From positions 1 to 37,020 of the forward strand of contig NZ_JAIVFN010000033.1 in assembly GCF_030015065.1 (NCBI RefSeq): 37,020 nt of DNA. Direction: 5' to 3'. Source of the stretch: Xanthobacter autotrophicus. Its GTDB lineage: Bacteria; Pseudomonadota; Alphaproteobacteria; Rhizobiales; Xanthobacteraceae. Below the pieces are notes generated by a model. That model was not told the origin of the DNA and searched no databases. It saw only the letters and a program-made list of their open reading frames with translations. Below, piece after piece: positions 1 through 37,020 of the stretch. Position 1 is the first letter of the stretch, and each line of letters begins with the position of its first letter. Both the position numbers and the translations under genes were made by a program.

Positions 1-2
1 GC

Positions 3-944
3 TTCACCCTGCCGTCGGCCATCGTGCTTGCCGCCTGCGCCCTCGGCGCCGCCAGCCTTGCCGGGGCCGAGGGGCTCCTGCACGGGCTCAAGCTCGTGGC
101 CGTGGCCGTGGTGGCGCAGGCGGTGTGGGGGATGACGCGCACCCTGACGCCGGATCGCCCCCGCGCCGCCATCGCCCTCGCCGCGCTCGCCCTCGTGGTG
201 TTTATCGGCGGCGGCTTCGGGCAGCTGGCGGCCATCGCGCTGGGCGCCCTCGCCGGGCTGGTCCTGTGCGCGGAGGCGGCGCCCGCGCGGGACATGCCAT
301 CCCCTGCGGAAGCGCCGGTCCTCCCGGTGCCGCTCTCGCGGCGCGCGGGCGCGCTTTTGCTTATCCTGTTCGCGGCGCTGCTGGTGGTGCCGCCGGTGAT
401 CGCGGCGACGACGGGCATCCAGGCGCTGGCCCTGTTCGATGCCTTCTACCGCTCCGGCGCGCTGGTGTTCGGCGGCGGGCACGTGGTGCTGCCTCTGCTC
501 CAGGCGGAAGTGGTGACGCCGGGCTGGGTCTCCACTTCCACCTTTCTCGCCGGCTATGGCCTGGCCCAGGCGGTGCCGGGACCGCTCTTCACGTTCGCGG
601 CCTATCTCGGCGCCGCCATGGGGCCTCCCCCCAACGGCATCGCCGGGGCGGCGATCGCGCTCGGCGCCATCTTCCTGCCGGGCCTGCTGCTGGTAACCGG
701 CATGCTGCCCTTCTGGGACCAGCTGCGGCGGCGCGCCCGCGCCCAGGCCGCCATGCGCGGCGCCAATGCGGCGGTGGTGGGCCTCCTGGGGGCGGCGCTC
801 TACAGCCCGGTGTTCACCGGCGCGGTGTTCGGGCCGCCCGACTTCGCGGCGGCCCTCGCCGGCTTCCTGCTGCTGACGGTCTGGCGCGTTCCGCCGCTGG
901 CGGTGGTGGTGGTGCTGGCGGCTGCAGGGCTGTTCCTCGCCTGA
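3..944 (+). CDS. chrA: Chromate transporter ChrA-type, C-terminal part (5' end outside window)
   Basis: The reading frame is open from the first bases, so the gene starts upstream of the window; about 313 residues are present, against roughly 400-450 in full-length family members. It is a very hydrophobic membrane protein with many alanine/leucine-rich helices. The stretch VFGGGHVVLPLLQ followed by GYGLAQAVPGPLFTFAAYLG matches the hallmark of the second CHR domain of the ChrA family, which exports chromate driven by the membrane potential. The first CHR domain must lie mainly upstream, with its end visible here. The stop codon is TGA at 942-944, and the next gene is convergent. An in-frame GTG at 24 is only an internal codon. 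The family call is firm; the substrate is inferred from the family alone. Confidence 0.88.
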   Translation, partial: FTLPSAIVLAACALGAASLAGAEGLLHGLKLVAVAVVAQAVWGMTRTLTPDRPRAAIALAALALVVFIGGGFGQLAAIALGALAGLVLCAEAAPARDMPSPAEAPVLPVPLSRRAGALLLILFAALLVVPPVIAATTGIQALALFDAFYRSGALVFGGGHVVLPLLQAEVVTPGWVSTSTFLAGYGLAQAVPGPLFTFAAYLGAAMGPPPNGIAGAAIALGAIFLPGLLLVTGMLPFWDQLRRRARAQAAMRGANAAVVGLLGAALYSPVFTGAVFGPPDFAAALAGFLLLTVWRVPPLAVVVVLAAAGLFLA

Positions 945-968
945 CGAGGCGCGGCAAGCGGCCCTTTT

Positions 969-1454
969 TCAGCGGCGGCGGCGCTGGCGCGCGCGCTGGT
1001 CCTCGAGTTTCAGGCGCACCGAATCGAGGGCGCGGATGGTATCCTCCAGCCGCTTGGCGATGGCGCGCCGCATCTTCGCCGTCACGTCCGGAAAGCGCTC
1101 CAGCAAGGCGACGAAGGCGGCGCGCTGGATCGACAGCAGCTCGACCTCCCCGGCGGCCACCGCGGTGACGGGGCGCGGCGTCGGCACGATGAGCGCGGTT
1201 TCGCCGATGAGCGTGCCGGGGCCGACCTCCTTGAGCAGGCGCGGCGCGCCGGCCTTGTGGTCGTCCACGAGGCGGATGCGCCCGGAAGCGACCACATAGG
1301 CGCAATCCGCCGTCTCGCCCATGCGGAACAGAGTGTCGCCTGCCGCGAGCGTCCGTGTGCGTGCGTCTGCCGCCAGCAGGCGCAGCGCCTCGCCGTTCAG
1401 CATGTCGAAGGTGGCGACTGACCGCAGCAGCGCGATGTCCTTCTCGATGCTCAC
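969..1454 (-). CDS. Cyclic nucleotide-binding domain (CNBD) protein without DNA-binding domain
   Basis: This 161-residue protein is almost entirely one cupin-like CNBD. Visible family features are LAAGDTLFRMGE (entry strand), CAYVVASGRIRLV, and the phosphate-binding-cassette-like segment LIGETALIVPTPRPVTAVA at about residues 88-106. The classical cassette arginine appears as R97, but the neighbourhood is not canonical, so a bound nucleotide is uncertain. After the CNBD there is only a charged helix ending in a run of arginines; no helix-turn-helix is present, unlike CRP/FNR proteins. The start is a GTG with GAGGAA about 10 bases upstream. It follows the response regulator at 1527-2213 on the same strand after a 72-base gap and is probably co-transcribed with it. 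Its role, perhaps sensory or as a partner protein, is unknown. Confidence 0.82.
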   Translation of the reverse strand: MSIEKDIALLRSVATFDMLNGEALRLLAADARTRTLAAGDTLFRMGETADCAYVVASGRIRLVDDHKAGAPRLLKEVGPGTLIGETALIVPTPRPVTAVAAGEVELLSIQRAAFVALLERFPDVTAKMRRAIAKRLEDTIRALDSVRLKLEDQRARQRRRR

Positions 1455-1526
1455 CGCAGGGGGTTCCTCACTTCTTGGGCCGACGGCCCGTTGGGTCGTC
1501 TGGCGGGGGAGCGCGCATTCCAGGGC

Positions 1527-2213
1527 TCAGGGCACGAGCTTGTAACCCCCGGCCTGGGTTGCGAGCAGGGTGGGGTTGGAGGGATCGGGCTCGATCTTCT
1601 GGCGCAGGCGGTAGATGTGGGTTTCCAGAGTATGGGTGGTCACCCCCGAATTGTAGCCCCACACTTCCTGCAGCAGGGTCTCGCGCGGCACCGGCGTCTT
1701 CCCGGCGCGATAGAGGTAGCGCAGGATCGCCGTCTCCTTCTCGGTCAGGCGGATCTTGGAGCCGCGCTCGGTGACGAGCAGCTTCGCGCCAGGGCGGAAG
1801 GAATAGGGGCCGATGGCGAACACCGCGTCCTCGCTCGCCTCGTGGGAGCGCATCTGGGCGCGCAGGCGGGCCAGCAGCACGGCGAAGCGGAACGGCTTGA
1901 TGATATAGTCGTTGGCCCCGGCCTCGAGGCCCATGATGGTGTCGCTGTCGGTGTCGTGGCCGGTGAGCATGAGGATCGGCGCCTTGAAGCCGGCGCGCCG
2001 CATCAGGCGCACGGCCTCGCGCCCGTCCATGTCGGGCAGGCCCACGTCCATGATGACGAGATCAATGGCGCCGTTCTTCGCCAGCTCCATGGCGGCGGCG
2101 GCGGTCTCGGCGGGCACCGGCTCGAACTCGTCCTGGAGCGCGAGCTGCTCGATCAGGGCGTCGCGCAGCTCCGGGTCGTCTTCGACCACCAGGATTTTCC
2201 ACGCATTGGCCAT
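1527..2213 (-). CDS. OmpR/PhoB-family response regulator
   Basis: This 228-residue protein has an N-terminal receiver (about residues 5-120) and a C-terminal winged-helix DNA-binding domain (about 135-226). The acidic pair is E12-D13 (VVEDDPE), the phospho-acceptor aspartate lies in LVIMDVGLPDMDG, the conserved threonine in MLTGHD and the lysine in YIIKPF. The output domain shows LTEKETAILRYL and the typical ending HTLETHIYRLRQKI...GGYKLV. An excellent ribosome site (AGGAGG, 6 bases before the ATG) fixes the start. The look of the protein recalls the essential alphaproteobacterial cell-envelope regulator CenR, and it diverges from an L,D-transpeptidase gene, which would fit envelope control; that identity is only a suggestion. 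No sensor kinase is adjacent, so it is an orphan regulator in this window. Confidence 0.9.
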   Translation of the reverse strand: MANAWKILVVEDDPELRDALIEQLALQDEFEPVPAETAAAAMELAKNGAIDLVIMDVGLPDMDGREAVRLMRRAGFKAPILMLTGHDTDSDTIMGLEAGANDYIIKPFRFAVLLARLRAQMRSHEASEDAVFAIGPYSFRPGAKLLVTERGSKIRLTEKETAILRYLYRAGKTPVPRETLLQEVWGYNSGVTTHTLETHIYRLRQKIEPDPSNPTLLATQAGGYKLVP

Positions 2214-2324
2214 CCAATTCCTCCTGCGCCCTTGCGGGCGCGCGAATCGCGCAAGTACAGCATGCCCATGGCTTGACGCAAATTTCCATCCATCAGCACG
2301 GGGCGGGGGGTATCACATTACGTC

Positions 2325-2882
2325 ATGACAAAGCGATATCCTGTGGGCATCTCCCAAATCACGGTGCGGCGGCGTCCGGGCGCGCGCCATCTCGGCCTCC
2401 TGCGGTGCGGCGGGCGGGCTTTTCCGGTGGCGCTGGGACGCTCCGGCATCGCCTTCGACAAGCGCGAGGGAGACGGGCGGACCCCCGCCGGCCGCTGGCG
2501 GATCCAGCGCCTCCTCTACCGGCCGGACCAGGGGCCACGCCCGGTGACGCGGCTGCCCTGCCGGCCGCTGCGCCCGCGGGATGGCTGGTGCGACGATGCT
2601 GCCGACCGGCGCTACAATCGTCCCGTCCTCCTGCCCATGGGGGGTGCCCGCGGGATCTCCCACGAGCGCATGTGGCGCGACGATGCGCTTTACGATCTGG
2701 TGCTGGTGCTCGATCACAACAGCCGGCCGCGGGTGGCGGGGCGGGGATCGGCGGTGTTCGTGCATCTGGCGCGGGAGGGGTTTCGCCCCACGGAGGGCTG
2801 CGTGGCGCTGCGCCGGGCGGACATGACGCGCCTGCTCGCGCGCCTGTCCCGCGCGCCGCTTCTGGTGGTGGAGGCGGGGTGA
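2325..2882 (+). CDS. L,D-transpeptidase (YkuD domain) family protein
   Basis: This 185-residue protein is a minimal YkuD catalytic domain. The active-site pattern is visible near the C-terminus: the histidine in VFVHLAREGF and the nucleophilic cysteine in PTEGCVALRRADM. The family makes 3-3 peptidoglycan cross-links, attaches lipoproteins to peptidoglycan or exchanges D-amino acids. No signal peptide or transmembrane helix is evident at the N-terminus (MTKRYPVGISQITVRR), which is odd for a periplasmic enzyme. It could be exported by another route or start elsewhere; an alternative GTG lies at 2343. The region just upstream is shared with the divergent response regulator at 1527-2213. The spacing of 14 or more bases from a G-rich stretch makes the ribosome site poor. 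The family assignment is strong, the exact reaction is not known. Confidence 0.85.
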   Translation: MTKRYPVGISQITVRRRPGARHLGLLRCGGRAFPVALGRSGIAFDKREGDGRTPAGRWRIQRLLYRPDQGPRPVTRLPCRPLRPRDGWCDDAADRRYNRPVLLPMGGARGISHERMWRDDALYDLVLVLDHNSRPRVAGRGSAVFVHLAREGFRPTEGCVALRRADMTRLLARLSRAPLLVVEAG

Positions 2883-2893
2883 CGGCGGCGCCG

Positions 2894-3202
2894 TCAGCTG
2901 GTCAGTCCGCGCACCCACATGCCCACGGCGACGCCGACGGGGACGCTGATGAGAACGGCGGTGGCCACGGTGAGATGCCCGCCGAAGACGAGGCCCATCA
3001 CGGCACCCGAGACGGCCGACAGGGCGGCCACGACGAGCACGCTGCCGGGCGGCCGCGAATCAGGGGCGTCCGGCCCGGGACGCCGTGTGATGCGCACGCG
3101 CTCCGGCTCGGTGTCCAGCCTGAGATTGGCGACGACCGGCAGATCGGGGGGGAAGCGATCTCCATCCCGTCGAATGATCGAGCCTGTGGGAAATGCGTTC
3201 AC
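2894..3202 (-). CDS. Small membrane protein of unknown function
   Basis: This 102-residue protein starts at a GTG preceded by AGGG-type purines. The first 55 residues are polar and charged, with several prolines. The C-terminal half holds two hydrophobic helices (about residues 55-75 and 78-97) separated by a GGH turn, with glycine-zipper-like spacing (VSGAVMGLVFGG). It sits convergent to the L,D-transpeptidase, 11 bases from its stop, and diverges from the hydrolase gene at 3459. I do not recognise a family. The codon pattern and GC3 bias resemble the flanking genes, which supports real coding. Confidence 0.6.
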   Translation of the reverse strand: MNAFPTGSIIRRDGDRFPPDLPVVANLRLDTEPERVRITRRPGPDAPDSRPPGSVLVVAALSAVSGAVMGLVFGGHLTVATAVLISVPVGVAVGMWVRGLTS

Positions 3203-3458
3203 GCCCTGAACCCTCGCCTTACGGCAATTCTAGTCGAAGCATCACAGTATGCAACCTATGTGCGAGGCCGGTAGTTGCTTCTTACCTGCCATGCGAATTA
3301 ACGCTGGGTCGTCCGGTGCGCAGGCCTGATGCAGGCGGGCCACGGGGTGGTGAAAAATGATGCCGGCGCTCGCGGTTGTGTGCCGGATAACGGATCCGCA
3401 GTTGCCCGGCCCGGATTTTGGCGGCAGAACTCGGGTCACCATCAAGGACGGTGCCACC

Positions 3459-4151
3459 ATGAAGTCTGGCTTGCGCTTCGCCAAGGCGCTGCTTGCAGCG
3501 TTTGTCGTCATTTGTGCCGCCCAGCCCGCGCTGGCGCAGCAGAATCGCGGACATGTCTATTTGCTGCGCGGCCTCGCCAACGTCTTTTCGCTGGGCATGG
3601 ACGATCTGGCGGCCAAGATGAATGCGCGGGGCATTCCGGCCACCGTGCATGAATACGGACAGTGGCAGCAGCTCGCCGATGCCGCCGCCGCCGAGAGCCG
3701 GGCCTCGGGCAACGCGCCCATCGTCATCGTCGGCCATTCGCTGGGAGCGGACGCCGCCGTCGAGATGGCCGAGCGCCTCACCGCCCTTGGCGCGCCGCCG
3801 AAGCTGGTGGTGACCTTCGATCCGGTGGGCGTGACCCAGGTGGGTCGGTCGCTGGGCTATTTCGTCAACTATTACCAGTCCACCAACGGCTACGGTAAGC
3901 GCCTGACCGCCGGTCCCGGATTCCGCGGCAACATCGTGAACCGCAACCTCGACGCCATCGGCTCCATTGATCATTTCAACATCGAAAAGGCGCCGCGGCT
4001 GCACGAGGAGGTGATCAGCCAGGTGCGCTCCATCACCAACAAGCCGAAGCCGAAGCCCAAGCCAGCGGCTCCCGCGGCGCCGGCTGCCCCTGCCTCCGAC
4101 CCGTCCGCGCCCGGCACCCAGGCGGCCGCCAAGCCCGGCGCGCCGGGCTGA
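3459..4151 (+). CDS. Secreted alpha/beta-hydrolase (lipase-like)
   Basis: The protein has 230 residues when started at the ATG preceded by AAGGACGG at 7 bases; a longer in-frame extension upstream lacks both a ribosome site and a sensible N-terminus. Residues 1-26 form a clear Sec signal peptide (MKSGLRFAKALLAAF ... ALAQQ). The nucleophile elbow GHSLG is at about residues 92-96, with the serine at 94. TFDPVGV supplies a candidate acid residue and SIDHFNIE a candidate histidine, completing a plausible Ser-Asp-His triad. After the domain comes a low-complexity tail rich in Pro, Ala and Lys (KPKPKPKPAAPAAP), typical of a wall-spanning or linker segment. The substrate is unknown; esters or lipids are likely from the fold. 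A strong intrinsic terminator follows. Confidence 0.82.
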   Translation: MKSGLRFAKALLAAFVVICAAQPALAQQNRGHVYLLRGLANVFSLGMDDLAAKMNARGIPATVHEYGQWQQLADAAAAESRASGNAPIVIVGHSLGADAAVEMAERLTALGAPPKLVVTFDPVGVTQVGRSLGYFVNYYQSTNGYGKRLTAGPGFRGNIVNRNLDAIGSIDHFNIEKAPRLHEEVISQVRSITNKPKPKPKPAAPAAPAAPASDPSAPGTQAAAKPGAPG

Positions 4152-4200
4152 TCGCCCGGTTCGAGGACAGGCTTTCAAGGGACCCATCGGGAACAGTCGA

Positions 4201-4238
4201 ACGCCGGCCGGCTCTTTGCCGCGCCGGTGTTTTATTTT
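4201..4238 (+). terminator. Intrinsic terminator after the hydrolase gene
   Basis: The arms ACGCCGGC and GCGCCGGTGT, plus an inner GGC/GCC pair around a TCTTT loop, form a GC-rich hairpin. It is followed at once by the T-rich tract TTTTATTTT. It lies about 50 bases past the stop of the hydrolase at 3459-4151 and before the convergent azlD. Confidence 0.72.
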
Positions 4239-4251
4239 GAGAGACCGGCTT

Positions 4252-4557
4252 TCAGATCCCCAGGGCGCGCAGGCCCGCCGCCGTCGCCATGGCGGCCACC
4301 ACGGCGAGAAGGTCGCTGCGTGTCAGCTTGGCGGCGAGGAAGGCGGCGCCGAGGCCCGCCAGCATGGCGGCATCGCCATGGACCGCGCCGGGCGCCAGCA
4401 GCGCCACCAGCACCGCCCCCGGCAGGCAGTCCAGCACCCGCCGCACCCGCGGCGTCACCGGGATGAGGCGCATCAGGAAGAAGCCCGCCGACCGGTTGAA
4501 GGCGGTGGCGAGCGCCATCACGCAGATGGCGGCGAAGGTGTGCGGATCAACGCTCAT
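4252..4557 (-). CDS. azlD: AzlD-family branched-chain amino acid export subunit
   Basis: This 101-residue, nearly all-hydrophobic protein has about four short helices. Segments such as TAFNRSAGFFLMRLIPVTPRVRRVLDCLPGAVLVALL fit the small AzlD subunit. In Bacillus, AzlC and AzlD together export branched-chain amino acids and their analogues. The gene follows azlC on the same strand with an 11-base overlap, the classic operon arrangement of this two-gene exporter, which supports both calls. The stop of azlD is close to the terminator of the convergent hydrolase gene. The substrate specificity cannot be read from the sequence. Confidence 0.87.
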   Translation of the reverse strand: MSVDPHTFAAICVMALATAFNRSAGFFLMRLIPVTPRVRRVLDCLPGAVLVALLAPGAVHGDAAMLAGLGAAFLAAKLTRSDLLAVVAAMATAAGLRALGI

Positions 4558-5257
4558 CGTCGGTGAATCCGCCCGCGATCGCGCCGGCCAAAGCGCCGAT
4601 GACGATGAACCACCAGCCCGCCAGCACGAAGGAGACCGCCACCGAGACCACGGCGGCGACCCCCCAGCCCACCGCCTCGCGGCGGCCCTTCCAGTTCGGC
4701 AGCAGCATGGCGACGAAGAAGGCCGGCACCACGAGGTCGATGCCCACGGCCCTAGGATCGGGAATGCCGCCGCCGATGGCGTGCCCGGCGGCGGTGGAGA
4801 TCATCCACAGCACCCAGGTGAGCAGTCCCGAGCCGACGAAATAGCCGGCGTCGTTGCCGCCCTCCTGATGGTAGCGCATGGCGGCGGCCCAGTTGTTGTC
4901 CGCCATCAGCAGCAGGGAGGGGTAGACCTTCCAGGCCGGCACGGACCACAGCCAGGGCCGCATGGACGCCCCCATGAGCACATGGCGCATGTTGACGGTC
5001 ATGGTGAGCAGGCCGAGGGCGAGAAGGGCGGCCGGCGTCCAGTGCTCGCGCCAGCCTTCGAGCGCCACCATCTGGGCGAGGCCGGCGAAGACGAGGCCGC
5101 TCGACAGGACAGCCTCCAGAAAGGAAAAGCCCTTCTGGACCGAGGCGGCGCCGAAGGCCATGCCGAAGGCGGCGAGCCCCGGCATCAGCGGAATGGTCTC
5201 GCGCGCGCCGTGCAACATGCCGTGCAAGGTGAGGGGAGCGGGGGGCGGCTTGGTCAT
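4547..5257 (-). CDS. azlC: AzlC-family branched-chain amino acid permease
   Basis: This 236-residue membrane protein has about six hydrophobic helices. Family hallmarks are the opening GARETIPLMPGLAAFGMAFGA, the stretch SGLVFAGLAQMVAL and the motif LTMTVNMRHVLMGASM, which is highly typical of AzlC. It forms an exporter with AzlD, encoded downstream and overlapping. The ATG at 5257 has no obvious ribosome site; the internal ATG at residue 14 (about 5218) is an alternative. The upstream neighbour on the same strand is the RNase P RNA gene, so a promoter should lie within 5258-5437, but I could not place one with confidence. Confidence 0.88.
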   Translation of the reverse strand: MTKPPPAPLTLHGMLHGARETIPLMPGLAAFGMAFGAASVQKGFSFLEAVLSSGLVFAGLAQMVALEGWREHWTPAALLALGLLTMTVNMRHVLMGASMRPWLWSVPAWKVYPSLLLMADNNWAAAMRYHQEGGNDAGYFVGSGLLTWVLWMISTAAGHAIGGGIPDPRAVGIDLVVPAFFVAMLLPNWKGRREAVGWGVAAVVSVAVSFVLAGWWFIVIGALAGAIAGGFTDDER

Positions 5258-5437
5258 GGGGCGGTGCGGGGCCGTGCGGGTGAATCAACACCGAAAGGGT
5301 GGGATTTAAGCCTTATGGCCGCACCCCTGCGGCAGGCCAACCCGTTTTCACCCGGGAGCCTCGGCGCTTGCCATGCGCCAGATGCATGGCTGATGACGGA
5401 CAAGGACATGGCCCATCGCGTCGGGACAGGGGGAGTG

Positions 5438-5820
5438 CACCAGCCGGCCTGTAAGCCGGGTTCTGTACGGCGGGCTCGCGCCCGCGTGGCGACCATTCCT
5501 CTGGGACGCCGGTTGCCCGGCGCCTCTAGCAGTCAACCCGGACGGCGCCCCGAAGACAGGGGTGGTTTCCCGTGCCGTCCCTATTCGACTTTGCTCCCGG
5601 TGGGGTTTGCCGTGCCGCTCCCGTTGCCGGTCGCGCGGTGGGCTCTTACCCCACCGTTTCACCCTGGCCCGCGCGGACCCGAGGATCCTTCGCGGGTGGT
5701 CTGATTTCTGTGGCACTTTCCCTAGGGTTGCCCCCGCCGGACGTTATCCGGCACCGTGTCTTCGTGGAGCCCGGACTTTCCTCGATGCTTTCACACCGCG
5801 GCCGCCCGGCCGGCTGGTGG
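5438..5820 (-). ncRNA. rnpB: RNase P RNA, bacterial class A
   Basis: On the minus strand the RNA begins near 5820 with the helix P1 strand (CCAGCCGGCC) and ends near 5438 with the matching GGCCGGCTGGTG. The universally conserved segment GAGGAAAGTCCGGGCTCC is present at 5766-5783, and the 3' conserved region ACAGAACCCGGCTTA is at about 5452-5466. The length of about 383 nt is normal for an alphaproteobacterial type A RNA. It is the catalytic subunit that removes 5' leaders from tRNA precursors. Exact ends are estimated from the P1 pairing. The open frames that cross this region on both strands are spurious. Confidence 0.96.
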
Positions 5821-5866
5821 GGGAGCAATGGGCGCTCGAAGGCGAGGCGTCAAGGGGTGAGGGCGA

Positions 5867-8155
<2,289 letters not shown>

Positions 8156-8211
8156 CTATCTTGTAAGATGTCCAAGCTAGAGCATCAGAACAAGATTCGA
8201 CGGGGGGCAGA

Positions 8212-10236
8212 ATGGCCAGGGCTTCAGGGGTTTCCCGCAGGATCGCCGCGCTGGCGGCCGCCACCTTCCTCTGCGCCGGGGCGCCGGCCGTGGCGCAGAT
8301 GGCCACCTACCAGGTGCCCGACGCGGCCAAGGACGCCGACCTCGTGGCGCGCGGCGAATATCTCGCCAAGGCGGCGGACTGCATGCCCTGCCATACCGGG
8401 GACAAGGCGAAGCCCTTCGCCGGCGGGCTCGGCCTGAACACCCCGTTCGGCGTCATCTACTCGCCCAACATCACCTCGGACCGCTCCACCGGCATCGGCC
8501 TGTGGACCTACGCTGAGTTCGTGGATGCGGTGCGCAACGGCATCCGCAAGGACGGCGCCTATCTCTACCCGGCCATGCCGTTCGACGCCTATGCGCAGAT
8601 CAGCGACGACGACATGAAGGCGCTGTGGGCCTATGTGCGGCGCATCCCGCCCATCCCCAATACCCCGCCGGCGAACGGGCTCGCATTCCCGTTCAACGTG
8701 CGCCTCGGCATGCTGGCGTGGCGCGAGCTGTTCTTCGACGACAGCCGCTTCACCCCCACCGCCGGCAAGAGCGCGGAATGGAACCGCGGCGCCTATCTGG
8801 TGAATGCGCTCGGCCATTGCGGCGACTGTCACACCCCGCGCAACATCATGGGCGCCACCAGGGGCAAGGCCCACTTCCTCGGCGCCGACGTGGACGGCTT
8901 CTGGGCGCCGGACATCGCCACCGCCGCGCTGAAGAAGGACGGCTGGACCGCAGACACCCTTTCCACCTTCCTCAAGACCGGCTCGGCGCCGGGCAAGACC
9001 TCGGTGTTCGGCCCCATGGCCGAAGTGGTGCATGATTCGCTCGGCTTCCTCACCGATGCCGACCGCGCCGCCATCGTCACCTATCTGTTCGATTCGCCGC
9101 CGCCGCGCGACGTGCCCGCCCCGCAGGCGGCCTCGCCGCTGCCGGCCGCCGTCTACAGCCGTGCCGCGGCGCTCTACGTGGACAATTGCGCCGTCTGCCA
9201 CATGGACAAGGGCGCGGGCCGTGGCGACACGGTGCCGGCGCTGGCCGGCAATCCGGCGGTGGTGGCGGCCGAGCCCTACAACATCGTCATGGCCGTGCTC
9301 GGCGGCCTGCCGACGGGCGGCACCTATGGCGCCATGCCCTCCTTCGCCGGCCGGCTCGACGACCAGCAGGTGGCGGACCTCGCCAATTATGTGCGCACCT
9401 CCTGGGGCAACACCGCCGCGCCCAACGTGACCGCCTCCATGGTGGCGGCCTGGCGCGCCACCGCCCATGTGCCGGACTACGGCACCCAGGCGGCCTCCGC
9501 CTTCACCTGCCCGGACGTGGGCGGCGCCCCCGGCTCGGACGGGCCGGACCCCAAGGCGGTGGCGGCGCTCTCCGCCATGATGGCGGGTGGCCAGCGCTCC
9601 ATTCCCATGATGGTGGACGCCTACAACGCCGCCTCCGGCAATTCCGGCACCGGTGCGGTGGTGGATGCGCTCACCGCCGCCTATTGCCCGGTGGTGGCCA
9701 GGAGCGACGCGCCGCTCTGGCAGAAATATGCGGAGCTGCGCCGCTTCACCCTGCAGGCGGCGCTGGAGGTGTCGCGTCGGACCGTCTCCGGCCCGGTGGA
9801 TACCCAGTCCATCGCCTGGGCGCTTCCGGTGGGTCCCGGCCTCGTCCTGAAGGAGCCGAAGAGCCTCGTGGGCAAGCTTGCCTGCCCGGCGGATGACGGC
9901 AAGGCGGTGCCGGCGGACCTGTCCGCCGCCGCCACCAAGGCGCTTGGCACGCCGAAGCCGCCCATGGCCGGCGATGCGGTCTCCACCCTTGCCACCACCC
10001 TCTACCAGCAGAACCCGAAGGCGCGCGCGGCCGACGTGGCCAATGCGCTGATTGCGTCCTATTGCCGGGTGGTGGCGGCGCAGCCAGGCACGGTGGCGGA
10101 CCAGAACGAGCTGCTCAACGGCTTCGCCGGCCAGGTGGTGCAGGCGCTTCAGCTCCTGCCGCCGCGCAAGAGCGTGGTGGAGGTGCCCGCCAGGCCGGCT
10201 CCTGCGCCGGCCGCCGCCGCGCCCGCGAGGAAATAG
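8212..10236 (+). CDS. Tri-haem cytochrome c with duplicated C-terminal domain
   Basis: This 674-residue protein has a Sec signal peptide (about 1-29, ending AVAQ). Three haem c sites are visible: C57-MP-C60-H61, C203-GD-C206-H207 and C326-AV-C329-H330. This arrangement and spacing match the membrane-bound cytochrome subunit of alcohol, gluconate or aldehyde dehydrogenases (AdhB type), which pass electrons from a periplasmic dehydrogenase to ubiquinone or an oxidase. Unlike those about 430-470-residue proteins, it continues for about 240 residues without haem motifs. This tail holds two similar units, each opening with C-P and ending with a Y-C pair (C433/C492 and C558/C618), then a Pro/Ala-rich end. 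No dehydrogenase subunit is adjacent, so the electron donor is unknown. A palindromic repeat begins 3 bases after the stop. Confidence 0.85.
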   Translation: MARASGVSRRIAALAAATFLCAGAPAVAQMATYQVPDAAKDADLVARGEYLAKAADCMPCHTGDKAKPFAGGLGLNTPFGVIYSPNITSDRSTGIGLWTYAEFVDAVRNGIRKDGAYLYPAMPFDAYAQISDDDMKALWAYVRRIPPIPNTPPANGLAFPFNVRLGMLAWRELFFDDSRFTPTAGKSAEWNRGAYLVNALGHCGDCHTPRNIMGATRGKAHFLGADVDGFWAPDIATAALKKDGWTADTLSTFLKTGSAPGKTSVFGPMAEVVHDSLGFLTDADRAAIVTYLFDSPPPRDVPAPQAASPLPAAVYSRAAALYVDNCAVCHMDKGAGRGDTVPALAGNPAVVAAEPYNIVMAVLGGLPTGGTYGAMPSFAGRLDDQQVADLANYVRTSWGNTAAPNVTASMVAAWRATAHVPDYGTQAASAFTCPDVGGAPGSDGPDPKAVAALSAMMAGGQRSIPMMVDAYNAASGNSGTGAVVDALTAAYCPVVARSDAPLWQKYAELRRFTLQAALEVSRRTVSGPVDTQSIAWALPVGPGLVLKEPKSLVGKLACPADDGKAVPADLSAAATKALGTPKPPMAGDAVSTLATTLYQQNPKARAADVANALIASYCRVVAAQPGTVADQNELLNGFAGQVVQALQLLPPRKSVVEVPARPAPAPAAAAPARK

Positions 10237-10239
10237 GCC

Positions 10240-10354
10240 AGAGCACGCGCCGATCAGCTTGCATCGCAAGCTGATCGGGCAACGCGTTCTCTTTCTTGAA
10301 CTCAGAGGGCGATTCACCGATCAGATTGATTCAATCTGATCGGATCGCGCTCTA
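10240..10354. repeat. Interspersed palindromic repeat, full 115-bp copy A
   Basis: The element starts AGAGCACGCG and ends CGCGCTCTA, so its outer ends are inverted copies. It contains two perfect hairpins: one with arms GATCAGCTTGC/GCAAGCTGATC around ATC, and one with arms GATCAGATTG/CAATCTGATC. Between them is the conserved linker with TTCTCTTTCTTG and GAGGGCGATTC. It matches the copies at 28501-28685 in order and length. It begins 3 bases after the cytochrome stop codon and may also affect transcript ends. Confidence 0.9.
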
Positions 10355-10418
10355 GCGCCACGCCGCGGCCTGGGCTTCAAGCCGCGGCGCAAGGTCCGGT
10401 TAACCCTGTTTCACATGA

Positions 10419-10454
10419 AACGGCCGCCCCGGAAGTTCCGGGACGGCCGTTTTC
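10419..10454. terminator. Bidirectional intrinsic terminator between convergent genes
   Basis: Sixteen-base arms beginning AACGGCCG and ending CGGCCGTT pair with one mismatch, leaving a very small loop around AAGTT. On the plus strand it is followed by TTTTC. On the minus strand it is followed by TTTCATGTG. It sits between the cytochrome gene (plus) and the small gene at 10522-10830 (minus) and can serve both. Confidence 0.8.
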
Positions 10455-10521
10455 GTCTGGTCCGGATGCGCTGTGGCCGGGTCGCGCCGGCGGCGCCGGT
10501 CAAGGACCGGTGGGGACAGAA

Positions 10522-10830
10522 TCAGTCGTGCTTGATGTCCTGCAGGCCGTCATGGACCTGGAACACCACGTTGCCCTCGCGCCACGCGAAGGGGGCGGCG
10601 GGGTTCTGGACCTGGATTTCGTTCTGGGGGATCAGCTTGTCGCAGAGCATCACCAGGATCTCCTCGATGGGAGCGCTGGTGTCGTTCTCTTCCGTCATGC
10701 GGTCGATGGAGATTTCCGCGCCTTCCACGCCGTCTTCTTCAATATGAACGATGAAGATTTCCTCGTGGCCATGAATGCCGTGGGCGGTGACGCGAAAGGT
10801 CTCGCCCTGATATTCAAATTCCCGAACCAT
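10522..10830 (-). CDS. Small acidic protein of unknown function
   Basis: This 102-residue acidic protein has no signal peptide, membrane helix or cysteine-pair motif. It opens MVREFEYQGETFRVTAHG, continues with HEEIFIVHIEEDGVEG and ends with WREGNVVFQVHDGLQDIKHD. The alternating hydrophobic/charged pattern suggests a small beta-rich cytoplasmic domain. I do not recognise the family. The wobble-position GC is lower in its first third than in neighbours, yet the frame is clean and it is flanked by a terminator downstream. A GAG at 10-13 bases before the ATG is the only ribosome-site candidate. The 281 bases upstream (10831-11111) are unusually AT-rich for this genome and probably hold its promoter, including an inverted repeat at 10932-10948. 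Confidence 0.62.
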   Translation of the reverse strand: MVREFEYQGETFRVTAHGIHGHEEIFIVHIEEDGVEGAEISIDRMTEENDTSAPIEEILVMLCDKLIPQNEIQVQNPAAPFAWREGNVVFQVHDGLQDIKHD

Positions 10831-10931
10831 TGGCTATCTCACTCTTGTTTCACTGCAAAATGGATACGCAACGCAACAAACGGGCGGGCGACCCCCGCGG
10901 AAAGCGGCGGAATTTAGTTGAATGATTACGG

Positions 10932-10948
10932 ATTGGTCAAGTGCCAAT
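10932..10948. promoter_or_regulatory. Candidate operator-like inverted repeat
   Basis: ATTGG and CCAAT are separated by 7 bases in an AT-rich part of the 281-base gap between the two minus-strand genes, about 100 bases upstream of the small protein gene at 10522-10830. It could be a regulator site; nothing else supports that. The rest of 10831-11111 shows no gene. Confidence 0.25.
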
Positions 10949-11111
10949 CGACGGTGCGAATAATGCTGAAAAATTAGTCAGAATGGCTGGCCTTTCGCCC
11001 TGCGCCGCATGGCTTCCAAGATGGGCCGGCGCCGGCATGGCTCCATAGCTTACGGAATCTCAGTGGCTTAAGTTCCGCCAGACATGCCCGTTGGCGGGAG
11101 CCGAGGTTCCT

Positions 11112-11885
11112 TCAGCGTCCCCTCGCGGCCTGGGCCTGCGCCACCAGCTCCTCGGCCTTGGGCAGGATGCCCGTGACGATGCGCTGGACGCCCTCGGCAT
11201 TGGGGTGCAGCCCGTCGGGCTGGATCAGGGCACTCTGCCCCGCCACCCCATCGAGGAAGAAGGGATAGAGCAGCACCCCGTGCGCCGCCGCCAGTTCGGG
11301 GAAGATGCGATCGAACGCGTCCTGATAGGGCTTGCCGAGATTGGGCGCGGCGCGCATGCCGGCCAGCAGCACGGTGATGCCGCGTGCCTTCAGCCGCTGG
11401 ACGATTTCGGCGAGCGCCTTGCGCGTGGTCTCGGGCGGCAGACCGCGCAGCATGTCGTTGGCGCCCAGCTCCACGATCACCGCGTCGGCACCGGCGCCGA
11501 TGGACCAGTCGAGCCGGGCGAGGCCCTGGCTCGATGTCTCGCCGGAGACCCCCGCATTCTCCACCCTCACGTCGAGGCCTTTCGCCTTCAGCGCGGCTTC
11601 CAGCCGGGCCGGGAAAGCGGCGCTGGCGGGCAGGCCGTAGCCGGCGGTGAGGCTGTCGCCGAACGCCACGATGCGCACCGGGCGCGTCTCGGCCCCTTCC
11701 GCACGCCCTGACGCGAACGTGAACAGGGCGAGCACGGCCAGCAGCCCCGCCAGCGCCTTAAATGCCGGTTCAAATCCGGGCGCCCCCGCGAACCTCCCGG
11801 GGGCGACGCGTGAAGGGGCGCGCGGGCCCGTCCCGGCCGCGACCTTCGCTTTCCCGTTGTTTCGAGCCACGGCATTTTCAGGCAT
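11112..11885 (-). CDS. tesA: GDSL-type (SGNH) esterase, TesA-like, periplasmic
   Basis: The protein has 257 residues when started at the ATG at 11885. The SGNH blocks are plain: block I AFGDSLTAGYGLP with nucleophile S78, block II with the oxyanion glycine in VENAGVSGET, block III GANDMLRG, and block V PDGLHPNAEG carrying the catalytic Asp and His. A hydrophobic stretch at about residues 42-60 (ALAGLLAVLALFTFASG) followed by AEGAE looks like a signal peptide with an unusually long N-region; the true start may be nearer to it but no better start codon is visible. TesA is a periplasmic lysophospholipase/acyl-CoA thioesterase. Its divergence from a YbbA/YbbP-like ABC pair is the same neighbourhood as in E. 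coli, which strengthens the call. Its ATG overlaps the ATG of the divergent gene. Confidence 0.86.
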   Translation of the reverse strand: MPENAVARNNGKAKVAAGTGPRAPSRVAPGRFAGAPGFEPAFKALAGLLAVLALFTFASGRAEGAETRPVRIVAFGDSLTAGYGLPASAAFPARLEAALKAKGLDVRVENAGVSGETSSQGLARLDWSIGAGADAVIVELGANDMLRGLPPETTRKALAEIVQRLKARGITVLLAGMRAAPNLGKPYQDAFDRIFPELAAAHGVLLYPFFLDGVAGQSALIQPDGLHPNAEGVQRIVTGILPKAEELVAQAQAARGR

Positions 11886-12609
11886 GGATGATGTGTCCTC
11901 TCCGCGTTCCACCATCGCGCTGTCGCACGTGGACCTGTCCCTGGGAAGCGGGGCGGCCCGGGTCCATGTCCTGAAGGACATCTCTGTCGAGATCGGGGCG
12001 GGGCAGGCGGTGGGGCTGGTGGGGCCCTCGGGTTCCGGCAAGTCCACCCTGCTCATGGTGATGGCGGGCCTGGAGCGGGTGGATTGCGGCCGCGTCACCG
12101 TGGCCGGTACCGACATCACCCGCCTCGGCGAGGATGCGCTGGCGCGCTTTCGCGGCCGGCACATCGGCATCGTGTTCCAGTCGTTCCACCTCATCCCCAC
12201 CATGACGGCGCTGGAGAACGTGGCCGTCCCGCTGGAGCTCATGGGCCGCGCCGATGCCTTCGCTCGCGCCGCGCAGGAGCTGGAGGCGGTGGGGCTTTCC
12301 GCCCGCGCCGGGCATTATCCGGGGCAGCTCTCCGGCGGCGAGCAGCAGCGGGTGGCGCTCGCCCGCGCGCTGGCGCCCGAGCCGCCCATCCTCGTGGCCG
12401 ACGAGCCCACAGGCAATCTCGACGAGGCCACCGGCCGGCAGATCATGGACCTCCTCTTTGCCATCCACCGCGCCCGCGGCACCACGCTGGTGCTCGTCAC
12501 CCATGACACCGCTTTGGCGCGGCGCTGCCAGCGGGTGCTTGCCCTGCACTCGGGCGTGGTGAAGGATGACAGCGCGGCGCTGCCGCGCGCCGGCGCGGAG
12601 GCGCTGTGA
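11884..12609 (+). CDS. ABC transporter ATP-binding protein, YbbA/LolD-like
   Basis: This 241-residue ATPase has Walker A at about 47-55 (GPSGSGKST), Q-loop Q99, signature LSGGEQQRVA at about 149, Walker B ILVADEP at about 169-175, the D-loop region GNLDEATG, and the switch histidine in LVTHD. The overall type is the LolD/MacB/YbbA group, whose ATPases pair with FtsX-fold permeases and drive mechanical work on envelope substrates rather than classical pore transport. The ATG at 11884 gives MDDVSSPRSTIALSHV; further in-frame sequence upstream is antisense to the esterase and not family-like. Its stop overlaps the permease start (TGATG), so the two are translationally coupled. The substrate is unknown. 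Confidence 0.93.
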   Translation: MDDVSSPRSTIALSHVDLSLGSGAARVHVLKDISVEIGAGQAVGLVGPSGSGKSTLLMVMAGLERVDCGRVTVAGTDITRLGEDALARFRGRHIGIVFQSFHLIPTMTALENVAVPLELMGRADAFARAAQELEAVGLSARAGHYPGQLSGGEQQRVALARALAPEPPILVADEPTGNLDEATGRQIMDLLFAIHRARGTTLVLVTHDTALARRCQRVLALHSGVVKDDSAALPRAGAEAL

Positions 12610-15176
12610 TGGCGGCTGTCGTCGCCGCCTCGCCCCGACTGCCGCGATCCCTGCCCCGGTCCCTGCGCTTTGCCCTGCGCGAATTGCGCGGGGCGCGGCG
12701 CGGCTTCGGCGTGTTCCTCGGCTGCCTGGTTCTGGGCGTGATGGCCATTGCCGGCATCGGCTCCTTCGCCGGCGCCCTCACCCAGGGGCTGGAGCGGGAG
12801 GGCCGCGCCATCCTCGGCGGCGATGCCGCCTTCACCCTGGTGCAGCGGGAGGCAAGCGCCGAGGAACTGGCCGCCCTCGTGCGCGGCGGCACCCTCGATG
12901 CGGTCATCCTGCTGCGGGCCATGGCGCGGACCGCCGGCGGCGATGCGGCGCTGGCGGAGGTGAAGGCCGTGGACGGCCTCTATCCCCTCGTGGGGCAGGT
13001 GGCGTTGAGCCCGCCCGCGCCGCTCGCGGAGGTGCTCGAAGAGCGCGGCGGCTTCTACGGCGCGGCGGTCGATCCGGTGCTGCTGGGCCGGCTCGGCCTG
13101 AAGGTGGGTGACCGCCTGCTGCTCGGCGACGCCATGGTCGAGGTGCGCGCGGTGCTGGAGAGCGAGCCCGACAAGCTCTCCTCCGGCATCGGCTTCGGCG
13201 CGCGCCTCCTGGTCTCGCAGGCGGTGTTGCCGCAGACGCATCTGATCCAGCCGGGCAGCCTCGTGCGCCGGAGCTATCGCGTGGTGCTGGCGGATCCGTC
13301 GCCGGCGGCGCTGACCGCCTTCATGGACGGGACGCGGGATCGCTTCGGCGCGGCGGGCTTCGAGATGCGCACCCGCGACGGCGCCACCCCGCAGCTCGCC
13401 CGCAACGTGCGGCGCATCAGCCAGTTCCTGGCGCTGGTGGCGCTCACGGCGCTGCTGGTGGGCGGGGTGGGCGTGGCCAATGCGGTGTCGAGCCACCTGT
13501 CGGCCAAGCGGGAGGTCATCGCCACCCTGAAGGCCGTGGGGGCGACGCGGGGCGACATCTTCCGTACCTATGCCGCCGAGATCGGTCTCATCGCGGCGCT
13601 CGGCATCGGCCTCGGGCTGGGACTGGGGGCGGCTCTGCCGTTCGTGGCGAGCGCGGCCATCGGCGCGCTGGTGCCGTTTCCGCTGGAGCCGCGCATCGAT
13701 CCGGCGGCGCTGGCGCTGGCGGCGCTCTATGGCGTGCTGGTCTCGGCGCTGTTCTCCTTCATCCCGCTGGCGCGGGCGCAGCAGGCGCGGGTCTCCGCCT
13801 TGTTCCGCGACGGCATCGGCGAGCCGGCGCCGAGGATCGGCCTTCGCGCCGCGGCTGCGGTGGCGGGCATCGGCGTGGCCCTGCTCGCCCTCGCGCTCGC
13901 CACCTCCGAGGACCGGCGCGCCGCCGCCGTCTTCATCGGGGCCGCGGCCCTGGTGTTCCTGGTGCTGCGCGGGGTCGCCGCCGGCCTGATGGCGCTGGCG
14001 CGCCGGGCGCCGCGGCCGCGCGACGCCATGGTTCGCCTCGCCCTCGCCAACGTGCACCGGCCGGGGGCGCTCACCCCCTCCGTGGTGCTGTCCCTGGGGC
14101 TCGGCCTGTCGCTGATGGTGGGCATCGCCCTTGTGGATGCGAGCCTCAGCCGGGAGCTGGCCGGTCCCCTGCGGCAGGCGGCGCCGAGCTTCTTCTTCGT
14201 GGATGTGCCGAGCGGCGAGGAGGCGGACTTCCGCGCCTTCCTGGCGGCAACGGCTCCCGGCGCCGAGGTGAAGGCGGTGCCCATGCTGCGCGGGCGCATC
14301 ACCAGGGTGAAGGACACGCCCGCCGAGGAGGTGAAGCCGCGCGCCGACGCCGCCTGGGTGCTCCAGAGCGATCGCGGCATCTCCAGTGCCGCCGAGGTTC
14401 CGGAGGGCTCGCGGGTGGTGGCGGGCCAGTGGTGGAGCGGCGACGAGACCGAGCCCCTCGTCTCCTTCGACGCCGAGCTCGCCAAGGGCCTCGGCCTCGC
14501 CCTCGGCGACACGGTGACGGTGAACGTGCTCGGCCGCCCCATCACCGCGCGCATCGCCAATCTGCGCGAGGTGAAGTGGGAGCGGCTCGGCATCAACTTC
14601 GTCATGGTGTTCTCGCCTTCCACCTTCGCCGGGGCGCCGCATACCGTGCTTGCCACCCTGACCTTTCCCGATGGCGGCGACACGGCGCGGGAGGTGGCGC
14701 TGCTGAAGGCGGTGGCAAACCGCTTTCCGGCCATCACCACGGTGCGGGTGAAGGAGACGCTGGAGGAGGCCCAGCGCATGCTGGACAACCTGTCGCTGGG
14801 CATCCGCGCGGCGAGCCTCGTCACCCTCGTCACCTCGGTGCTGGTGCTGGCCGGGGCGCTGGCGGCGGGACGCGAGGGCCGCATCTATGACGCCGTGATC
14901 CTCAAGACGCTGGGGGCGACGCGGGGCCGGCTCATGCTCGCCTATGGCCTCGAATATGCCGGGCTGGGGCTGGCCACCGCGCTGGTGGCGGTGGCGGCGG
15001 GCAGCCTTGCCGCCTTCGGCGTGGTGACGCAGGTGATGGATATCGGCTTCAGTTTCTCGCTGCCGGCGGCAGCCGGGGCCGTCATCGGCGCGCTGGTCGT
15101 TACGGTGGGCGTCGGGCTGGGCGGCACCCTGCGGGCGCTGTCCGTCCCGCCCGCGCGGGTGCTGCGGCACCTGTGA
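12609..15176 (+). CDS. FtsX-like ABC permease, YbbP family
   Basis: The protein has 855 residues. An N-terminal helix (about 27-50) is followed by a large periplasmic domain. Two FtsX cores come next, the first with helices at about residues 270-395 and the second at about 735-850, with extra helices near 415-470 and 495. The motif pair VIATLKAVGATRGDIFRTY and VILKTLGATRGRLMLAYG, one per core, is the coupling-helix signature of this superfamily and shows internal duplication. The length and two-core plan match E. coli YbbP, and the gene order esterase-ATPase-permease matches tesA-ybbA-ybbP. A GTG 3 bases upstream is an alternative start, but ATG at 12609 overlaps the ATPase stop exactly. Function is unproven in the family; export or extraction of a lipid-like substrate is a common guess. 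Confidence 0.92.
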   Translation: MAAVVAASPRLPRSLPRSLRFALRELRGARRGFGVFLGCLVLGVMAIAGIGSFAGALTQGLEREGRAILGGDAAFTLVQREASAEELAALVRGGTLDAVILLRAMARTAGGDAALAEVKAVDGLYPLVGQVALSPPAPLAEVLEERGGFYGAAVDPVLLGRLGLKVGDRLLLGDAMVEVRAVLESEPDKLSSGIGFGARLLVSQAVLPQTHLIQPGSLVRRSYRVVLADPSPAALTAFMDGTRDRFGAAGFEMRTRDGATPQLARNVRRISQFLALVALTALLVGGVGVANAVSSHLSAKREVIATLKAVGATRGDIFRTYAAEIGLIAALGIGLGLGLGAALPFVASAAIGALVPFPLEPRIDPAALALAALYGVLVSALFSFIPLARAQQARVSALFRDGIGEPAPRIGLRAAAAVAGIGVALLALALATSEDRRAAAVFIGAAALVFLVLRGVAAGLMALARRAPRPRDAMVRLALANVHRPGALTPSVVLSLGLGLSLMVGIALVDASLSRELAGPLRQAAPSFFFVDVPSGEEADFRAFLAATAPGAEVKAVPMLRGRITRVKDTPAEEVKPRADAAWVLQSDRGISSAAEVPEGSRVVAGQWWSGDETEPLVSFDAELAKGLGLALGDTVTVNVLGRPITARIANLREVKWERLGINFVMVFSPSTFAGAPHTVLATLTFPDGGDTAREVALLKAVANRFPAITTVRVKETLEEAQRMLDNLSLGIRAASLVTLVTSVLVLAGALAAGREGRIYDAVILKTLGATRGRLMLAYGLEYAGLGLATALVAVAAGSLAAFGVVTQVMDIGFSFSLPAAAGAVIGALVVTVGVGLGGTLRALSVPPARVLRHL

Positions 15177-15186
15177 GATGCGTCGG

Positions 15187-15210
15187 GGCCGGGGGCGAAC
15201 GCCTCCGGCC
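15187..15210 (+). terminator. Terminator-like hairpin after the ABC permease gene
   Basis: GGCCGG, a bulge, then GGCG pair with CGCC, a bulge and CCGGCC around an AA loop, 10 bases after the permease stop. There is no T-tract, so this may only stabilise the transcript end or act with Rho. Confidence 0.35.
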
Positions 15211-15335
15211 GCGGTCGCGAGGGGAAGGCCTCCGACAGCGCCGGTCCCCCGGTGCGACGCTTGAACCGGCACGCATGCCTTGATCGCGCACTGCCGCCGT
15301 GCCAGCACGGACAAAACGATCAGGGAGCGGGCGCG

Positions 15336-16691
15336 ATGGGCAATGGGCGCACGGGGGACGAGGCGGATCTCGTCATCGGCGAAGGGCGGGCGCTTCACGC
15401 CCACCCCCTGCGCGCGCAGGTGCTGCGCGAACTGCATGCGCGCCCGTTCGCGCCGGCACAGGCGCCCCGGCGCATGCTGCATGCCGCCTTCCTGCTGGAT
15501 GCGACCACGGCCCAGGCCGACCGCGCCGCCGTGGCGGCCCTGTGCAACGCGCGCGGGCTTCCCGCCCCGGCCCAGGGCGCCAAGTATCACCACGTCTCGT
15601 TCGGCGGCGCCGAGCTGCGCTGGGAGAGCCACGCCGAGTTCTGTACCTACACCTGGGATCTGCCCTCCAGCGGCATCCAGCCCGGCGGCCTGCCGTTCCA
15701 GCCGCCGGCGGCAACCCTCGCCAGCCCCTTCGGCGAGGTGCCGCAGCCGGGGCCGCTTCTGGTGGCGGTGGATCTCCACCTCGTGCCCGACACTGCCGAG
15801 GATTTCTTCCTCGACCAGGTATTCGACCGCTCCAGCCTCGCCCGCGCCGACGTGAATGACGGCTTTGCCGAGATCGCCACCGACTTCATGGCCGACCCCT
15901 CCGGCTTCGTGCGCATCCTGGTGCGCAACCGGGGCCTCGGGCCGGACGCGGCCGGTGCGCTGGTGCAGCGGCTGCTGGAGATCGAGACCTACCGCACCCT
16001 CGCCTTGCTCGGCCTGCCCGAGGCGCAGCGCCTGTCGCCGGAAGTGGCGCGCATCGAGGCCCGGCTCGCCACCGCGGCGACCGAGATGACCTGCACCAAG
16101 GGCCTCGTGGACAACAACAGGCTGCTGGACCAGCTGGTGGCGCTCGCCGCCGAGCTGGAGGCGGGGGCGGCCGGCGCCCTGTTCCGCTTCGGCGCGAGCC
16201 GGGCCTATATGGAGATCGTGCGGCTGCGTCTCGCCACCATCCGCGAGGTGCCGGTGACGGGCTTTCCCACCTGGCAGCAATTCCTCGACCGCCGCATGGC
16301 CCCCGCCATGCGCACCTGCTTCGCGGTGGAGGAGCGGCAGGAGAAGATCGCCCGCAAGCTCGCCAATGCCGCCGACCTGCTGCGCACCCGCGTGGATGTG
16401 GAGCTGGAGCAGCAGAACCGCGACCTGCTCACCTCCATGAACGAGCGCACCCGCCTGCAGCTGCGCCTGCAGCGCACCGTGGAGGGCCTCTCGGTGGCGG
16501 CCATCTCCTATTACGTGGTCAGCCTGTTCCACCACATGGCCGAGGGCATCCACGAGAGCGGGATCGACGCGCGCACCTTCGGCGTCCATCTGGACGTGGG
16601 CCTCGCCACCGCGCTGGCGGTGCCGGTCGCCTTGCTCGGCGTGTGGTCGGTGGTGCGGCGAATCCGCCGGTCCCACGGCGACGGCGACTGA
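15336..16691 (+). CDS. DUF3422 family membrane-anchored protein
   Basis: The protein has 451 residues from the ATG preceded by CAGGGAG at 8 bases. The opening HPLRAQVLRELHARPFAP is characteristic of DUF3422, a family common in proteobacteria and without known function. Residues up to about 380 are soluble and rich in helix, with a long charged coiled-coil-prone stretch (about 330-385, including DVELEQQNRDLLTSMNERTR). Two C-terminal transmembrane helices follow (about 385-405 and 418-441), and the end is a basic VRRIRRSHG tail. The helix-hairpin-tail layout resembles that of CorA-like proteins, but no GMN motif is visible. The gene stands alone on the plus strand between the ABC pair and the MBL-fold hydrolase. 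Confidence 0.85.
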   Translation: MGNGRTGDEADLVIGEGRALHAHPLRAQVLRELHARPFAPAQAPRRMLHAAFLLDATTAQADRAAVAALCNARGLPAPAQGAKYHHVSFGGAELRWESHAEFCTYTWDLPSSGIQPGGLPFQPPAATLASPFGEVPQPGPLLVAVDLHLVPDTAEDFFLDQVFDRSSLARADVNDGFAEIATDFMADPSGFVRILVRNRGLGPDAAGALVQRLLEIETYRTLALLGLPEAQRLSPEVARIEARLATAATEMTCTKGLVDNNRLLDQLVALAAELEAGAAGALFRFGASRAYMEIVRLRLATIREVPVTGFPTWQQFLDRRMAPAMRTCFAVEERQEKIARKLANAADLLRTRVDVELEQQNRDLLTSMNERTRLQLRLQRTVEGLSVAAISYYVVSLFHHMAEGIHESGIDARTFGVHLDVGLATALAVPVALLGVWSVVRRIRRSHGDGD

Positions 16692-16868
16692 TCCGGGCGG
16701 CCCCGACCCGGGGCGGATGCCGCGCGGGCTTGACCATGGGCGCGTGAACCGCATTCATCCCGTCATGGCACATGCATGCGCCCGCCATCTTGCGCCGGCG
16801 CCCGCCGTGCCGGACCTTTCCACCTGACCGGAGCCGGGCGCCGCCCGCCCGCCTGAGCGGAGCCCTTC

Positions 16869-17510
16869 ATGCAGCCGATCCAGATCGCCGTCGTCCCCGT
16901 CACTCTGTTCGAGCAGAATTGCTCGCTGCTGTGGTGCACCAGGACCATGAAGGGCGTGGTGATTGATCCCGGCGGCGACCTCGACAAGATCAGGTCCGCC
17001 ATCGCCGAGACCGGCATCGCGGTGGAGAAGATCCTTCTGACCCACGGCCATGTGGACCACGCCGCCGGCGCCGCCGAACTGGCCGAAAGCCTCGGCGTCA
17101 AGGTGGAGGGGCCGGGGGAGGCCGACCAGTTCATCATGGACGACATCCCCGCCGCGGCGGCTAAATATGGCATTCCCGATGCCCGCGCGGTGACGCCCGA
17201 CCGCTATCTGAGCGAGGGCGAAACCGTGAGCGTGGGCGACCTCACCCTCGACATCCTCCACGTGCCGGGGCACACGCCGGGCCATCTCGTCTTCGTCTAC
17301 AGGCCGGTTGGCATCGCCATCGTGGGCGATACCCTGTTCCGAGGCTCGGTGGGGCGCACCGACTTTCCCTATGGCGATCCGGACCTCCTGATCTCCGGCA
17401 TCGTCGGCAAGCTGCTGCCGCTCGGCGACAACGTGGTCTGCCTGCCCGGTCATGGTCCTGTCACCAGCATCGGCGACGAAAAGGCCCACAACCCGTTCCT
17501 TCCGCGCTGA
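16869..17510 (+). CDS. Metallo-beta-lactamase-fold hydrolase, glyoxalase II-like
   Basis: This 213-residue protein carries the full binuclear metal site: H59-G-H61-V-D63-H64 in LLTHGHVDHAAG, H135/H139 in HVPGHTPGH, D154 in VGDTLF and H195 in PGHGP. The compact length without the glyoxalase II C-terminal domain, and the segment FRGSVGRTDFPYGD, match the short GloC/YcbL type, which hydrolyses S-lactoylglutathione-like thioesters. The start ATG gives MQPIQIAVVPVTLFEQNC, the normal family N-terminus. It precedes two phosphonate-associated genes by 61 bases; the phn-locus MBL enzyme PhnP is a different subfamily, so a shared pathway is not shown. Cytoplasmic. Confidence 0.88.
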   Translation: MQPIQIAVVPVTLFEQNCSLLWCTRTMKGVVIDPGGDLDKIRSAIAETGIAVEKILLTHGHVDHAAGAAELAESLGVKVEGPGEADQFIMDDIPAAAAKYGIPDARAVTPDRYLSEGETVSVGDLTLDILHVPGHTPGHLVFVYRPVGIAIVGDTLFRGSVGRTDFPYGDPDLLISGIVGKLLPLGDNVVCLPGHGPVTSIGDEKAHNPFLPR

Positions 17511-17571
17511 TCTTTGCGGCGCTCTGTCCCGCTGATCCGCCGCCCGTGACGCGCCAGGAGGTGCCGCCACC

Positions 17572-18276
17572 GTGACCGCCCCGCGCTATGCCCTCTATCT
17601 CGCCCCGCCGGCCGAAAGCGCCCTGTGGCGCTTCGGCTCCTGCGTGCTCGGCTATGATGCGGAGGCCGGCATCGAGCCCGCCTTTCCCGACCTCGCCGGA
17701 TTCGACGCGGAAGAATGGCACAAGGCCACCGCCGAGCCCCGGCGCTACGGCTTCCACGGCACGCTGAAGGCGCCCTTCCGCCTGGCGGAGGGCGTGACGC
17801 TGTCGGATCTCGAAGCTGCGGCCGCGGCCTGCGCCGCCGGTCATCATCCGTTCGAGATGCCGCCCCTCGAGGTGCGCGCCATCGGCCCCTTCGTCGCCCT
17901 CGTGCCGGCGGTGCCGGCACCCAAGCTCGCGGACCTCGCCGCCGCGTGCGTCACCGAGCTGGATGGGTTCCGGGCCCGGCTTTCGCCCGCCGACCTGGCG
18001 CGGCGCAGGCCGGATCGCCTGTCGGCGCGCCAGTTGGGCTATCTGGAAGCCTACGGCTACCCTTACGTGCTGGACGAGTTCCGCTTCCACATGACGCTTA
18101 CCGGCCCGCTGGAGGAAGCGGAGCGCGGCCATGCCATGAACGCCCTCGCGGATGCGTTCCACGCCTGCGGCGCCGACCTGCCGCTGACCGTCGCCGACCT
18201 CGCCCTCTATGTGCAGGAGGCGCCCGGCACGCGCTTCCGCCTGGCGCGGCGCCTGCCCTTCGGGGGTGGCCGGTGA
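17572..18276 (+). CDS. DUF1045 protein, 2H phosphoesterase fold, phosphonate-associated family
   Basis: This 234-residue protein starts at GTG with CAGGAGG about 12 bases upstream. It has the two H-x-T motifs of the 2H phosphoesterase superfamily at H62-G-T64 ([11 protein letters not shown]) and H173-M-T175 ([11 protein letters not shown]), which together line one active site in relatives that act on cyclic phosphates. DUF1045 members typically occur in phosphonate utilisation loci, and the start RYALYLAPP and the motif [12 protein letters not shown] are typical. Here no phnG-M genes are visible in the window. It overlaps the next gene by 4 bases (GTGA) and is thus coupled to the hexapeptide transferase. 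The reaction is unknown; processing of a cyclic phosphoribosyl intermediate is an inference from the fold and context. Confidence 0.83.
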
Positions 18277-18887
18277 AGGTTTTGGGGGAGACCCCCCTCG
18301 TCGATCCCACCGCGCAGGTGAGGGCCTCCACCCTCGGCCGCTACACCGAGGTGGGCGCCCGCACCAAGCTGCTCGAAGTGGAGATGGGCGACTATTCCTA
18401 CGTGGTGAACGATGCCGACATCGCCTATGCGCGCATCGGCAGGTTCTGCTCCATCGCCGCCATGACCCGGCTTAATCCGGGCAACCATCCCACCTGGCGG
18501 GCCTCGCAGGCGCATTTCACCTACCGCGCCTCCGCCTATTTTCCCGGTGAAGAGGACGAGGCGGAGTTCTTCCAGTGGCGGCGCGACCAGCGGCTGACCC
18601 TCGGTCATGACGTGTGGATCGGCCACGGGGCGGTGGTGCTGGCGGGGCGCAGCGTGGGCACCGGCGCGGTGGTGGCGGCGGGGGCGGTGGTGACGAAGGA
18701 CGTGCCGGCCTATGTCATCGTTGCCGGGGTGCCGGCGCGGGTGGTGAAGGAGCGCTTTCCGGCGGACATCGCCGCGCGCCTCCAGGCGCTCGGCTGGTGG
18801 GACTGGAGCCACGCGCAGCTCAAGGCCGCGCTGCCGGACTTCCGCGCGCTCCCCATCGCGGCGTTCCTGGAGAAATACGAGGGGTGA
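18273..18887 (+). CDS. Hexapeptide-repeat acyltransferase, phosphonate-associated type
   Basis: The protein has 204 residues, starting at the GTG that overlaps the previous stop. The left-handed beta-helix repeats are seen in [20 protein letters not shown] and later in [20 protein letters not shown] and [21 protein letters not shown], ending with [13 protein letters not shown]. The inserted loop with [18 protein letters not shown] resembles the xenobiotic/chloramphenicol acetyltransferase group, with candidate catalytic histidine H in GNHPT. A transferase of this type is often linked to DUF1045 in phosphonate loci, so the coupled pair here is probably functional together. The acyl acceptor is unknown; a phosphonate analogue is an inference. 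Confidence 0.85.
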
Positions 18888-19062
18888 CAGCGGGTGCCGG
18901 AACCCCGGTCGCCCCGCGTAACCATAGACGGCGATGGACGGGCGGCTCGGTTGTCTCACGCCGGCGCAGGGCCTAACTGTCTTAGCGTTCGAGGGCAAGG
19001 CGCGGTCCCGGGTCCGTGCCGGCGCCGCTCGAACCTGCTCCAGGCTGGTCAGGGGTCCGCGC

Positions 19063-19764
19063 ATGCCTGTTTCCATTCGCGTCACGAGAGCCGCCGCATG
19101 CGGCATCGCCGCCGGCCTCGGCGCGCTCGTCCTCGCCTTCTCCGGACAGGGTGCGCAGGCGCAGGAGCTGACACGGCTTTATGCGCCGAAGCCTCCGGCC
19201 GGCTCGGCCTATGTGCGCGTCCTCGACCTTGCCCGCGGCGGCGCGCCCATCGCCTTCGGCACGGGGCCGGCGGCGCCGGTGGCGGCGGGCGACGCGGCCA
19301 CCATCTACCGCGTGGTGAAGGGCGGCGCGCCGCTCGCCGTGAGCATCGACGGCCGGCCGGTGGCGGGGGAGGTGGTGCCCGCGGCCGACGCCTTCTCCAC
19401 CGTAGTGGTGCCCGCGAGCGGACCGGCGGTGGTCATTGCCGATTCCACCGAAGGCCGCAACGACCTCAAGGCCCAGCTGCGCTTCTACAATCTCGTGCCC
19501 GGCTGCGACGGCGCCGTGGCGGTGGCCGATGGCGGCCCCATGGTGTTCGAGGCGGTGGCGCCCAACACCACCCGCCAGCGCGCCATCAATCCCATCGCGG
19601 CGATCCTTGCCGCGACCTGCGGGGCGGCGGCTTCCGGCCCCCTGACCCTGCCGGAGCTGAAGGCCGGGGACCATTACAGCCTGTTCCTGCTGCCGGGCGC
19701 CTCCGGCCCGGTGCTCGCCGGCCAGCGCGACGAGACGGAGCCCTATCGCGGCGCCGGCAACTGA
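19063..19764 (+). CDS. algF: AlgF-like periplasmic protein of polysaccharide O-acetylation
   Basis: The protein has 233 residues from an ATG with AGGGG 7 bases upstream; a longer frame upstream is arginine-rich and lacks a signal. A Sec signal peptide spans about residues 1-34 (ends GAQAQ). The mature part opens LTRLYAPKPPAGSAYVRVLD, as in AlgF, the periplasmic adaptor needed for alginate acetylation (WssG for cellulose). Two cysteines (in VPGCDG and ATCGAA) could form a disulfide. It stands first in a row with AlgI-like and two AlgJ/AlgX-like genes, which supports the call. No alginate polymerase (Alg8/Alg44) genes are nearby, so the symbol denotes the family and not the polymer. The spacer of 117 bases to the next gene is AT-rich and may carry a second promoter. 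Confidence 0.8.
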   Translation: MPVSIRVTRAAACGIAAGLGALVLAFSGQGAQAQELTRLYAPKPPAGSAYVRVLDLARGGAPIAFGTGPAAPVAAGDAATIYRVVKGGAPLAVSIDGRPVAGEVVPAADAFSTVVVPASGPAVVIADSTEGRNDLKAQLRFYNLVPGCDGAVAVADGGPMVFEAVAPNTTRQRAINPIAAILAATCGAAASGPLTLPELKAGDHYSLFLLPGASGPVLAGQRDETEPYRGAGN

Positions 19765-19881
19765 CGAGGCCGGCGCCATTCGCGCTCACACGGGTTCACC
19801 AAAATGCTCCTGACTTTTCATTCACTGCATTTTCTTCACGCGGGCCGGTCTCCACTTCGCTTGAAAATGCCCTGAGTCCCC

Positions 19882-21267
19882 ATGGTCTTCGCCTCCGACA
19901 GCTTCCTGTTCCTGTTCCTGCCGGTCTTCCTCATCGTCTACGCGCTGACGCCGGGGGCGGCGCGGAATCTTGCCATCCTCGCTTTCTCCTGGCTGTTCTA
20001 TGCGTGGTGGCGGGCGGATTTCCTGCCGCTCATCGTCTCCATCGCCGTATGGTCGTGGGCCACGGGCCTGTGGATCGCCCGCGCGGACGGCGCGGCGCGG
20101 CGGCGGGCGCTGCTGGTGGCCATCGCCTGGCCGCTCGCCTCCCTCGTCTGGTTCAAGTACGCCAACCTTTTCGTCCATTCGGCCGGGGCGCTGGGCGCGT
20201 CGGTGTGGGGCTGGCAGGACGTGCTTTTGCCCATCGGTCTCAGCTTCTTCGTGTTCGGCGCCATCTCCTATTCCACCGACGTGTTCCGCGGCACCGTCGC
20301 GGCTGAGCCCTCGTTCGTGAACTACGCCACCTACCAGTCCATGTTCGGCCACCTCGTGGCCGGTCCCGTGGTGCGCTACCAATGGGTGGCGCAGAGGCTG
20401 AAGGCGCGCACCTTCCACCGCGCCGAATTCATGTTCGCCGTGGAGCGCTTCATGCTCGGCTTCGCCCAGAAGGTGCTCATCGCCGACACGCTGGCCCCCC
20501 TGGTGGATGCGGGCTACGCCATCGCCGAGCCGACCACGGCGGACGTGCTGCTGGCCGTGGCGGGCTATACGCTCCAGCTCTATTTCGACTTTTCCGGCTA
20601 CAGCGCCATGGCCATCGGCCTCGGGCTGATGGTGGGGCTGAAGTTTCCGGAGAATTTCGACAATCCCTATCTCGCCACCTCGCTCGCCGATTTCTGGCGG
20701 CGCTGGCACATCTCGCTGTCCACCTGGCTGCGCGACTATCTCTACATTCCGCTGGGCGGCAACCGGGGCTCCACGTCCCGCGTCTCCATGAACCTGCTCG
20801 TCACCATGGGGCTCGGCGGCCTGTGGCACGGGGCGAGCTGGACCTTCCTCATCTGGGGCCTGTGGCACGGCTTCGGCCTGATGGTCGGGCGGGTGTGGCG
20901 GAATGCGCGCCTGCCCGGCACCGGGCCGTTCATCGGGCACATGCTCACGCTCGCCTTCGTCATGGTCGGCTGGGCGCTGTTCCGCGCCCAGAGCTGGGAC
21001 GAGGCGGGGCGCATCTTCTCCGGCCTCGCGGGCGCCCACGGGCTTGCCCTGTCGCCCGCCATGGGGGCGGCGATCCGGCCGCTGGAACTGGTGGCCCTCG
21101 CCCTCGGCATCGGCCTTATCTACCTGCCGAAGCTCCTGCGCATCGACCCTTCCGCCCCCGATCCGGGCCATGCGCTGCGGGCGTGGACGGCGCTGCCTTT
21201 GTTCCTGTTCGCGCTGTTCGTGCTGCAGGGACGGATCGTCGTGCCCTTCCTCTATTTCCAGTTCTGA
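19882..21267 (+). CDS. algI: AlgI-type MBOAT acyltransferase for polymer acetylation
   Basis: This 461-residue protein has about ten or more transmembrane helices. MBOAT signatures are QLYFDFSGYSAMAIGLGLM, FWRRWHISLSTWLRDYLYIP (with H276) and GLGGLWHGASWTF carrying the invariant histidine H316. The opening MVFASDSFLFLFLPVFLIVY is typical of AlgI/WssH/DltB-like proteins. It would take acetyl groups from a cytoplasmic donor across the inner membrane and hand them to periplasmic SGNH partners. Its neighbours AlgF-like and two AlgJ/AlgX-like proteins form the expected set. The next gene follows after 6 bases. The substrate polymer is unknown. Confidence 0.93.
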   Translation: MVFASDSFLFLFLPVFLIVYALTPGAARNLAILAFSWLFYAWWRADFLPLIVSIAVWSWATGLWIARADGAARRRALLVAIAWPLASLVWFKYANLFVHSAGALGASVWGWQDVLLPIGLSFFVFGAISYSTDVFRGTVAAEPSFVNYATYQSMFGHLVAGPVVRYQWVAQRLKARTFHRAEFMFAVERFMLGFAQKVLIADTLAPLVDAGYAIAEPTTADVLLAVAGYTLQLYFDFSGYSAMAIGLGLMVGLKFPENFDNPYLATSLADFWRRWHISLSTWLRDYLYIPLGGNRGSTSRVSMNLLVTMGLGGLWHGASWTFLIWGLWHGFGLMVGRVWRNARLPGTGPFIGHMLTLAFVMVGWALFRAQSWDEAGRIFSGLAGAHGLALSPAMGAAIRPLELVALALGIGLIYLPKLLRIDPSAPDPGHALRAWTALPLFLFALFVLQGRIVVPFLYFQF

Positions 21268-21273
21268 CGCCCC

Positions 21274-22350
21274 ATGACGCCCCTCGCCCGCACCCTCGCC
21301 ACCCTCGCCTTCCTGGCCCTCATGCTCGCCGGCCTCGGCTGCGTCGTCACGCATCTTGCGGGCGCGGGCGGGGCGAACGTGGCGGCCGCTTTCACCGGGC
21401 GCAACCTGCTGGACGGCCGCTTCTCCGCCGTGCTCGACAAGGCGGTGGTGGCAGCCCTGCCCAAGACGCCCGCCCTCGACGACCTCGCCTCCGGCCTCGC
21501 CTATCGCCTGTTCGGCGATGCCGGGGCGCAGGTGCGGGCCGGCTGTCCCGGCTGGCTGTTCCTTGCCGAAGAGCTGGTGGAGACCAAGGGCGGGGAGGGG
21601 AACCTTGCCGCCCGCGCCCGCCTCGCCGTCCGCATCCGCGACGAAATGGCGAGGCGCAACATCGCCCTCGTGGTGCTGCCGGTGCCGGACAAGGCGGAAC
21701 TGGCCGCCGATGGGCTGTGCGGGCTTGCGGTCGCCGATCAGGCGCGAGGGCGGCGCGGGGCGTGGCAGGCGGCGAGCGCGGCCCTTGGGCTCGATCAGGT
21801 GGAGATTGCAACAGGCTGGCCCAAGGGTGCCGTCCTGCGCACCGACACCCACTGGAACGGGGCCGGCGCCAGCTTCGCCGCCCGCCGCCTCGCGGAAGCG
21901 ATCACCCGGCGGCTCGGGCCGGGCGACACCGGGGTGACTTTGAAGGAGAGCGCGCCCGCGTCCCGCGTGGGCGACCTCATGCGCCTTGCGGGGCTGTCGC
22001 GCTCCTGGCCCTGGTCCGGCCCCGCGCCGGACGAGGTGAGCGAGGTGCGCGCGGCCATCGCCCGCTCGGGCGGGCTGCTCGACGACGTGCCGGTGCCTTC
22101 CGTGCTTCTGGCCGGCTCGTCCTATTCCCTCAATTCGGGTTTCGCCGACCGCCTCCAGGCCGCCTCGGGCCGGGAGGTGGCGCAGAAGAGCCGGGAAGGG
22201 TCCGGTTTTGCCGGCGCGCTTCTGGACATCCTCGACGCGACGCCGCAGATGCTCGACGGCGTGCGCCTCGTGGTGTGGGAATTTCCCATGCGGGTTCTGA
22301 CCCAGCCCCTCACCGAGGCCGAGCTTCGCCATCTGGGAGACAGGACATGA
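21274..22350 (+). CDS. AlgJ/AlgX-like SGNH O-acetyltransferase (first copy)
   Basis: This 358-residue protein has an N-terminal membrane anchor or uncleaved signal (about residues 5-27). The AlgJ/AlgX-type catalytic pattern is present: D191-T-H193 in RTDTHWNGAG and a serine in AGSSYS (S283), together forming the Asp-His-Ser triad of the SGNH fold. The GWLFL block at about residue 93 is another family mark. It is expected to work in the periplasm, passing acetyl from the MBOAT protein to a polysaccharide. It is 6 bases from algI and overlaps the next SGNH gene by 4 bases (ATGA), so the four genes look like one operon. It is more divergent than the second copy, and closer to AlgJ by anchor type. 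Confidence 0.83.
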   Translation: MTPLARTLATLAFLALMLAGLGCVVTHLAGAGGANVAAAFTGRNLLDGRFSAVLDKAVVAALPKTPALDDLASGLAYRLFGDAGAQVRAGCPGWLFLAEELVETKGGEGNLAARARLAVRIRDEMARRNIALVVLPVPDKAELAADGLCGLAVADQARGRRGAWQAASAALGLDQVEIATGWPKGAVLRTDTHWNGAGASFAARRLAEAITRRLGPGDTGVTLKESAPASRVGDLMRLAGLSRSWPWSGPAPDEVSEVRAAIARSGGLLDDVPVPSVLLAGSSYSLNSGFADRLQAASGREVAQKSREGSGFAGALLDILDATPQMLDGVRLVVWEFPMRVLTQPLTEAELRHLGDRT

Positions 22351-23357
22351 CGCTTCGCCTCTTCCTGAATCGTCGCCGGGTGATTGCCGGCGGCCTCATG
22401 TCGCTCGGCGCCGTGTTCTCGGTCGCGGCGGCGGCCCCGGCCATGGCCCAGACGGCGTCCGGCGGCACGCCCATCCTCATCGGCAAGGACGGCTGGCTGT
22501 TTCCCGGCTGGGAGAGCCTGACGGTGCTGGACCGGGCCGGCATCACCGCCAATGTGGGGCTGATCCGGGACGCGAAGGCCGCGCTCGCGGCGCGGGGCGT
22601 CACCCTCGTCACCCTCGTGGTGCCGCTGAAGGCCGGCTTCTACAAGGCGCGCCTGCCGGAGGGCGCGAGCCTGTCGGCGGACGTGGCGGGCCAATACGAC
22701 TTCATCCTCGACGAGCTGAAGAAGGCTGGCATCGACACGCTGGACCTGCGCCCCGCTTTGAAAGCGGTGGAGACCGGCCGGCAGACCAGCTTCTACCGGG
22801 CCGACTACCACTGGACCGCCTGGTCGGCGGAGGCCGCTGCGGACGCGGTGGCGGCGGCCATCAAGGCCAGGGTGCCGAAGCTCGCGGGCAATCCGGGCGG
22901 CGACAAGCTGGGCGAATGGGTCACCCAACGCCATCTGGGCGACCTCGCCGAACGCTTCCTCACCCCCGACCAGCAGAAGCAGGTGGGCCCCGACCTCTAC
23001 ACCGTGCGCACCCCGCCCGCCGCCAAGGCCTCCCTGCTGGAGGGCGGGCCGGCACCGGTCCAGGTGGTGGGCAACAGCTTCGTGCAGCCCTATCTGGGCT
23101 TCCCGCAGAAGCTCTCCAACGCCCTCGACCGGCCGGTCTCCCTCACCTGGAACCCGGGCAATGTGGGCCCGTGGGTCACCTTCCTCCAGTCCGTGGGCAC
23201 GCCGGACTTTGCCAAGGCGCCGCCGCAGGTGCTGGTGTGGCAGTTCAACGAGGGGCCGTTCCACAGCGGCCCGCAGGCCGCCGACCAGTGGGATGCGCCC
23301 TCCCTCATGAGCCCGGCGACCTGGCGCGAGCGCATGGGCGCGGCGATCGGGAAGTAA
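22347..23357 (+). CDS. AlgJ/AlgX-like SGNH O-acetyltransferase (second copy)
   Basis: The protein has 336 residues. The N-terminus (NRRRVIAGGLMSLGAVFSV ... AMAQ) is a signal peptide with consecutive arginines and could be a Tat signal, which would differ from the membrane-anchored first copy. Catalytic elements are D153-Y-H155 in RADYHWTAWS and G242-N-S244 in VVGNSFVQP. The block DGWLFPGWE at about residue 48 matches the family. The start is defined by the ATGA overlap with the previous gene and by GGGAGACAGG upstream. Two SGNH enzymes with one MBOAT resemble the AlgJ plus AlgX arrangement for alginate and the WssF/WssI set for cellulose. No carbohydrate-binding module is visible at the C-terminus, unlike AlgX. 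Confidence 0.85.
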   Translation: MTLRLFLNRRRVIAGGLMSLGAVFSVAAAAPAMAQTASGGTPILIGKDGWLFPGWESLTVLDRAGITANVGLIRDAKAALAARGVTLVTLVVPLKAGFYKARLPEGASLSADVAGQYDFILDELKKAGIDTLDLRPALKAVETGRQTSFYRADYHWTAWSAEAAADAVAAAIKARVPKLAGNPGGDKLGEWVTQRHLGDLAERFLTPDQQKQVGPDLYTVRTPPAAKASLLEGGPAPVQVVGNSFVQPYLGFPQKLSNALDRPVSLTWNPGNVGPWVTFLQSVGTPDFAKAPPQVLVWQFNEGPFHSGPQAADQWDAPSLMSPATWRERMGAAIGK

Positions 23358-23457
23358 ACGCCGAGTTAAGACCCTTCGCGGGGCGCGTCGCACCCGTTGT
23401 CGGAGCAGAGTGTTTCTTGGGTGCCGGAGCGGGTCGCCGTCAGCCGATATGGTAAAC

Positions 23458-23477
23458 GAAGTATTTATCGAAGTATT
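23458..23477. promoter_or_regulatory. Direct repeat GAAGTATT in promoter region of the TPR-barrel gene
   Basis: Two exact GAAGTATT octamers lie 12 bases apart (centre to centre) in an AT-rich patch 60-80 bases upstream of the ATG at 23538. A one-turn spacing of identical half-sites suits binding by a regulator on one face of the helix. The surrounding 180-base gap holds no gene. Confidence 0.4.
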
Positions 23478-23537
23478 CCATTCACCGTGTCTCTTAAGGT
23501 TAACCCCGGCTTAAATAATCCCTGAGACGGTGGCGCC

Positions 23538-26500
23538 ATGACCACCGCGATTCTTCTCCGCACGGCCCTCTCCCTCCATGCAGTCCGGGACCCGCGGCGC
23601 CGCCGGCGCGCGGCCTTCGGCGCCGCGCTGGCCGCCTCGGTGGCGGCCGGGGCGCTCGCCGGGGCCATGCCGGCCCGTGCCGAGCCGCCGGAACTGACCG
23701 GCGCGGCCTGGGCCGCGGCCGATCGGGCCTATGTCGCCCAGCGCGACAAGAAATATGCGGAGACGGTTGCCTATGCCCGCGAGGCGCTGAAGCTGCGGCC
23801 CGACGTGCCGCGTTTGTGGCTGCTGCTGATGGATGCGCTGGACGCGCAGGGCAAGACCGCCGAGGCCGTGGCCACCGGCAACGAGGCCATTGCCGCCGGC
23901 ATCGCCGACCAGACCCTGGTGGCGCGGGTGCGGGCGCAGAGCAGGATCCTGGCGCAGACGCCCTCGCTCGCGGCCAACAAGGCGCTGGAGGCGGCCAATC
24001 CCAAGGCGGCCGTGGCGGCGGCGAAGCAGGCCATCGCGCTGGTGCCGGACGACCTCAGCTATCGCATGCTGCTGGTCTACGCCCTCATTGCGGACGGGCA
24101 GATCGAGGCGGCGGAGAAGGCCGCCGGCGCGGCGGTGGAGGTGGATCCCCATTCCTTCCTGCCCCGCACCCTGCGCGGCTATCTGCGCGAGCGGCTCGGC
24201 CGCATCGCCGAGGCGGAGCAGGATTTCGACACCGCGCTCAAGGATGAGGTGCTGACCGGCCCCACCGCGCGCGACGTGCGCCTCGTGATGGCGGATGCCG
24301 CCATCGCCGCCGGCCATCCCCAGCGCGCCGTCAGGCTGCTGGAGCCGGTGCAGCCGCAGGACGCGGCGGTCGCGGCGCGGCTGCGCGTCGCCCGTGCGCA
24401 GGAGAAGAATCCGAAACTGTTGCCGGACAAGGCGTTCCAGTCCCTGCCCGTGCCCTACCAGAAGTGCGTGGACACGCCCTACGGGCCCGCGTGCAGCCTC
24501 GTGCCCGCCACCACGCCCCCCGGCGGCGGAGTCTCCGACACCCCCGGCTACGATGCCGCGCTCGAAGCCTTCAACGCCTATCGCGACGGCAATGACGGCC
24601 TCGCCGAGACCCGCATCCGCGAGGCGCTGAAGGACAATCCCGCCAATCCCACCTGGCGCCGCCTGCTGGTGGACACGCTGGAGCGGGCGAAGAAGTTCAA
24701 GGAGCTGGACGGCGCCATCCGCGATGCCATCGCCCAGGGCGACACCGACCCGACCCTGCTCGCCCTGCGCGCCGCCAACGAGAAGCGCCTCGCCGAGCCT
24801 TTGGCGGAACAGGCCATCAGGGAGATCGCGCGCGGCAAGGCGCAGGCCGCCGTCGCCCTCGCCCGGCAGGCGGTGGAGCGGGCGCCGGATGCCCTCGTGT
24901 TCCGCATCGTGCTCATCAACGCCCTGATGGCGGCAGGTCAGGTCAAGGAGGCGGAGGCCGCCGCCGCCGGTGCGGTCGCCGACACGCCGCGCGAGCCGCT
25001 GCCCCATGTGCTGCGCGGCTACCTGTTGCAGAAGCTCGGCCAGCGCGACGAGGCGGTCAAGGAATTCGACACGGCGCTCGCGAGCCCCGTTCTGACCGAT
25101 CTTGAGGACCTGAATTTCCGCTTCATCGCCGCCAATGCGGCGCTTGCCGCCGGGCAGGCCGCCGACGCGCTGAAGCTGCTTGAGCCCCTCGACGCGGACA
25201 GGAACAAGGAAATCGTGCCGCTGCGCAAGCAGGCCGACGCGCTGATGAAGGCGCCGGGCGGAGCGCGCCCGGCCCTGGTGCAGCCCGTGGTGCTGTGCCA
25301 GCCCACGTCCTACGGGGTCATCTGCTCGGTCTTCGCCGGCCAGTCCATGCAGGTGGCGGGGGCGGGCCTGAACCCGGCCGCGCCCGGCTATGCCGCAGCC
25401 AGCGCCGCCTATGCCGCCTTCGGCAGGCGCGACTACGCCACCGCCATCGCCGAGGCGCGCCGCGCGGTGGATGCGGCACCGGGCAACACGACCTATCAGG
25501 TGCTGCTGCTCAACGCCCTCACCTCGGCGGGCCGCTACCAGGAGGCGGAGGCGGTGGCGGACCGCCTCCTTGCCGGCAACCCGCGCGATGCGACGCTGCT
25601 GGTGCAGCGGGCGAACCTGCGCATGCGGGCGCGGGATTTCACCGGCGCCATCCAGGATTTCCGTGCCGCCCTCGCCTCCGGCCGCCTGCCGGCCGGCGAG
25701 GTGCGCCAGGTGCGCCTCGGCCTTGCCGACGCGGCTCTTTCGGCGCGGCAGCCGGCCATCGCCCTCGACGCCCTCGCGCCCTATCGGGGCGAGGGCAGCT
25801 ACGAGGTGCAGGCGCGGGTCGGCTTCGCCTCTCTCGCTCTCGACGACAAGGAGGCGGCTCTTCAGGCCTTCACCCTGGCCGCCGCCGGCGCGCGCACGGG
25901 GCAGGAGCGCATGGCCATGCTCACGGCGCGCATCGGCGTGCTGTCACAGCTCGGGCGCAAGGAGGAGGCGCGCCAGCTCTTCCTCTCCGCCTACAATAAT
26001 GGTGCCCTGCGCGGCATGAAGGCGGTGGATCTCGCTGTGCTGGCAAGCCAGGCGGGCGAGGACGAACTCGCCTACGACTACTTCGCCGAAGCCAACAGCC
26101 GCTGGCAGCTGCGCGGCACAAACCTGATCAATGCCGGCTACACGGCGCGGCGCACCTATCACAACGCCGAGGCGGTGGATTACTTCAAGTCCGCCATCGA
26201 CGAGGCGCGGGAGGGCAAGCTGAAGCTCGATCCGCAGTATCTGTTCGGCCTTCGCCGCGAGGTGGCGGAACTGACGCGGACCTGGGGCGCCTATGCCTCG
26301 GTGAGCTACGGCGCGGTGGGCGTCGCCCCCGGCTCCTATCTGGCGCCGCCCTCGCCGGGTGCGAACCACACCATCGGCGCCGGCGGCGAGATCTACTGGC
26401 GCCCGCCGGGCATCGGCTATCGCGACGGCTCCATCTTTGAATTGTTCGTGCGCGGCTTCGGCACGCTCTACAGTGATGCCGGCGGCCCCACCGGCTTCGA

Positions 26501-27011
26501 TACTGTCCAGGGCGGCGCCGGCGCCCGGTGGAAGCCGTTCAAGAGCGAGAACCTGGTGCTGGAGGCGTCTTACCTGTTCCCGGTGGGCCAGTATGCCCGC
26601 GACGACGTGCTGTTGCGCGTCGCCTATTCCAAGAGCGAGGGCACCGACCTCAGGGTAGACGTGGACAACTGGCGGGCCTGGCAGGTCTATGCCGACTACA
26701 ATTACTTCCTGATGGAGCCGCAGACGGTCGCCACCTTCGAGGCGCGCTACGGCCATGCCTGGCGACTCGATTCCCTTTCCGACAGGCTGGTGCTGTGGCC
26801 CTATCTCGCCATAGGCGGCGGTTACGACACCGGCTATGCCACGCCGTTTGCCCTCGGCGCGGGTCCGGGCGCGACCCTGCGCTACTGGTTCAACGAGGAC
26901 GAATATGCCGCGCCCCGCTCCTATCTCGACCTGACGCTGCAATATCGCTTCAAGCTGGCGGGGGACGAGCGGGCGGAGGGCATCTTCGCCGGGGCCTTCC
27001 TGTCCTATTGA
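23538..27011 (+). CDS. TPR-rich outer-membrane protein with C-terminal barrel, NfrA-like
   Basis: This 1157-residue protein has a long-N-region signal peptide (cleavage near residue 48, PARA|EP). Residues about 50-900 are TPR helices arranged in three similar blocks of about 275 residues. The first two each end in a C-x8-C loop with a central Y-G (C310/C319 and C587/C596). Residues about 910-1157 alternate in beta pattern and end with FLSY, an aromatic C-terminus typical of BAM-inserted barrels. The last 150 residues resemble the C-terminal domain of NfrA, the phage N4 receptor and exopolysaccharide-export-linked protein. TPR plus barrel is also the plan of PgaA, PelB and BcsC exporters. Placed right after the acetylation operon, it is a strong candidate for export of the acetylated polymer. 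A separate promoter is likely in the 180-base gap. Confidence 0.83.
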   Translation: MTTAILLRTALSLHAVRDPRRRRRAAFGAALAASVAAGALAGAMPARAEPPELTGAAWAAADRAYVAQRDKKYAETVAYAREALKLRPDVPRLWLLLMDALDAQGKTAEAVATGNEAIAAGIADQTLVARVRAQSRILAQTPSLAANKALEAANPKAAVAAAKQAIALVPDDLSYRMLLVYALIADGQIEAAEKAAGAAVEVDPHSFLPRTLRGYLRERLGRIAEAEQDFDTALKDEVLTGPTARDVRLVMADAAIAAGHPQRAVRLLEPVQPQDAAVAARLRVARAQEKNPKLLPDKAFQSLPVPYQKCVDTPYGPACSLVPATTPPGGGVSDTPGYDAALEAFNAYRDGNDGLAETRIREALKDNPANPTWRRLLVDTLERAKKFKELDGAIRDAIAQGDTDPTLLALRAANEKRLAEPLAEQAIREIARGKAQAAVALARQAVERAPDALVFRIVLINALMAAGQVKEAEAAAAGAVADTPREPLPHVLRGYLLQKLGQRDEAVKEFDTALASPVLTDLEDLNFRFIAANAALAAGQAADALKLLEPLDADRNKEIVPLRKQADALMKAPGGARPALVQPVVLCQPTSYGVICSVFAGQSMQVAGAGLNPAAPGYAAASAAYAAFGRRDYATAIAEARRAVDAAPGNTTYQVLLLNALTSAGRYQEAEAVADRLLAGNPRDATLLVQRANLRMRARDFTGAIQDFRAALASGRLPAGEVRQVRLGLADAALSARQPAIALDALAPYRGEGSYEVQARVGFASLALDDKEAALQAFTLAAAGARTGQERMAMLTARIGVLSQLGRKEEARQLFLSAYNNGALRGMKAVDLAVLASQAGEDELAYDYFAEANSRWQLRGTNLINAGYTARRTYHNAEAVDYFKSAIDEAREGKLKLDPQYLFGLRREVAELTRTWGAYASVSYGAVGVAPGSYLAPPSPGANHTIGAGGEIYWRPPGIGYRDGSIFELFVRGFGTLYSDAGGPTGFDTVQGGAGARWKPFKSENLVLEASYLFPVGQYARDDVLLRVAYSKSEGTDLRVDVDNWRAWQVYADYNYFLMEPQTVATFEARYGHAWRLDSLSDRLVLWPYLAIGGGYDTGYATPFALGAGPGATLRYWFNEDEYAAPRSYLDLTLQYRFKLAGDERAEGIFAGAFLSY

Positions 27012-27019
27012 GGGGTGCG

Positions 27020-27049
27020 GCAAGGGGTGGCGCATTGGCTGCCCCTTGC
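27020..27049. terminator. Hairpin after the TPR-barrel gene, overlapping a FixK-type box
   Basis: GCAAGGGG and CCCCTTGC form a perfect 8-bp stem with a 14-base loop, 8 bases after the stop codon. There is no T-tract. The 3' arm contains the TTG half of the FixK-type box at 27046-27059, so the two functions, if real, would interact. Confidence 0.4.
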
Positions 27050-27059
27050 GCCACATCAA
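27046..27059. promoter_or_regulatory. FixK/FNR-type box upstream of hemN
   Basis: TTGCGCCACATCAA fits TTG(A/C)-N6-(T/G)CAA, the FixK2 box rule known from Bradyrhizobium. HemN genes are usual FixK/FNR targets. Its centre is only 30 bases before the first ATG of hemN, which is too close for a normal class-II promoter with a leader, so the box may act through a leaderless start or may be fortuitous. Confidence 0.55.
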
Positions 27060-27082
27060 GGCAGGGCAAGGGCCGGCGCCCC

Positions 27083-28498
27083 ATGGTCGCCGCCATGACC
27101 CAAGCTGCCTTCTGCCCCGCCCCCCGGCTTGATGCGCCGACCCTCCTCGCCCGCTACGGGCAGCCGGTGCCGCGCTATACGAGTTATCCCACCGCGCCCC
27201 ATTTCTCCCCCGCCGTCGATGCCGCGACCTATGCCTCGTGGCTCGCGGAAGTGCCGGGGGATGCGCGTGTGTCGGCCTATGTGCACGTGCCCTTCTGCGC
27301 CGAGCTGTGCCTCTATTGCGGCTGCCAGACGGCGGTGGCCCGCAGCCGCACCCCGGTGAAGGCCTATGCCGAGCGGCTGGTTGCGGAGATCGGCCTCGTC
27401 GCCCGCCACCTGCCGGGCCGACTGAAGCTGTCCCACCTGCATTTCGGCGGCGGCACCCCCACCATGCTGGCGGACGAGGACTTCGCTTCCATCCTCGGCG
27501 CGCTGCGCGAGACCTTCGATTTTGCCCCGGACGCCGAGATCGCCATCGAGATCGACCCGCGGGTGATGGACGCCGACAAGGTGGAGACGCTGGCCCGCGA
27601 GGGCTTCAACCGCGCCAGCCTCGGGGTGCAGGATTTTGATCCCGCCGTGCAGCAGGCCATCGGCCGCCACCAGTCGTGCGAGGAGACCCAGGCGGTGGCG
27701 GATGCCCTGCGCGCGGCCGGCATCGCCGCCCTCAACCTAGACCTCATGTACGGCCTGCCCCATCAGGACAAGGCTTCCGTCCGCCGCACGGTGGAGGCGG
27801 CCCTCGGCCTTGATCCGGACCGCATCGCCGTGTTCGGCTACGCCCATGTGCCGTGGATGAAGAAGCACCAGGCCCTGATCCCGGAAGACGCGCTGCCCGG
27901 CGCTGCCGAGCGTCTGGCGCAGGCCGAGCTGGTGGCGGACATGCTCGCTGCCCATGGCTACGTGCCGGTGGGGCTCGACCATTTCGCCCGCGCGTCGGAC
28001 GCCATGGCGGAACGGGCGGCGGCGGGAACGCTGAAGCGCAACTTCCAGGGCTACACCACCGACGACGCCCCAGTGCTCATCGGCTTCGGCGCCTCGGCCA
28101 TCGGCGCGCTGCCGCAGGGCTATGTGCAGAACCTGCCCGCCACGCCGACGTGGCACAAGGCGGTGGAGGCCGGCACCCTGCCCATCGGGCGCGGCGTCGC
28201 GCTCAGCGACGAGGACCGGCTGCGCCGTCACGTCATCGAGCGGCTCATGTGCGACCTCGCCGTGGACCTCGATGCGGCCTGCGCGCAATACGGCTTTCCG
28301 CGCGGCTTCTTCGCCGACGAGATCCACGCCCTGGAGCCCTTGATCGTGGACGGCCTCGCCTTTCGCCACGGCGCGGTGGTGGAGGTGCCGGAAGCCGCGC
28401 GCCCCTTCACCCGCGTGGTCTGCGCCGTGTTCGATGCGCGCCTTGCGGCAAGCCGCGCCGCAGCCCCGGAGCAGAAGCGCCACGCCGCGGTGGTCTGA
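27083..28498 (+). CDS. hemN: Oxygen-independent coproporphyrinogen III dehydrogenase HemN
   Basis: The protein has 471 residues from ATG 27083, or 467 from ATG 27095 (MTQAAF). It is a radical-SAM enzyme: the cluster cysteines are C72-x3-C76-x2-C79 (FCAELCLYCGCQ), followed by a SAM-binding glycine run HFGGGTP. The N-terminal YGQPVPRYTSYPTAPHF and the C-terminal domain with NFQGYTT are diagnostic of true HemN and not HemW. It oxidatively decarboxylates coproporphyrinogen III without O2, supplying haem under low oxygen. It stands beside fixK-fixLJ with a FixK-type box upstream. The ribosome site (GGGCAAGGG) is 11 bases from 27083, so that start is slightly favoured. Two palindromic repeats lie between its stop and fixK. 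Confidence 0.94.
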   Translation: MVAAMTQAAFCPAPRLDAPTLLARYGQPVPRYTSYPTAPHFSPAVDAATYASWLAEVPGDARVSAYVHVPFCAELCLYCGCQTAVARSRTPVKAYAERLVAEIGLVARHLPGRLKLSHLHFGGGTPTMLADEDFASILGALRETFDFAPDAEIAIEIDPRVMDADKVETLAREGFNRASLGVQDFDPAVQQAIGRHQSCEETQAVADALRAAGIAALNLDLMYGLPHQDKASVRRTVEAALGLDPDRIAVFGYAHVPWMKKHQALIPEDALPGAAERLAQAELVADMLAAHGYVPVGLDHFARASDAMAERAAAGTLKRNFQGYTTDDAPVLIGFGASAIGALPQGYVQNLPATPTWHKAVEAGTLPIGRGVALSDEDRLRRHVIERLMCDLAVDLDAACAQYGFPRGFFADEIHALEPLIVDGLAFRHGAVVEVPEAARPFTRVVCAVFDARLAASRAAAPEQKRHAAVV

Positions 28499-28500
28499 AG

Positions 28501-28571
28501 GCGTTCTCTTTCTTGCGTTTAGAGGGCGATTCACAGAGCAAATTGTTTCAATTTGCTCGGATCGCGCTCTA
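28501..28571. repeat. Palindromic repeat, 71-bp right half copy
   Basis: This is 69/71 identical by eye to 28615-28685 and equals the right half of the 115-bp element. It contains the hairpin with arms GAGCAAATTG/CAATTTGCTC. It begins 2 bases after the hemN stop and ends where the full copy begins. Confidence 0.88.
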
Positions 28572-28685
28572 GAGCACGCGCCGATCTGCCTGCATCGCAA
28601 GCTGATCGGAGAACGCGTTCTCTTTCTCGCGTTTAGAGGGCGATTCACCGAGCAAATTGTTTCAATTTGCTCGGATCGCGCTCTA
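28571..28685. repeat. Interspersed palindromic repeat, full 115-bp copy B
   Basis: It has the same length and order as copy A at 10240-10354: AGAGCACGCG start, first hairpin with TGCATCGCA loop (arms here imperfect), the linker with TTCTCTTTC and GAGGGCGATTC, then a second hairpin and GCTCTA end. The second hairpin has arms GAGCAAATTG/CAATTTGCTC, whereas copy A has GATCAGATTG/CAATCTGATC; both changes are compensated. Confidence 0.92.
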
Positions 28686-28716
28686 AGGCCGGCGCGGCGG
28701 CCGGCTCTTCATGGCT

Positions 28717-28752
28717 CAAAAAGAAAAAGGCACGCGCCCGGAAGCGCGTGCC
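28717..28752 (-). terminator. Intrinsic terminator of fixK
   Basis: On the minus strand the arms GGCACGCGC and GCGCGTGCC (perfect 9 bp, loop TTCCGG) are followed by TTTTTCTTTTTG. It lies 53 bases past the fixK stop, so it is a textbook Rho-independent terminator. Confidence 0.92.
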
Positions 28753-28804
28753 GAAGGAGGTGCACCGCAGATGAAGATTGCGGCACGCCGGGGGAAAAGA
28801 CGGA

Positions 28805-29515
28805 TCAGGAATTCAGGCGCTTCAGCGCCACCCCGTCGCGCAGCACCACGCGGCGGGACGAGGGCAGGGCGATGGCCGAAATCTCCTCAAGATGGGTCAG
28901 GGTGCGCGACACCGTCTCGATGGTGAGGCCGAGGAAGTCGGCGATGTCCTGCCGCGACATGGGCAGCGTCACCTCGATGCCGTTCGTGCCCTGGCCGGAG
29001 CCGGCGCGCGCCGCCATGTCGAGCAGGAAGGTGGCGACCCGCTCCTGGGCGGTCTTGCGGCCGAGCACCAGCAGATGGTCCTGGGCGCGGCCGAGCTCGG
29101 AGGCGGTGAGCGCCCACAGAGCATGGGACAGCTCGGCGTCGTCGGCGGCGCGGGCGAAGAGAAGGGAGCGCTTCACGCGCACCACCTTGCATTCGCTCAC
29201 GGCCTCGGCGGAGAAGCGGTGGCGGAGCTCCATCTCCCAGCCGAACACGTCGCCGGCGAGGCAGAAAGTCTCGATCTGGCGCCGGCCATCGCCCAGCAGC
29301 TTGCAGATGCGTACGGCACCGGAGAGAACCACATAGAGATGGTCTGCAGCCTGATCCTCGCCGAAGATCTCGGCATTGCGGGCATAGGAGGCTACGACAC
29401 CGAGGCGGGCCACCACGTCGACGGGGGAACGGGCCTCGGCCTCGTCGCCCCAGCGCGGAGCGGTCATGGGATGCGCATAGGCCTTCTGGGCGATCGCTGC
29501 GGCGGGGCTCGGCAT
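28805..29515 (-). CDS. fixK: FixK-type CRP/FNR transcription regulator
   Basis: This 236-residue regulator has a CNBD-like sensor domain (about 35-150) and a helix-turn-helix (about 186-212, [21 protein letters not shown]). The E200-x2-S203-R204 pattern of the recognition helix equals the FNR E-x2-S-R code for TTGAT half-sites. The N-terminal cysteine cluster that FNR needs for its iron-sulfur cluster is missing, so the protein is FixK type and depends on control of its synthesis. The ATG has GGAAGGG at 7 bases. It diverges from fixL, and FixJ- and FixK-type sites lie between them. It activates high-affinity respiration and related genes under low oxygen. Azorhizobium-like FixK is the closest in appearance. 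Confidence 0.92.
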
Positions 29516-29557
29516 CGGTTTACCCTTCCATCACGTTGGATAAAGGGATAACCGGCC

Positions 29558-29571
29558 TTGACGCATCGCAA
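29558..29571. promoter_or_regulatory. FixK-type box in the fixK-fixL intergenic region
   Basis: TTGACGCATCGCAA fits TTG(A/C)-N6-(T/G)CAA. It lies between the FixJ-like site and the fixK start, near where the core promoter of fixK is expected, so repression of fixK by FixK is the simplest reading. Activation of fixL (start at 29683) is possible, but no -10 is found at class-II distance. Confidence 0.6.
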
Positions 29572-29586
29572 AATTCGGATCGAACA

Positions 29587-29615
29587 CTTAAGTCGGTGCC
29601 CTTAAGTAGTTTTAC
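29587..29615 (-). promoter_or_regulatory. Candidate FixJ-binding region upstream of fixK
   Basis: Two CTTAAGT heptamers start 14 bases apart (29587 and 29601). The second continues as CTTAAGTAGTTTTAC, which resembles the TAAGTA(A/G)TTT core of FixJ~P sites recalled from rhizobial fixK promoters. Location 72-100 bases upstream of the fixK ATG fits activation of fixK by FixJ. Confidence 0.6.
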
Positions 29616-29682
29616 GGAGTTGCCTCGCGTGGCTTCAGAAGGGACGGGCCGGCTCCGATCGGGTGACGGCGCCAGGGACGGT

Positions 29683-31209
29683 ATGGCAGGCGGAATGGAC
29701 AGCGTGGTGACCAATATGTCCGCACGGCGCCCGGCCGGGCGGGTGCCGTGGACCGACGCCTTCGTCGGCGGCGCGGTGGCGCTTGCCGTGCTCGGGCTCG
29801 GCCTCGTCGTGGGCTTCCCCCCGTTCCGGGCCGAGGGGCTGATGCTCCAGCTCGCCGGGGTGATGCTGGTGAGCGGGCGCGGGCTCGTCGCCGGCGGCAG
29901 CGCGCTGGCGGTCGCCATCGCGGCGGGGGCGGCGCTCGCGCTGGCCACGGGCACAGGCAGCCCCACCGCCGGCAATGCGGGCTTCGATCCCGCGACGCTC
30001 GCCTTGTTCCTTGCGGTGGGCCTCGGCATCGCCATCCTGGGCGAGCGGCTGCGGCGCACGAGGCTCGACGCGGCGGCCCGCAACCGCGACCTGCTGGCGC
30101 GCGAGGCGCACCTGTCCTCCATCCTCGACACCGTGCCCGACGCCATGGTGGTGATCGACGAGCGCGGCATCATGCGCTCCTTCTCCAGCGCGGCGGAGCG
30201 CCTGTTCGGCTATACGGCGGCGGAAGCGGTGGGGCAGAACGTCTCGATCCTGATGCCGGGTCCGCACCGCCAGAATCACGACGGCTATCTCGGACGCTAC
30301 CTGGCGACCGGCGAGCGGCGCATCATCGGCATCGGCCGGGTGGTGGTGGGCGAGCGCAAGGACGGTTCCACCTTTCCCATGGAGCTGGCGGTGGGCGAGA
30401 TGCGCTCCGCCTCCGAGCGCTTCTTCACCGGCTTCATCCGCGACCTCACCGAGCGTCAGGAGACCGAGGCGCGGCTGCAGGAGCTGCAGGCGGAGCTGGT
30501 CCACATCTCCCGCCTCACCGCCATGGGCGAGATGGCGTCCACCCTCGCCCACGAGCTGAACCAGCCGCTCTCCGCCATCGCCAACTACATCAAGGGCTCG
30601 CGCCGGCTGCTGGATGCGGGAAGCTTCAAGGTGGAGATGCTCCAGGGCGCGCTGGAGAAGGCCGGGGAGCAGGCCCTGCGCGCCGGCCAGATCATCCGGC
30701 GGCTGCGGGACTTCGTCTCCCGCGGGGAGAGCGAGCGGCGGGTGGAAAGCCTCTCCAAGCTGGTGGAGGAGGCGAGCGCCCTCGCTTTGGTGGGCGCCAA
30801 AGAGCATGGTATCCAGGTGCGCTTTCAGTTTGACCCGAAGTGCGACCTCGTGCTCGCCGACAAGGTGCAGGTCCAGCAGGTATTGCTGAACTTGATGCGC
30901 AACGCCCTGGAGGCAATGATGGAGACGCCGCGGCGCCAGCTACTGGTGAAGACCGAGGCGGCAGAGGACGATATGGTGATGATCAGCGTCTCGGACACGG
31001 GCCACGGCATTTCGGCGGAATACGCCCCGCAGTTGTTCACGCCGTTCGTCACCACCAAGAGGCACGGCATGGGGGTGGGGCTGTCCATTTCGCGCACCAT
31101 CATCGAGGGTCATGGCGGCCGCATCTGGGCCGAACCCAATCCCCAGGGCGGCGCGGTGTTCCGCTTCACCTTGCGCGCGGTGGGCGAGGAGGTGGCGCTT
31201 CATGACTGA
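29683..31209 (+). CDS. fixL: Oxygen-sensor histidine kinase FixL
   Basis: The protein has 508 residues from ATG 29683 (AGGGA 4 bases upstream; ATG 29695 is an alternative). Three or four transmembrane helices occupy residues about 25-120. A PAS domain (about 140-255) holds the proximal haem histidine H199 in [17 protein letters not shown] and the signalling arginine R219 in IIGIGR. The kinase core has the phospho-histidine H290 in [13 protein letters not shown]-box N407, D438 in SDTGHG and the [12 protein letters not shown]-lid motif. Oxygen on the haem inhibits autophosphorylation. The match to Bradyrhizobium FixL continues through the whole C-terminal half. The ATGACTGA overlap with fixJ indicates co-translation. 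It diverges from fixK. Confidence 0.95.
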
Positions 31210-31843
31210 CGCTCGGGTCTCCGCGGTGATCCATGTCATCGACGATGACGAGGCGGTGCGCCAGTCGCTGGTCTTCCTGCTGGCCACCGCCGGACATACG
31301 GTGCTGGAGCACCCCTCGGCGCGTCATTTCGTGGAAGCGGGGTTGCCGGCGGCCGATCCGACCATCAGCTGCATCATCACCGACGTGCGCATGCCGGACA
31401 TGACCGGCATCGACCTGCTGCATCACCTGAAGGACAAGGGCTCCACCGTGCCGGTCATCGTCGTCACCGGCCATGGCGACGTGCCTTTGGCGGTGGAGGC
31501 CATGAAGCTCGGCGCCGCCGACTTCCTGGAAAAGCCGTTCGACGACGTGGCCATCCTGGACACGGTGAAGTCCGCGCTGTCGCGGCGCGAGAAGGCCCAC
31601 CAGCACGATGCCCTGCGCGAGCAGGTGACGGAGCGCATCGCCGCCTTGTCCCAGCGCGAGCGCCAGGTGCTGGAATGCCTGGTGGCCGGCCAGGCCAACA
31701 AGACCATTGCCTACGAGCTGGGCATCAGCCCTAGGACGGTAGAGGTATACCGTGCAAACGTGATGACCAAGATGAAGGCGCAGAGCCTGTCCGAGCTGGT
31801 GCGCATGGCGCTGCTGGCCGGCCTGACGCCGGGGGTGGCGTAG
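31202..31843 (+). CDS. fixJ: Response regulator FixJ
   Basis: The protein has 213 residues, with a receiver (about 8-125) and LuxR-type output (about 145-208). The acidic pocket is D14-D15-D16, the phospho-acceptor D61 lies in [13 protein letters not shown], the switch threonine in VVTGHGD, and the lysine in FLEKPF. The output helix-turn-helix is [16 protein letters not shown] ... [15 protein letters not shown], a FixJ/NarL type. The ATG overlaps the fixL stop by 8 bases. It is phosphorylated by FixL at low oxygen and then activates fixK; candidate sites are visible upstream of fixK. A FixK-type box and promoter follow its stop, serving the next gene. Confidence 0.96.
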
Positions 31844-31880
31844 GCCGGAGGGGCGAGCCGGAGTGCCGCAGCGCCGGTGC

Positions 31881-31929
31881 TTGATCTAACGCAACGCCGG
31901 ATCCCTCCTCCCAAAGTAGACTGAACATA
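31881..31929 (+). promoter_or_regulatory. FixK-dependent class-II promoter for the stand-alone receiver gene
   Basis: The box TTGATCTAACGCAA (31881-31894) fits TTG(A/C)-N6-(T/G)CAA. The hexamer TAGACT (31917-31922) shares four bases with TATAAT, and its centre is 32 bases from the box centre, exactly the class-II FNR/FixK spacing. The predicted start of transcription is near 31929, leaving a leader of about 66 bases before the ATG at 31995. Confidence 0.75.
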
Positions 31930-31994
31930 AATCGACCACGCGGACCCTTCCGGCCGGGTGGACCCACGAGGGGGTCGTGGGAAGGATGTGGCAG

Positions 31995-32381
31995 ATGATC
32001 GTGTCCAACGCGGCGCCCGCCTTCGTCGTCCACGTGGTGGATGACGATCCGGCCGTCTGCAGCTCGCTGAAGTTCGCGCTGGAGGTCGATGGCTTCAGCG
32101 TGCGGACCTATGCGCGCTCGGAGGACGTGCTCGCGGCCGACCTGTCCGGTGGCTGCATGATCGTGGATTACAATCTGCCCGGCCTGAACGGCCTCGACCT
32201 GCTGCGCGAGCTCGACCGGCGCCAGGTCCACCTGCCGGCCTTCCTCATCACCAGCAATCCCGCCCAGCACGTGCGCCACCGGGCCACCGCCCAAGGCGTC
32301 GCCATCATCGAGAAACCCCTCCTCGGCAACCAGCTCAGCGAGGCCGTGCGCGACAGTTTCGTGCGGTCCGGCCACTGCTGA
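31995..32381 (+). CDS. Stand-alone receiver-domain protein next to fixLJ
   Basis: The protein has 128 residues from ATG 31995, with GGGAAGG 9 bases before it; ATG 31986 and GTG 31977 are possible but poorly spaced. It is a complete receiver and nothing else: acidic D16-D17-D18, phospho-acceptor D58 in MIVDYNLPGLNG, T86 in LITSNP and K107 in IIEKPL. No output domain follows, so it may take phosphate from FixL, or bind a partner protein. It has its own FixK-type promoter, so it would be made when the FixLJ-K cascade is on, as expected for a feedback element. From memory, Bradyrhizobium has a comparable single-domain regulator gene between fixJ and fixK2; this should be checked. Confidence 0.85.
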   Translation: MIVSNAAPAFVVHVVDDDPAVCSSLKFALEVDGFSVRTYARSEDVLAADLSGGCMIVDYNLPGLNGLDLLRELDRRQVHLPAFLITSNPAQHVRHRATAQGVAIIEKPLLGNQLSEAVRDSFVRSGHC

Positions 32382-32476
32382 TTCCCGGCGCCCCAGTCTT
32401 CTGTCTGCCTTCCCCTCATGGTGTTCCCGTGCCTAACTGGGCGCGGTCGGCAGCGTGTTGACGCTGCGGAACACCC

Positions 32477-32523
32477 GAGCCGGATCCGGCCAGGTTGCGA
32501 TGCAGCCGGGCCGGATCCCGCTC
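32477..32523. repeat. 47-base palindrome, possible reversed relative of the 115-bp repeat
   Basis: Arms of 22 bases, opening GAGCCGGATCC and closing GGATCCCGCTC, pair with three mismatches around a GAT loop. The loop region TTGCGATGCA is the reverse complement of the loop of the 115-bp repeat (TGCATCGCAA), and the ends are GAGC/GCTC as in that repeat. It lies 18 bases before the Pat-like gene, so it will also be in that transcript's leader. No T-tract. Confidence 0.6.
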
Positions 32524-32540
32524 CAGCAGCGAGGCCGTTC

Positions 32541-35240
32541 ATGACCACGCGCAATCTCGACGCCTTGTTTCATCCCCGCGCCATTGCCCTCGTCGGCGCC
32601 AGCAACCGTCCCGGCAGCATCGGCGCGGTGATCGCGCGCAACCTGTTCGAGGCCGGGTTCGAGGGGCCGATCCTCACCGTCAATCCGAAGGAGCGCGCCA
32701 TCCGCTCCTCGCTCAACTATGCGTCGGTGGCGGAGCTTCCGATCCCGGTGGACCTTGCCGTGGTGGCCGCCCCGCCCGACAGCGTGCCCGCGATCATCGC
32801 CGACCTCGGCGCGAAGGGCTGCCGCGCCGCCGTGGTCCTGCGGGCCGGCTACGGGCCGGGCGAGCAGATCGAGACCGCCGCGCAGCGCCAGGCGATGCTG
32901 GACGCGGCACGGCCCTTCCTGCTGCGCGTGCTGGGGCCGAACGGGCTCGGCTTCATCTCCACCCGGCCGCACATCAATGCGAGCATCGCCCACCTGATGC
33001 CGGCCAAGGGCGACGTCGCCTTCGTCAGCCAGTCCGGGGCGATGACCTCGGCGGTGCTGGACTGGGCCCATGTGCGCGGCTTCGGCTTTTCCCATGTGGT
33101 GTCGCTGGGCGAGAGCGCGGACGTGGATTTCGGCGACATGCTCGATTATCTCGCCCTCGACAACACCACCCGCGCCATCCTGCTCTATGTCGAGCACGTG
33201 AAGGATGCGCGCAAGTTCATGTCGGCGGGGCGCATCGCGGCGCGCGCCAAGCCGGTCATCGTCATCAAGGCCGGGCGCGGCGCCGCCGGCGCCCGGGCCG
33301 CCCTGTCCCATACCGGCGTGCTCGCCGGCAGCGACCTCGTCTACGACGCCGCCTTCCGCCGCGCCGGCATGCTGCGCGTGCACGAGCTGCGCGAGCTGTT
33401 CGAGGCGGTGTCCACCCTGGCGGCCGGCATCAAGCTCACCGGCGACCGGCTCACCATCCTCACCAATGGCGGCGGCGCCGGCGTGGTGGCGGTGGATGCG
33501 GTGGAGGGTATTCCCGGCCGCCTCGGCACCCTCAAGCCGGAGACGGCGGAGGCGCTCGACAAGATCATCCCCGGGGCCTGGTCCCGGGCCAATCCGGTGG
33601 ACATCGTGGACGATGCCGACGGCGCCCGCTACGGCGCGGCCCTGAAGGCGCTGCTCGCCGACAAGGGATCCGACGCGGTGCTGGTGCTCAACTGCCCCTC
33701 GTCGGTGGCCGACAGCGGCCAGGCGGCCGACGCGGTGATCACGGCGCTGGAGACGCGCATGCGCGCGCCCGTGCTGACCTGCTGGCTCGGCGACTCCGCC
33801 GCAGCCGGGGCCCGCCGGCGCTTCGCCGCCCGGCGGATCCCCACCTACGAGACCCCGGATGAGGCGGTGCGCGCCTTCGGTCACCTGGTCTCCTACCAGC
33901 GCAACCAGACCCAGCTCATGGAGACGCCCCCGGCCCGGACCTTCGAGGACCCCGACCGGGCGCGGGCGCGCGCGCTGGTGGAGAAGGTGCTCGGCGAGGG
34001 CCGCAGCGCCCTCTCCGAGGTGGAGGCGAAGGCGGTGCTCTCCGCCTACGACATTCCGGTGGTGGAGACCTGCGTCGCCGCGACGCCCGAGGAGGCGGGC
34101 CGGTGCGCCGCCGCCATCGGCTTTCCCGTGGTGATCAAGGTGCTGTCGCACGATCTTACCCACAAGTCGGACGTGGGCGGCGTCCGGCTCGACCTGCGCA
34201 GCGCGGCCGCGGTGGAGGAAGCCTGCCGCGCCATCATCGCCTCGGTGGCCGAGAAGCGGCCGGAGGCACAGATTGCCGGCTTCACGGTGCAGGCCATGGT
34301 GCGCCGCCCCCACGCCCAGGAGCTGATCGCCGGCATCGCCTACGACAAGACCTTCGGGCCGGTGGTGCTGTTCGGCCAGGGCGGGACGGCGGTGGAGGTG
34401 ATCGGCGACCGCGCCGTCGCCCTGCCGCCCCTCAACGGGGTCCTGGCCCGCGAGATGATCGAGCGCACGCGCGTGGCGAAGCTCCTCGCCGGCTACCGCG
34501 ACCATCCCCCGGCGGACATGACCGCGGTGGCGGGGACGCTGGTGAAGATCGCCGAGCTGCTCGCCGACCTGCCGCAGATCGCCGAGCTCGACATCAACCC
34601 GCTGCTCGCCGACGAGGACGGCGTCATCGCCCTCGACGCCCGCATCGTGGTGCACGAGACGCGGGTGGAGGGCACCGACCGCTTCGCCATCAAGCCCTAT
34701 CCCTCCAGCGAGGTGTCCGAGCTGGCGCTGACCGACGGGTCTAAGGTGGTGCTGCGGCCCATCCGGCCGGAGGACGAGCCGTGCCTCGTGGACATGGTCC
34801 ACCGCTCCGACCCGCAGGACGTGCGCATGCGCTTCCTGGGCTCGGTGAAGGACTTCCCCCACCTGATGGCGGCCCGCCTCTCCCAGATCGACTACGACCG
34901 GGAGATGGCGTTCGTGGCTGTGGAGCCCAACGGGGACATCTGCGGCGCCGTGCGCATCATCGCCGATCCCGACAACGAGGCGGCCGAATACGCCATCATG
35001 GTGCGCTCGGACCTGAAGGGCAAAGGCCTCGGCTTCCAGCTCATGACCGAGATCCTCGCCCATGCCAGGAAGCGCGGCCTCAACAAGGTGTTCGGCGACG
35101 TGCTCCGGGAGAACGGGCCCATGCTGCACCTGGCCGAGGACCTGGGCTTCAAGGTCACCGCCGGCAGCGAGGATCCCACCGTGATGCGGGTGGTCCTCGA
35201 CCTTCGCGCCCAGGCCGCGGCGGCGGGGGCGCGTTCCTAG
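32541..35240 (+). CDS. ADP-forming acyl-CoA synthetase fused to GNAT acetyltransferase (Pat-like)
   Basis: This 899-residue protein has the order of Pat/YfiQ lysine acetyltransferases. First comes a CoA-binding Rossmann domain (about 10-105), then succinyl-CoA-ligase-like domains (about 150-460), an ATP-grasp domain (about 473-705), and a C-terminal GNAT domain (about 735-885, with VLRPIRPEDE and the acetyl-CoA loop around VRSDLKGKGLGF). The phospho-histidine of NDP-forming synthetases is kept as H257 in ALSHTGVLAGSD. In some Pat enzymes this histidine is, as I recall, replaced, so real synthetase activity is possible here. Pat enzymes acetylate and silence acetyl-CoA synthetase and other AMP-forming enzymes. 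It follows the fix cluster but has no FixK-type box that I could see. The ATG is preceded by GAGG. Confidence 0.9.
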   Translation: MTTRNLDALFHPRAIALVGASNRPGSIGAVIARNLFEAGFEGPILTVNPKERAIRSSLNYASVAELPIPVDLAVVAAPPDSVPAIIADLGAKGCRAAVVLRAGYGPGEQIETAAQRQAMLDAARPFLLRVLGPNGLGFISTRPHINASIAHLMPAKGDVAFVSQSGAMTSAVLDWAHVRGFGFSHVVSLGESADVDFGDMLDYLALDNTTRAILLYVEHVKDARKFMSAGRIAARAKPVIVIKAGRGAAGARAALSHTGVLAGSDLVYDAAFRRAGMLRVHELRELFEAVSTLAAGIKLTGDRLTILTNGGGAGVVAVDAVEGIPGRLGTLKPETAEALDKIIPGAWSRANPVDIVDDADGARYGAALKALLADKGSDAVLVLNCPSSVADSGQAADAVITALETRMRAPVLTCWLGDSAAAGARRRFAARRIPTYETPDEAVRAFGHLVSYQRNQTQLMETPPARTFEDPDRARARALVEKVLGEGRSALSEVEAKAVLSAYDIPVVETCVAATPEEAGRCAAAIGFPVVIKVLSHDLTHKSDVGGVRLDLRSAAAVEEACRAIIASVAEKRPEAQIAGFTVQAMVRRPHAQELIAGIAYDKTFGPVVLFGQGGTAVEVIGDRAVALPPLNGVLAREMIERTRVAKLLAGYRDHPPADMTAVAGTLVKIAELLADLPQIAELDINPLLADEDGVIALDARIVVHETRVEGTDRFAIKPYPSSEVSELALTDGSKVVLRPIRPEDEPCLVDMVHRSDPQDVRMRFLGSVKDFPHLMAARLSQIDYDREMAFVAVEPNGDICGAVRIIADPDNEAAEYAIMVRSDLKGKGLGFQLMTEILAHARKRGLNKVFGDVLRENGPMLHLAEDLGFKVTAGSEDPTVMRVVLDLRAQAAAAGARS

Positions 35241-35346
35241 TGGTTCGACCGCGACAGATGGAGCCCATCTGTCGCGCGCAGGTCGAACCACAACTCTTTG
35301 ATCTGGTGGGCCAACTTTTCGAAACGGATGGGTGCCACCCGTTTCG
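35240..35346. repeat. Nested palindromes directly after the Pat-like gene
   Basis: Outer arms GTGGTTCGACC (35240-35250) and GGTCGAACCAC (35281-35291) enclose inner arms GCGACAGATGG and CCATCTGTCGC (loop AGC), all perfect. A second hairpin at 35320-35346 has arms CGAAACGG and CCGTTTCG with an inner TGG/CCA stem. The first arm includes the last base of the TAG stop. There is no T-tract. It may end or protect the transcript, or be a member of an intergenic palindrome family; no second copy is visible in the window. Confidence 0.85.
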
Positions 35347-35424
35347 GTTGATCCACGAGGGCGATCCGGTCGTGCCTCCGGGCGGGTTTGCGGGAGAGCT
35401 TGGCGGGGGACGTGAAACACAACC

Positions 35425-35453
35425 TTGACTGGAAGAGACGAGGCAGCGATATC
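35425..35453 (+). promoter_or_regulatory. Weak candidate sigma-70-type promoter before the EAL gene
   Basis: TTGACT and GATATC are spaced by 17 bases, about 180 bases before the GTG start of the EAL gene. The -10 matches in only three positions. Between 35347 and 35630 no gene is convincing, although two short frames exist. Confidence 0.3.
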
Positions 35454-35630
35454 GCTCTTGCCACCCGGCCGGGTGGGGATCACCATGCTGCCACCCTACG
35501 GCAGCTCTCCCGACGGGAAGATGATCGGGACAGGGCCGGGGGGAGTGATGGGTGTGTCGACCGTGAACAGGGGCGTCCCTCGGGGGGCGTCCCCACGCAG
35601 GCCACCGCAAAGATCGGCATTGGGTGATCA

Positions 35631-36962
35631 GTGAGCGACGCCGACGATGGAGCGCGGGGACCCTGGAAGCCGGAGCATCTTGCACTGCACGATCCGGTGA
35701 CCAGCCTGCCCAACCGCCTCTTGATGATCGAGTTTCTTGCAGGCGCGCTCGGTTCGCCGCAGGAAGCCAGGCGGACGCTTGCCGTTTTCTGCCTGGCCGT
35801 CGATAATTTCAGCCACATCAAAGAGTTGTTCGGCCAAGCTGCGGCGGACCTGATCCTTGCCGAAACCGCGCGGCGCATCCGCCGTTGCGTCCGCGACCGC
35901 GACCTGGTGGCGCGGGTCGAGGACGACATGTTCGTCGTCGTCGCCGCCGGCGTGGGAGACGCCAAGGCGGTGGACGGCCTCGCCCGGCGGCTCCAGGCGG
36001 CGCTCAACGCGCCCATCGACCTGCCCTCCGGCACCGCTGCCTATCCGCAGGCCAACATGGGCATTGCCCTCGCGCCGCTCGACGCGGAGGATGCGGACGG
36101 CCTCGTGCGCTGCGCCGAGCTGGCACTGGAGCAGGCCCGGGAACAGGGGCCGGGCAGCAGCTCCTATTTCGCCGCCGAAATGAACGACGAGATGCAGGGC
36201 AGGCGGTCGCTGGAAAGCGACCTGAGGCGCGCCATCATCGCCGACGAGTTCGTGCTCCTGTTCCAGCCGCGCTGCGACGCGCGCACGCTGAAGCTGCGCG
36301 GGGTCGAGGCCCTGATCCGCTGGGACCATCCCCAGCTCGGTCTGCTCACCCCGGACGAATTCGTTCCCATCGCGGAGAAGAGCGGGCTTGTCATCCCCAT
36401 CGGCGAATGGGTGCTGCGGAAGGCGTGCGACACCATTTCCCGCCTGCCGGGCCTCAACGTCTCCGTCAACGTCTCGGTGGTGCAGTTCCGCAGCGGCGGT
36501 CTGGTGGACACGGTGGAGGCGGCGCTGAAGGCCAGCGGGGTGTCGCCGGAGCGACTGGAGCTTGAGATCACCGAGAGCGTGCTGATCGAGAATACCGAGA
36601 ACGCCCTCGACATCCTCATGAGCCTCAAGAAACTGGGTGTGCGCCTGTCCATGGACGATTTCGGCACCGGCTATTCGTCCCTGGGCTACCTGCGCACCTT
36701 CCCGTTCGACGCCCTGAAGATCGACCGGCGCTTCGTCGGCGACCTCGACCAGTCCAAGGACGCGCTGGCCATCGTCCAGGCGATCCTGGGGCTCGGCCGC
36801 GCCCTCGGCATGCAGGTGGTGGCGGAAGGGGTCGAGACGAAGAGCCAGCTCGACATTCTCAGGGCCGATTCCTGCGACGAGGTGCAGGGCTACTTCCTCG
36901 GCCGTCCCATGACGGAGGAAGCGCTGCTCGCCTATATCGCCGAACACCGTATGGCGAGCTGA
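35631..36962 (+). CDS. c-di-GMP phosphodiesterase with degenerate GGDEF and intact EAL domain
   Basis: This 443-residue protein starts at GTG with TTGGGTGAT upstream (a weak site). The GGDEF domain (about 18-175) begins HDPVTSLPNRLLM, but the signature is EDDMF where GGDEF is expected, so it cannot be a normal cyclase. The EAL domain (about 190-435) keeps the catalytic set: E in VEALIRW, N in SVNVSVVQF, E in LEITESVL, the D-D pair in MDDFGTGYSS, K in LKIDRRF, E in AEGVET and Q in VQGYFLGRP. It should therefore hydrolyse c-di-GMP. No sensor domain or membrane helix is visible; the degenerate GGDEF may be a GTP-sensing regulatory domain, as in some relatives. Its targets could include polymer synthesis, such as the acetylated polysaccharide encoded 12 kb upstream; that link is inference. 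Confidence 0.92.
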   Translation: MSDADDGARGPWKPEHLALHDPVTSLPNRLLMIEFLAGALGSPQEARRTLAVFCLAVDNFSHIKELFGQAAADLILAETARRIRRCVRDRDLVARVEDDMFVVVAAGVGDAKAVDGLARRLQAALNAPIDLPSGTAAYPQANMGIALAPLDAEDADGLVRCAELALEQAREQGPGSSSYFAAEMNDEMQGRRSLESDLRRAIIADEFVLLFQPRCDARTLKLRGVEALIRWDHPQLGLLTPDEFVPIAEKSGLVIPIGEWVLRKACDTISRLPGLNVSVNVSVVQFRSGGLVDTVEAALKASGVSPERLELEITESVLIENTENALDILMSLKKLGVRLSMDDFGTGYSSLGYLRTFPFDALKIDRRFVGDLDQSKDALAIVQAILGLGRALGMQVVAEGVETKSQLDILRADSCDEVQGYFLGRPMTEEALLAYIAEHRMAS

Positions 36963-37020
36963 GCCTTTGGGGAGGCCTGGGGGGGCCGCGGTCTGGCGGG
37001 CGATCAGGCCAGCCAGGGGG

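Follow-up and report, generated by a model that had tools for sequence, protein, structure and literature searches.

FixT, a single-domain receiver, inhibits the autophosphorylation of FixL in Sinorhizobium meliloti and Caulobacter, and neither of the two studied FixTs has been seen phosphorylated or acts as a phosphate sink (PMC7078487). The same paper, of 2020, describes the gene as prevalent among Rhizobiales. A second single-domain receiver, Osp of Rhodobacter sphaeroides, likewise inhibits a histidine kinase within a feedback loop, and loss of the acidic pair has been offered as the reason why FixT and Osp go unphosphorylated (PMC9430884). In S. meliloti the genes follow the order fixL-fixJ-fixT-fixK, and 89 bases ahead of fixT stands the box TTGATCTCGCGCAA, which is nearly identical to the one described below. 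Negative autoregulation of fixK in this organism is reportedly indirect and said to need FixT (a result ascribed to Foussard, 1997). In Bradyrhizobium the gene for Bll2758 is placed between fixLJ and fixK2 and was up 1.9- to 4.5-fold in three strains (soybean roots, elevated CO2; PMC4070659); it appears in a microoxia table (PMC6515984), and a comparative study names the product a novel OmpR-family regulator and gives it no role (PMC4999443). In 2022 the auto-repression of fixK2 in Bradyrhizobium was put down to an “as yet unidentified mechanism” (PMC9104804), and there is a fixK2 reporter in which part of bll2758 is deleted. A figure legend of 2026 describes RPA4249 of Rhodopseudomonas palustris as homologous to FixT (PMC13327599).

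The window, that is the whole stretch of 37,020 nucleotides from Xanthobacter autotrophicus analysed here, holds a comparable gene (Table 1).

Table 1. Features of the fixK-fixL-fixJ-receiver region (positions in the window).
Feature	Position	Strand	Basis or remark
Receiver-only gene, FixT-like, 128 aa	31995..32381	+	Pfam, residue alignment, AlphaFold2 model
Alternative starts of the receiver gene	31986 and 31977	+	less likely than ATG 31995
fixJ	31202..31843	+	Pfam receiver plus GerE; NCBIfam FixJ 297.8 bits, cut-off 255
fixL-like histidine kinase gene, running into the start of fixJ	29683..31209	+	PAS, HisKA, HATPase_c (Pfam)
fixK-like Crp/Fnr regulator, divergent from fixL	28805..29515	-	Pfam; FixK model 235.6 bits, below cut-off 300
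FixK box TTGATCTAACGCAA, 5' of the receiver gene	31881..31894	+	rule match; conserved in relatives
-10-like hexamer TAGACT	31917..31922	+	32 bases from box, centre to centre
Leader hairpin CCCACGA-GGGGG-TCGTGGG, adjoins and overlaps Shine-Dalgarno-like GGGAAGG	31963..31981	+	
Candidate FixJ-like site TTAAGTCGGTGCCCTTAAGTAG, between fixK and fixL	29588..29609		motif partly made by the authors
Second FixK box TTGACGCATCGCAA, between fixK and fixL	29558..29571		rule match

The FixL-like kinase reaches 621.6 bits on the NCBIfam FixL model, below its cut-off of 850. For the receiver gene the ATG is preferred to the two upstream starts because GGGAAGG (31979-31985) lies nine bases ahead of it and because the MIVSN or MIASN N-terminus that it yields is common to close relatives. 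Elsewhere in the window a FixK box, TTGCGCCACATCAA at 27046-27059, precedes a radical-SAM gene that we take to be hemN-like and that is another likely FixK target, and between this gene and fixK (28500-28690) there are two near-identical copies of a repeat of about 75 bases with an inverted repeat (GAGCAAATTG...CAATTTGCTC). The genome also encodes a second FixJ-like regulator (G000:C23:24870-25469; 215.8 bits on the FixJ model, below the cut-off of 255), and among the remaining matches of the receiver this one ranks first (38%).

The earlier note on this DNA described the gene after fixJ as a stand-alone receiver with all phosphorylation residues intact, and this holds: Pfam recognises a receiver domain and, beyond it, no output domain, and the acidic pair D19 and D20 as well as D61, T89 and K110 (P0001 numbering) are all present. 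The protein is not a FixJ, which joins a receiver to a GerE/LuxR-type DNA-binding domain, since it has no output domain and receivers of its kind group apart from 21 FixJ proteins in the tree described below. An AlphaFold2 model built from 17 sequences adopts a complete receiver fold (mean pLDDT 84.8), and the closest solved sequences are the FixJ receivers 1d5w and 5xso. Helix 1, where kinases dock, is 47% identical to that of the window's FixJ, as against 20-40% to seven other receivers, whereas the β5-α5 loop displays no preference for FixJ (27%, with 27-36% to the other receivers).

The distribution of the gene follows that of FixJ. Among 61 genomes near that of the window, with the receiver called at E 1e-20 or better, it is present in 24, namely 13 of 14 from the genus, 11 of the 23 others of the family and 0 of 24 from other families. 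The FixJ model scores above its cut-off in 30 of the 61; 24 of these 30 carry the receiver, and none of the 31 genomes without FixJ does. In the one Xanthobacter without the receiver (G010) a FixJ match is likewise absent, and two of the six FixJ genomes that have no receiver at E 1e-20 (G020 and G032) have a profile match beside FixJ. The gene directly upstream on the same strand is fixJ in 20 of the 24 relatives; at the other four loci (L027, L028, L030 and L031) fixJ was not found directly upstream and the FixK box is kept. A scan of named genomes, which used the receiver profile alone and of which 80 of 175 passing loci were retained, covers Xanthobacter, Azorhizobium, Aquabacter, Bosea, Methylobacterium, Microvirga, Kaistia, Reyranella, Brevundimonas and Phenylobacterium among others, and 76 of the 80 fetched stretches contain fixL, fixJ or fixK (fixJ in 75, fixL in 72 and fixK in 64). 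A profile search of 296 genomes returned 279 matches that include other receivers and therefore give no family count, and 20 places were chosen from it by us; in the Caulobacteraceae a profile match occurs in 30 of 60 genomes, and 18 loci were read.

We consider it quite unlikely that the receiver conveys the low-oxygen signal to some other target, such as another kinase or an enzyme, and puts no brake on FixL. Single-domain receivers can act through protein contacts in many ways (PMC7078487), and the four relatives in which fixJ was not found directly upstream would agree with such a role, but the dependence on FixJ across the 61 genomes is near-perfect, the fixT gene of S. meliloti occupies the same place, and the nearest solved kin of the protein is FixJ.

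The box ahead of the receiver gene satisfies the FixK2 rule TTG(A/C)-N6-(T/G)CAA (PMC9104804). Its centre at 31887.5 and that of the hexamer at 31919.5 are 32 bases apart, the arrangement of a class-II FixK promoter, and for a site centred at -41.5 the arithmetic places the predicted +1 near 31929. The window contains three rule matches where 0.82 are expected; since 3 of 100 shuffles also reach three, this count alone is weak evidence. The comparison of loci goes beyond chance. A strict box lies within 400 bases upstream of the receiver match in 24/24 relatives, and a box is present at 68 of the 80 named loci, while 1.46 per 80 are expected when these stretches are shuffled with their dinucleotides preserved, and the background in the rest of the 80 loci, which includes other FixK promoters, amounts to 5.6% per stretch or about 4.5 per 80. 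Downstream of the 68 boxes the similarity to TATAAT is greatest at offset 36, which is the spacing of the window (mean of 2.41 of 6 letters; next best 1.84). Boxes were likewise found at 20 of 20 further family loci picked by us, 19 of which have fixJ upstream, and at 16 of the 18 Caulobacteraceae loci read. The coordinates and these counts thus confirm the box and the hexamer at 32 bases that had been claimed from the window's sequence. It is very improbable that the box arose by chance and that transcription of the gene is mere read-through from fixLJ; such an account draws on the position of the gene after fixJ on the same strand and on the low excess of rule matches in the window, yet it has to face the excess of boxes over the shuffled expectation, the -10 peak at the class-II offset, and the retention of the box at the four loci where fixJ was not found directly upstream. 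The predicted regulation of the receiver gene by FixK from the box at 31881 is strongly supported by comparison of the promoters.

Five Caulobacterales, six Microvirga and one Aureimonas make up the 12 named loci without a box. At the Caulobacterales loci (L060, L077, L078, L080 and L111) the same-strand gene immediately upstream is fixK, and the 400 bases ahead of this fixK match contain no box. The Microvirga and Aureimonas loci (L087, L088, L092, L093, L095, L110 and L085) have upstream a site like TTAMGG-N6-CCKGARTRG that resembles the site in the window's fixK promoter and is also seen at five loci with a box. This FixJ-like motif was drawn up with the window's fixK promoter and the leaders of Microvirga already in view, which makes its presence at 7/7 of these loci a post hoc finding; counting both strands, the 80 loci (622,414 bases) contain 36 matches to it. 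At the 12 box-less loci control seems to have taken another route, at these seven as if it had passed from FixK to FixJ, with the gene still inside the FixLJ circuit. In two plasmid records (L113 and L114) no box precedes the annotated start and a rule match falls at the start or nine bases inside it, and these receiver starts may have been annotated too early.

The hairpin in the leader was considered as an RNA switch and is not claimed as one. Its 3' arm occurs in 11 of 16 leaders checked and is absent from the other five. The downstream hairpin is paired in 77 of 77 cells with no two-sided changes, and an alternative upstream hairpin that uses the same arm shows pairing in 87.3% of cells and has two two-sided pairs, a result that 41 of 500 shuffles reach. 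The folding energy of the leader is ordinary (z -0.39). Within its own genome the hairpin has its only exact match at 31963-31981, and single-mismatch places number 10 and 9, little above the control (6 and 5), this place being counted in both.

The earlier note held FixT to be an unrelated protein, and this part of its interpretation has to be given up: FixT is itself a single-domain receiver (PMC7078487), and in S. meliloti its gene lies between fixJ and fixK, behind TTGATCTCGCGCAA. The promoter logic, the coupling to FixLJ and FixK and, by comparison, a likely feedback role stand. On the NCBIfam FixT model NF051882 the window receiver obtains 37.9 bits, below the cut-off of 150, but the genuine FixT of S. 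meliloti falls short of it too, at 28.8 bits; the cut-off was therefore rejected as a test of membership and marks the FixT of Caulobacter, not the family. Only one of 14 control genomes, Caulobacter vibrioides, has a match above it, and the FixT of a Caulobacter-like genome (L174) lies above it as well. In the window's genome this receiver gene is the one match to the model at E 1e-5 or better, and among ten other genomes of the family seven have matches, of which the best is always the family's receiver, and three have none. The FixJ model, by comparison, gives the receiver 76.6 bits. Searched in reverse with the receiver family profile, two S. meliloti plasmids return FixJ first (E 1.4e-24), with FixT at E 1.4e-4 and 2.1e-4, and in a Caulobacter-like genome FixJ ranks third and FixT comes at E 2.5e-3; FixT thus falls far behind FixJ and other receivers in these searches.

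Two trees bear on the same relationship. The first, which contained the long rows L008_own and L193_own, was not clean, and L008_own fell among the receivers. The second, from which both rows had been dropped, has a branch (support 99/89) that separates 48 receivers, picked by us for spread, together with the two FixTs from 21 FixJ and five other receivers; a tree that groups the FixTs with FixJ nevertheless passes the AU test (p-AU 0.33), and the branches of the two FixTs are long. Common descent of the window receiver with FixT is likely on these alignments, and we conclude that the protein probably works like FixT and is a FixT. Two other markers were tried and discarded. Cys57 is found in 119 of the 120 rows of the alignment described below, yet 18 of 21 FixJ have it too, and a supposed fused receiver of a hybrid FixL in R. 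gallicum (L193), considered as a Rosetta stone, lies in an open frame of its own between FixL-like and FixJ-like genes, each about 38% identical.

The phosphorylation site was compared in 120 rows, comprising the window, the 80 named loci, 20 further of the family, 17 further Caulobacteraceae, the Caulobacter-like FixT and the S. meliloti FixT, with several rows per species possible. The whole site is kept in 82 of the 120, and the acidic pair, D61 and K110 alone in 105. The 38 rows with a changed site consist of the two FixTs, 23 rows that differ at T89 only, Microvirga among them, and 13 that are changed at the acidic pair, D61 or K110, including Kaistia and Brevundimonas. An intact site is thus common, though not universal, among genes that stay in the circuit, which calls into question the view that FixT is inert as a receiver. 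Two loci, L030 (1501-1827) and L172 (receiver at 4001), have altered acidic motifs (NND and NDD) and EQP in place of EKP, with a box still upstream.

The kept site is the only reason why the window receiver could still draw phosphate from FixL. Phosphorylated by FixL, it might compete with FixJ as a phosphate sink or inhibit FixL only in its phosphorylated state. All the residues required are present here and the whole site recurs in most rows, and the offered reason for the unphosphorylated state of FixT and Osp, loss of the acidic pair (PMC9430884), does not apply. We nevertheless regard a sink or a phosphorylation-gated brake as unlikely, since neither studied FixT is phosphorylated or acts as a sink (PMC7078487) and the 13 rows with a changed acidic pair, D61 or K110 remain in the set, so that phosphate is not needed in all members.

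The receiver-only protein, the conserved box at class-II spacing, and the linkage to and co-occurrence with FixJ are well supported by the sequences, and we think it fairly probable that the window gene encodes a FixT-type feedback inhibitor of FixL that is made when FixL and FixJ have raised FixK. At low oxygen FixL would phosphorylate FixJ, and phosphorylated FixJ would raise fixK, two steps that are established in related systems. FixK would raise the receiver from its box, and the receiver, by analogy with the FixTs of S. meliloti and Caulobacter, would bind FixL and lower its autophosphorylation, whereby fixK and the low-oxygen regulon would settle at a set level. More tentatively, the window's FixT may be phosphorylation-competent, such that FixL phosphorylates its own FixK-induced inhibitor and the brake responds to the current activity of FixL as well as to the amount of FixK. 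The site would then be a normal possession of the family, from which the FixTs of S. meliloti and Caulobacter have diverged, and fixK2 auto-repression in Bradyrhizobium would have its missing agent in bll2758, a combination that we rate as rather improbable.

The kind of gene was already known (PMC7078487), whereas its intact phosphorylation site and its connection with fixK2 are new. Genes of the bll2758 type together with the window gene appear to fill the place of FixT in many Alphaproteobacteria, as their sequences and surroundings suggest. This makes bll2758 a candidate for the auto-repression of fixK2 in Bradyrhizobium, unless earlier work has already tested it. A literature search, whose reach ended at subscription papers, returned no paper that ties bll2758 to fixK2 auto-repression, gives it a role or notes its intact site. 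A study of fixK2 autoregulation (Reutimann, 2010) and a chapter on negative regulation of FixK2 (Fernandez, 2016) may already have tested the gene.

Compared with the described systems, the window receiver is like the S. meliloti FixT (P0002 in L115) in being a single-domain receiver after fixJ with a FixK box ahead of it, with 33% identity over 48 residues. It differs in that the S. meliloti protein has AA for the DD of the acidic pair, has T89 replaced and sits on the longest branch of the tree, and in that fixK is divergent from fixL in the window and downstream of fixT in S. meliloti. The Caulobacter FixT, too, consists of one receiver domain, and its gene is a neighbour of fixLJ and fixK and is preceded by FixK boxes; its acidic pair is broken, and its four-cysteine motif, which binds an Fe-S cluster (PMC7078487), is absent from the window receiver. 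The intact acidic pair thus sets the window receiver apart from both studied FixTs. Osp also lacks the pair, and its target is CckA (PMC9430884). Bll2758 and RPA4249 are likened to the window receiver by their published descriptions and by the gene order in putative Bradyrhizobium genomes, in which fixL, fixJ, the receiver and fixK follow one another, with a box and an intact site. This order bears out the earlier note's mention of a similar Bradyrhizobium gene near fixK2, and it differs from that of the window in that fixK stands downstream of the receiver and not divergent from fixL.
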